From Candidatus Omnitrophota bacterium (GTDB lineage Bacteria > Omnitrophota > Gorgyraeia > Zapsychrales > Zapsychraceae), in assembly GCA_016214285.1 (NCBI GenBank), contig JACROV010000096.1, positions 1-34,146 on the forward strand: a DNA stretch of 34,146 nucleotides, in the 5' to 3' direction. Positions 1-34,146 of the stretch are shown here, in pieces. The translations under genes and the position numbers were made by a program. Positions within the stretch are counted from its first letter, which is position 1, and the number at the start of each line of letters is the position of its first letter. The notes under the pieces are model-generated. The model searched no databases. It saw only the letters and a list, made by a program, of their open reading frames with translations, and was not told where the DNA came from.

Positions 1-167
1 ACGAGAGATTTGATCCATGGGCTTGGCCCTCCGGATAATTAAGATAGTTGATTTCCTGGGGGGAGGCAAGCACAAAAATCAGAACTCTCTGTAAAAACAG
101 AACTTAAGAAGATCAAAAGCTAAAACTTTTGACAATACGCCTAGAAATACAGAGGCATTAAATATGA
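1..167. other. Leader region before lipB, no gene seen
   Basis: No complete gene is visible. Frames 1 and 3 reach stops by about position 42, so the end of an upstream gene could lie here, but the fragment is too short to identify. Two small perfect hairpins are present (CTGT/ACAG near 89-100 and CAAAAG/CTTTTG at 114-131). A TTGACA hexamer at 129-134 lacks a convincing -10 box at normal spacing, so no promoter is called. The AGAGG at 151-155 is the likely ribosome binding site of lipB. Confidence 0.4.
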
Positions 168-896
168 ATGATGAACAGCGAGTGCCGTGTTATGGCAACT
201 AATACTCAAAATATTTGTGAGGCACAAGACTTAGGCCTTATTGACTACGCCGCCTCGTACGGGATCCAGAAAGAGTGCGTGGCGCGGGTGTTGGCAGGCG
301 GGGCGCAGGTCTTGCTTTTGTGCGAGCACCCGGCTGTGATCACGCTCGGCCGGCTGGCGCAAGAGGCGAACATTTTAAATCTGGAGGCGATCAACCGTCA
401 GGGCATCCGCGTTGTCCCCATTGACCGCGGGGGGGACGTGACCCTGCACGCGCCCGGGCAGTTGGTGGTTTATCCGATCCTGAACCTCGCGCCCTGCCCG
501 CCTGTCCCGCGGAGCGGGACCTACTCGGCAGGCAGGCAGGGTAGCCGCGACTTACGGCTCTATATGCATAAGCTGGAACAAGTTACCATTGCTTTATTGA
601 AGAGTTTTGATATAGTGGCTAGTAGATTTTCCGGGAAAACAGGCGTTTTTGTGGGGCCGGATAAAATTGTTTCCTTGGGAATTGGTGTTCGCAAGTGGGT
701 GACGTACCACGGCTTGGGCCTCAACGTCAATACGGATTTAAAATTGTTCGAATTGATCAAGCCATGTGGTCTGGATGTTCGCATGACTTCGATAGCCCGG
801 ATCAAAGGTAACCCGGTTGATATGAGCAGGGTTAAACAGCAATTGGTCGAATGTTTCAAAAAGGGATTTGGTTATGAGTTTTGTTACACTGCCTGA
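168..896 (+). CDS. lipB: Lipoyl(octanoyl) transferase LipB
   Basis: Transfers octanoate from acyl carrier protein to the lysine of lipoyl domains, the first step of protein lipoylation in the cytoplasm. Family signatures are visible: RGGDVTLHAPGQ (residues ~89-100), KIVSLGIGVRKWVTYHGLGLNV with the catalytic lysine, and LIKPCG with the catalytic cysteine. At 242 aa it is slightly long, because an in-frame palindromic insert adds about 17 residues (PCPPVPRSGTYSAGRQGS) after the LNL strand, where relatives have a short loop. The ATG at 168 has AGAGG upstream; the ATG at 192 (MATNTQ) is an alternative without a clear ribosome site. The next gene, a lone lipoyl domain, overlaps its end, suggesting enzyme and substrate are made together. 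Identification is firm; whether the insert is tolerated is inferred. Confidence 0.95.
   Translation: MMNSECRVMATNTQNICEAQDLGLIDYAASYGIQKECVARVLAGGAQVLLLCEHPAVITLGRLAQEANILNLEAINRQGIRVVPIDRGGDVTLHAPGQLVVYPILNLAPCPPVPRSGTYSAGRQGSRDLRLYMHKLEQVTIALLKSFDIVASRFSGKTGVFVGPDKIVSLGIGVRKWVTYHGLGLNVNTDLKLFELIKPCGLDVRMTSIARIKGNPVDMSRVKQQLVECFKKGFGYEFCYTA
492..541. repeat. In-frame GC-rich palindromic insert in lipB
   Basis: Nested dyad. Outer arms CCCTGCCCGCCTG (492-504) and CAGGCAGGCAGGG (529-541) pair at 12 of 13 positions. An inner hairpin GTCCCGC/GCGGGAC (504-510, 514-520) has a GGA loop. The whole unit is read through in frame and interrupts the LipB fold between a conserved strand and helix. CCTGCC-type palindromes of this kind are, from general knowledge, frequent in genomes of uncultured bacteria. 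Confidence 0.75.
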
Positions 897-1104
897 ACTG
901 GGTGAAGGAATAGAAAAAGCCACGGTGGCCTGCTGGCATTATAAAGTGGGCGATCGTGTTACGCAAGACGATGACGTGGTGGAAGTCGTCACCGACAAGG
1001 CCGTGTTTAACGTCGTTGCCGGAGCTTCCGGGATTCTGCGGGGGATCCTGGTCAGAGACGGTCAGGAAGTCAAAATCGGCGAAGCGCTCGCGGAGATCGA
1101 ATGA
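874..1104 (+). CDS. Free-standing lipoyl (E2-type) domain protein
   Basis: A 76-aa protein consisting of one biotinyl/lipoyl-attachment domain. It starts MSFVTLPELGEGIEKATV, like the N-terminal lipoyl domain of 2-oxoacid dehydrogenase E2 subunits, and carries the EVVTDKAVFNV hairpin whose DKA lysine is the lipoylation site. No E2 catalytic domain, subunit-binding domain, E1 or E3 is present nearby. ATG 874 is preferred over TTG 868 because AAGGGA lies 7 nt upstream. The gene overlaps lipB by 23 nt and ends on the ATGA of the next gene. It could be a swinging-arm carrier for a complex encoded elsewhere, or a lipoyl carrier or reservoir; the role is not known from the sequence. Confidence 0.88.
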   Translation: MSFVTLPELGEGIEKATVACWHYKVGDRVTQDDDVVEVVTDKAVFNVVAGASGILRGILVRDGQEVKIGEALAEIE

Positions 1105-2288
1105 GTAAACAACGCGTATTGCTCATGTATATCTCAAAGGTTTCCGGACACCGGCAGGCAACGGTCGCCATCCAGCAGGCCCTGCGCCAGCTTGATCCTG
1201 AGATAGAAGTGCCGGCCATCAACGGTTTCGGCTACACTTATCCGATCCTGGAGAAGATCGTCAACAAGGCCTACCTGAGCGTCATCAAAAGGACGCCGAA
1301 AGTCTGGGATTATCTCTACGATAACCCAAAGATCGTCAAAAATTCGCAGTCGATCCAGAATTTCCTCCATAAAACCAGCCATGAAAAAATTGAGAAACTG
1401 ATCCAGCGCCACCGGCCGCAGGCGATCGTCTGTACGCAGGCGTTCCCCTGCGGTATGGTCGCGGACTATAAAATATCCCATAATCTCGATATCCTGCTCA
1501 TCGGTGTCCTGACGGATTTTTCGCCGCATTCGTACTGGATCAATGAAGGAGTGGATTATTACGTGGTGCCTTCCGAAGAAGTCAAGGAGCGGTTGGTGGT
1601 CAAGGGGGTCGCGCCCGAGCGCGTGCGGGTCTACGGGATTCCGCTGCGCCCCCGGTTCAACGAGCCGGTCGACCGCATTGCGATCGCTGAAAATATGGGC
1701 TTGGACCCGAATGTGCCGACGATCCTGGTGATGGGCGGCGGACAGGGCTTGGGGCCGATCAAAAAGATCGTCAAGGCGCTGGGGAAGATGAATATGTTCG
1801 TCCAGATCATCGTCCTTTCCGGGGTCAATAAAAAGATCGTGAACAGCCTGCGGCGTTACGCCGCCAAGGCGGATAAAAAGATCCTGGTCTTCGAATTCGT
1901 CACTAATGTCGAGGAGCTGATGACGTTGGCGGATCTCATTGTCACCAAGCCCGGTGGCATGACCACCGCCGAAAGTCTCACCAAAGGACTGCCGATGGTG
2001 GTCATCAATCCGATCCCCGGACAAGAGATGCGTAATACCGACTTTTTGATCCAGCAGGGCATTGGCATCCGCGTGCATGACGTCGATGATATCGGGGGGG
2101 AAGTCGAGGTGCTTTTACGCTCGCCCGAACGTCTCGCCGCCATGCGCAAGGCGGCCTTGGCGCATGCCAAACCGCACGCTTCTTTGGACATCGCGCGGTT
2201 GATCCTGGGGGCCTCCTCCTCCGGACAACAGGCGCCCACCGCCCGGATCCATTTAACGCCGGAACTCACCGAGAAGGCTTTCCCCTGA
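1101..2288 (+). CDS. GT28 glycosyltransferase, MGDG synthase/UgtP-like
   Basis: Probable processive diacylglycerol glycosyltransferase or related GT28 enzyme, acting at the cytoplasmic face of the inner membrane to build glycolipids. The N-terminal half has the MGDG synthase pattern (LLMYISKVSGHRQAT, then LIGVLTDFSPHSYWI and DYYVVPSEEVKERL). The C-terminal nucleotide-sugar half has ILVMGGGQGLGPI and LIVTKPGGMTTAE, the usual UDP-sugar binding loop. Length 395 aa is normal for the family. It overlaps the lipoyl-domain gene by 4 nt (ATGA) and is followed 13 nt later by an LpxL-type acyltransferase, so a role in envelope lipid synthesis is likely. Donor and acceptor cannot be told from sequence; MurG is less likely given the DAG-transferase-type N-terminus. 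Confidence 0.82.
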   Translation: MSKQRVLLMYISKVSGHRQATVAIQQALRQLDPEIEVPAINGFGYTYPILEKIVNKAYLSVIKRTPKVWDYLYDNPKIVKNSQSIQNFLHKTSHEKIEKLIQRHRPQAIVCTQAFPCGMVADYKISHNLDILLIGVLTDFSPHSYWINEGVDYYVVPSEEVKERLVVKGVAPERVRVYGIPLRPRFNEPVDRIAIAENMGLDPNVPTILVMGGGQGLGPIKKIVKALGKMNMFVQIIVLSGVNKKIVNSLRRYAAKADKKILVFEFVTNVEELMTLADLIVTKPGGMTTAESLTKGLPMVVINPIPGQEMRNTDFLIQQGIGIRVHDVDDIGGEVEVLLRSPERLAAMRKAALAHAKPHASLDIARLILGASSSGQQAPTARIHLTPELTEKAFP

Positions 2289-2301
2289 AAGGGACACAGG
2301 T

Positions 2302-3345
2302 ATGTTCAAATATTATCTTTATAGGTTCGCGCGGTTTCTTGTCAACCGATTATCGTTGGTGACGTCCTATAAACTGGGCGTTATTTTATCGGATATCCAG
2401 TATGTTTGTTCTTTCCGGGACCGGCGCGCGGTGCGCAATAATTTACAGAAGATCCTGCCCGCCGGGGCGGACCTATCGGCCATGACCCGGGAGGTGTTCC
2501 GGAACTTCGGAAAATATCTGGTGGAGTTCCTCCGGATGGACGGGATGGTCAATCAGGATTTTATCGCGCGTCGGGTCAAGATCGAGAATATTGATCGGAT
2601 CGCGCGGGCGCTGGAAAAAGGCAAAGGGGCCATTATCATGACGGCGCATATCGGCAACTGGGAGCTCGGCGCGGTTTTGCTCAATATGCTGGGGTATCCT
2701 CTGATGGCGGTCACCCTGCCGCATAAAGAACGTCCCGTTAATGACCTGTTTAATCATCAGCGCGAGGTTCACGGGATCACAGTCGTAGCGACCCATAACG
2801 CCATTCGTAAATGTATGGAACAGCTTAAGAGTAACAAGATCATTGCCATCGTGGGCGACCGCGACTTTACGGTCAAAGGCGGCGAATTGATCGATTTTCT
2901 CGGGGCCAAGGCGTTGATCCCCAAAGGGGCCGCCATATTCTCGAAAAAAACCGGCGCGCCGATCATCCCGACATTTTTGATTCGTGAACCGGATGGCACG
3001 TTCCGGCTTTCTATCCTCGAGCCGATGTTTCCTCCGAAGGAGAAGGAGGCGGATGCGGAGGGCCTTCCCCCGGCAGGCTCCTCCCGCAGGGAGCCTCTCG
3101 GCCTGTGGCCAAAGGCTCCCTGCGGGGAGGAGGAAGAAGAGGCGGTCCGAAGGATCATGCGCCGTTATCTGGCCGTCATCGAAGACCAGATCCGCCGCTA
3201 TCCGACGCAGTGGCTGCTTTTTCGAGAATTCGCCGTTTCTTCCGTTCCGTTCCGGAATGGAACGGAACGGAACAGAGCGGAAAAAACGAATACCCAGGAT
3301 ATGAAAAACCTGCCTGACCGTAGACAGGAATTATCAGCGTATTGA
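2302..3345 (+). CDS. LpxL/HtrB-type lipid A late acyltransferase with inserts
   Basis: Membrane-associated acyltransferase of the LpxL/LpxM family, expected to add a secondary acyl chain to lipid A. The catalytic H(X4)E motif is in MTAHIGNWELGAVLL (residues ~113-127). GDRDFTVKGG, PKGAAIFSKKTGAPIIPTF and the terminal QWLLFREF are also family features. Residues ~257-277 (PPAGSSRREPLGLWPKAPCG) come from an in-frame GC-rich palindrome. After QWLLFREF, where relatives usually end, there is a roughly 35-residue tail coded by a second palindrome (3240-3272) and a degenerate third. The ATG at 2302 follows GGGACACAGG. The enzyme may still work, since both additions lie outside the core motifs. The preceding GT28 gene and following GT2 gene support an envelope-lipid operon. 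Confidence 0.85.
   Translation: MFKYYLYRFARFLVNRLSLVTSYKLGVILSDIQYVCSFRDRRAVRNNLQKILPAGADLSAMTREVFRNFGKYLVEFLRMDGMVNQDFIARRVKIENIDRIARALEKGKGAIIMTAHIGNWELGAVLLNMLGYPLMAVTLPHKERPVNDLFNHQREVHGITVVATHNAIRKCMEQLKSNKIIAIVGDRDFTVKGGELIDFLGAKALIPKGAAIFSKKTGAPIIPTFLIREPDGTFRLSILEPMFPPKEKEADAEGLPPAGSSRREPLGLWPKAPCGEEEEEAVRRIMRRYLAVIEDQIRRYPTQWLLFREFAVSSVPFRNGTERNRAEKTNTQDMKNLPDRRQELSAY
3071..3132. repeat. In-frame GC-rich palindrome in the acyltransferase gene
   Basis: Arms CTCCTCCCGCAGGGAGCCT (3078-3096) and AGGCTCCCTGCGGGGAGGAG (3113-3132) are complementary with one bulged base. The loop holds a small GGCC-TGT-GGCC hairpin. The unit is read through in frame as a Gly/Pro/Arg/Glu-rich peptide. The right arm shares AGGCTCCCTGCGGG with the uvrB upstream copy and, with one change, with the SH3-gene copy. 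Confidence 0.8.
3240..3272. repeat. Perfect hairpin in the acyltransferase C-terminal tail
   Basis: TTCCGTTCCGTTCC (3240-3253) and GGAACGGAACGGAA (3259-3272) are perfect 14-bp arms around a GGAAT loop. It lies in coding sequence just after the expected end of the acyltransferase fold, and each arm is itself a short GTTCC iteration. A third weak dyad (CCTGCCTGACCGTAGACAGG near 3310-3329) follows before the stop. Confidence 0.8.
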
Positions 3346-3347
3346 TT

Positions 3348-4043
3348 ATGGCAAAAATTTGCGTCCTAATTCCGGTTCTTAACGAAGCCCAGACAATCGC
3401 CACGGTGGTCAGTTCCCTGCGCGCCCAGAACCTCGATGTCGTGGTCATCGACGACGGTTCGACGGATGATTCCGGCGCGATCGCCCGGCGCAACGGCGCT
3501 GCCGTCGTCCGTCATGAGATCAAGAATGGCAAGGGCCAGTCCTTGCGTGACGGGTTCCGTTACGCCCTTGAGCGCGGTTACGACGGAGTCATTACGATGG
3601 ACGGCGACGGACAGCATGACGCGGCGGACATCGGGCAATTCCTGCGGCTGGCCGCGAAGGAACGTCCCGGCATAATTGTCGGCAACCGGATGGCCGATCC
3701 CCGGGGAATGCCCTGCGTCCGGTATCTGACCAACCGGTTTATGTCGTCTTTGATCTCCAGCGCCTGCGGACAGCGTATTCCGGATACTCAATGCGGGTAC
3801 CGATATATCGATTCCCGTATTTTGCGTGAAGTGCCTTTGGCCTGCGATGGTTTCGAGATCGAGACCGAGATATTGATGAAATCCGCCAAACGGGGGTTTC
3901 GCGTCGATTCGGTGCCGGTCACGACGATCTATCGCGACGAAGAAAGCAAGATCAATCCCTGGAAGGACACGATCCGTTTTATCACGTATTTTATCAAGGA
4001 AATCCGTTCCCCGGCGCAGGGCGATGGAAAAGGGAACAGGTGA
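3348..4043 (+). CDS. GT2 family glycosyltransferase
   Basis: Family 2 GT-A glycosyltransferase of 231 aa, similar in layout to polyprenyl-phosphate mannosyl/glucosyltransferases. It begins ICVLIPVLNEAQTI, has VVVIDDGSTDDS (nucleotide-binding), GKGQSLRDGF and ITMDGDGQHDAADI with the DxD-type metal site, and later DTQCGYRYID and GFEIETEIL typical of this subgroup. There is no transmembrane domain, so it is probably a peripheral inner-membrane enzyme. ATG 3348 is chosen over TTG 3342 because the upstream gene stops at 3345. It follows the acyltransferase directly and is likely part of the same envelope operon. The sugar is unknown. Confidence 0.88.
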   Translation: MAKICVLIPVLNEAQTIATVVSSLRAQNLDVVVIDDGSTDDSGAIARRNGAAVVRHEIKNGKGQSLRDGFRYALERGYDGVITMDGDGQHDAADIGQFLRLAAKERPGIIVGNRMADPRGMPCVRYLTNRFMSSLISSACGQRIPDTQCGYRYIDSRILREVPLACDGFEIETEILMKSAKRGFRVDSVPVTTIYRDEESKINPWKDTIRFITYFIKEIRSPAQGDGKGNR

Positions 4044-4046
4044 TAG

Positions 4047-4787
4047 ATGATGAGCCAGAAAATTCTCTTGGCGGCAGAGATGGACAGCCGGTTGTTTTAC
4101 GGTATCCTGGCGGCTTCGTTCGTTGCTCACGGGACGCTCATCGCGGGATCATCGCTCCTTACTCATCGTATCAAGATCTTCGCGAAACCGGTTAAACCCA
4201 TCGAAGTGACCTATGAAACGATCAGGGAGGAGCCCGGGAAGCAACCGCAGAACAGTTTTAAAGAGGTGCAGATCGTCAAATCCAAAGAACTTTCCCCGGA
4301 ATTTCCGGTTGATGTCAAAGTCATTTCCCGGAAGTCTGATATTCTTTCTTCGACACATAACGATCTCCGTGAGCTGACAAGGCCGGCACAGCGCGTTGAG
4401 TCAAACGAAAAACAGATGCCCGGCATAAGATCTTTAGGCGGTGAACGCAAGATCACGGTACCACTGTTACAATCCGAGAAAATGACGAACCCTAGATATT
4501 TAGATTATACCCAGGGTATCCGTCAAAGCATCGAACGGCGGGCCTATCATTATGCGCGAAGCGCCGATTTTGCTTCCGGTGAAGTTTATCTGACCTTTGT
4601 TTTGACCTCAACGGGAGCTTTGGGCGCGGTTAAGATCATTCCGGAAAAGACACATGCCAGCGCTTATTTGCAGAATATAGGCATACGCAGTATCCAGGAA
4701 TCCGCGCCGTTTCCGCCGTTCCCGCCCGACCTCGCGTTCCCGGAACTGACCTTCAACGTGATCATTTCTTTTGAGCTCGAGGAATGA
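4047..4787 (+). CDS. TonB-like energy transducer protein
   Basis: A 246-aa protein with a short cytoplasmic N-terminus, one membrane segment at about residues 17-38 (FYGILAASFVAHGTLIAG), a long polar periplasmic linker, and a C-terminal TonB-like domain. The last ~90 residues show the pattern YTQGIRQSIERRAYHYA, GEVYLTFVLTSTGALGAVKI and SAPFPPFPPDL expected of a TonB C-terminal fold. Such proteins carry proton-motive force from ExbBD to outer-membrane receptors, but no exbB, exbD or receptor is present here. The linker is not strongly Pro-Lys rich, unlike classical TonB, so a TonB/TolA-like paralogue is possible. Two in-frame ATGs (4047 and 4050) sit close to the preceding stop. Confidence 0.72.
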   Translation: MMSQKILLAAEMDSRLFYGILAASFVAHGTLIAGSSLLTHRIKIFAKPVKPIEVTYETIREEPGKQPQNSFKEVQIVKSKELSPEFPVDVKVISRKSDILSSTHNDLRELTRPAQRVESNEKQMPGIRSLGGERKITVPLLQSEKMTNPRYLDYTQGIRQSIERRAYHYARSADFASGEVYLTFVLTSTGALGAVKIIPEKTHASAYLQNIGIRSIQESAPFPPFPPDLAFPELTFNVIISFELEE

Positions 4788-4801
4788 AGGAATGAGGGTA
4801 A

Positions 4802-4830
4802 TTGACAATAAGCAGCGAAGATGTTATTCT
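4802..4830 (+). promoter_or_regulatory. Sigma70-type promoter for the DUF1844 gene
   Basis: A perfect -35 TTGACA (4802-4807) is separated by exactly 17 nt from TATTCT (4825-4830). It lies in the gap after the TonB-like gene and gives a leader of about 25 nt to the ATG at 4862, which is preceded by AAAAGGA. This implies the DUF1844/Trm112/aroQ genes can be transcribed separately from the upstream envelope genes. Confidence 0.65.
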
Positions 4831-4861
4831 AAACTCTGTCTTGGGAAAAGGAACGACCGTT

Positions 4862-5326
4862 ATGAATAGAGAAAAATCCGTCGACGAATCTTGGAAAGAA
4901 TCCGCCGCGCAGGAAAAAGAGCGGCTGGAGCATATAGCGCGCGGGGGAGGTGCGGATAAGACATCCGCCCGGGAAAATCCGCAGGCGCCAGCGCAATCTC
5001 CCGCGGGTTCCCGGCAGCCGTCCCAGCCCCAAGACGTTCCCTGTCACACGCACGAAGAGCCTCCCGGCGCCTACGAAGCGGATTTTGTCAATTACATCAG
5101 CAGCCTTGCCTACCAAGCGATGGTTTTCCTGGGAGAGATCCCCAACCCGGTCACGAACACCAGCGAAAAGAACCTGGAGCAGGCCAAATTTGTTATCGAG
5201 ACGCTCATTTTGCTTCAGGAAAAGACCAAAGGGAATTTGACCCGGAAGGAAAGCGACGTGCTTAACACGGCGGCATATGAACTGCAAATGAAATTTGTTG
5301 AAGTATCTGAAAAGGAAACGGTATGA
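4862..5326 (+). CDS. DUF1844 domain protein
   Basis: Function unknown. The N-terminal half (residues ~1-70) is charged and Pro/Gln/Ser rich and looks disordered. The C-terminal ~80 residues match the DUF1844 pattern: DFVNYISSLAYQAMVFLGEIPNP, NLEQAKFVIETLILLQEKTKGNLT and a terminal LQMKFVEVSE helix. The ORF track extends to a TTG at 4802, but that triplet is the -35 box; ATG 4862 with AAAAGGA upstream is preferred, giving 154 aa. The stop overlaps the start of the Trm112-like gene (ATGA), so the two are probably translationally coupled. Confidence 0.85.
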   Translation: MNREKSVDESWKESAAQEKERLEHIARGGGADKTSARENPQAPAQSPAGSRQPSQPQDVPCHTHEEPPGAYEADFVNYISSLAYQAMVFLGEIPNPVTNTSEKNLEQAKFVIETLILLQEKTKGNLTRKESDVLNTAAYELQMKFVEVSEKETV

Positions 5327-5484
5327 TCGACAAGGTGCTGCTCACGATGTTGGCTTGTCCCGCCTGCCGTGGCGATGTCGAGGAAAAAAATGGAATGATC
5401 ATCTGCGCGAGCTGCGGGCGGCAATATCCGGTGCGTAACGGGATCCCCATTATGTTAGTTGATGAAGCCGAGAAGGGTAAATAG
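5323..5484 (+). CDS. Trm112/UPF0434-like zinc mini-protein (not in ORF track)
   Basis: A 53-aa ORF missed by the track because of its size. It reads MIDKVLLTMLACPACRGDVE, then ICASCGRQYPVRNGIPIML. The two CxxC pairs (CPAC, CASC) and the YPVRNGIPIML ending are hallmarks of the UPF0434/Trm112-like family. In eukaryotes and archaea Trm112 activates methyltransferases; bacterial homologues are mostly uncharacterised, though often near LPS genes such as lpxK or kdsB. The start overlaps the DUF1844 stop by ATGA. The coding end runs into an AT-rich palindrome. Confidence 0.85.
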   Translation: MIDKVLLTMLACPACRGDVEEKNGMIICASCGRQYPVRNGIPIMLVDEAEKGK

Positions 5485-5531
5485 TAAATAGTGGATAGTA
5501 AATCGCTTACCATATACCATTCACCATATAC
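5484..5531. repeat. AT-rich imperfect palindrome before aroQ
   Basis: GTAAATAGTGGATAGTAAAT (5484-5503) faces CTTACCATATACCATTCACCATATAC (5506-5531). The arms pair along most of their length if G-T pairs are allowed, as if the transcript were the conserved form. It fills most of the 64-nt gap between the Trm112-like stop and the aroQ start and could act as an mRNA hairpin. Similar AGTAAATAGTGGATAG-type repeats are, from memory, common in uncultured bacteria. Confidence 0.55.
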
Positions 5532-5548
5532 GAAACGATGGGGGTAGT

Positions 5549-5989
5549 TTGAACAAAATCTTAGTCATCCACGGCCCCAACCTCAATTTGCTTGGCCAGC
5601 GTGAACCGGATGTTTACGGTAAAACGACCCTTGCGGAGATTAATCGTCGTTTGCAGAAGCTCGCTAAATCTAACCGCGTTGAACTTGAGATCGTCCAGTC
5701 CAATCACGAAGGCGAGATCGTGGATACGATCGGCCAGGCCAACAAACGCGGATTCAAGGCCATTTTGATCAATCCGGCGGCGTATACCCACACGAGTGTC
5801 GCCATCCGCGACGCGGTTGCCGCCGTGGCCATTCCGACCGTCGAGGTGCATCTGTCCAACATTTACGCGCGGGAAGAGTTCCGGCACACCTCGCTCATCT
5901 CGCCGGTCTGCCGCGGCCAGGTGAGCGGCTTTGGCGCCAACAGTTACGTCCTGGGATTAGAAGCCGTCATCGGTTTCATCAAAAAATAA
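5549..5989 (+). CDS. aroQ: Type II 3-dehydroquinate dehydratase AroQ
   Basis: Converts 3-dehydroquinate to 3-dehydroshikimate in the shikimate pathway; the enzyme is a cytoplasmic dodecamer. Motifs are complete: [64 protein letters not shown] and a closing GFGANSY. The 146-aa length is typical. The start is TTG at 5549, preceded by GGGGGTAG, and the N-terminus then fits the family exactly. The gene upstream in the pathway, aroB, is in the same window at 23.2 kb but not linked in an operon. The M24 peptidase follows 9 nt later. Confidence 0.95.
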
Positions 5990-5998
5990 CCTTTCTTC

Positions 5999-7054
5999 GT
6001 GAATTCCCGGATCAAACAACTCATCAATACCTTCAAAACGCGTCATATCGACGCGCTTTTGGTCACCCAAGACACCAACATCGCGTATCTGACGCATTTT
6101 CCCGCCTCAGAATCGTGGCTGCTTGTTGGCAAACGCAAGGCGTCTTACATCACCGATTTTCGGTACATCCTTGAGGCTCGTAAGGGTTTAAAAGGGATCG
6201 GGGTTGTGCGCTACATTAAGAGTAAAGGTGAAACGCTTTTTCAGACCTGCCGTCATCAAAATATCCGTCGTCTTGGCTTTGACCCCAATCATGTGACCCT
6301 CGCCCAGTATCAGGCGCTCCAAAAACAAGGTCTTCGCCCGGGCAAATTGGTCGCGGCACCTCATTTGGTTGAAGCCTTGCGGGAAACCAAGGACGCGACA
6401 GAGATCAAATACATCCGGCAAGCCCTGGCCATCCATAAACAAGCCTATCAGCTGGTCAAAAATCTCATCCGCCCGAATGTGACGGAGCAAGATATCCTTT
6501 CGCGCCTGGAAAATTTCGTCCGGCATAAGGGGGTGCGGTTTTCCTTTCCGCCGATCGTGGCTTCGGGGCCGAATTCCTGCTATCCGCACGCCAAAGTTAC
6601 CGGCCGCAAACTTAAGAAGAACGATATTGTGCTGGTGGACATCGGGATTGAGGTCAAAGGTTATAAGTCCGACTTGACACGTATGTTCTTTTTAGGTAGA
6701 ATACCGCCGCTTGTTCAAAAAGTTAATGACGCTGTAGCGGTTGCGCAGCTTAAAGCTATCGAAAAGATACGTCCCGGTGTTCCCGTGGCGGAACTGGATC
6801 TGGCGGCACGTAACCATTTAGCAAAAAACGGGTTATCCCAATATTTCGGGCACGCACTCGGCCACGGGGTGGGACTCGATATCCACGAGTCACCGCGTCT
6901 GTCGCAATCTAACCCTGCGGTTCTCAAGGCAGGCATGGTCATAACGATCGAACCGGCCGTTTACATCCCGCACCGGTTCGGTATCCGTATCGAAGACATG
7001 GTTCTTATAACCCCAAAAGGATGTGAGGTATTAAGTGGCGATATCCATCAATGA
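5999..7054 (+). CDS. M24 family Xaa-Pro aminopeptidase
   Basis: Cytoplasmic metallopeptidase that removes N-terminal residues before proline or cleaves Xaa-Pro peptides. The N-terminal ~120 residues form the creatinase-like domain; the rest is the pita-bread catalytic domain. All five metal ligands are visible: two Asp in VDIGIEVKGYKSDLTRMF, His in FGHALGHGVGLDIHE, Glu in TIEPAVY and Glu in GIRIEDM. The start is GTG 5999, 9 nt after aroQ. It overlaps efp by 20 nt; peptidase-efp-accB-accC order is well known in Firmicutes and other phyla. At 351 aa it is of usual size for PepP/PepQ-like members; precise specificity is not decidable. Confidence 0.92.
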   Translation: MNSRIKQLINTFKTRHIDALLVTQDTNIAYLTHFPASESWLLVGKRKASYITDFRYILEARKGLKGIGVVRYIKSKGETLFQTCRHQNIRRLGFDPNHVTLAQYQALQKQGLRPGKLVAAPHLVEALRETKDATEIKYIRQALAIHKQAYQLVKNLIRPNVTEQDILSRLENFVRHKGVRFSFPPIVASGPNSCYPHAKVTGRKLKKNDIVLVDIGIEVKGYKSDLTRMFFLGRIPPLVQKVNDAVAVAQLKAIEKIRPGVPVAELDLAARNHLAKNGLSQYFGHALGHGVGLDIHESPRLSQSNPAVLKAGMVITIEPAVYIPHRFGIRIEDMVLITPKGCEVLSGDIHQ

Positions 7055-7604
7055 GATCTCTTCCGAAGTAGGCATTCGCATCGACAATGATATTTACGCT
7101 GTATTGGAATATCACCACGTTAAACCCGGCAAAGGAAGCGCCTTCGTCCGGGTAAAGCTCAAGAACATCAAAACAGGCCAGGTTCTCGAACGAACGTTTC
7201 GCAGCTCCGAGCGGATTGAGGACGTTCCCCTGGAGGAAAGGCGGTTGCAGAATCTTTATCAAAGCGGTGATTTTTATCATTTCCTTGATAATACCACCTA
7301 CGAAGAGGTCCTCGTCCCCAAGGCCGTCATCGGAGAGAATGACGCGCGGTTCCTCCAGGAAAATCTTGAGGTGCGCGGTATCTGCCACAATAATGATATT
7401 TTGAAGATCGTCCTGCCGACATTTATTATCGCGGAAATTACGCACAGTGATCCGGGTATCAAAGGGGATTCGACGCGCTCGGGAACAAAGCCGGCCACAA
7501 TCGACACCGGCGCCACCATTTCTGTTCCATTGTTCATTAATACCGGAGATCGCATTAAGATCGATACCAGAACCGGAACTTATGTCGAGAGGGCACAAAA
7601 ATGA
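7035..7604 (+). CDS. efp: Translation elongation factor P
   Basis: Binds the ribosome between P and E sites and relieves stalling at polyproline stretches. All three beta-barrel domains are present in 189 aa. The functional loop HVKPGKGSAFVR (residues ~28-39) keeps the tip lysine that EpmA-type pathways modify; no modification genes are present in the window. The C-terminal domain ends with PLFINTGDRIKIDTRTGTYVER, as expected. The start is GTG 7035 with GAGGT 5 nt upstream, inside the peptidase gene. The stop overlaps accB by ATGA. Confidence 0.96.
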   Translation: MAISINEISSEVGIRIDNDIYAVLEYHHVKPGKGSAFVRVKLKNIKTGQVLERTFRSSERIEDVPLEERRLQNLYQSGDFYHFLDNTTYEEVLVPKAVIGENDARFLQENLEVRGICHNNDILKIVLPTFIIAEITHSDPGIKGDSTRSGTKPATIDTGATISVPLFINTGDRIKIDTRTGTYVERAQK

Positions 7605-8056
7605 ACCTTAAAGAAATCCGGGAAATCATCAATCTCATGAATGAGCACGATCTTTCGGAGATAGAGCTCGAGCGCGAAGGCACCAAGGTCAAGATCAAGA
7701 AAACCCAGGGCGAAGCGATGGAGGTCGTGCGCCGCCAGCCGCCGGATTATTCCATTGAAACGCACGTTGTCGCCCAACCCGGTTCCTCCGGAGAGAAAGC
7801 CGCAGGGACCTCCGGCCGCAAGGAGATCAAATCCCCGATGGTCGGAACATTTTACCGCTCACCCTCACCGGAAGCGCCCGTGTTCGTGGAGATCGGGCAG
7901 ACCGTGGAGATCGGGCAGGTCGTGTGTATCGTGGAAGCCATGAAGCTGATGAACGAGATCAAATCCGAAGTGCGCGGCAAGATCGTCGAGATCCACATCG
8001 AGAGCGCCCAGGCGGTCGAATTCGGGCAAACATTATTTTCGGTAGAACCTCTATAA
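7601..8056 (+). CDS. accB: Biotin carboxyl carrier protein AccB
   Basis: Carries biotin for acetyl-CoA carboxylase in fatty acid synthesis. An N-terminal region (MNLKEIREIINLMNEHDLSEIELEREG) is followed by a short flexible linker and the biotinyl domain. IKSPMVGTFYRSPSPEAPVFV and EAMKLMNEIKSEVRGKI are visible, with the biotinylated lysine in EAMKLM. It overlaps efp by 4 nt and lies 9 nt before accC. Its size (151 aa) is normal. The carboxyltransferase subunits accA and accD are not in the window. Confidence 0.96.
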   Translation: MNLKEIREIINLMNEHDLSEIELEREGTKVKIKKTQGEAMEVVRRQPPDYSIETHVVAQPGSSGEKAAGTSGRKEIKSPMVGTFYRSPSPEAPVFVEIGQTVEIGQVVCIVEAMKLMNEIKSEVRGKIVEIHIESAQAVEFGQTLFSVEPL

Positions 8057-8065
8057 AAATTTGAT

Positions 8066-9427
8066 ATGTTTTCAAAAATATTAATAGCCAATCGCGGTGA
8101 AATTGCTCTGCGCGTCATCCGCGCCTGCCGTGAAATGAACATCCAGACGGTGGGCGTCTATTCCGAATCGGACAGCGATTCCCTTCACGTGCGCTTCGCC
8201 GATGAGGCGGTGTGCATCGGCCCGGCCGCGAGTCTGGACAGTTATCTGAACATCCCCGCCATCATTTCCGCCGCCGAGATCACTGATGTGGAAGCCATTC
8301 ACCCCGGGTACGGTTTTCTCGCCGAAAACGCCCATTTCGCGGAGATCTGCGAATCGTGCAACATTACCTTTGTCGGGCCTTCGCCACAGGCTATTCGCGC
8401 GATGGGGGACAAGGTCGTCGCCCGCGAATCGATGCGCAAGATCGGCGTCCCTTTAACGCCGGGATGCAAAGGGGTCGTCACCACCAAAGAGGAAGCGATC
8501 GCCATTGCCAAGGCTATCAAATATCCGGTCATCATCAAGGCCGCGGCCGGCGGCGGGGGCAAAGGCATGCGGGTCTGCCATAACGACGTGGCGCTGGTCA
8601 GCTCTCTGACCGTCGCGCAAAGCGAGGCCGAGGCGAATTTCGGCAATGACACCGTCTATATCGAAAAATATATCCAGAACCCGCGGCATATTGAATTTCA
8701 GATCATCGCCGATGGGCAGGGGCACACCATTCATTTGGGGGAACGCGATTGCAGCATTCAGCGCCGACACCAGAAACTGCTGGAGGAAGCCCCTTCACCG
8801 GCCCTCGATGAAGAATTGCGCCGAAAAATGGGGGAGATGGCGGTCAAGGCCGCGCAAAGCGTAGATTATAAAGGGGTGGGCACCATCGAATTCCTGCTCG
8901 ATGAAGACGGCAATTTTTATTTTATGGAAATGAATACGCGCATTCAGGTGGAGCACCCGGTTACCGAAATGGTCACCGGCATCGATATTGTCAAGGAACA
9001 GATCAAGATCGCCGCGGGCGAGCCGCTGAAGATCAAGCAGGAGGACGTCAAGATCCGCGGGGCTTCGATCGAATGCCGCATCAACGCTGAGGACCCGTAT
9101 AATAATTTTATTCCTTCCCCGGGCAAGATCGAGGAATTGAACTTGCCCGGCGGACCCGGCGTGCGCATCGATACCCACATCTATCAGGGCTACAAGATCA
9201 GTCCTCATTACGACTCGATGGTCGCCAAACTGATCACGTTCGGCAGGACCCGCCAGGAGGCGATAGACATTATGCGCCGTGCTCTCGAGGAATTCTATGT
9301 CGCGCCGATCAAGACGACCATCCCGCTGCACAAGGAGATCGTCAGCCATCCATCGTTTTTGAAAGGCGATGTCACGACGCATTTTCTGGAGAAAATATTG
9401 AAAACCGACGCGGAGGCCCACAAATGA
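8066..9427 (+). CDS. accC: Biotin carboxylase AccC
   Basis: ATP-dependent carboxylation of the biotin on AccB. The 453-aa sequence has the N-terminal [20 protein letters not shown], the ATP-grasp glycine loop [12 protein letters not shown], the catalytic [13 protein letters not shown] region, and [18 protein letters not shown] with metal and biotin-site residues. It is complete and of normal length. The stop overlaps the Asp23 gene by ATGA, so accB-accC-asp23-amaP form one tightly coupled unit. A pyruvate carboxylase subunit is an unlikely alternative given the accB neighbour. Confidence 0.97.
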
Positions 9428-9780
9428 AGCAGCCCTATGAGATCGATCTGGGAGTCGTTCATATCCATAAAAATGTGGTAGCGGACATCGTCGCTTCCAC
9501 CGTCGCGGACGTTGATGGCGTGAGCTTGATCCCGAAGAGCTTCGCGGAAAACTGCGGCGAACTTTTTGGACAAAAGGTTGTGGCGGGGGTCACGGTCAAT
9601 GTCGATGAAAATAGCGATGTTAGCGTCGATATACAAGTGGTCGTCCGTTACGGGATGAACATCCCCGACATTGGGCGGCATATCCAGGATGTGGTAAGAT
9701 CAATTGTCCAGAAAACCGTGGATATCAGCCTTAAAGAGATCAACGTTAATATTCAGGGCATAGAGAGGGGGCAAAAATGA
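9424..9780 (+). CDS. Asp23/Gls24 family envelope stress protein
   Basis: A 118-aa Asp23-family protein: [24 protein letters not shown] at the N-terminus, then [41 protein letters not shown] with the regular strand-helix pattern. In Firmicutes Asp23 is membrane-anchored by AmaP and linked to cell-wall stress. The next gene is an AmaP-like membrane protein, overlapping by ATGA, so the same pairing is inferred here. The block after accC matches the Firmicutes gene order. Confidence 0.9.
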
Positions 9781-10391
9781 ACCTGTTTACCCGCGCGGCC
9801 ATACTGTTCTATGTGACGATCATCCTTTTTCTGGGATGTTTTGCCATCCTGTACGTGTTCAATGTGCTTGCCTATAAAGATATCGTGGACCTGCTTTATA
9901 TTACTTATCTGGACGATAACCTGCGTGTCGCCGTAGGGTGTATCGCGGCAGGATTATTATTCATCAATTTTATCCTGTATCGCCAGCTCGACGTCAACGC
10001 TCATAAAGAGAAGATCATTGCTTTTGACAATCCTTCCGGACGGGTCAGTGTCGCCTTGGCGGCGCTGGAAGACCTGATCCGGCGCACTATTTCCCGCTTT
10101 CCCGAAGTCAAAGAGAGCAAAGTGGACATCCGGGCATCGAAGCGGGCGTTGAGCGTCAAGATCCGCCTGGTGCTGTGTTCCGAAGTCAATATCCCCGAGT
10201 TGACCTCCATCGTCCAGGAAACGGCAAAGCGAAAGATCCAGGACATTATCGGTCTGGACGAACCACTGAATATTTCCGTTTATATCAGCAAGATCCTCGG
10301 GGATGTCGTCAAAGACAAGAAATCCGGCAAGAAGGAAGATCCAGAACAACGCCCCGGAGTTCAGGTGCCGTTCCAGGGCTATAGGGCTTAA
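9777..10391 (+). CDS. amaP: AmaP-like membrane anchor for the Asp23 protein
   Basis: A 204-aa protein with two membrane segments near residues 8-30 (AAILFYVTIILFLGCFAILYV) and 48-66 (VAVGCIAAGLLFINFILYR), then an Asp23-like soluble domain (GRVSVALAALEDLIRRTI, KVDIRASKRALSVKIRLVL, VNIPELTSIVQETA). This is the AmaP architecture. The C-terminus is basic and polar. It overlaps the Asp23 gene by 4 nt. The gene name is given by family and context; function outside Firmicutes is inferred. Confidence 0.8.
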   Translation: MNLFTRAAILFYVTIILFLGCFAILYVFNVLAYKDIVDLLYITYLDDNLRVAVGCIAAGLLFINFILYRQLDVNAHKEKIIAFDNPSGRVSVALAALEDLIRRTISRFPEVKESKVDIRASKRALSVKIRLVLCSEVNIPELTSIVQETAKRKIQDIIGLDEPLNISVYISKILGDVVKDKKSGKKEDPEQRPGVQVPFQGYRA

Positions 10392-10396
10392 AGACT

Positions 10397-11422
10397 ATGC
10401 AAAAGATCGGTATTTTAACCGGTGGGGCCGATTGTCCAGGATTGAATTCCGTGATCCGGGCCGTGGTCCACAAGGCTATGCTCGAAGGGTATGTGGTCAC
10501 CGGTATCAAGAATGGCTGGATGGGGCTCGTTGAAAATGACATGCGCATTGTGGATCTGCGGTTGACCTCGGGGATCCTCGATCGCGGCGGGACGATCCTG
10601 GGCACGAGTCGCTTGATCCCCCCTTTGGATAAAGCCCAAACGGCGTTGATCCATGAGAATTTTAAGCGTAGCGGCATGGACGCCGTTATCGCCGTCGGCG
10701 GGGAAGACACGCTTAAGATCGGGTTGGAGTTGTATAAACAGCACGCGATCCCTGTCGTGGGCGTTCCCAAATCCATTGATAACGCGCTTTCCGGAACGGA
10801 TTATGCTTTCGGTTTCGACACGGCGGTCAACGTGGCCACGGAATGTATTGACCGTTTGCACACGACCGCCGAAAGCCATCACCGCATCATGGTCATCGAG
10901 GTCATGGGCCGTTACACGGGCTGGATCGCCCTTGAGGCGGGGATCGCCGGCGGTGCGCACATTATTTGTGTTCCCGAACTTCCCGTTAAGATCAGCGATA
11001 TCTGCGATTTGCTCAAAGCCCGTCATAAACGCGGCAAGACTTTTAGTATCGTGGTCGCTTCGGAAGGAGCGAAGATCCTGGGATACGAAACGCCTTTTGA
11101 AGGCGAAGACCGCCGTAGCGGCCACAGGATCGGACGTGTCGGGGAGGTACTGGCGAATCTGATCGAAGAGAGTACCGGCTACGAAACGCGCGTCAGTGTT
11201 TTAGGACACATCCAGCGCGGCGGTACGCCGACGGCATTCGACCGGATCATCGGCACACGGTTCGGATTTAAGGCCGTGGAAATGGTCATGGTGAAGAAAT
11301 TCGGGGAAATGGCAAGCCTGCGCGACAACAAAATGTGCTCGGTCAAGATCGAAGAGGCGGTGCGCCAGCATAAGACGATCGATGAAGACTTGTTCGCCCT
11401 TGCCAAAACGTTTTCCGTTTGA
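10397..11422 (+). CDS. 6-phosphofructokinase, PPi-type active-site signature
   Basis: Phosphorylates fructose 6-phosphate in glycolysis, or runs reversibly with pyrophosphate. The fold signatures are IGILTGGADCPGLNSVIRAVV, GGTILGTSR, IAVGGEDTLKIG and PKSIDNALSGTDYAFGFDTAV. The GGEDT loop has Asp where ATP enzymes have Gly (GGDGS), the known marker of PPi-dependent or non-ATP members. The normal PK(T/S)IDND motif reads PKSIDNA: the catalytic Asp is kept but the second Asp is Ala. MGRYTGWIAL and GHIQRGGTPTAFDR are normal. Length is 341 aa. It lies 5 nt after the AmaP gene. Phosphoryl donor is inferred as PPi. Confidence 0.9.
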   Translation: MQKIGILTGGADCPGLNSVIRAVVHKAMLEGYVVTGIKNGWMGLVENDMRIVDLRLTSGILDRGGTILGTSRLIPPLDKAQTALIHENFKRSGMDAVIAVGGEDTLKIGLELYKQHAIPVVGVPKSIDNALSGTDYAFGFDTAVNVATECIDRLHTTAESHHRIMVIEVMGRYTGWIALEAGIAGGAHIICVPELPVKISDICDLLKARHKRGKTFSIVVASEGAKILGYETPFEGEDRRSGHRIGRVGEVLANLIEESTGYETRVSVLGHIQRGGTPTAFDRIIGTRFGFKAVEMVMVKKFGEMASLRDNKMCSVKIEEAVRQHKTIDEDLFALAKTFSV

Positions 11423-11444
11423 GCCTAAAAGGATTGTATATTGT

Positions 11445-12008
11445 ATGAAGAAAGATATCGAACGGATTTTTCACGAATCCATCCGCGTCAAAGAAGAAAC
11501 CCTCAAAAACAATAGCGACAAGATCGTTGAAGCCGTTGAATCCATCCGGGAACTTTTTAGTCGAAACGGCAAGATCTTCTTTTTCGGTAATGGCGGCTCG
11601 GCCGCTGACAGCCAGCATATCGCGGCGGAATTCATCGGCCGGTTCAAGAAAGAGCGACGGGCTTTACCGGCGATCGCCCTGACGACCGACACATCGATCT
11701 TGACCGCGCTGGGTAACGACTACAGTTTCGATATCATTTTCGCCCGCCAGATCGAAGGGCTCGCTCAACACGGCGATCTGGCCTTCGGCATCTCCACGAG
11801 CGGCAAATCCAAGAACGTCATTGAAGGGATCAAACAGGCGAAGAAAATGGGATTAAAGACGATCTCATTGACCGGGCGTAGCGGCGGGAAACTGGCTCCA
11901 CTCACGGATATCAGCATTATTGTTCCTTCTTCGGAAACAGCCAGGATCCAGGAATCGCATCTGTGCGTCGCCCACGCGATCTGTGAACTGGTGGAAGAGA
12001 AAATTTAG
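11445..12008 (+). CDS. gmhA: Sedoheptulose 7-phosphate isomerase GmhA
   Basis: First enzyme of ADP-heptose synthesis for LPS inner core. The SIS-domain signatures are clear: FFGNGGSAADSQHIAAEFIGRF, ALTTDTSILTALGNDYSFD, GDLAFGISTSGKSKNVIEGI and SSETARIQESHLCVAHAICE. The ORF track begins at 11382 inside pfk, but ATG 11445 (MKKDIERIF) gives the usual 187-aa enzyme, with AAGGA upstream. It is followed directly by the HldE nucleotidyltransferase domain gene. GmhB and the heptose kinase are not in the window. Confidence 0.94.
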   Translation: MKKDIERIFHESIRVKEETLKNNSDKIVEAVESIRELFSRNGKIFFFGNGGSAADSQHIAAEFIGRFKKERRALPAIALTTDTSILTALGNDYSFDIIFARQIEGLAQHGDLAFGISTSGKSKNVIEGIKQAKKMGLKTISLTGRSGGKLAPLTDISIIVPSSETARIQESHLCVAHAICELVEEKI

Positions 12009-12018
12009 GCACACGGGT

Positions 12019-12528
12019 GTGGATACGCATAAGAAAATTGTTGGTTTAAAAACGTTGCAACGCATCCTTGCCCGGTTAAGACGTCAGGGCAGAACGGTCG
12101 CTTTTACCAACGGGTGCTTCGATATTTTACATTTCGGCCACGTACAATATTTAGAGAAGGCGAAAGGCCATAACCGCGTCCTTATCATCGGACTTAATAG
12201 CGACCGGTCGGTGCGCAAGATCAAAGGGCCGCAGCGGCCGATCGTAGCGCAAAACGCGCGGGCGGCCGTGTTGGCGGCGTTGGCCTGTGTCGATTACGTG
12301 ACGATATTTCCCGAAGATACCCCGCAAAAGCTTATTGCCGCGCTCAAGCCTGATGTCCTTGTCAAGGGTGCCGACTGGAAGGGCAAAGAGGTCGCCGGCA
12401 GCGACGTTGTCCGCAAATACGGCGGCAAAGTGGAATACGCCCGCTACGTCCCGCGGTATTCATCGACGAACATTATTGACGCGGTTCTTCTTCTTCGAGG
12501 AAGAAGAAAGTGCCAATGCGCCGCATGA
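12019..12528 (+). CDS. rfaE2: HldE C-terminal domain: heptose 1-phosphate adenylyltransferase
   Basis: Makes ADP-heptose from heptose 1-phosphate. The nucleotidyltransferase signatures are FTNGCFDILHFGHVQYL (with the HxGH motif), GLNSDRSVRKIKGPQRPI and DVLVKGADW. Only the adenylyltransferase domain is encoded here (169 aa); the kinase half found in fused HldE is absent, as in genomes with separate rfaE1 and rfaE2. The start is taken as GTG 12019 (VDTHKKIVGLKTL), just after the gmhA stop; the track start at 11920 lies inside gmhA. The stop overlaps the thiD2 ATG (ATGA). Confidence 0.93.
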   Translation: MDTHKKIVGLKTLQRILARLRRQGRTVAFTNGCFDILHFGHVQYLEKAKGHNRVLIIGLNSDRSVRKIKGPQRPIVAQNARAAVLAALACVDYVTIFPEDTPQKLIAALKPDVLVKGADWKGKEVAGSDVVRKYGGKVEYARYVPRYSSTNIIDAVLLLRGRRKCQCAA

Positions 12529-12932
12529 AGGACGAAAAACTCTATCGCGTGATGGACGCGAACCTCAACCGGGCCAAAGAGGGATTGCGGGTTTGCGAGG
12601 ATATTTGCCGGTTCGTGTATGACCATCGGCAGTGGACGGATGGTTTTAAAACGATCCGTCATCAATTGACCGACGCGGCAGCCGGGATCGGGGTCCTGAA
12701 GTTGGTGGCCGCGCGTCATATCGAAGGCGATGTGGGCAAGAAAACGGTCAACAGCGAACTTGCCCGCGAGAATGTTGATGATATTTTTTATGCCAACGCG
12801 CAGCGGGTCAAGGAATCGATCCGCGTGCTGGAAGAATTCGCGAAATTGAAGGACCGGCGCGTCGTTGAAGATTTTAAGAAATTACGTTACCGCATGTATG
12901 CCATTGAGAAGAAAATCACTGCGCAAGGCTGA
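12525..12932 (+). CDS. ThiD2-like domain protein (stand-alone)
   Basis: A 135-aa, mostly helical protein matching the ThiD2 domain usually fused to the N-terminus of thiamine-phosphate synthase: VMDANLNRAKEGLRVCEDICRFVYD, FKTIRHQL, and AQRVKESIRVLEEFAKL near the C-terminus. The family has been linked to HMP phosphate kinase activity, which would supply ThiE substrate. ATG 12525 overlaps the previous stop (ATGA) and is preferred over GTG 12510. It overlaps thiE by 35 nt in another frame, so it is either a true split of the fusion or a frameshifted fusion. Confidence 0.82.
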   Translation: MKDEKLYRVMDANLNRAKEGLRVCEDICRFVYDHRQWTDGFKTIRHQLTDAAAGIGVLKLVAARHIEGDVGKKTVNSELARENVDDIFYANAQRVKESIRVLEEFAKLKDRRVVEDFKKLRYRMYAIEKKITAQG

Positions 12933-13551
12933 ATTGTATTTGATCCTGGACCGTCAGGTCAATAACGACGGCCGGTTATTTGAAATAACCCGGGAATCCA
13001 TTCGCCACGGAGTGGATATTATCCAGTTGCGGGATAAACTCGGGACCGCGCGGGACACCCTGAGGTGTTTTAAAGGGATCCTGCGCGAGGTCAATGGCCG
13101 CGTGCCGGTCATTATGAACGATCGCGTTGACCTGGCGATCGCGGCGGGCGCCGATGGGGTTCATCTTGGTCAAGATGACGCTCCCATCAAGGCCGCGCGC
13201 CGGATGCTTGGAAGCAGGGCCGTGATCGGTGTGTCCTGTCAGAGTTACGAGCACGCCCGGCAGGCCCAAGCACAGGGAGCTGATTATATCGGATTCGGGT
13301 CGGTTTTTAAAACGCTCACGAAGCCCGGGCGCAACCCAATGAACCTGGATTTGTTAAAAAGAATTACCCGTGAGATCTTCATTCCCGTTTTTGCTATTGG
13401 CGGGATAACGGCAAGAAATATTCCGCTTTTACGGGCTATCGGCTGTCATCGTTTTGCTGTTTGTCGGGCCATTTGCCAGGCCCATAATATTAAGGAAGCG
13501 GTAAGTAATATCAGAAAAGAAATAAGGGTTGAAAATATTTCAGCAAATTAA
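12898..13551 (+). CDS. thiE: Thiamine-phosphate synthase ThiE
   Basis: Joins HMP diphosphate and thiazole phosphate to thiamine monophosphate. TIM-barrel motifs are visible: ELYLILDRQ, DIIQLRDKL, VIMNDRVDLAIAAGADGVHLGQDD, IGVSCQS, YIGFGSVFKTLTKPG and VFAIGGI. The ATG at 12898 (MPLRRKSLRKAE) is chosen; the track start at 12865 is earlier in the overlap and less likely. Length is 217 aa. No TPP riboswitch-like leader was noticed upstream, consistent with the gene being deep in an operon with gmhA and rfaE2. The last ~45 residues are more AT-rich and lead into the Fic gene. Confidence 0.92.
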   Translation: MPLRRKSLRKAELYLILDRQVNNDGRLFEITRESIRHGVDIIQLRDKLGTARDTLRCFKGILREVNGRVPVIMNDRVDLAIAAGADGVHLGQDDAPIKAARRMLGSRAVIGVSCQSYEHARQAQAQGADYIGFGSVFKTLTKPGRNPMNLDLLKRITREIFIPVFAIGGITARNIPLLRAIGCHRFAVCRAICQAHNIKEAVSNIRKEIRVENISAN

Positions 13552-13566
13552 GATTATGGAGATGAG

Positions 13567-14616
13567 ATGAGGTCTTTTGAATACGGTTATTTCTTAGAGC
13601 AATCTATTTCGCAGGATATGCTTATGAGCGTTCGAGTGCTGGGTGAGCACCGCGGCCGCCAAAGTTTGTACCAAGAACAGTCCCCGCAGCTTCTGGAAAC
13701 TTTGAAACGCATCGCCATGATTCAAAGTGTCGAGTCTTCCAACCGCATAGAGGGCATTATCGTGGAGCGAGACCGGATTGAAGCGATTCTCGCCAAGAAG
13801 GCAAAACCGCAGGATCGTTCTGAGAAAGAAGTGGCGGGATATCGAAATGTCCTCGCCGAGATTCATGCCAATGCGGGCCGCCTCACGCTGTCGCCTGACC
13901 TTATTCTTCGGTTTCACCGGGAAATGTATGCTTTGAGCGGCGAAAAAGGCGGCCATTGGAAAGAGAAAGACAACGCTATTCTGGAAGTCCGTCCTGACGG
14001 ACGCCAAGTTGTCCGCTTTAAACCTGTTTCGGCTTTATCAACACCTTCTTTCATGAAAAAGCTTTGTCAGTTTTACCACCAGGCGATGAATGAACGCAAA
14101 GCCGAACCGCTTCTTATTATCGCCTCCTTTATTTTTGATTTTGAATGTATTCATCCTTTCCGGGACGGCAACGGCAGGATAGGGCGGCTTCTCACACTAT
14201 TACTTCTTTATCAGGCTGGCTACGAAGTGGGAAGATTCATCAGCTTGGAGCGAATCATTGAAGACAGCAAGGAAATCTATTACGAAACGCTATTAAAAAG
14301 TTCACAGCATTGGCATGAAGACAAACATGATCTTCGCCCCTGGTGGAATTATTTTCTTGGCACTCTGATTGCAGCTTATAAAGAATTTGAAGACCGGGTC
14401 GGGGTTATTACTTCTGCCCGAGGAGCGAAGCGGGATATGATTCGCCAGACGATTGAACGATTGCCGAGTCGCTTCCGTTTCAGCGAACTTCACCGTGCTT
14501 GTGCCGGAGTGAGTTACCCAACGCTGAAGCGTACTCTTTTCGATCTCAAACGCGAAAAGAAGGTCAGATGCCTTGGCAAAGGCCGCGATGCCGAATGGGA
14601 GCGAATAGGATCATGA
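13567..14616 (+). CDS. Fic family protein with built-in inhibitory motif
   Basis: Fic proteins transfer AMP or another nucleotide moiety to target proteins. The catalytic loop HPFRDGNGRIGR (residues ~196-207) is complete, with catalytic His and phosphate-binding residues. The inhibitory S/TxxxE(G/N) motif is present upstream as SNRIEG (residues 58-63), so this is a class II, self-inhibited Fic. The C-terminal ~90 residues look like a winged helix (RFRFSELHRACAGVSYPTLKRTL), which suggests DNA binding. ATG 13567 has GGAG 5 nt upstream. The final codons and stop fall in a short repeat (AATAGGATCA), and the gene sits beside a tRNA and repeats, so horizontal acquisition is inferred. Confidence 0.93.
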   Translation: MRSFEYGYFLEQSISQDMLMSVRVLGEHRGRQSLYQEQSPQLLETLKRIAMIQSVESSNRIEGIIVERDRIEAILAKKAKPQDRSEKEVAGYRNVLAEIHANAGRLTLSPDLILRFHREMYALSGEKGGHWKEKDNAILEVRPDGRQVVRFKPVSALSTPSFMKKLCQFYHQAMNERKAEPLLIIASFIFDFECIHPFRDGNGRIGRLLTLLLLYQAGYEVGRFISLERIIEDSKEIYYETLLKSSQHWHEDKHDLRPWWNYFLGTLIAAYKEFEDRVGVITSARGAKRDMIRQTIERLPSRFRFSELHRACAGVSYPTLKRTLFDLKREKKVRCLGKGRDAEWERIGS

Positions 14617-14788
14617 GCCATTAATAGGATCACGAAACGCCCATGTGATCCTATTGGCTAAAAGGGGTTGGGCTAAAAGGGACAGCGTTCCTTTTCCTTT
14701 TAGTAAAATAGAGGGGCATAAAATAGAGGGACACAATACTTAATTCTGGGATGACCCCATAAATGAAATTCTACGGGGCTGGTTTTTT
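14604..14788. repeat. Repeat-rich spacer between fic and tRNA-Gly
   Basis: No gene seen. AATAGGATCA occurs as a direct repeat (fic end and 14623-14632) and as an inverted partner TGATCCTATT at 14646-14655. GGCTAAAAGGG is repeated in tandem and faced by CCTTTTAG. AAAATAGAGGG is repeated twice, the second followed by ACACAATACTTAATT. From memory, AGGGACA..CCTTTT and AGAGGGACACAATACTTAATT segments are common next to REP-associated (Y1/IS200-like) transposase genes in other bacteria. Here no transposase is present, so these are at most remnants. Confidence 0.5.
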
Positions 14789-14859
14789 GCGGGCGTAGTT
14801 CAATGGTAGAACCTCAGCTTCCCAAGCTGGTGACGTGAGTTCGATTCTCATCGCCCGCT
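14789..14859 (+). tRNA. tRNA-Gly (anticodon CCC)
   Basis: A full cloverleaf can be drawn by hand. The acceptor GCGGGCG pairs with CGCCCGC, the D-stem is GTTC/GAAC, and the anticodon stem TCAGC/GCTGG closes the loop TTCCCAA, giving anticodon CCC. The T-arm GTGAG/CTCAT carries TTCGATT. The discriminator is T and CCA is not encoded. It reads GGG glycine codons. A palindromic element begins at the last bases of the gene. Confidence 0.95.
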
Positions 14860-14980
14860 GAATTTGCTTTTTCAAAAAAAGTAAATAGGGTTATGCCTTT
14901 GATGAACAGTGCAACAGGATTTCGTGCCCATCGTATGCTGGAAGTGGTAGTCAAGGGCATAACCCTAAAAGTAAATTCAG
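14858..14980. repeat. MITE-like inverted repeat abutting the tRNA 3' end
   Basis: Outer arms CTGAATTTGCTTTT (14858-14871) and AAAAGTAAATTCAG (14967-14980) match with one G-T pair. Inner arms AGGGTTATGCCTTTGA (14887-14902) and TCAAGGGCATAACCCT (14951-14966) match with one change. The left side has about 15 nt extra (an A-rich stretch) compared with the right. The centre of about 48 nt is non-coding. The layout is that of a small palindromic element or MITE. No transposase and no clear target-site duplication are seen. Confidence 0.7.
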
Positions 14981-15033
14981 CCCCCACGTAATGTTTTGAT
15001 TCGTTTGTTTTCCAAAACGAAACAGTGGGGGCT
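14979..15033 (+). repeat. Hairpin upstream of the LytM lipoprotein gene
   Basis: AGCCCCCAC (14979-14987) pairs perfectly with GTGGGGGCT (15025-15033). Between them, GTTTTGATTCGTTTG and CAAAACGAAAC can extend the stem imperfectly. It begins where the MITE-like element ends, so it could be part of the same insertion or a terminator-like structure after the tRNA. There is no T-run after it, so a Rho-independent terminator is not claimed. Confidence 0.55.
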
Positions 15034-15060
15034 TGGAAAAGTAGAAACGGCAGGAGCAAG

Positions 15061-15774
15061 ATGCTGAAAGTGGGGGACTGCAAGTCTGATATGTTTAAAA
15101 CATTTCGTTATAATATTCGATTGTCGTACCTTGTCATGCTTTTGGCGTTGGCAGCTTCCGGCTGCGCGACGGTCAACACAAAGAAAGATTACATCGTTGG
15201 CGGATTTCCGGAGAAGGGCCGCCAGGGAGTGTACCATAAGGTCAAAAAAGGTGAAACGCTCTGGAGCATCGCCAAGACCTATGATGTGTCGATAAAGGAG
15301 GTCATTGACTCTAACCGTATCCCCAATGTCGCCCGTGTCGAAGAGAACCAACTGGTCTTTATCCCGGGCGTTCACGCGAGCAAAGAAATTACCGTCAACA
15401 AGGCCGAGGAGAACGGTTTCGCCTGGCCGGTGCGCGGGAAACTGATAGGCTATTTCCACGAACGTAAAGGGGCGTACTTCAACAAAGGGATCGACATCCA
15501 GGCCAGGGAAGGGGACACCGTCCGGGCGGCCCGGCGCGGACAGGTGGTCTTCGCGGATTACCTGATGGGCTACGGTTATACGGTTATTTTGAGTCACGCG
15601 GATGAGTTCTTTTCCGTGTACGCGCGTAACGGCAAACTTCTTGTCGGGTTAAACGATTCAGTGCATCAGGGGCAGGACATCGCGCGGGTCGGTCAGGGAG
15701 ACAATCCGTCGCACGTGCATTTTGAGATCAGGAAACGATCGCTGGAAGACAATCCTCTTTATTACTTGCCATAA
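15061..15774 (+). CDS. NlpD-like lipoprotein: LysM plus degenerate LytM domain
   Basis: Likely outer-membrane lipoprotein that activates cell-wall amidases in division. A signal peptide ends in lipobox AASGC (Cys35). A LysM domain follows (YHKVKKGETLWSIAKTYDVS), then an M23/LytM domain ending HVHFEIRKRSLEDNPLYYLP. The first metal His is Asn (FNKGIDIQ), as in E. coli NlpD (NKGIDIAG), and the YAH motif is YARN. It should therefore not be an active peptidase. ATG 15061 has AGGAG 5 nt upstream; ATG 15091 (MFKTFRYN) is an alternative with a more typical signal length. The gene stands alone between the tRNA region and the ATPase. Confidence 0.85.
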   Translation: MLKVGDCKSDMFKTFRYNIRLSYLVMLLALAASGCATVNTKKDYIVGGFPEKGRQGVYHKVKKGETLWSIAKTYDVSIKEVIDSNRIPNVARVEENQLVFIPGVHASKEITVNKAEENGFAWPVRGKLIGYFHERKGAYFNKGIDIQAREGDTVRAARRGQVVFADYLMGYGYTVILSHADEFFSVYARNGKLLVGLNDSVHQGQDIARVGQGDNPSHVHFEIRKRSLEDNPLYYLP

Positions 15775-15810
15775 GAGGATAAGGCATATAAAATGACGAA
15801 CATTGATTGC

Positions 15811-15873
15811 ACTGATTTTTTATTGATTATACACTGGCTACATCAGTGTAATCCCGGTCTTGGATAAATCAGT
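15811..15873. repeat. ATCAGTG palindromic repeat
   Basis: ACTGATTT and GATTATACACTG on the left face CAGTGTAATC and AAATCAGT on the right, forming an imperfect stem. The core TACACTG/CAGTGTA (15830-15850) is perfect. The right flank repeats ATCAGTG (AAATCAGTGAAATCAGTGATTT). It lies in the 119-nt gap before the ATPase gene and may include its promoter, but no convincing -35/-10 pair is called. Confidence 0.6.
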
Positions 15874-15893
15874 GAAATCAGTGATTTAATCGT

Positions 15894-17519
15894 ATGAGCG
15901 TACAACAGAATTTTTTTGGCCGTACGGCCATCCTGGAATTGTTGAAAAAAAGGGTCCTTGACCTTAAAGAGGGATACCGGCAGAACGTCGCCCTCTTCGG
16001 GAACCGTTATATCGGCAAGACCGCCATTCTCCGGCAGTTCCTCGCCAACCTCGACGAAGAGATCCCCGTGGTGTACATCGACGTGGAAAACAAGGATTTT
16101 CGTTCTTTCCTGGATCAATTCGTCGGCAGCCTGTTGTGCAATTACTCCCGCAGCCGCAAACTTCCCCTCTATGAAGACGTCGCGCTTCTTTTGGAAAGCG
16201 TCCAGGAGAGCATCCCCCATACCGTTTCGGTCATCCGCAAGATCTATAAAGATTATCACGCCAAGAAATTGAGCACGTCATTTCACGGGCTTTTAGCCTT
16301 GCCGGAGATCTTTACCAACGAGACCGGACGCGTCTGCGTTCTGGTTTTGGATGAGTTCCATCGCCTGGAAGAGGCCACCGTGCCCAACGCGTTCGCGCAT
16401 TTGGGTAAAAAGATTATGACGCAAAAAAAGTGTCTTTACGTGGTGACGAGTTCTCATCCGCAGCAAGCCCAAAAGGTCCTTTTGGAAAAATTGTCATTGC
16501 TTTTCGGTAATTTCGAGATGATTCCCGTGGACCCGCTTGACCCGCAGACGAGCCGGCAGTTCATCGAAGAAACCTTGCAGGGCATCATCATCAAAGAGCC
16601 GTTACGTGATTTCCTCGTTGATTTTACCGGAGGATATCCTCTTTATCTGCATCTGATTTGTAACGAACTGGTAAGTTTAAGCGTTTTACACGGCCAGGAT
16701 GAGGTCTTCATCCCTGTGTTGGCCCGGGCGGTCGAGAACACCATCTTCAACCGCTGGGGGCTTATCAGCCGGCATTTTGAATTGATGGTCCAGGAACTGG
16801 CCGCCGGCAAAGGCAACCAGATCATCCCCGCGCTTTTAATGAGCCTTGCCAACGATAAACATAAGGCGGATGATCTGTGCGCCGAACTGGGATTCAGGAA
16901 AAACCAGGTCACCGGGAAGATAAACCGTCTTAAAGAAGAAGGGGTCATTTTCAAGAACGGCAATTTTTATTATTTCCGGGACAAGCTTCTTAAATATTGG
17001 ATCAAATATATCTTCCAGCCGCGGTTAAAGGACATGGGAGGCGATCCGCAGCAGCGCCGGGAACGGTTCCACCAGGAGTTCCAGTCATGCGTAGAGAATT
17101 TCAACGTCACTTCCGCCAAGAACCTGCCGTTACGCATCATGGAATTGCTGTATTGTTTCGACAATGAGGCCTTTGACCTCAACGGCCGCAAGTATAAGCT
17201 CCCGGTGTTTCGGGAAATCGTCCCCTGGAAGATCAGCAATGAGCAGGGACAATCCTTGAACGTGATCAAGGCGTTGACCAACGAGGACGTATGGCTGATT
17301 GCGGTCAAGGGCGAGAACGTCAGCGAGGCGGAGGTCAGCGCGCTGTTGGAAGAATCCCGCAAGAACGCGCCCAAGCCCCAGCGGCATCTGATCATTTCGC
17401 TTAAGACCCTCGATGAGAATACGCGCTTGAAGGCGCTGCAGGAGCGTTGCTGGATATGGAACGAGGATGAGATCAACATCCTGTTGACCCTTTTTAATAA
17501 ACCCTACATTTCGCGATGA
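15894..17519 (+). CDS. AAA-type ATPase of the archaeal ATPase (PF01637-like) group
   Basis: A 541-aa ATPase of unknown role. It opens with a short NFFGRTAILELLKK segment, then a Walker A GNRYIGKTAIL (residues ~36-46), Walker B VLVLDEFHRL (~150) and a sensor-like LYVVTSSHP. A winged helix follows around residues 320-360 (DLCAELGFRKNQVTGKINRLKEEGVI), then YYFRDKLLKYWIKY. The last ~140 residues resemble the nuclease-fold C-termini seen in this ATPase group (VWLIAVKGENVSEAEV). Relatives are mostly uncharacterised; DNA or stress roles are guesses. It follows an AT-rich repeat and is coupled by ATGA to the phosphodiesterase gene. Confidence 0.75.
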   Translation: MSVQQNFFGRTAILELLKKRVLDLKEGYRQNVALFGNRYIGKTAILRQFLANLDEEIPVVYIDVENKDFRSFLDQFVGSLLCNYSRSRKLPLYEDVALLLESVQESIPHTVSVIRKIYKDYHAKKLSTSFHGLLALPEIFTNETGRVCVLVLDEFHRLEEATVPNAFAHLGKKIMTQKKCLYVVTSSHPQQAQKVLLEKLSLLFGNFEMIPVDPLDPQTSRQFIEETLQGIIIKEPLRDFLVDFTGGYPLYLHLICNELVSLSVLHGQDEVFIPVLARAVENTIFNRWGLISRHFELMVQELAAGKGNQIIPALLMSLANDKHKADDLCAELGFRKNQVTGKINRLKEEGVIFKNGNFYYFRDKLLKYWIKYIFQPRLKDMGGDPQQRRERFHQEFQSCVENFNVTSAKNLPLRIMELLYCFDNEAFDLNGRKYKLPVFREIVPWKISNEQGQSLNVIKALTNEDVWLIAVKGENVSEAEVSALLEESRKNAPKPQRHLIISLKTLDENTRLKALQERCWIWNEDEINILLTLFNKPYISR

Positions 17520-17998
17520 AGATCGGCGTCGTTTCGGATACGCATTCTTTGTTGATCCCTCCGGAAGTGATCAATGGCTTGAACAAAACGGATATGATCA
17601 TCCACGCGGGGGATTTTTGCACCGTGAAAGATGTCGAAATTTTCAGCCGGCTCAAGGATTTTAAAGGGGTTTACGGGAACATGGATGGCGCGGATGTCCG
17701 CAAAATCTTACCACGCCGCGAGATCCTCGAAATCGAAGGCGTGACGCTCGGCATATTCCACGGAGAAGGACCGAGAGAGTCGATCTTGGACGCGGTCCAT
17801 AACGCGTTCAATGACCGGAAGCTCGACGTGGTCGTTTTCGGCCATTCGCACCAACCCTTTAACAAGCAGATCGGCGACACGTTATATTTCAACCCGGGAA
17901 GTCCCAACGATATGGTCTCTGCTCCGTATTGCTCTTATGGTATTCTGGAGATCAAATCCGGCACAGTCACGGGAAATATCGTTAAGTTGAAAGGATGA
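17516..17998 (+). CDS. YfcE/MJ0936-type metallophosphoesterase
   Basis: A compact 160-aa calcineurin-like phosphoesterase. Metal-binding blocks are in order: VVSDTHS, IHAGDF, VYGNMDG, FHGEG and FGHSHQPFN. The family hydrolyses phosphodiesters with Mn2+ in vitro; the physiological substrate is generally unknown. The start overlaps the ATPase stop (ATGA), and its own stop falls next to the HIT gene start. Complete and typical in length. Confidence 0.92.
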   Translation: MKIGVVSDTHSLLIPPEVINGLNKTDMIIHAGDFCTVKDVEIFSRLKDFKGVYGNMDGADVRKILPRREILEIEGVTLGIFHGEGPRESILDAVHNAFNDRKLDVVVFGHSHQPFNKQIGDTLYFNPGSPNDMVSAPYCSYGILEIKSGTVTGNIVKLKG

Positions 17999-18000
17999 TC

Positions 18001-18498
18001 ATGGAAAGGCTTTGGGCCCCCTGGCGCGTCACCTATATCACGCAGATTGTCAAGAAGAGCAAAGGGTGCGTGTTTTGTACTATCTTTAAGCAAAAAAAAG
18101 ACGCGGAAAATTACGTTCTGACGCGCACGGCCCACGCGTATTCCGTCCTGAATATTTATCCGTACAATAACGGTCATATGCTGATCGTGACCAATCGCCA
18201 TGTAGACGATCTGGATAAACTGACGCGCGTTGAACGGGAAGACCTGTTCGATCTTTTACGGACGACCAAATCTTTGGTCCAGCGCTCGCTTAAGCCCAAA
18301 GGGTATAATATCGGGATCAATCTGGGCCGCGTCGCCGGGGCGGGGTTCCCCGGTCATGTGCATATCCATCTTGTCCCGCGATGGAAAGGCGATGTCAATT
18401 TTATGCCGGTGACCGCCCACACAAAAGTTTTATCCCAGTCCCTTGAGGCCCTATATAAGGAATTGAGCCGTGCTGCTTCGCACAAGAGAAGACATTGA
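18001..18498 (+). CDS. HIT family nucleotide hydrolase/phosphorylase
   Basis: A 165-aa HIT-domain protein, close to the Ap4A phosphorylase-like branch that begins MERLWAPWR and has GCVFC zinc-type cysteines. The catalytic triad His-x-His-x-His is in FPGHVHIHLVPRW; YNNGHMLIVTNRHV and GYNIGINLGRVAGAGFPGH are also typical. Likely acts on dinucleoside polyphosphates or AMP derivatives in the cytoplasm. ATG 18001 is chosen because AAAGGA lies 7 nt upstream and the N-terminus then fits the family; the track ATG at 17995 is too close to that site. It overlaps the dGTPase-like gene by 29 nt. Confidence 0.9.
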   Translation: MERLWAPWRVTYITQIVKKSKGCVFCTIFKQKKDAENYVLTRTAHAYSVLNIYPYNNGHMLIVTNRHVDDLDKLTRVEREDLFDLLRTTKSLVQRSLKPKGYNIGINLGRVAGAGFPGHVHIHLVPRWKGDVNFMPVTAHTKVLSQSLEALYKELSRAASHKRRH

Positions 18499-19657
18499 AG
18501 AGTTAGAGGAAAAGATCCTTGCCCCGTACGCGATGAAGAGCAAAGATACGGACGGGAGGATATATGATGAGCCTAAACACGATGTCCGCACGTGTTATCA
18601 GCGCGACCGCGACCGCGTCGTCCACTGCGAGGCGTTCCGCAAGCTCGAATATAAAACGCAGGTCTTCGTCATTTTTGAGGGCGATTATTACCGCACGCGC
18701 TTGACCCACACCATCGAAGTCGCCCAGATCGCCCGAACGATCGGCCGGGCGTTGGCGCTCAACGAGGATCTCATCGAGGCCATCGCCCTGGCGCATGACC
18801 TGGGACATCCGCCCTTCGGGCACGCCGGGGAAGGCGCGCTTAATGAGATCATGAAATCCGCTAAAGTGCCCGGGTTCAATCATAACGTGCGCAGCTTTGA
18901 GATCGTCACAAAGTACGAAAAGCGTTATCCCGATTTTGACGGGCTCAATCTCACGGAAGAGGTTTTGGTCGGTATCTTGAAGCATCGCACCATCTATGAC
19001 AAGCCCGGCATCACGGGAGAATACGCCAACAAGGGACAGACCCTTGAGGCGCTCGTCGTTGACATCGCGGATTCCCTGGCGTATCTGTCGCACGATATCG
19101 ACGACGGGATCACCTCCGGGTGCATCAGCGAAGACGACCTGGCCGACAGTCAGCTTTGGAGAAAAGCCTACCAGCGCGTCGACCCGAGCCTTAATTCCAA
19201 AGATAAACAGATGTTCAAATACCAGATCGTCAAGGCCCTCATCGATATCCAGATGAAAGATCTTCTGGTGACCTCCAGTCAGCGGCTGGAGCAGCTGAAT
19301 TTGAAATCCTCCCGCGCGGTCAAAGATTATAATTTGAAAAATCCGGCGAATCCTGTTATTGATTTCAGTCCGGCGCTTAAAGAAGAGCGGGATTATCTGC
19401 AGACCGTGTTGAACAAAAAGCTTTATCATCATTACCGGGTGGTGCGCATGACGGACAAGGCCAACCGGATCATCCATGACCTCTTTGCGGTGTATAAGGA
19501 AAACCCCGCGCAATTGCCGTATTCGGTCTATCAAAGGGACAAACGTTACAGTGATACCGAAAAATATGAAATCATCGGCAACTACATCGCGTCGATGACG
19601 GACAGGTTCGCGCTCGATGAGCACAAAAAACTTTTCGACCCTTACCAAAAGGTATAA
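18470..19657 (+). CDS. Deoxyguanosinetriphosphate triphosphohydrolase-like HD protein
   Basis: HD-domain nucleotide hydrolase of the dGTPase-like (Dgt type 2) family, which cleaves dNTPs to nucleosides and triphosphate. The start region has HDVRTCYQRDRDRVVHCEAFRKLEYKTQVF and YYRTRLTHTIEVAQIAR (His80). The HD pair is in IALAHDLGHPPFGH (His109-Asp110), and NHNVRSFEIV and DIADSLAYLSHDIDDGI complete the metal and substrate site. Length 395 aa is usual. The start is GTG 18470 inside the HIT gene. The 3' end overlaps the GAF gene by 41 nt. A second nucleotide-pool enzyme beside the HIT gene suggests shared housekeeping. Confidence 0.92.
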   Translation: MLLRTREDIEELEEKILAPYAMKSKDTDGRIYDEPKHDVRTCYQRDRDRVVHCEAFRKLEYKTQVFVIFEGDYYRTRLTHTIEVAQIARTIGRALALNEDLIEAIALAHDLGHPPFGHAGEGALNEIMKSAKVPGFNHNVRSFEIVTKYEKRYPDFDGLNLTEEVLVGILKHRTIYDKPGITGEYANKGQTLEALVVDIADSLAYLSHDIDDGITSGCISEDDLADSQLWRKAYQRVDPSLNSKDKQMFKYQIVKALIDIQMKDLLVTSSQRLEQLNLKSSRAVKDYNLKNPANPVIDFSPALKEERDYLQTVLNKKLYHHYRVVRMTDKANRIIHDLFAVYKENPAQLPYSVYQRDKRYSDTEKYEIIGNYIASMTDRFALDEHKKLFDPYQKV

Positions 19658-20690
19658 GCTGATCCTTTCAGCCGTCCACATGATCTATAGGCTGGTGAAT
19701 TCCACCTATAACGTGGAGGAATTATCGCTGCGCCTGACGCGTCTGTTGTGCCAGTTCATCAAGGCCAGTTCGGCCAATATTTACCTGTTGGACAGTTCCC
19801 GCAAGAAGATCGCCCTGACCGCGATCTTCGATAATAAGATCAATATCCTGCTTAACAAAAAGAAACAGATGCAGAAACTTTCGGAAAAAGAAAAGAGGGT
19901 GGCCAGAGGATACGCGGTTTTTGAGAAACATCTGATCGGACTTCCGCTGGTGGCCGATGAGAACGTCGGGGCCGTCATTGTCCGCAGGGAAAGAAGCGAG
20001 CCCGCGTTCAGCGAGTTCGACAAAGAGATGCTCGCCATCGTGGCGGAACAATCCGTCACCGCCATCAAGAACATTCAGCTCTATCAAGACCAGCAGAAGA
20101 TCATCTTGGGGAGCATCCGGTTCATCGGCGAATTGCTCAAGCGGCAGGGGCACGCGCCGCTTACTACGCACACCCCGGTATATTTTAAGATCGTCAAATC
20201 CCTGGCAGAGCAACTCGCCGTCAGCCAGGAAGAGATCGACAACCTGTATTATGCCAGCGTGTTGCGCGACGCGGGAGCCATCGATGTTCCGTACAATATT
20301 TTGGCCAAGACAAGCCAGTTGACGCCGGAAGAATTCAAGGTCATCCGCGAGCATCCCGCCCAAAGCGTCGAATTGATCCGGCCCGTCGATTTTCTTCGTC
20401 CAGTACTGCCGATCATCTTGTATCGACGAGAACATTATGACGGCTCTGGATATCCGTCGGGCTTAAAACGCGAACAGATCCCTATCGGGGCGCGGATCAT
20501 GGCGGTCGTCGACGCTTTCGAGGCCATGACGCGCGATCGTCCGTACAAAATGAGGCTGTCGGTAGAAGAGGCGATCAGAGAACTGCGGATGAACAGCGGC
20601 ACGCAATTCGACCCCAGGGTCATTGACGCCTTTATCGTGTGCACGGGACAGAAAAAGTTCAGAAATTACTTGAGTTCAGCGAAGGGATAA
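19617..20690 (+). CDS. GAF domain plus degenerate HD-GYP domain protein
   Basis: A 357-aa putative signalling protein. Residues ~20-150 form a GAF-like sensor (NVEELSLRLTRLLCQFIKAS..FSEFDKEMLAIVAEQSVTAIKN). Residues ~180-345 are HD-GYP-like, with EHYDGSGYPSGL and IPIGARIMAVVDAFEAMTRDRPYK conserved. However, the HD pair reads RD (VLRDAGAIDVP instead of HDIGK) and the HHE motif reads RRE. Two or more metal ligands are therefore missing, so c-di-GMP phosphodiesterase activity is doubtful; it may bind the nucleotide or partner proteins. The ATG at 19617 overlaps the previous gene by 41 nt; MIYRLVN at 19680 is an alternative. Confidence 0.8.
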   Translation: MSTKNFSTLTKRYKLILSAVHMIYRLVNSTYNVEELSLRLTRLLCQFIKASSANIYLLDSSRKKIALTAIFDNKINILLNKKKQMQKLSEKEKRVARGYAVFEKHLIGLPLVADENVGAVIVRRERSEPAFSEFDKEMLAIVAEQSVTAIKNIQLYQDQQKIILGSIRFIGELLKRQGHAPLTTHTPVYFKIVKSLAEQLAVSQEEIDNLYYASVLRDAGAIDVPYNILAKTSQLTPEEFKVIREHPAQSVELIRPVDFLRPVLPIILYRREHYDGSGYPSGLKREQIPIGARIMAVVDAFEAMTRDRPYKMRLSVEEAIRELRMNSGTQFDPRVIDAFIVCTGQKKFRNYLSSAKG

Positions 20691-20697
20691 ACGTATA

Positions 20698-21330
20698 ATG
20701 GAACGCACGATGAGCACTGAACATACCCAGATCGAACTTTTCCCTTTCTTGACCGGACGCGCCCACAGCCGGATCGCCAGACCACGCTACCTGTTAAAAG
20801 ACTTGACACTTTCGGTGGAAAATACTATTGTTTTATGTATTGTTTTCGTCATGGCGGTGGTTTTATTTTTTTCCTTCGGAGTGGAGAGAGGGAAGCAGAT
20901 CGTCAAGGGTGCCTTGGCGGAGCCTCCCGCGACCATAACGGTACTATCGCCCCCCGAAGAACCATCCGGCAAAGTTGTTGAGCGTTCTCTCGCGCCAGCC
21001 GGAAGTACGAAACCGCAGAAGAATACCACACCCGCTCCGGCGGCCGGCTCGCAGCAACAAAAGCAAACGCCGGCGGCAATAAATGCCGCTCCTTCTCTGG
21101 AGAAAAAAGAAAAAGGCACATTTACAATTCAGGTCGCTTCCTTTAAAGAAAAGGGAAAGGCCCAGATGGAGGCGAAGCGTTTGAAGTCAAAAGATTACGA
21201 AATATTCGTCCTTCCTAAGGGCAAGCACTCCATTGTTTGCATCGGAAAATTCGCGATCAAAGACGAGGCTACGGAATTCTCGAATAAATTAAAAAGCAAG
21301 TATAATGATTGTCTGGTAAGGAGATTATAA
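20698..21330 (+). CDS. SPOR domain inner-membrane protein
   Basis: A 210-aa single-pass membrane protein. The cytoplasmic N-terminus (~40 aa) is followed by a transmembrane helix at about 43-62 (TIVLCIVFVMAVVLFFSFG), a Pro/Ala/Gln-rich periplasmic linker and a C-terminal SPOR domain from about 138 (FTIQVASFKEKGKAQMEAKRLKS). SPOR domains bind denuded peptidoglycan glycans at the division site. The start ATG 20698 follows the previous stop by 8 nt with AAGGGA upstream. Its linker differs in base usage from its neighbours, being richer in repeats of Pro/Ala codons. Confidence 0.88.
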   Translation: MERTMSTEHTQIELFPFLTGRAHSRIARPRYLLKDLTLSVENTIVLCIVFVMAVVLFFSFGVERGKQIVKGALAEPPATITVLSPPEEPSGKVVERSLAPAGSTKPQKNTTPAPAAGSQQQKQTPAAINAAPSLEKKEKGTFTIQVASFKEKGKAQMEAKRLKSKDYEIFVLPKGKHSIVCIGKFAIKDEATEFSNKLKSKYNDCLVRRL

Positions 21331-21332
21331 AT

Positions 21333-21617
21333 ATGTCGTTACATCCTTCTTTAAGAGTCGATTCTTCATCAACGCAGCAGCGCACCGTTTTGACGCGTAT
21401 TGAGCGTATCAAGGACCTTATGAAAAAAGGCCTTTGGAATGAATCTCAGCCCGTGACCGCGTTACCGAAAACGAAGATCATCAAGATCAAGACGGCCAAG
21501 GCGAAGAAGAAAGAAGAAGGCGCAGAAGGTGTTGCCGCCCCGGGCGCCGCTCCGGCCGCAGGTGTCGCCGCTCCGGCCGCGAAGGCAGTAGCAAAACCAG
21601 CAACAAAAAAGGCCTAG
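21333..21617 (+). CDS. PVC-type small basic protein with Ala/Lys tail
   Basis: A 94-aa basic protein beginning MSLHPSLRVDSSSTQQRTVLTRIERIKDLMKKGLW and continuing SQPVTALPKTKIIKIK. This fits the small basic protein family known from Planctomycetes, Verrucomicrobia and Chlamydiae (TIGR04137-like by memory), thought to relate to the ribosome. The last ~35 residues are a repetitive Ala/Pro/Gly tail ending in Lys, which the short family members lack. ATG 21333 is preferred over the track start at 21309, which lies inside the SPOR gene. It is the best taxonomic marker in the window. Confidence 0.8.
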   Translation: MSLHPSLRVDSSSTQQRTVLTRIERIKDLMKKGLWNESQPVTALPKTKIIKIKTAKAKKKEEGAEGVAAPGAAPAAGVAAPAAKAVAKPATKKA

Positions 21618-21623
21618 TCCAGA

Positions 21624-22541
21624 ATGCCTTACAAGTGTCGTTTCCTTAAAGTGAAACGAATTGTCGTGGTTTTTGCCGTTGCCTTCCTGGTTCCTGCCCC
21701 TGCGTTTGCCGCGCAGGAATCCTTCCCCTTTTTAGCCCAAGCGATCAACGAACGCGTCAATGTCCGCGCCGGACAAAGCCAGAACTTCGAAAAACTTTAC
21801 CAATTAGAAAAAGGTGAAGAAGTTATCGTCGTGGGCAAGGATTTCAGCTGGTATAAGGTCCAGATTCCTCCAAGTACGTATGTTTACATTAGCGACAAAT
21901 ATGTGCGTCTGGTCAACAGCATGCCTGTAGGCTCTTCCCCGCAGGCCGAGAGGCTCCCGGCGGGAGGAACCTCTGGCCTGCGGGAGGAGGGAGAGATCAT
22001 CGGTGACCGCGTGAATGTCCGGTCTTCCGCGAAGGTCGAGTCGACTATTCTGGGCCAGGTGGAAAAAGGGTCACGCGTTCGCGTTCTCGAGAAGATCCCT
22101 GGATGGTACAAGATCGCCCCGCCGGCACAGGTTTTCGGCTGGGTTGCCGACGGACTGGTAAAATTTAAATCCAGGGACATCACGGCGTATCATCCAAAGG
22201 AGAGGCATCAAGAAGGATCCCCGGCCGGCGAACCAGGCAGCGAGGCAAGCGAAACAAGCCAGGCGCCGCAACCCGCGACGCAAGGGGCAGCATCCGCCAA
22301 TTCCCAAAAGGTTTCGGTAACCGGAGTCCTGCGGTTATTACCGCCGCGCCAGGATAATATTGACGTGTCCTATGAACTGCTCATCCGCAACAAGTCCGCC
22401 TATTTTATTCAAGGTCCGCGCGCCATGTTCGACGATTTTGCCCGCCACACGGTCACGGCCGAGGGGGCGTTAAACGCCGATCTTGAAAAACAGTTTTTAA
22501 GGCCTGTCCTGAACGTTGCCCGGGTCCAATTGGTGTTGTAA
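21624..22541 (+). CDS. Secreted protein with two bacterial SH3 domains
   Basis: A 305-aa exported protein. A Sec signal peptide (MPYKCRFLKVKRIVVVFAVAFLV..AFA) should be cut after residue ~29. Two SH3b domains follow: RVNVRAGQSQNFEKLYQLEKGEEVIVV (~40-95) and RVNVRSSAKVESTILGQVEKGSRVRVL (~130-180). Such domains bind peptidoglycan or proteins. Between them lies a palindromic insert (VGSSPQAERLPAGGTSGLREE). After a Gln/Ala/Ser-rich linker, the C-terminal ~80 residues (SYELLIRNKSAYFIQGPRAMFD) form a further domain that I do not recognise. Start ATG 21624; the 5' ribosome site is weak. Confidence 0.85.
   Translation: MPYKCRFLKVKRIVVVFAVAFLVPAPAFAAQESFPFLAQAINERVNVRAGQSQNFEKLYQLEKGEEVIVVGKDFSWYKVQIPPSTYVYISDKYVRLVNSMPVGSSPQAERLPAGGTSGLREEGEIIGDRVNVRSSAKVESTILGQVEKGSRVRVLEKIPGWYKIAPPAQVFGWVADGLVKFKSRDITAYHPKERHQEGSPAGEPGSEASETSQAPQPATQGAASANSQKVSVTGVLRLLPPRQDNIDVSYELLIRNKSAYFIQGPRAMFDDFARHTVTAEGALNADLEKQFLRPVLNVARVQLVL
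21931..21990. repeat. In-frame GC-rich palindrome in the SH3-protein gene
   Basis: CTCTTCCCCGCAGGCCGAGAGG (21932-21953) faces CCTCTGGCCTGCGGGAGGAG (21970-21989) with few mismatches. Between them, CTCCCGGCGGGAG forms an inner hairpin. The copy shares GAGAGGCTCCC..CGGGAGG and TGCGGGAGGAGG with the acyltransferase copy. It is read in frame and lies in the linker between the two SH3 domains, where insertion should be tolerated. Confidence 0.8.
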
Positions 22542-22578
22542 GACGTTTTTGTAAGAGGATATAGAGGGGCATCCCTTC

Positions 22579-23202
22579 GTGATTCTTGAGATCATTTCTA
22601 TCGCAGTTATACTTTTTTTTGCCGTGGTGGTGCATGAATACGCCCACGGCTGGGCCGCGTATAAATTGGGTGACCCGACGGCAAAATTAGCCGGCCGCCT
22701 GACGCTTAATCCGATCATGCACGTTGACCCTGTGGGGACCATTTTTCTCCCGGGGGTATTGATCGCGTTACGCCTGCTGGGCATGAATACCTTTTTGTTC
22801 GGCTGGGCGAAACCTATCCCTGTCAATTTCTCAAGGTTGCGTAATCCCCGGAGGGATATGATGCTGGTCGGTTTGGCGGGGCCGGCGGTCAATGTCGTAA
22901 TGGCGGTTGCTATCAGCCGGTTGGCGCGGGTTCCCGCGTCTTTGGAGGTTTACAAATTCGTCGAAGCGGCGGTATTCATAAATCTGTTGCTGGCGACATT
23001 TAACATGATCCCGATCCCTCCGCTGGATGGTTCCCGGCTGGTCATGGGGCTGTTGCCACGGCAATTGGCGGTTCCCTACAGCCGGCTGGAACCGTATGGT
23101 ATATTTATCGTCATCTTGCTTGTTTCCGGCGGGATCCTGGATACCGTCGTAATCCCTGTCGTTGAATGGGCGGGAAGGTTATTGGGAGTACCATTTTCGT
23201 GA
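22579..23202 (+). CDS. M50 site-2 protease family membrane metalloprotease
   Basis: A 207-aa multi-pass membrane protein of the site-2 protease (rhomboid-unrelated) M50 family. The zinc motif HEYAH is in transmembrane helix 1 (VVVHEYAHGWAAYKLGD), and the third ligand motif NMIPIPPLDGSRL is near residues 137-150. Helices flank both. There is no PDZ domain, so it belongs to the small M50B-like group. Its target is unknown. The start is GTG 22579. It ends in a GTGA overlap with aroB. Confidence 0.92.
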   Translation: MILEIISIAVILFFAVVVHEYAHGWAAYKLGDPTAKLAGRLTLNPIMHVDPVGTIFLPGVLIALRLLGMNTFLFGWAKPIPVNFSRLRNPRRDMMLVGLAGPAVNVVMAVAISRLARVPASLEVYKFVEAAVFINLLLATFNMIPIPPLDGSRLVMGLLPRQLAVPYSRLEPYGIFIVILLVSGGILDTVVIPVVEWAGRLLGVPFS

Positions 23203-24284
23203 GAACGGTCAATGTTCCATTAAAAGAAAACGCCTACAAGATCGTCATCGGGCGCGGGATCCTGCCCCTGCTCGGTGCGGGGCTTAAATCATTGAAGATC
23301 GGCACCGACGCGGTCGTGATCACGAGTCCGGTTATCCGGCGCCACCACGGCCACGCTTTGGCCGCGGGCTTAAAAAAAGAAGGGTTCTCCGTAAAATTTT
23401 TTGAGGTCCCGGAGGGGGAACAAAGCAAATCCGCCAAAGTGGCGTTCCCGTTGATGGAGCGAATCGCCCGTCATGATTCCATGAGGGGGCTTTTTATTAT
23501 CGCCTTCGGAGGCGGTGTCATCGGTGATCTGGCAGGGTACGTGGCGGCATCTTACAAAAGAGGCGTGCCGTACGTCCAGGTGCCGACGACGTTCCTGGCG
23601 CAGATCGATTCGGCGATCGGCGGGAAAGTGGCCATTGATCTGCCTATCGGCAAGAATTTGATCGGCGCTTTTCATCAGCCGAAAGTGGTCTGGAGCGACG
23701 TGTCGGTTCTCGCAACGCTGGATCAACGGCAGATGCGTAACGGCCTGGCGGAAGCGGTCAAGTACGGTGTCATCGCGGACAAGAAATTATTCGCTTACAT
23801 CGCCCGGCATTACCGGCAGCTTTTAGACCTGCAGCCGGCGGCGCTGGAGCACGTCGTTGTTCGTTGCAGCCGGATCAAGGCCGGCGTGGTCGTGGCCGAT
23901 GAAAAGGAGACCAAAGGGATCCGTACCATTTTGAATTTCGGACACACGGTCGGCCACGCCCTCGAAGCGGCAGGCGGGTACGGCCGTTATCATCACGGCG
24001 AGGCAGTGGCCTTAGGCATGCGGGTGGCTGCGGAAATCTCACGCCAAAAAGGAATGATCTCCGCGGCGGATTGCGTAAAGTTTAACGGGATCCTTTCGGA
24101 CATCGGGTTACCAGCAAAGATCAAAGGAGTTTCACTGGCGAACATCCTGCGGATCATGCAACATGATAAGAAATTTTCGAAGGGCAAGAACCGTTTTGTG
24201 CTGGCGCAAAAGATCGGCAAGGTCAAAGTCGTTGCGGGCGTTTCTCCATCCATCGTTGAAAAAGCCATCCGGGCTTATCAGTAA
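23199..24284 (+). CDS. aroB: 3-dehydroquinate synthase AroB
   Basis: Converts DAHP to 3-dehydroquinate in the shikimate pathway, upstream of AroQ. Motifs include FGGGVIGDLAGYVAASYKRG, QVPTTFLAQIDSAIGGKVAID, GLAEAVKYGVI, LNFGHTVGHALEAAGGYGRYHHGEAV and the C-terminal AQKIGKVKVV. The start is GTG 23199 (VRTVNVPLKENAYKI), overlapping the M50 stop; the track start at 23166 is inside the M50 gene. Length 361 aa is normal. It runs convergently into gspB with only 13 nt between the genes and no clear terminator. Confidence 0.95.
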   Translation: MRTVNVPLKENAYKIVIGRGILPLLGAGLKSLKIGTDAVVITSPVIRRHHGHALAAGLKKEGFSVKFFEVPEGEQSKSAKVAFPLMERIARHDSMRGLFIIAFGGGVIGDLAGYVAASYKRGVPYVQVPTTFLAQIDSAIGGKVAIDLPIGKNLIGAFHQPKVVWSDVSVLATLDQRQMRNGLAEAVKYGVIADKKLFAYIARHYRQLLDLQPAALEHVVVRCSRIKAGVVVADEKETKGIRTILNFGHTVGHALEAAGGYGRYHHGEAVALGMRVAAEISRQKGMISAADCVKFNGILSDIGLPAKIKGVSLANILRIMQHDKKFSKGKNRFVLAQKIGKVKVVAGVSPSIVEKAIRAYQ

Positions 24285-24297
24285 TCCGGGGTAATTG

Positions 24298-24987
24298 TCA
24301 GCGTCCCTGTTCCCGGACCTCCAGGATCGTAACGTTATCCCCATCGCGCAATTCGACCCTGTTCAAAGTGATCTTGTTTATCCTTTGGCCAGCGATGTAA
24401 TCCCCGACCTCGTAGATCTCCCCGTTGATCAAGGCGGCCATTTTGCTTTGGTCCATCATGATGCCGTTTAGGACAAGATTTTTAGCCGGCGCGCCCACTG
24501 AAAATTTTATTTCGGCCGGAGGTTCCCTCCCCGCAGCCATAGGTCCCCCGAGGGGGAGGAGCCTTTGGCTAGGGGCAAGGGACGCGCTCGCGGCGGGAAC
24601 GGGTTGCGGCAAGGAGGCCTCGGGTTTGGGTTGTGCCGTTATGGTGATACTTTTGCGGGCTGCTGGAGATCTTTTAGGATGCAGGGAGGAGCGGAATAGT
24701 TGCGGTTGGAAGATGAACAGGATCCACGCGGCCAGGCCTAAAACCAGGATCTCCGCGATCACGATCAGGTGCCAACGCTTGGTGGAAGTCCGTTTGGCCT
24801 GGGGCGCCGGGGTTGCCGCGGGCGCGGAAGAAGGCGCCGGCGTAAAGGGTTGCGCGGGTTGCGCCGCGGGGGACTGCCAGGCCTTCTGTCCCACGGAGAT
24901 CCGGTCGTCGGTGACGGTTACCGTTTTTTCTTTAAGATCATTGAGATTGGTTTGTGTCTTTTTTAAGGCCTCATTGATGATGCTCAT
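24298..24987 (-). CDS. gspB: GspB-like secretion assembly protein
   Basis: A 229-aa bitopic inner-membrane protein. The N-terminus (MSIINEALKKTQTNLNDLKEKT) is the pattern of GspB/ExeB-like proteins. A linker rich in Pro/Ala leads to a single transmembrane helix (~75-93, LIVIAEILVLGLAAWILFI). The periplasmic C-terminus holds the GspB domain (LNGIMMDQSKMAALINGEIYEVGDYI and INKITLNRVELRDGDNV). With GspA it helps position secretin multimers through the peptidoglycan. It overlaps gspA by 4 nt on the minus strand. Residues ~134-155 come from an in-frame palindrome. No other gsp genes are present in the window. Confidence 0.85.
   Translation of the reverse strand: MSIINEALKKTQTNLNDLKEKTVTVTDDRISVGQKAWQSPAAQPAQPFTPAPSSAPAATPAPQAKRTSTKRWHLIVIAEILVLGLAAWILFIFQPQLFRSSLHPKRSPAARKSITITAQPKPEASLPQPVPAASASLAPSQRLLPLGGPMAAGREPPAEIKFSVGAPAKNLVLNGIMMDQSKMAALINGEIYEVGDYIAGQRINKITLNRVELRDGDNVTILEVREQGR
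24522..24583. repeat. In-frame GC-rich palindrome in gspB
   Basis: GTTCCCTCCCCGCAGCCATAGG (24522-24543) faces CCTTTGGCTAGGGGCAAGGGAC (24562-24583), about two-thirds complementary. The inner TCCCCCGAGGGGGA is a perfect dyad. On the coding strand it reads CCAAAGGCTCC..TGCGGGGAGGG, sharing the AAAGGCTCC and TGCGGGGAGG blocks with the acyltransferase copy. It lies in the disordered linker before the periplasmic domain and adds the LAPSQRLLPLGGPMAAGREP peptide. Confidence 0.7.
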
Positions 24988-25802
24988 ACTAAAACAACCT
25001 CCTCCACGGATCGTTGCACGATGGTGTCATCGATGGTGTGCGTTTCGGCGATAAACCCGGCCAAAAGCGCGCGGTCGCAGAGGATATTGATCATCCGCGG
25101 CGTCCCTTTGGATTTTTCGTAAATAAGGTCAATGGCGCTGTCGGTAAACTGAACCCGATGTTTTGGATCCTCTGGTGATCGGGCGATGTTAAGGCGGTGG
25201 TGGATGTAGTCGCGCGCTTCCTGTTTGCTTAATGGCATAATATGGTAACGCACCGTGACCCTTTGATTGAGCTGGCGTAACGAAGAAAGTTTGAGCTTCT
25301 CGGCCAATTCCGGCTGGCCCATCAAAACGATCTGCAGGAGTTTCTCTTTTTCGGTTTCCAGGTTAGAAAGCAGGCGGATCTGCTCAAGCTGACGCACGCT
25401 TAAGTTCTGGGCTTCGTCGATGATGATGACCACGTTATGCCCGCGGCTGGTCTCTTGCAGCAGGAATCCGTTGAGCGCGTTGACCAGGGCGAATTTGTTT
25501 TTGAAATCCCCTTCGATGCCAAGATCATTGAGGATAATTTGCAAGAGCTGGACCGCGGAGAAATTCGGGTTCAGGATGAGGGCGGTTTTGACGTTTTTAT
25601 CAAGCTTGTTCAAAAGCATGCGGCAGAGCGTGGTTTTCCCGGTACCGATCTCTCCGGTAATGACGATGATGCCTTTGCGCTGCTGGATGCCGTAAAACAA
25701 ATGTGAGAACGCTTCAATATGGTGGGCGCTGGAAAAGAAGAAATCGGGGTCGGAGGTGACGTTAAAAGGGCTTTCGCGCAGATGGTAGAATTCCTTGTAC
25801 AT
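24984..25802 (-). CDS. gspA: GspA/ExeA-like AAA ATPase
   Basis: A 272-aa ATPase of the ExeA/GspA family. It begins MYKEFYHLRESPFNVTSDP, with Walker A TGEIGTGKTTLCR (~48-60) and Walker B VVIIIDEAQNL (~130), then arginine-rich sensor motifs (LRQLNQRVTVRYHIMPLS) and GTPRMINILCDRALL. It lacks the long periplasmic peptidoglycan-binding C-terminus of E. coli ExeA, so it is the short, cytoplasmic version. With GspB it forms a secretin-assembly pair. The start is ATG 25802, with an extended -10 box only 8 nt upstream (see finding). Confidence 0.88.
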   Translation of the reverse strand: MYKEFYHLRESPFNVTSDPDFFFSSAHHIEAFSHLFYGIQQRKGIIVITGEIGTGKTTLCRMLLNKLDKNVKTALILNPNFSAVQLLQIILNDLGIEGDFKNKFALVNALNGFLLQETSRGHNVVIIIDEAQNLSVRQLEQIRLLSNLETEKEKLLQIVLMGQPELAEKLKLSSLRQLNQRVTVRYHIMPLSKQEARDYIHHRLNIARSPEDPKHRVQFTDSAIDLIYEKSKGTPRMINILCDRALLAGFIAETHTIDDTIVQRSVEEVVLV

Positions 25803-25810
25803 TTGCCTGG

Positions 25811-25839
25811 ATTATAACATGTTGCCGCCATTTGGTAAA
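25811..25839 (-). promoter_or_regulatory. Extended -10 promoter for gspA, possibly leaderless
   Basis: On the minus strand the -10 TATAAT (plus coordinates 25811-25816) is preceded by TGT, an extended -10 element. A 17-nt spacer leads to a -35 TTTACC (25834-25839). Only 8 nt (CCAGGCAA) separate TATAAT from the gspA ATG, so transcription would begin at or next to the start codon. No ribosome site is visible. Confidence 0.7.
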
Positions 25840-25856
25840 TACCGGAGAAAAAATAA

Positions 25857-25884
25857 TTGTCACGGGGATGTATTATGCTATAAT
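25857..25884 (+). promoter_or_regulatory. Extended -10 promoter for the PilZ operon, possibly leaderless
   Basis: -35 TTGTCA (25857-25862), 16-nt spacer and a perfect extended -10 TGCTATAAT (hexamer 25879-25884). The ATG at 25893 is exactly 8 nt downstream (GCACCCTG), matching the gspA promoter spacing on the other strand. If translation instead begins at ATG 25920, the leader would be about 30 nt with GGAG 2 nt before that ATG, which is unusually close. Confidence 0.72.
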
Positions 25885-25892
25885 GCACCCTG

Positions 25893-26255
25893 ATGAACAT
25901 TCCCACGGATACCGGAGCAATGGAACCTGCAGAAAAAAGGCGGTACAGTCGCATCGAGTTACGCCAACCTATCCAGTTCCAATCCCCAAATTCCGCGCTA
26001 GAGGGAGGATCGTTGTCATGTGATCTGAGCGAGGGCGGGGTGCGCGTCGATATGTACGACTTTTTACCTTTGGGCGCCGAGTTGACCCTGCGGATCTGCC
26101 TGGCTGTCGAAAAGATCGTCGAATATGCCGGCCGCGTGGTATGGGTACGAAAATATCCGTTCGCGGATCGTTATCAGGCCGGGTTGGAGTTTTCAGGAGA
26201 TAAGACGTTCCTGGCAGCGAAGAGGCAGCTTCATGAATTCATTGAAATTCAGTAA
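25893..26255 (+). CDS. PilZ domain protein 1 (c-di-GMP receptor)
   Basis: A 120-aa single PilZ domain, predicted to bind c-di-GMP. The RxxxR motif is in EKRRYSRIELR (~14-24) and the D/NxSxxG motif in DLSEGGVRVD (~44-53). The remaining strands end with VVWVRKYPFADRYQAGLEFSGD. Divergent from gspA/gspB, it is the first of four small genes, possibly linked to secretion or pilus control. The ATG at 25893 is 8 nt from the -10 box; ATG 25920 (MEPAEKRRY) gives a more usual PilZ N-terminus. Confidence 0.9.
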   Translation: MNIPTDTGAMEPAEKRRYSRIELRQPIQFQSPNSALEGGSLSCDLSEGGVRVDMYDFLPLGAELTLRICLAVEKIVEYAGRVVWVRKYPFADRYQAGLEFSGDKTFLAAKRQLHEFIEIQ

Positions 26256-26302
26256 ATCTTGTTGGTGGTTTAATTCAATTTTTAAAAGGAGTTTAGGAAG
26301 TT

Positions 26303-26479
26303 ATGGCTGATGAAAAAGCGGTTCTAGAGGTCGGTAAGAATTGTGCCGAATGCAAAAAGCCCATGAAAAAGGCCAGGCGGTATTACCGTAACGGCGCGTA
26401 CTATTGCAACAAGAATTGTTTCAAGAAAAAGCTTGCGGGCGAAGGGTCTGAAGCCGAAGCAAAGGCAGAGAAGAAATGA
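26303..26479 (+). CDS. Small zinc-finger-like protein (not in ORF track)
   Basis: A 58-aa ORF missed by the track. It reads MADEKAVLEVGKNCAECKKPMKKARR, then GAYYCNKNCFKKK. Two Cys pairs (CAEC and CNKNC) and the YYRNGAYYC segment suggest a zinc-binding mini-domain of the TRASH/zinc ribbon kind. The tail is Glu/Lys/Ala rich. AAAAGGAGTTTAGGAAG precedes the ATG. The stop overlaps the second PilZ gene start (ATGA), so the two are likely coupled. Function unknown. Confidence 0.72.
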   Translation: MADEKAVLEVGKNCAECKKPMKKARRYYRNGAYYCNKNCFKKKLAGEGSEAEAKAEKK

Positions 26480-26853
26480 TCCCGGCGGAGTACGCAGGAA
26501 ATGAGAGAAGAAAGGGCCAGAGGGCGTTGGCCCATATCCCGGTCAGGATCGCGCAAGAAGATGGAGATATCGTCACCGAGACATTGAATATCAGCCGTTC
26601 GGGCGCGTATTGCCAGGTCAATGACCGCGTCGAACTGATGACCAAGCTCAAAGTCCAGATCCTTCTTCCGGCGGCGCGTAAGAGCCAAAAACGTTCGAAG
26701 ACTATCCATTGTCGGGGCGTTGTGGTGCGCTGCGAGCCGTCCGCGCGCAACGGCCGTTTTGACGTCGCGATATTCTTTAACGAGATCGCGCAGCGCGACG
26801 CGGAATCCATCAATGATTATGTCGGTTCCTGTTTCGAGCAGGACCATGCGTGA
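26476..26853 (+). CDS. PilZ domain protein 2
   Basis: A 125-aa PilZ-like protein. The c-di-GMP motif region reads ERRKGQRALAHIPVRI, and NISRSGAYCQV gives NxSxxG. The RxxxR motif is in RRKGQR (residues ~11-16). It ends FDVAIFFNEIAQRDAESINDYV. It overlaps the zinc mini-protein and nearly overlaps the next small membrane protein. Having two PilZ proteins in one operon suggests two c-di-GMP outputs; partners are unknown. Confidence 0.82.
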   Translation: MIPAEYAGNERRKGQRALAHIPVRIAQEDGDIVTETLNISRSGAYCQVNDRVELMTKLKVQILLPAARKSQKRSKTIHCRGVVVRCEPSARNGRFDVAIFFNEIAQRDAESINDYVGSCFEQDHA

Positions 26854-26870
26854 GGAGGATATTTAAGGGT

Positions 26871-27032
26871 ATGGAGAATGCCATCACGGTCAGCCTCACG
26901 CCATTACAGGCGCTTCTTTCTTTGGCGTTCCAGATCTGGATCGTCGTTTTTCCCATTATTCTGATCCGTAAGATCAATTATTTGACGGACATCATCCAGG
27001 AACAGTCTGATTTGAACAAAGAAACATCATAA
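26871..27032 (+). CDS. Small single-pass membrane protein
   Basis: A 53-aa protein with one hydrophobic helix at about residues 11-33 (LQALLSLAFQIWIVVFPIIL) and a charged C-terminus (RKINYLTDIIQEQSDLNKE). Function unknown. ATG 26871 is chosen; the track start is GTG 26850, which overlaps the PilZ2 stop and has GGAGG only after it. The gene may anchor or pair with the PilZ proteins upstream, but this is only suggested by position. The pseudouridine synthase starts 3 nt later. Confidence 0.6.
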   Translation: MENAITVSLTPLQALLSLAFQIWIVVFPIILIRKINYLTDIIQEQSDLNKETS

Positions 27033-27035
27033 GGG

Positions 27036-27719
27036 ATGCACAGCGGCCATCCTCAAAGAATTATCCCCGTTCTATACGAGGATGAGTCATATATAGTCTT
27101 TGACAAACCGGCGGGCGTTTTGGTCATTCCGGCGCCCGGGGAAAAGAAGCAGACGCTGGTGGATATCGTCAACCGCCAGTACGCTCCCGCGCAAGGGTGG
27201 AAGCTGCACCCTTGTCATCGCCTCGACAGGGAAACCTCAGGCGCGATCATTTTCGCCAAGGGCAAGGGGCATCAGCAGGCGATGATGGCGCTTTTTCACA
27301 GGCAAGCGGTGAGCAAGAGATACATCGCGTTTGTCCACGGGAAGCTTCCCCATCACCAAGGCGAGTTGCGCAGCGCCATCCGGGACCTTGACCAGGTGAA
27401 ATTCCGGCGGGGCGCGAGCGCGAAACCGAGCGTGACGCGTTATAAGGTCATTGAAGAAAGAAAATCATTCAGCATTGTCGAGGTAACCCCGGTGACCGGG
27501 CGGACAAACCAGATCCGCATTCAGTTCGCGCAAATAGGGCATCCGCTGGTGGGAGAACGCAAATACGCGCGCGGTAAAGATTACCAGCTTCAGTTCCGGC
27601 GGGTCGCGTTGCACGCGCACGCGCTGGGCTGGGAACATCCGGTGTCCCATAAAAGAATAAACGTCACCGCGGAATTGCACCAAGACATGGAGGGGTTCAT
27701 TGCAAGAAACGGAAATTAA
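27036..27719 (+). CDS. RluA-family pseudouridine synthase
   Basis: Modifies uridine to pseudouridine in rRNA or tRNA. The catalytic motif HRLDRETSGAIIFAK (Asp in HRLDRETSG) is at about residue 60-75, and PVTGRTNQIRIQFAQIGHPLVGERKY is the second signature. At 227 aa it lacks the S4 domain of RluD, like RluA or TruC types. Which site it modifies cannot be said. ATG 27036 follows the previous stop by 3 nt, and the gene overlaps mazG by 20 nt. Confidence 0.93.
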   Translation: MHSGHPQRIIPVLYEDESYIVFDKPAGVLVIPAPGEKKQTLVDIVNRQYAPAQGWKLHPCHRLDRETSGAIIFAKGKGHQQAMMALFHRQAVSKRYIAFVHGKLPHHQGELRSAIRDLDQVKFRRGASAKPSVTRYKVIEERKSFSIVEVTPVTGRTNQIRIQFAQIGHPLVGERKYARGKDYQLQFRRVALHAHALGWEHPVSHKRINVTAELHQDMEGFIARNGN

Positions 27720-28014
27720 GGGAAAATCCCTCAACGAATTGTCGCGGCTGTGTCACCGCATCGCCGTGGAAAAAGGTTTTTGGGAGAAGGAGCGCAATAT
27801 CGGCGAGGCCCTGATGCTCATCGTCACCGAACTGGCCGAGGCCATGGAAGCGCATCGGATCCAGGATGAGGCAAATTTCAAAGAAGAGATCGCGGATAGT
27901 TTTATCCGCCTATTGGATTTGTGCGGCGGGCTTGGCATCGATATCGAAGAAGAGATTTATAAGAAGTCCACGAAGAACAAAAATCGGCCGTATAAGCACG
28001 GCAAGGTGTGCTAG
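27700..28014 (+). CDS. MazG-like nucleotide pyrophosphohydrolase
   Basis: A 104-aa single MazG-like domain. The Mg-binding EExxE-type helix is LIVTELAEAMEAHR (~39-52), paired with FKEEIADSFIRLLDLC with ExxD metal residues (~64-79). It ends NRPYKHGKVC, typical of short MazG-like proteins. It likely removes diphosphate from non-canonical or excess nucleotides. The start is TTG 27700, inside the pseudouridine synthase gene; no ATG in the frame fits better. Confidence 0.85.
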   Translation: MQETEIKGKSLNELSRLCHRIAVEKGFWEKERNIGEALMLIVTELAEAMEAHRIQDEANFKEEIADSFIRLLDLCGGLGIDIEEEIYKKSTKNKNRPYKHGKVC

Positions 28015-28048
28015 ATAACGGTCGTAAATTAAATCACAAATCGCAAGC

Positions 28049-28154
28049 ACCAAAGCACAAACAAACTTCAATGACCAAAATTACAAACATTAAAAAATTT
28101 GCCGAGATTTTTGGTCATTGTAAATTTGGTATTGGATATTGTTTGTCGTTTGGT
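28049..28154. repeat. AT-rich palindromic repeat supplying the lipoprotein signal peptide
   Basis: CAATGACCAAAA (28069-28080) pairs perfectly with TTTTGGTCATTG (28109-28120), and ACCAAAGCACAAAC (28049-28062) pairs 12 of 14 with GTTTGTCGTTTGGT (28141-28154). The ATG of the lipoprotein gene lies in the left arm. From memory, CAAGCACCAAA..CAATGACCAAAATT is a widespread intergenic repeat in uncultured bacteria; here it is translated. Confidence 0.72.
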
Positions 28155-28592
28155 ATTTGTTTATTGTTATTTTCTCTAGCCGGATGCGCGAGCGTGACCA
28201 TTCCCAATTACATCCGCGACGAACATCCTTACCGCAAAACGTTTTATGCTCCCTTTGGCACGGTGCTGGACGCCGCGGTCCATGCCCTGGAGGATTCGGG
28301 CTGGAAGGTCGCCAAGACGACGGAACCCTCCGTCTTTGAGCGCAACAAAGACACGGATAAGCCCGGCGTCAAGCAGATCCTTCTTTTCACGGATGTCCGC
28401 GAGACGGCCCTGATCTTCGGGACGCGTTACGCCAGGATGAACATTTACGTGCAGTCCGCCGCCGATAATTCAACGGAAGTCGAACTGCGTTATTTGACGG
28501 TTACCTCCGCATCCTTGAAAAATTTTCAGAATTACCGCAATGACCGTTACACCGAGAAATTCTTTACCCGCATTGAATCTTTGCTAAAATAG
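28071..28592 (+). CDS. Lipoprotein of unknown function
   Basis: A 173-aa predicted lipoprotein. The signal region MTKITNIKKFAEIFGHCKFG..LLLFSLAGC has a lipobox LAGC with Cys39. The mature part (TIPNYIRDEHPYRKTFYAPFGTVLDAAVHALEDSGW) and a beta-rich ending resemble DUF3568/DUF4810-like small lipoproteins, but I cannot assign a family firmly. ATG 28071 is taken; the track start at 28008 would add 21 residues coded by a repeat. Codons 1-28 come from that AT-rich repeat, unlike the GC-richer mature part. It is the last gene of the run before the 328-nt gap. Confidence 0.75.
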   Translation: MTKITNIKKFAEIFGHCKFGIGYCLSFGICLLLFSLAGCASVTIPNYIRDEHPYRKTFYAPFGTVLDAAVHALEDSGWKVAKTTEPSVFERNKDTDKPGVKQILLFTDVRETALIFGTRYARMNIYVQSAADNSTEVELRYLTVTSASLKNFQNYRNDRYTEKFFTRIESLLK

Positions 28593-28653
28593 CCCCATGA
28601 GTATTGCGTATAAACATTCCGGCCCCGAGGAATCTGAAAGATTCCCGGATTAG

Positions 28654-28683
28654 GTCCCCGAAATTTTTCTGAATTTCGGGGAC
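28654..28683 (+). terminator. Strong hairpin after the lipoprotein gene
   Basis: GTCCCCGAAATT (28654-28665) and AATTTCGGGGAC (28672-28683) form a perfect 12-bp stem with a 6-nt loop, 60 nt after the lipoprotein stop. There is no T-run right after it, so termination efficiency is uncertain. A smaller AATC/GATT hairpin precedes it. The rest of the 28593-28920 gap holds two more dyads and no gene. Confidence 0.45.
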
Positions 28684-28716
28684 GATTAAACCTTTGCGCC
28701 CAGATTCGCCATCGTT

Positions 28717-28796
28717 GTCAATGCCAACCCTTTTCGTTCACGTTCGCCCCTCCCCGCGGGGAGGGGCTCAAGTTCACTCCAAGGTTTGGCATTGAC
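28717..28796. repeat. 80-bp inverted repeat with a perfect 22-bp core palindrome
   Basis: GTCAATGCCAACCC (28717-28730) and GTTTGGCATTGAC (28784-28796) pair almost completely. Halfway between them, GCCCCTCCCCGCGGGGAGGGGC (28746-28767) is self-complementary over 22 bp. No ORF uses it. It resembles the nested layout of the in-gene palindromes (outer arms, inner GC-rich hairpin). Confidence 0.7.
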
Positions 28797-28814
28797 CGGT
28801 GACCTTTTTTTCGG

Positions 28815-28920
28815 GAAAGTTTGCCTCACTGTGAGCAGGGCATCGTGAGGCCGAGGCGGCCGAGGAGGCTCCCTGCGGGAGGGAAAATGAACGTCCCTGC
28901 CGAATAGTGAGGAAAACTTC
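28815..28920 (+). promoter_or_regulatory. Stem-forming leader covering the uvrB ribosome binding site
   Basis: GAAAGTTTGCCTCACT (28815-28830) can pair with AGTGAGGAAAACTTC (28906-28920), which contains the GAGG ribosome site and ends at the uvrB ATG. Inside, GCAGGG (28835-28840) pairs with CCCTGC (28895-28900), and the core holds AGGCTCCCTGCGGGAGGG, a copy of the in-gene palindrome family. Folding would hide the ribosome site. The effect is predicted, not shown. Confidence 0.55.
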
Positions 28921-30900
28921 ATGGATAGATTCGTCCTTCAGAGCAAATTTAAGCCTGTCACGGAACAAATGGACGCGGTCGATAAGCTCGTGGGGGGCAT
29001 CGAAAAAGGCGGGCAGTCCCAGGTCCTTCTGGGCGTTACGGGAAGCGGCAAGACATTCACGCTGGCCAACGTCATTGAGCGCATCAACCGTCCCGCACTG
29101 GTCATTTCCCACAACAAAACATTAGCCGCCCAGTTGTACAGCGAGTTTAAAGAATTCTTCCCCAACAACGCGGTCGAATATTTTGTCAGCTATTACGATT
29201 ATTACCAGCCCGAGGCCTACGTTCCCCAAACGGACGTTTATATTGAAAAGGACGCTTCCATCAATGACAACCTGGATCGTCTGCGGCTGTCTTCGACCAC
29301 GTCGTTGATGTCCCGCCGGGATGTCTTGATCGTCGCCAGCGTTTCGTGCATTTACAACCTCGGGGCGCCGCAAGATTATAAGAAATTCCTGTTGTATCTG
29401 GAAGAAGGCCAGGCCATGGACCGTGACGCGGCGCTGCGCAAGCTGGTGGACATCCAGTATGAACGTAACGACAGCGACCTCGCGCGCGGGAAGATCCGTG
29501 TCCGGGGCGACACTCTGGAAGTATATCCGGCCTACAAGCAGGAAGCAGTCCGCGTCCAGTTCTTCGGCGACACGATCGAGAAGATATCGGCCATTGATCC
29601 TGTTTCCGGCAATGAGATCCAGCGTTTGACTAAAGTCGCCGTTTACCCGGCGAAACATTTTATCACCTCGCCTGATAACATCGACCGGGCGCTCGTCCTG
29701 ATCGAGGAGGAATTAGAACAGCGCCTGAAGGAACTTAAAAGCGCGGGGAAATATGCCCAGGCCGAACGGCTCGCCTCACGGACCAAATATGACATGGAAA
29801 TGCTCAAGGAGGCAGGATATTGCCACGGCATTGAAAATTATTCCTGCGCGCTTTCGGGCCGCGGGGAGGGAAGCCGGCCGTTTTGTCTGATAGACTATTT
29901 CCCTGAGGATTTTGTCACGCTCATCGATGAATCGCACGTGACTATCCCGCAATTGAATGGCATGTACGAAGGCGACAGATCCCGCAAGAAGACTTTGGTT
30001 GAATATGGATTTCGTTTGCCGTCTTGTCTGGATAACCGGCCGTTGAAGTTCAATGAATTCATGGGATTGATCAAACAGCGGATCTACGTTTCGGCGACAC
30101 CGGGGCCTTTCGAGAAAAAGGACAGCCACGCTAAGGTCGTTGAACAGATCATCCGTCCCACGGGGATCGTTGATCCGCCCATTGAGATCCGGCCGACCAA
30201 GGGGCAGGTCGATGATCTCATCAAAGAGATCAAAAAGCGGGCGAAGAAAGACGAGCGCGTGCTGGTGACCACGCTGACCAAACGCATGTCGGAAGACCTT
30301 ACCCAATATCTCGAAGAACATGGATTGAAAGTCAAATACGTCCATTCGGACATCGAAACGATCGACCGCATGCAGATTCTTAAAGACCTGCGTTTGAAGA
30401 AATTCGATTGTCTGGTCGGTGTTAATTTACTGCGTGAAGGATTGGACCTGCCAGAGGTTTCGCTGGTCGCTATTTTTGACGCGGACAAGGAAGGGTTTTT
30501 GCGTTCGCAGACTTCTCTTATTCAAGTATCCGGGCGGGCCGCGCGCAACATCAACGGCCTGGTCATCATGTACGCGGACCGTGCCAGCGCGGCGATGAAG
30601 GCAACTATCCGGGAATGCGACCGCCGCCGGAAGATCCAGACGGCGTTTAATAAAGGACACGGCATCACGCCCCGGACGATCCAAAAGGCCATCCGTAACG
30701 GCATTGAGGAATTGTCGCGCGAAGGGGCCCAGGAGCTGATTTTTGCCGTTGCGGGGCAAAATGAAGAGGAGTATACTCTAGCCAATCATATCGCGCGGAT
30801 GGAGCGCGAAATGGAACTGGCGGCGCGTAATTTGCAATTCGAGCGTGCGGCCATGATCAGGGACAAGATCAAAGAGATCAAAGGCGAAAAAATAAGATGA
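28921..30900 (+). CDS. uvrB: Excinuclease ABC subunit UvrB
   Basis: DNA-damage recognition and helicase-like subunit of nucleotide excision repair. Walker A is GVTGSGKT (~38-45). The beta-hairpin region YYDYYQPEAYVPQTDVYIEKDASIND, helicase motif II LIDESHVT, motif V LLREGLDLPEVSLVAIFDADKEGFLRS and motif VI QVSGRAARN are present. The C-terminal UVR domain that binds UvrC is visible (MEREMELAARNLQFERAAMIRDKI). Length 659 aa is normal. ATG 28921 follows GAGG. It overlaps coaX by ATGA. The unusual part is its structured leader. Confidence 0.97.
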   Translation: MDRFVLQSKFKPVTEQMDAVDKLVGGIEKGGQSQVLLGVTGSGKTFTLANVIERINRPALVISHNKTLAAQLYSEFKEFFPNNAVEYFVSYYDYYQPEAYVPQTDVYIEKDASINDNLDRLRLSSTTSLMSRRDVLIVASVSCIYNLGAPQDYKKFLLYLEEGQAMDRDAALRKLVDIQYERNDSDLARGKIRVRGDTLEVYPAYKQEAVRVQFFGDTIEKISAIDPVSGNEIQRLTKVAVYPAKHFITSPDNIDRALVLIEEELEQRLKELKSAGKYAQAERLASRTKYDMEMLKEAGYCHGIENYSCALSGRGEGSRPFCLIDYFPEDFVTLIDESHVTIPQLNGMYEGDRSRKKTLVEYGFRLPSCLDNRPLKFNEFMGLIKQRIYVSATPGPFEKKDSHAKVVEQIIRPTGIVDPPIEIRPTKGQVDDLIKEIKKRAKKDERVLVTTLTKRMSEDLTQYLEEHGLKVKYVHSDIETIDRMQILKDLRLKKFDCLVGVNLLREGLDLPEVSLVAIFDADKEGFLRSQTSLIQVSGRAARNINGLVIMYADRASAAMKATIRECDRRRKIQTAFNKGHGITPRTIQKAIRNGIEELSREGAQELIFAVAGQNEEEYTLANHIARMEREMELAARNLQFERAAMIRDKIKEIKGEKIR

Positions 30901-31661
30901 TCCTGGCCGTTGACATAGGAAATACGACGATCGCCTGCGGGGTGTGCGCCGGCAGGAAGATCCTGGCCGTTTACCGTATGGATGCCTTCAGCGGCAAGGC
31001 GCGTTTGACCAAGGAGATGGAAAAACTGTGCGGCCGCATTTACCGTCAGTATCCGTCGTTGCGGGACGTCGTTATCTGCAGCGTTGTTCCCAAGGCATTG
31101 GCCATTGCCGAAGGGGTTATACGGCGCAAACTGCACGTAAAACCACTTGTGATCGGGCGCGATGTCAAAGTCCCGATAAAAAATAATTACAAGAACCCCC
31201 GCCAGGTGGGGCAGGACCGCCTGGTGGGCGCTTACGCGGCCAAGTGCCTTTATAAAGCGCCGTGTCTTATTATCGATTTCGGGACCGCGATCACCTTCGA
31301 TGTCGTTTCCGCGCGCGGGGAATATGAGGGGGGGATCATTATCCCGGGACTGCGACTATCGGCTGAATCACTGTTCCAGAAGACCGCATTGCTACCCAGG
31401 ATCGATGCCATCCGCGCGCCGCGGTCTTTAATAGGGAAGGACACCGTGGAAAGTATCCTCAGCGGGTTGTTCAACGGATATGGGGCCATGTGCCGCGGGT
31501 TGATCGACCAAATCGCCGGTACCATGTCCCGACGGCCCAAGGTCATCATCACCGGCGGCCACACTCGCCTGATGCAAAAATTCATCCGCAAGAAGATCGA
31601 TAAGATCGACCAGACCCTCGTTTTTAAAGGCATCGTTTTAGTCCATCAAAAAATATCTTGA
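30897..31661 (+). CDS. coaX: Type III pantothenate kinase CoaX
   Basis: Phosphorylates pantothenate, the first step of coenzyme A synthesis, and is not inhibited by CoA in this type. The signatures are LAVDIGNTTIACGV, NPRQVGQDRLVGAYAA, LIIDFGTAITFDVV and GGIIIPGLRLSAESLF. Length 254 aa is usual. It overlaps uvrB by 4 nt. Its stop lies inside the groES -35 box, so the groESL promoter begins exactly at the end of this gene. Confidence 0.95.
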   Translation: MILAVDIGNTTIACGVCAGRKILAVYRMDAFSGKARLTKEMEKLCGRIYRQYPSLRDVVICSVVPKALAIAEGVIRRKLHVKPLVIGRDVKVPIKNNYKNPRQVGQDRLVGAYAAKCLYKAPCLIIDFGTAITFDVVSARGEYEGGIIIPGLRLSAESLFQKTALLPRIDAIRAPRSLIGKDTVESILSGLFNGYGAMCRGLIDQIAGTMSRRPKVIITGGHTRLMQKFIRKKIDKIDQTLVFKGIVLVHQKIS

Positions 31662-31685
31662 CAAAAATGTAATTTTTGTTAAATT
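31658..31685 (+). promoter_or_regulatory. groESL promoter
   Basis: -35 TTGACA (31658-31663) and a TAAATT -10 (31680-31685), spacing 16. The -35 overlaps the coaX stop codon. The spacer itself contains a perfect dyad ACAAAAAT-GTA-ATTTTTGT (31661-31679). The -10 overlaps the first bases of the CIRCE operator, consistent with repression by HrcA. Confidence 0.75.
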
Positions 31686-31710
31686 AGCACTCTGCTGATT
31701 CCACTGCTAA
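31684..31710 (+). promoter_or_regulatory. CIRCE operator (HrcA site)
   Basis: TTAGCACTC, nine spacer bases, CACTGCTAA. The consensus is TTAGCACTC-N9-GAGTGCTAA. The left arm is perfect; the right arm differs at two positions. Location just before groES-groEL and overlapping the promoter makes heat-shock repression by HrcA very likely. hrcA is not in the window. Confidence 0.85.
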
Positions 31711-31770
31711 ACGTCATTGCGGTGGTAGAAGTCTTTTAAAGTTCAACAAAATCTTCAAGGAGGTGGAGTG

Positions 31771-32061
31771 ATGGACATTCAACCGTTGGCAGACAGAATC
31801 GTGGTAAAACCTTTGGACGCTCAAGAGGTCACAAAGGGCGGCATCGTTTTGCCGGATACCGCGAAAGAAAAACCGCAGGAAGGAAAAGTGGTCGCGGTCG
31901 GTAAAGGTAAAGTTACCGAGGAAGGTAAGCTTAAAGCGCTCGAAGTGCGCGTCGGGGATCGCATTCTTTACGGCAAATACAGCGGCACCGAGATCACGAC
32001 AAAAGCGGGAGAAGAACTTCTGATCATGCGCGAGGATGATGTTTTCGCCGTCATGAAATAA
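31771..32061 (+). CDS. groES: Co-chaperonin GroES
   Basis: The 10-kDa lid of the GroEL chaperonin. The 96-aa sequence has [14 protein letters not shown], the mobile loop around [20 protein letters not shown], and [12 protein letters not shown] 31771 is preferred over GTG 31768, being 5 nt after a near-perfect AAGGAGGTG ribosome site. The long leader of about 80 nt contains the CIRCE element. groEL follows 45 nt later. Confidence 0.97.
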
Positions 32062-32082
32062 ACATTGGGTTTAACCGGTTAA

Positions 32083-33750
<1,668 letters not shown>

Positions 33751-33753
<3 letters not shown>

Positions 33754-33971
33754 TTTTCCGAGAGCTCTCGGAAAATTACCCCGACGAATGCGGTGAAATT
33801 ATCTTCGACCATAATGTCATCGGAAAGTCGAAGAAAATTTCACTGCGGTTTATGAGTCGGGGTAATCGCCCCATGGTTTACGAGCTGGGGTAATTTGCCT
33901 CACCCTTCGAGGAGCCCAAAGAAATGATCGAAGAAAACCTCGTCATATCTTGCAAATCGGGGTAACAATCT
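33751..33971. repeat. Dyad-rich 3' region of groEL with repeated GGGGTAA
   Basis: No gene. TAATTTTCCGAGAG-CTCTCGGAAAATTA (33751-33778) is a perfect 28-bp palindrome including the groEL stop. A second dyad follows: TACCCCGAC (33777-33785) with GTCGGGGTA (33856-33864), enclosing CTTCGAC/GTCGAAG and GTGAAAT/ATTTCAC pairs. GGGGTAA recurs at about 33859, 33887 and 33959. The segment lies between the groEL stop and the terminator, so it would be in the 3' end of the groESL transcript. Confidence 0.7.
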
Positions 33972-34007
33972 AAAACCCCCGCACCAATCCGGTGCGGGGG
34001 TTTTTCT
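33972..34007 (+). terminator. Rho-independent terminator of groESL
   Basis: ACCCCCGCACC and GGTGCGGGGGT form a perfect stem around AATCC, preceded by AAAA and followed by TTTTTCTTT. This is a textbook intrinsic terminator. A second small palindrome GGTATGCC-C-GGCATACC lies at 34010-34026. Confidence 0.92.
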
Positions 34008-34039
34008 TTGGTATGCCCGGCATACCATGTTTCTATAGG

Positions 34040-34146
<107 letters not shown>

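Follow-up and report, generated by a model that had tools for sequence, protein, structure and literature searches.

The question raised by this locus is whether a GC-rich palindrome translated inside the lipB gene is a native part of the gene or a copy of a mobile sequence. The window, i.e., the whole stretch of 34,146 nucleotides that was analysed, belongs to a Candidatus Omnitrophota genome (G000 hereafter; the other genomes of the genus are G001 to G005). Judged by its matches to Pfam and to PDB 2qht, the host ORF is a genuine LipB. Within it, all three nested arm pairs between positions 492 and 541 are exact (Table 1), the innermost joining 505–510 to 514–519 across the GGA loop, and the dyad is translated in frame within NLAPCPPVPRSGTYSAGRQGSRDL. 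As single-stranded DNA, the segment 480–550 folds at −24.2 kcal/mol, against −15.8 ± 2.25 kcal/mol in dinucleotide shuffles (z = −3.73, with 0 of 200 shuffles folding as well), and an Rfam search matched nothing at the dyad. The sequence, together with the ORF and Pfam evidence, confirmed what the preliminary description had reported, namely a GC-rich nested dyad read in frame inside lipB.

Table 1. Coordinates of the lipB element, its parts, and other features of the window
Feature	Position	Strand	Basis or remark
lipB (octanoyltransferase) ORF, host gene	168–896	+	ORF list; Pfam LplA-B_cat, E 1e-38; PDB lipoyltransferases 2qht, 1w66
Inserted 45-bp element, 15 codons	491–535	+	Empty site in G005 lipB; missing from 29 other LipB
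Left outer arm CCCTGCC	492–498		Sequence
Left middle arm GCCTG	500–504		Sequence
Inner hairpin TCCCGC-GGA-GCGGGA	505–519		Best-conserved part of the family; helix paired in 97% of cells, 17 copies
Conserved tag CCTACTCGG at hairpin foot; minus strand CCGAGTAGG contains GTAG	520–528		Family alignments
Right middle arm CAGGC	529–533		Sequence
Right outer arm GGCAGGG, partly native lipB	535–541		Sequence; G005 empty site
Full-length R1 covariance-model match	496–542	+	70.9 bits; copy itself in training set
AGGCTCCC-type element, in frame in acyltransferase-like ORF (2302–3345)	3066–3135		
AGGCTCCC-type element, in frame in SH3-like protein (21624–22541)	21939–21972		
AGGCTCCC-type element, in frame in ORF 24298–24987	24528–24569		
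Near-perfect palindrome, 80 bp, upstream of uvrB-like ORF	28717–28796		Two 40-nt arms, 78% complementary, no spacer
AGGCTCCC copy near the 80-bp palindrome	28858–28882		
Group II intron start, cut by contig end, ~340 bases past groEL-like ORF	34095–34146		Rfam group-II-D1D4-3, 42 bits

Of the 55 genomes searched, 49 have a LipB match; an alignment was made of the 30 loci with the highest scores, one of which is that of the window. The extra residues are missing from all 29 other aligned LipB proteins of these related genomes, hence no relative carries them without the dyad. In the nearest relative, G005 (84% protein identity), the site is empty: its gene reads CTCAACCTCGC|GCAGAGTAACCGTGAC, and that of the window reads CTGAACCTCGC followed by the 45 bp and by GCAGGGTAGCCGCGAC. 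The placement of the insert is ambiguous by 2 bp, 491–535, 492–536, and 493–537 being equivalent, and the bounds obtained from this alignment imply that lipB itself supplies the 3′ end of the outer arm. The residues had been described as added in frame, which holds, but their number, given as about 17, is exactly 15 (45 bp) on the basis of the G005 empty site. The AlphaFold model of the window's LipB, built from the 30-sequence alignment (mean pLDDT 89.6), agrees with the proposed position between a conserved strand (residues 85–91) and helix (residues 116–132); residues 104–110 have a pLDDT below 50, and in this model the insert probably sits in a surface loop. With 104 contigs and 88% completeness, the genome counts as a fragmented MAG, which could raise the suspicion of an assembly artefact or chimera; this is extremely improbable, as lipB is in frame on both flanks with high identity to G005 and the element is also found inside genes in MAGs of other projects.

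The palindrome belongs to a repeat family with consensus GCCTGCCTGTCCCGCGGAGCGGGACCTRCTCGGCCGGCAGGCAGGC. A 79-base probe found more copies in the window's genome; further copies were then collected from searches and selected stretches of the genomes with a probe of the consensus and with R1, a covariance model trained on 14 copies, matches above 50 bits being taken as strong copies. The 17 strong copies are distributed among G000 (six, of which only the lipB one lies in the window), G003 (five), G002 (three), G005 (two), and G001 (one), with none in G004, so that five of the six genomes of the genus carry the family. In the other 75 of the 81 order genomes searched no strong copy was present, and a single 35-bit match was obtained outside the genus. 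An exact scan for the core in 84,980 species genomes returned five records, all from Candidatus Omnitrophota and from several projects, and the exact core was not matched among IMG/VR viral contigs. The unit thus recurs across the genome and the genus, mostly overlapping genes, and the earlier suggestion of a comparable mobile palindrome family in this lineage is supported, its mobility being inferred from insertion polymorphism between species.

The family unit is composed of the inner hairpin, the conserved tag CCTRCTCGG, and the outer arms CCTGCC/GGCAGG. Both sides of the inner helix have changed at two pairs (e.g., TTCCCC/GGGGAA in the mnmA copy), which gives modest covariation support for the hairpin, 14 of the copies having also trained R1. 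The outer arms slip by at least one base among copies and are paired in 67% of cells in one register. On the minus strand, the hairpin foot reads GTAG in 10 of the 17 copies and GCAG in four. A search for generic hairpin-plus-tag patterns across 269 kb of the genome (5 sites versus 1–2 in shuffles) was dropped as a copy census, its signal over shuffles being too weak.

Fourteen of the 17 strong copies overlap ORFs, nine internally and five at ORF ends, and the remaining three are intergenic. The internal copies lie in lipB and a FeoA-like gene (G000), in tsaE, mnmA, and the gene of a TPR/coiled-coil protein (G003), in polA, dsbD, and a pyridine-nucleotide oxidoreductase gene (G002), and in the gene of a DUF1016 protein (G005). 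The copies at ORF ends fall at the C-termini of a histidine kinase and of MoaE and at the N-termini of an ATP-synthase alpha/beta-like protein and of two pilin-like proteins. Among the intergenic copies, whose neighboring genes were named by eye, one is upstream of a PilX-like protein gene in G000, and the other two, in G001 and in G005, precede one and the same cold-shock gene; no other site is clearly shared. Another copy, weaker at 31 bits, is found in frame in a polysaccharide deacetylase.

At one of the pilin-like sites (L083:131–201, G000:C64) the inner hairpin is expanded in tandem (GCGGGACGCGAAGCGGGACGCGAAGCGGGAC) and ends directly before the class III-type GQ of the protein; at the other (L077:290–336, G003:C37) a copy occupies the same GQ position in a different pilin-like gene. 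From a reading of its sequence, the G003 copy seems to add ~41 bp, to bring a TAG, and to frameshift the start region; in-frame insertion is therefore probably not universal, this copy being a likely exception.

When did these copies arrive, and how large is the inserted unit? Exactly 45 bp were added at four loci, lipB, tsaE, mnmA, and polA. In G003, tsaE and mnmA are each exactly 45 bp longer than their orthologs in G000 and in other members of the genus, and polA of G002 reads GCGCG[TTCCTG...CAGGAA]CGCCG (45 bp) where G005 and G000 read GCGC(G/A)CGCCG. There is no target-site duplication at polA, and the remaining sites are ambiguous by 2–4 bp. The inserted residues correspond to gaps against the solved structures of LipB, TsaE, Taq polymerase, and MnmA, and DsbD homologs lack those of dsbD in a protein-level comparison. 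The ATPase-like and oxidoreductase genes have net length differences that are multiples of three, and in-gene copies measured against an ortholog add a multiple of three bases. The oxidoreductase gene exceeds that of G000 by 39 bp in G002 and by ~15 bp in G005, the latter possibly being a remnant of the element. L182 of G003 aligned only spuriously to the DUF1016 site, and this alignment was discarded.

The N-terminal site of the ATP-synthase alpha/beta-like gene holds a family copy in G000 (L080, G000:C28) and a different CCTGCC palindrome in G005 (L147, G005:C25), and neither palindrome is found at the same site in G001 and G003.

As read from these alignments, several loci gained the palindrome after the species of the genus had diverged. 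The numbers of bases to the left and right of the hairpin stem are 12–14/16–18 in lipB and 6/24 in tsaE and polA; the copy ends differ, so that the transposing unit is not sharply bounded.

The element is read through as a short peptide rich in Pro, Gly, Arg, and Ser, and this peptide changes from gene to gene. It is LPVPRSGTYSAGRQ in lipB, tsaE, the TPR protein, and the oxidoreductase, with a variant in dsbD; ACLSRGAGPTRPAGR in the mnmA, DUF1016, and kinase copies; PACPAERDLLGRQAG in the FeoA-like copy; and, from the opposite strand, LPAGRVGPAPRDRQ in the polA, ATPase, and MoaE copies. In total, both orientations and no fewer than four reading frames are in use among the gene copies. Since unrelated peptides come out of one DNA sequence in this way, it is the DNA, and not the peptide, that spreads. 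An adaptive stop-free design is superfluous: among random 45-mers at 77% GC, 39% are open in all six frames, so that high GC alone leaves such DNA mostly stop-free, and the A variant of the consensus does have one stop on the minus strand.

These peptides also bear on the idea that the insert has been retained as useful, either as an adaptive LipB loop or as an RNA hairpin tuning translation. The strong DNA fold, the strong fold of the consensus as RNA, and the intact state of the lipB copy would agree with it. We nevertheless regard it as very unlikely, given that the same DNA yields unrelated peptides in different genes, that every other aligned LipB does without the segment, and that the segment is modelled as disordered.

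Taken as a whole, the lipB segment is very probably a copy of a genus-specific, non-autonomous mobile palindrome family of REP/MITE-like kind. The palindrome would spread by hairpin-dependent copying, for which a transposase or a repair activity would act in trans, and would insert without target-site duplication. Purifying selection would remove the insertions that shift the frame or break the structure and retain in-frame copies in tolerant loops, where the encoded peptide would be tolerated rather than useful; LipB with the insert would presumably still be active.

The GTAG/GCAG hairpin foot points to a REP-like, Y1-transposase route. As a specific mechanism, it is possible, if tentative, that a REP-associated tyrosine transposase (RAYT) mobilises the palindrome in trans through its minus-strand GTAG hairpin, the element then being a true GTAG-type REP: GYAG variants are known for GTAG families (PMC3733652), polA received its copy without target duplication, and the genus has Y1_Tnp genes of RAYT-like length. 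However, the flanks of all seven Y1_Tnp matches in the genus hold no copy of the element, as far as incomplete MAGs and contig ends allow, and Y1/RAYT transposase genes were accordingly rejected as its carriers. Moreover, G003 (an 86% complete MAG) has five strong copies and zero Y1_Tnp matches, the outer arms enclose the tag, unlike in simple REPs, and the majority of copies overlap genes. In G005, a CCTGCCTGCCGCAGGCAGGCAGG palindrome adjoins an IS200-like transposase gene bracketed by CCCCGCCTC/GAGGCGGGG hairpins (L097:1082–1150, G005:C19).

The variable copy ends are compatible with a repair-based route, in which no dedicated transposase acts and template switching at hairpins during replication or repair pastes the hairpin into a break. 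In lipB and tsaE the arms remain complementary into the native flank, L083 shows tandem amplification of its hairpin, and the ATPase site of G005 has a different palindrome, all of which fits the same route. It is unlikely, however, as exactly 45 bp were inserted four times independently, in three cases in the 6/24 hairpin register, which suggests a defined unit.

The palindrome family of lipB is accompanied in the same genome by a second one. AGGCTCCC palindromes have 40 matches in G000, of which many are read in frame within long ORFs (those of the window are in Table 1). In both families a CCTnnTCGGCC-type tag comes after the hairpin, whereas the AGGCTCCC family has another stem, many more matches in G000, and often forms multi-hairpin arrays. 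Mixed forms of the two also exist (CTCCCCGAAGGGGAGCCTACTCGGCCG at G000:C10:4005, and L221). The preliminary description had set the two families apart by sequence and likened them in design only; the difference in the stem stands, but the common tag and the mixed copies go beyond a likeness of design, and on this sequence evidence the families are probably related variants.

In a nuclease-like gene, a AGGCTCCC-type element occupies the same in-frame site in two species (L182 in G003:C26 and L212 in G000:C47), which suggests that some of the AGGCTCCC coding insertions are inherited. It is conceivable, although rather doubtful, that the two related families spread largely via genes with a unit divisible by three, giving many core proteins species-specific loops derived from the elements. 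If true, gene-spreading palindromes of the 45-bp and AGGCTCCC kinds would keep generating natural variation in protein length outside Rickettsiales.

How does the 45-bp family compare with known systems? In the passages of PMC10969869, PMC2229807, and PMC3767692 that report on Ogata et al. (2000, 2002, 2005), Rickettsia palindromic elements (RPEs) are ~100–150 bp long and confined to Rickettsiales; they and the protein-coding palindromes of Wolbachia are interspersed and seemingly neutral, lying between genes and also, in frame, within conserved ones, and orthologs can hold different palindromes at one site. Similarly, the Omnitrophota element is in frame in conserved genes (lipB, tsaE, mnmA, and polA) whose ortholog sites are empty, has both intragenic and intergenic copies, and can be replaced by another palindrome at the same site. 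It differs in being GC-rich and 45 bp long at the four empty sites, in being translated in both orientations and in four frames or more, and in its lineage, the host being an Omnitrophota and the exact core being found in Omnitrophota only; it is by these traits that it is set apart.

In GTAG-type REPs the foot of a short hairpin carries a GTAG/GCAG tag; they lie mostly between genes, often linked to a RAYT, and some are intragenic, those in DNA polymerase I genes among them (Di Nocera et al. 2013, PMC3733652). The Omnitrophota element has the GTAG/GYAG tag at one hairpin foot, but the tag lies inside the CCTGCC/GGCAGG outer arms instead of being terminal and unpaired, only three of 17 strong copies are intergenic, and none adjoins a Y1_Tnp match of the genus in a REPtron-like association, within what incomplete MAGs and contig ends permit to see. 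Bacterial MITEs are short, interspersed, non-coding by themselves, and have inverted repeats (review PMC10969869), all of which also applies to the Omnitrophota element; unlike in MITEs, its ends are not fixed, no target-site duplication is present at the unambiguous polA site, and a parent insertion sequence was not found. Arms that could correspond to the terminal inverted repeats of a classical MITE are present, with 67% of cells paired in one register and with ends that vary among copies.

Given its departures from RPEs in length and lineage, and from REPs in extragenic location, terminal tag, and RAYT association, the element was treated as a family of its own within the same general kind. 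Searches of open-licence papers turned up no account of such elements in Omnitrophota. It is a separate, shorter, genus-restricted family that acts like RPEs and intragenic REPs. In-frame coding palindromes are best known from, and mostly discussed for, Rickettsia and Wolbachia; the Omnitrophota family indicates that new protein segments have arisen by the same route in an uncultured, distant phylum, and it offers recent pairs of genes with and without the insert in which the effects on enzymes can be tested.
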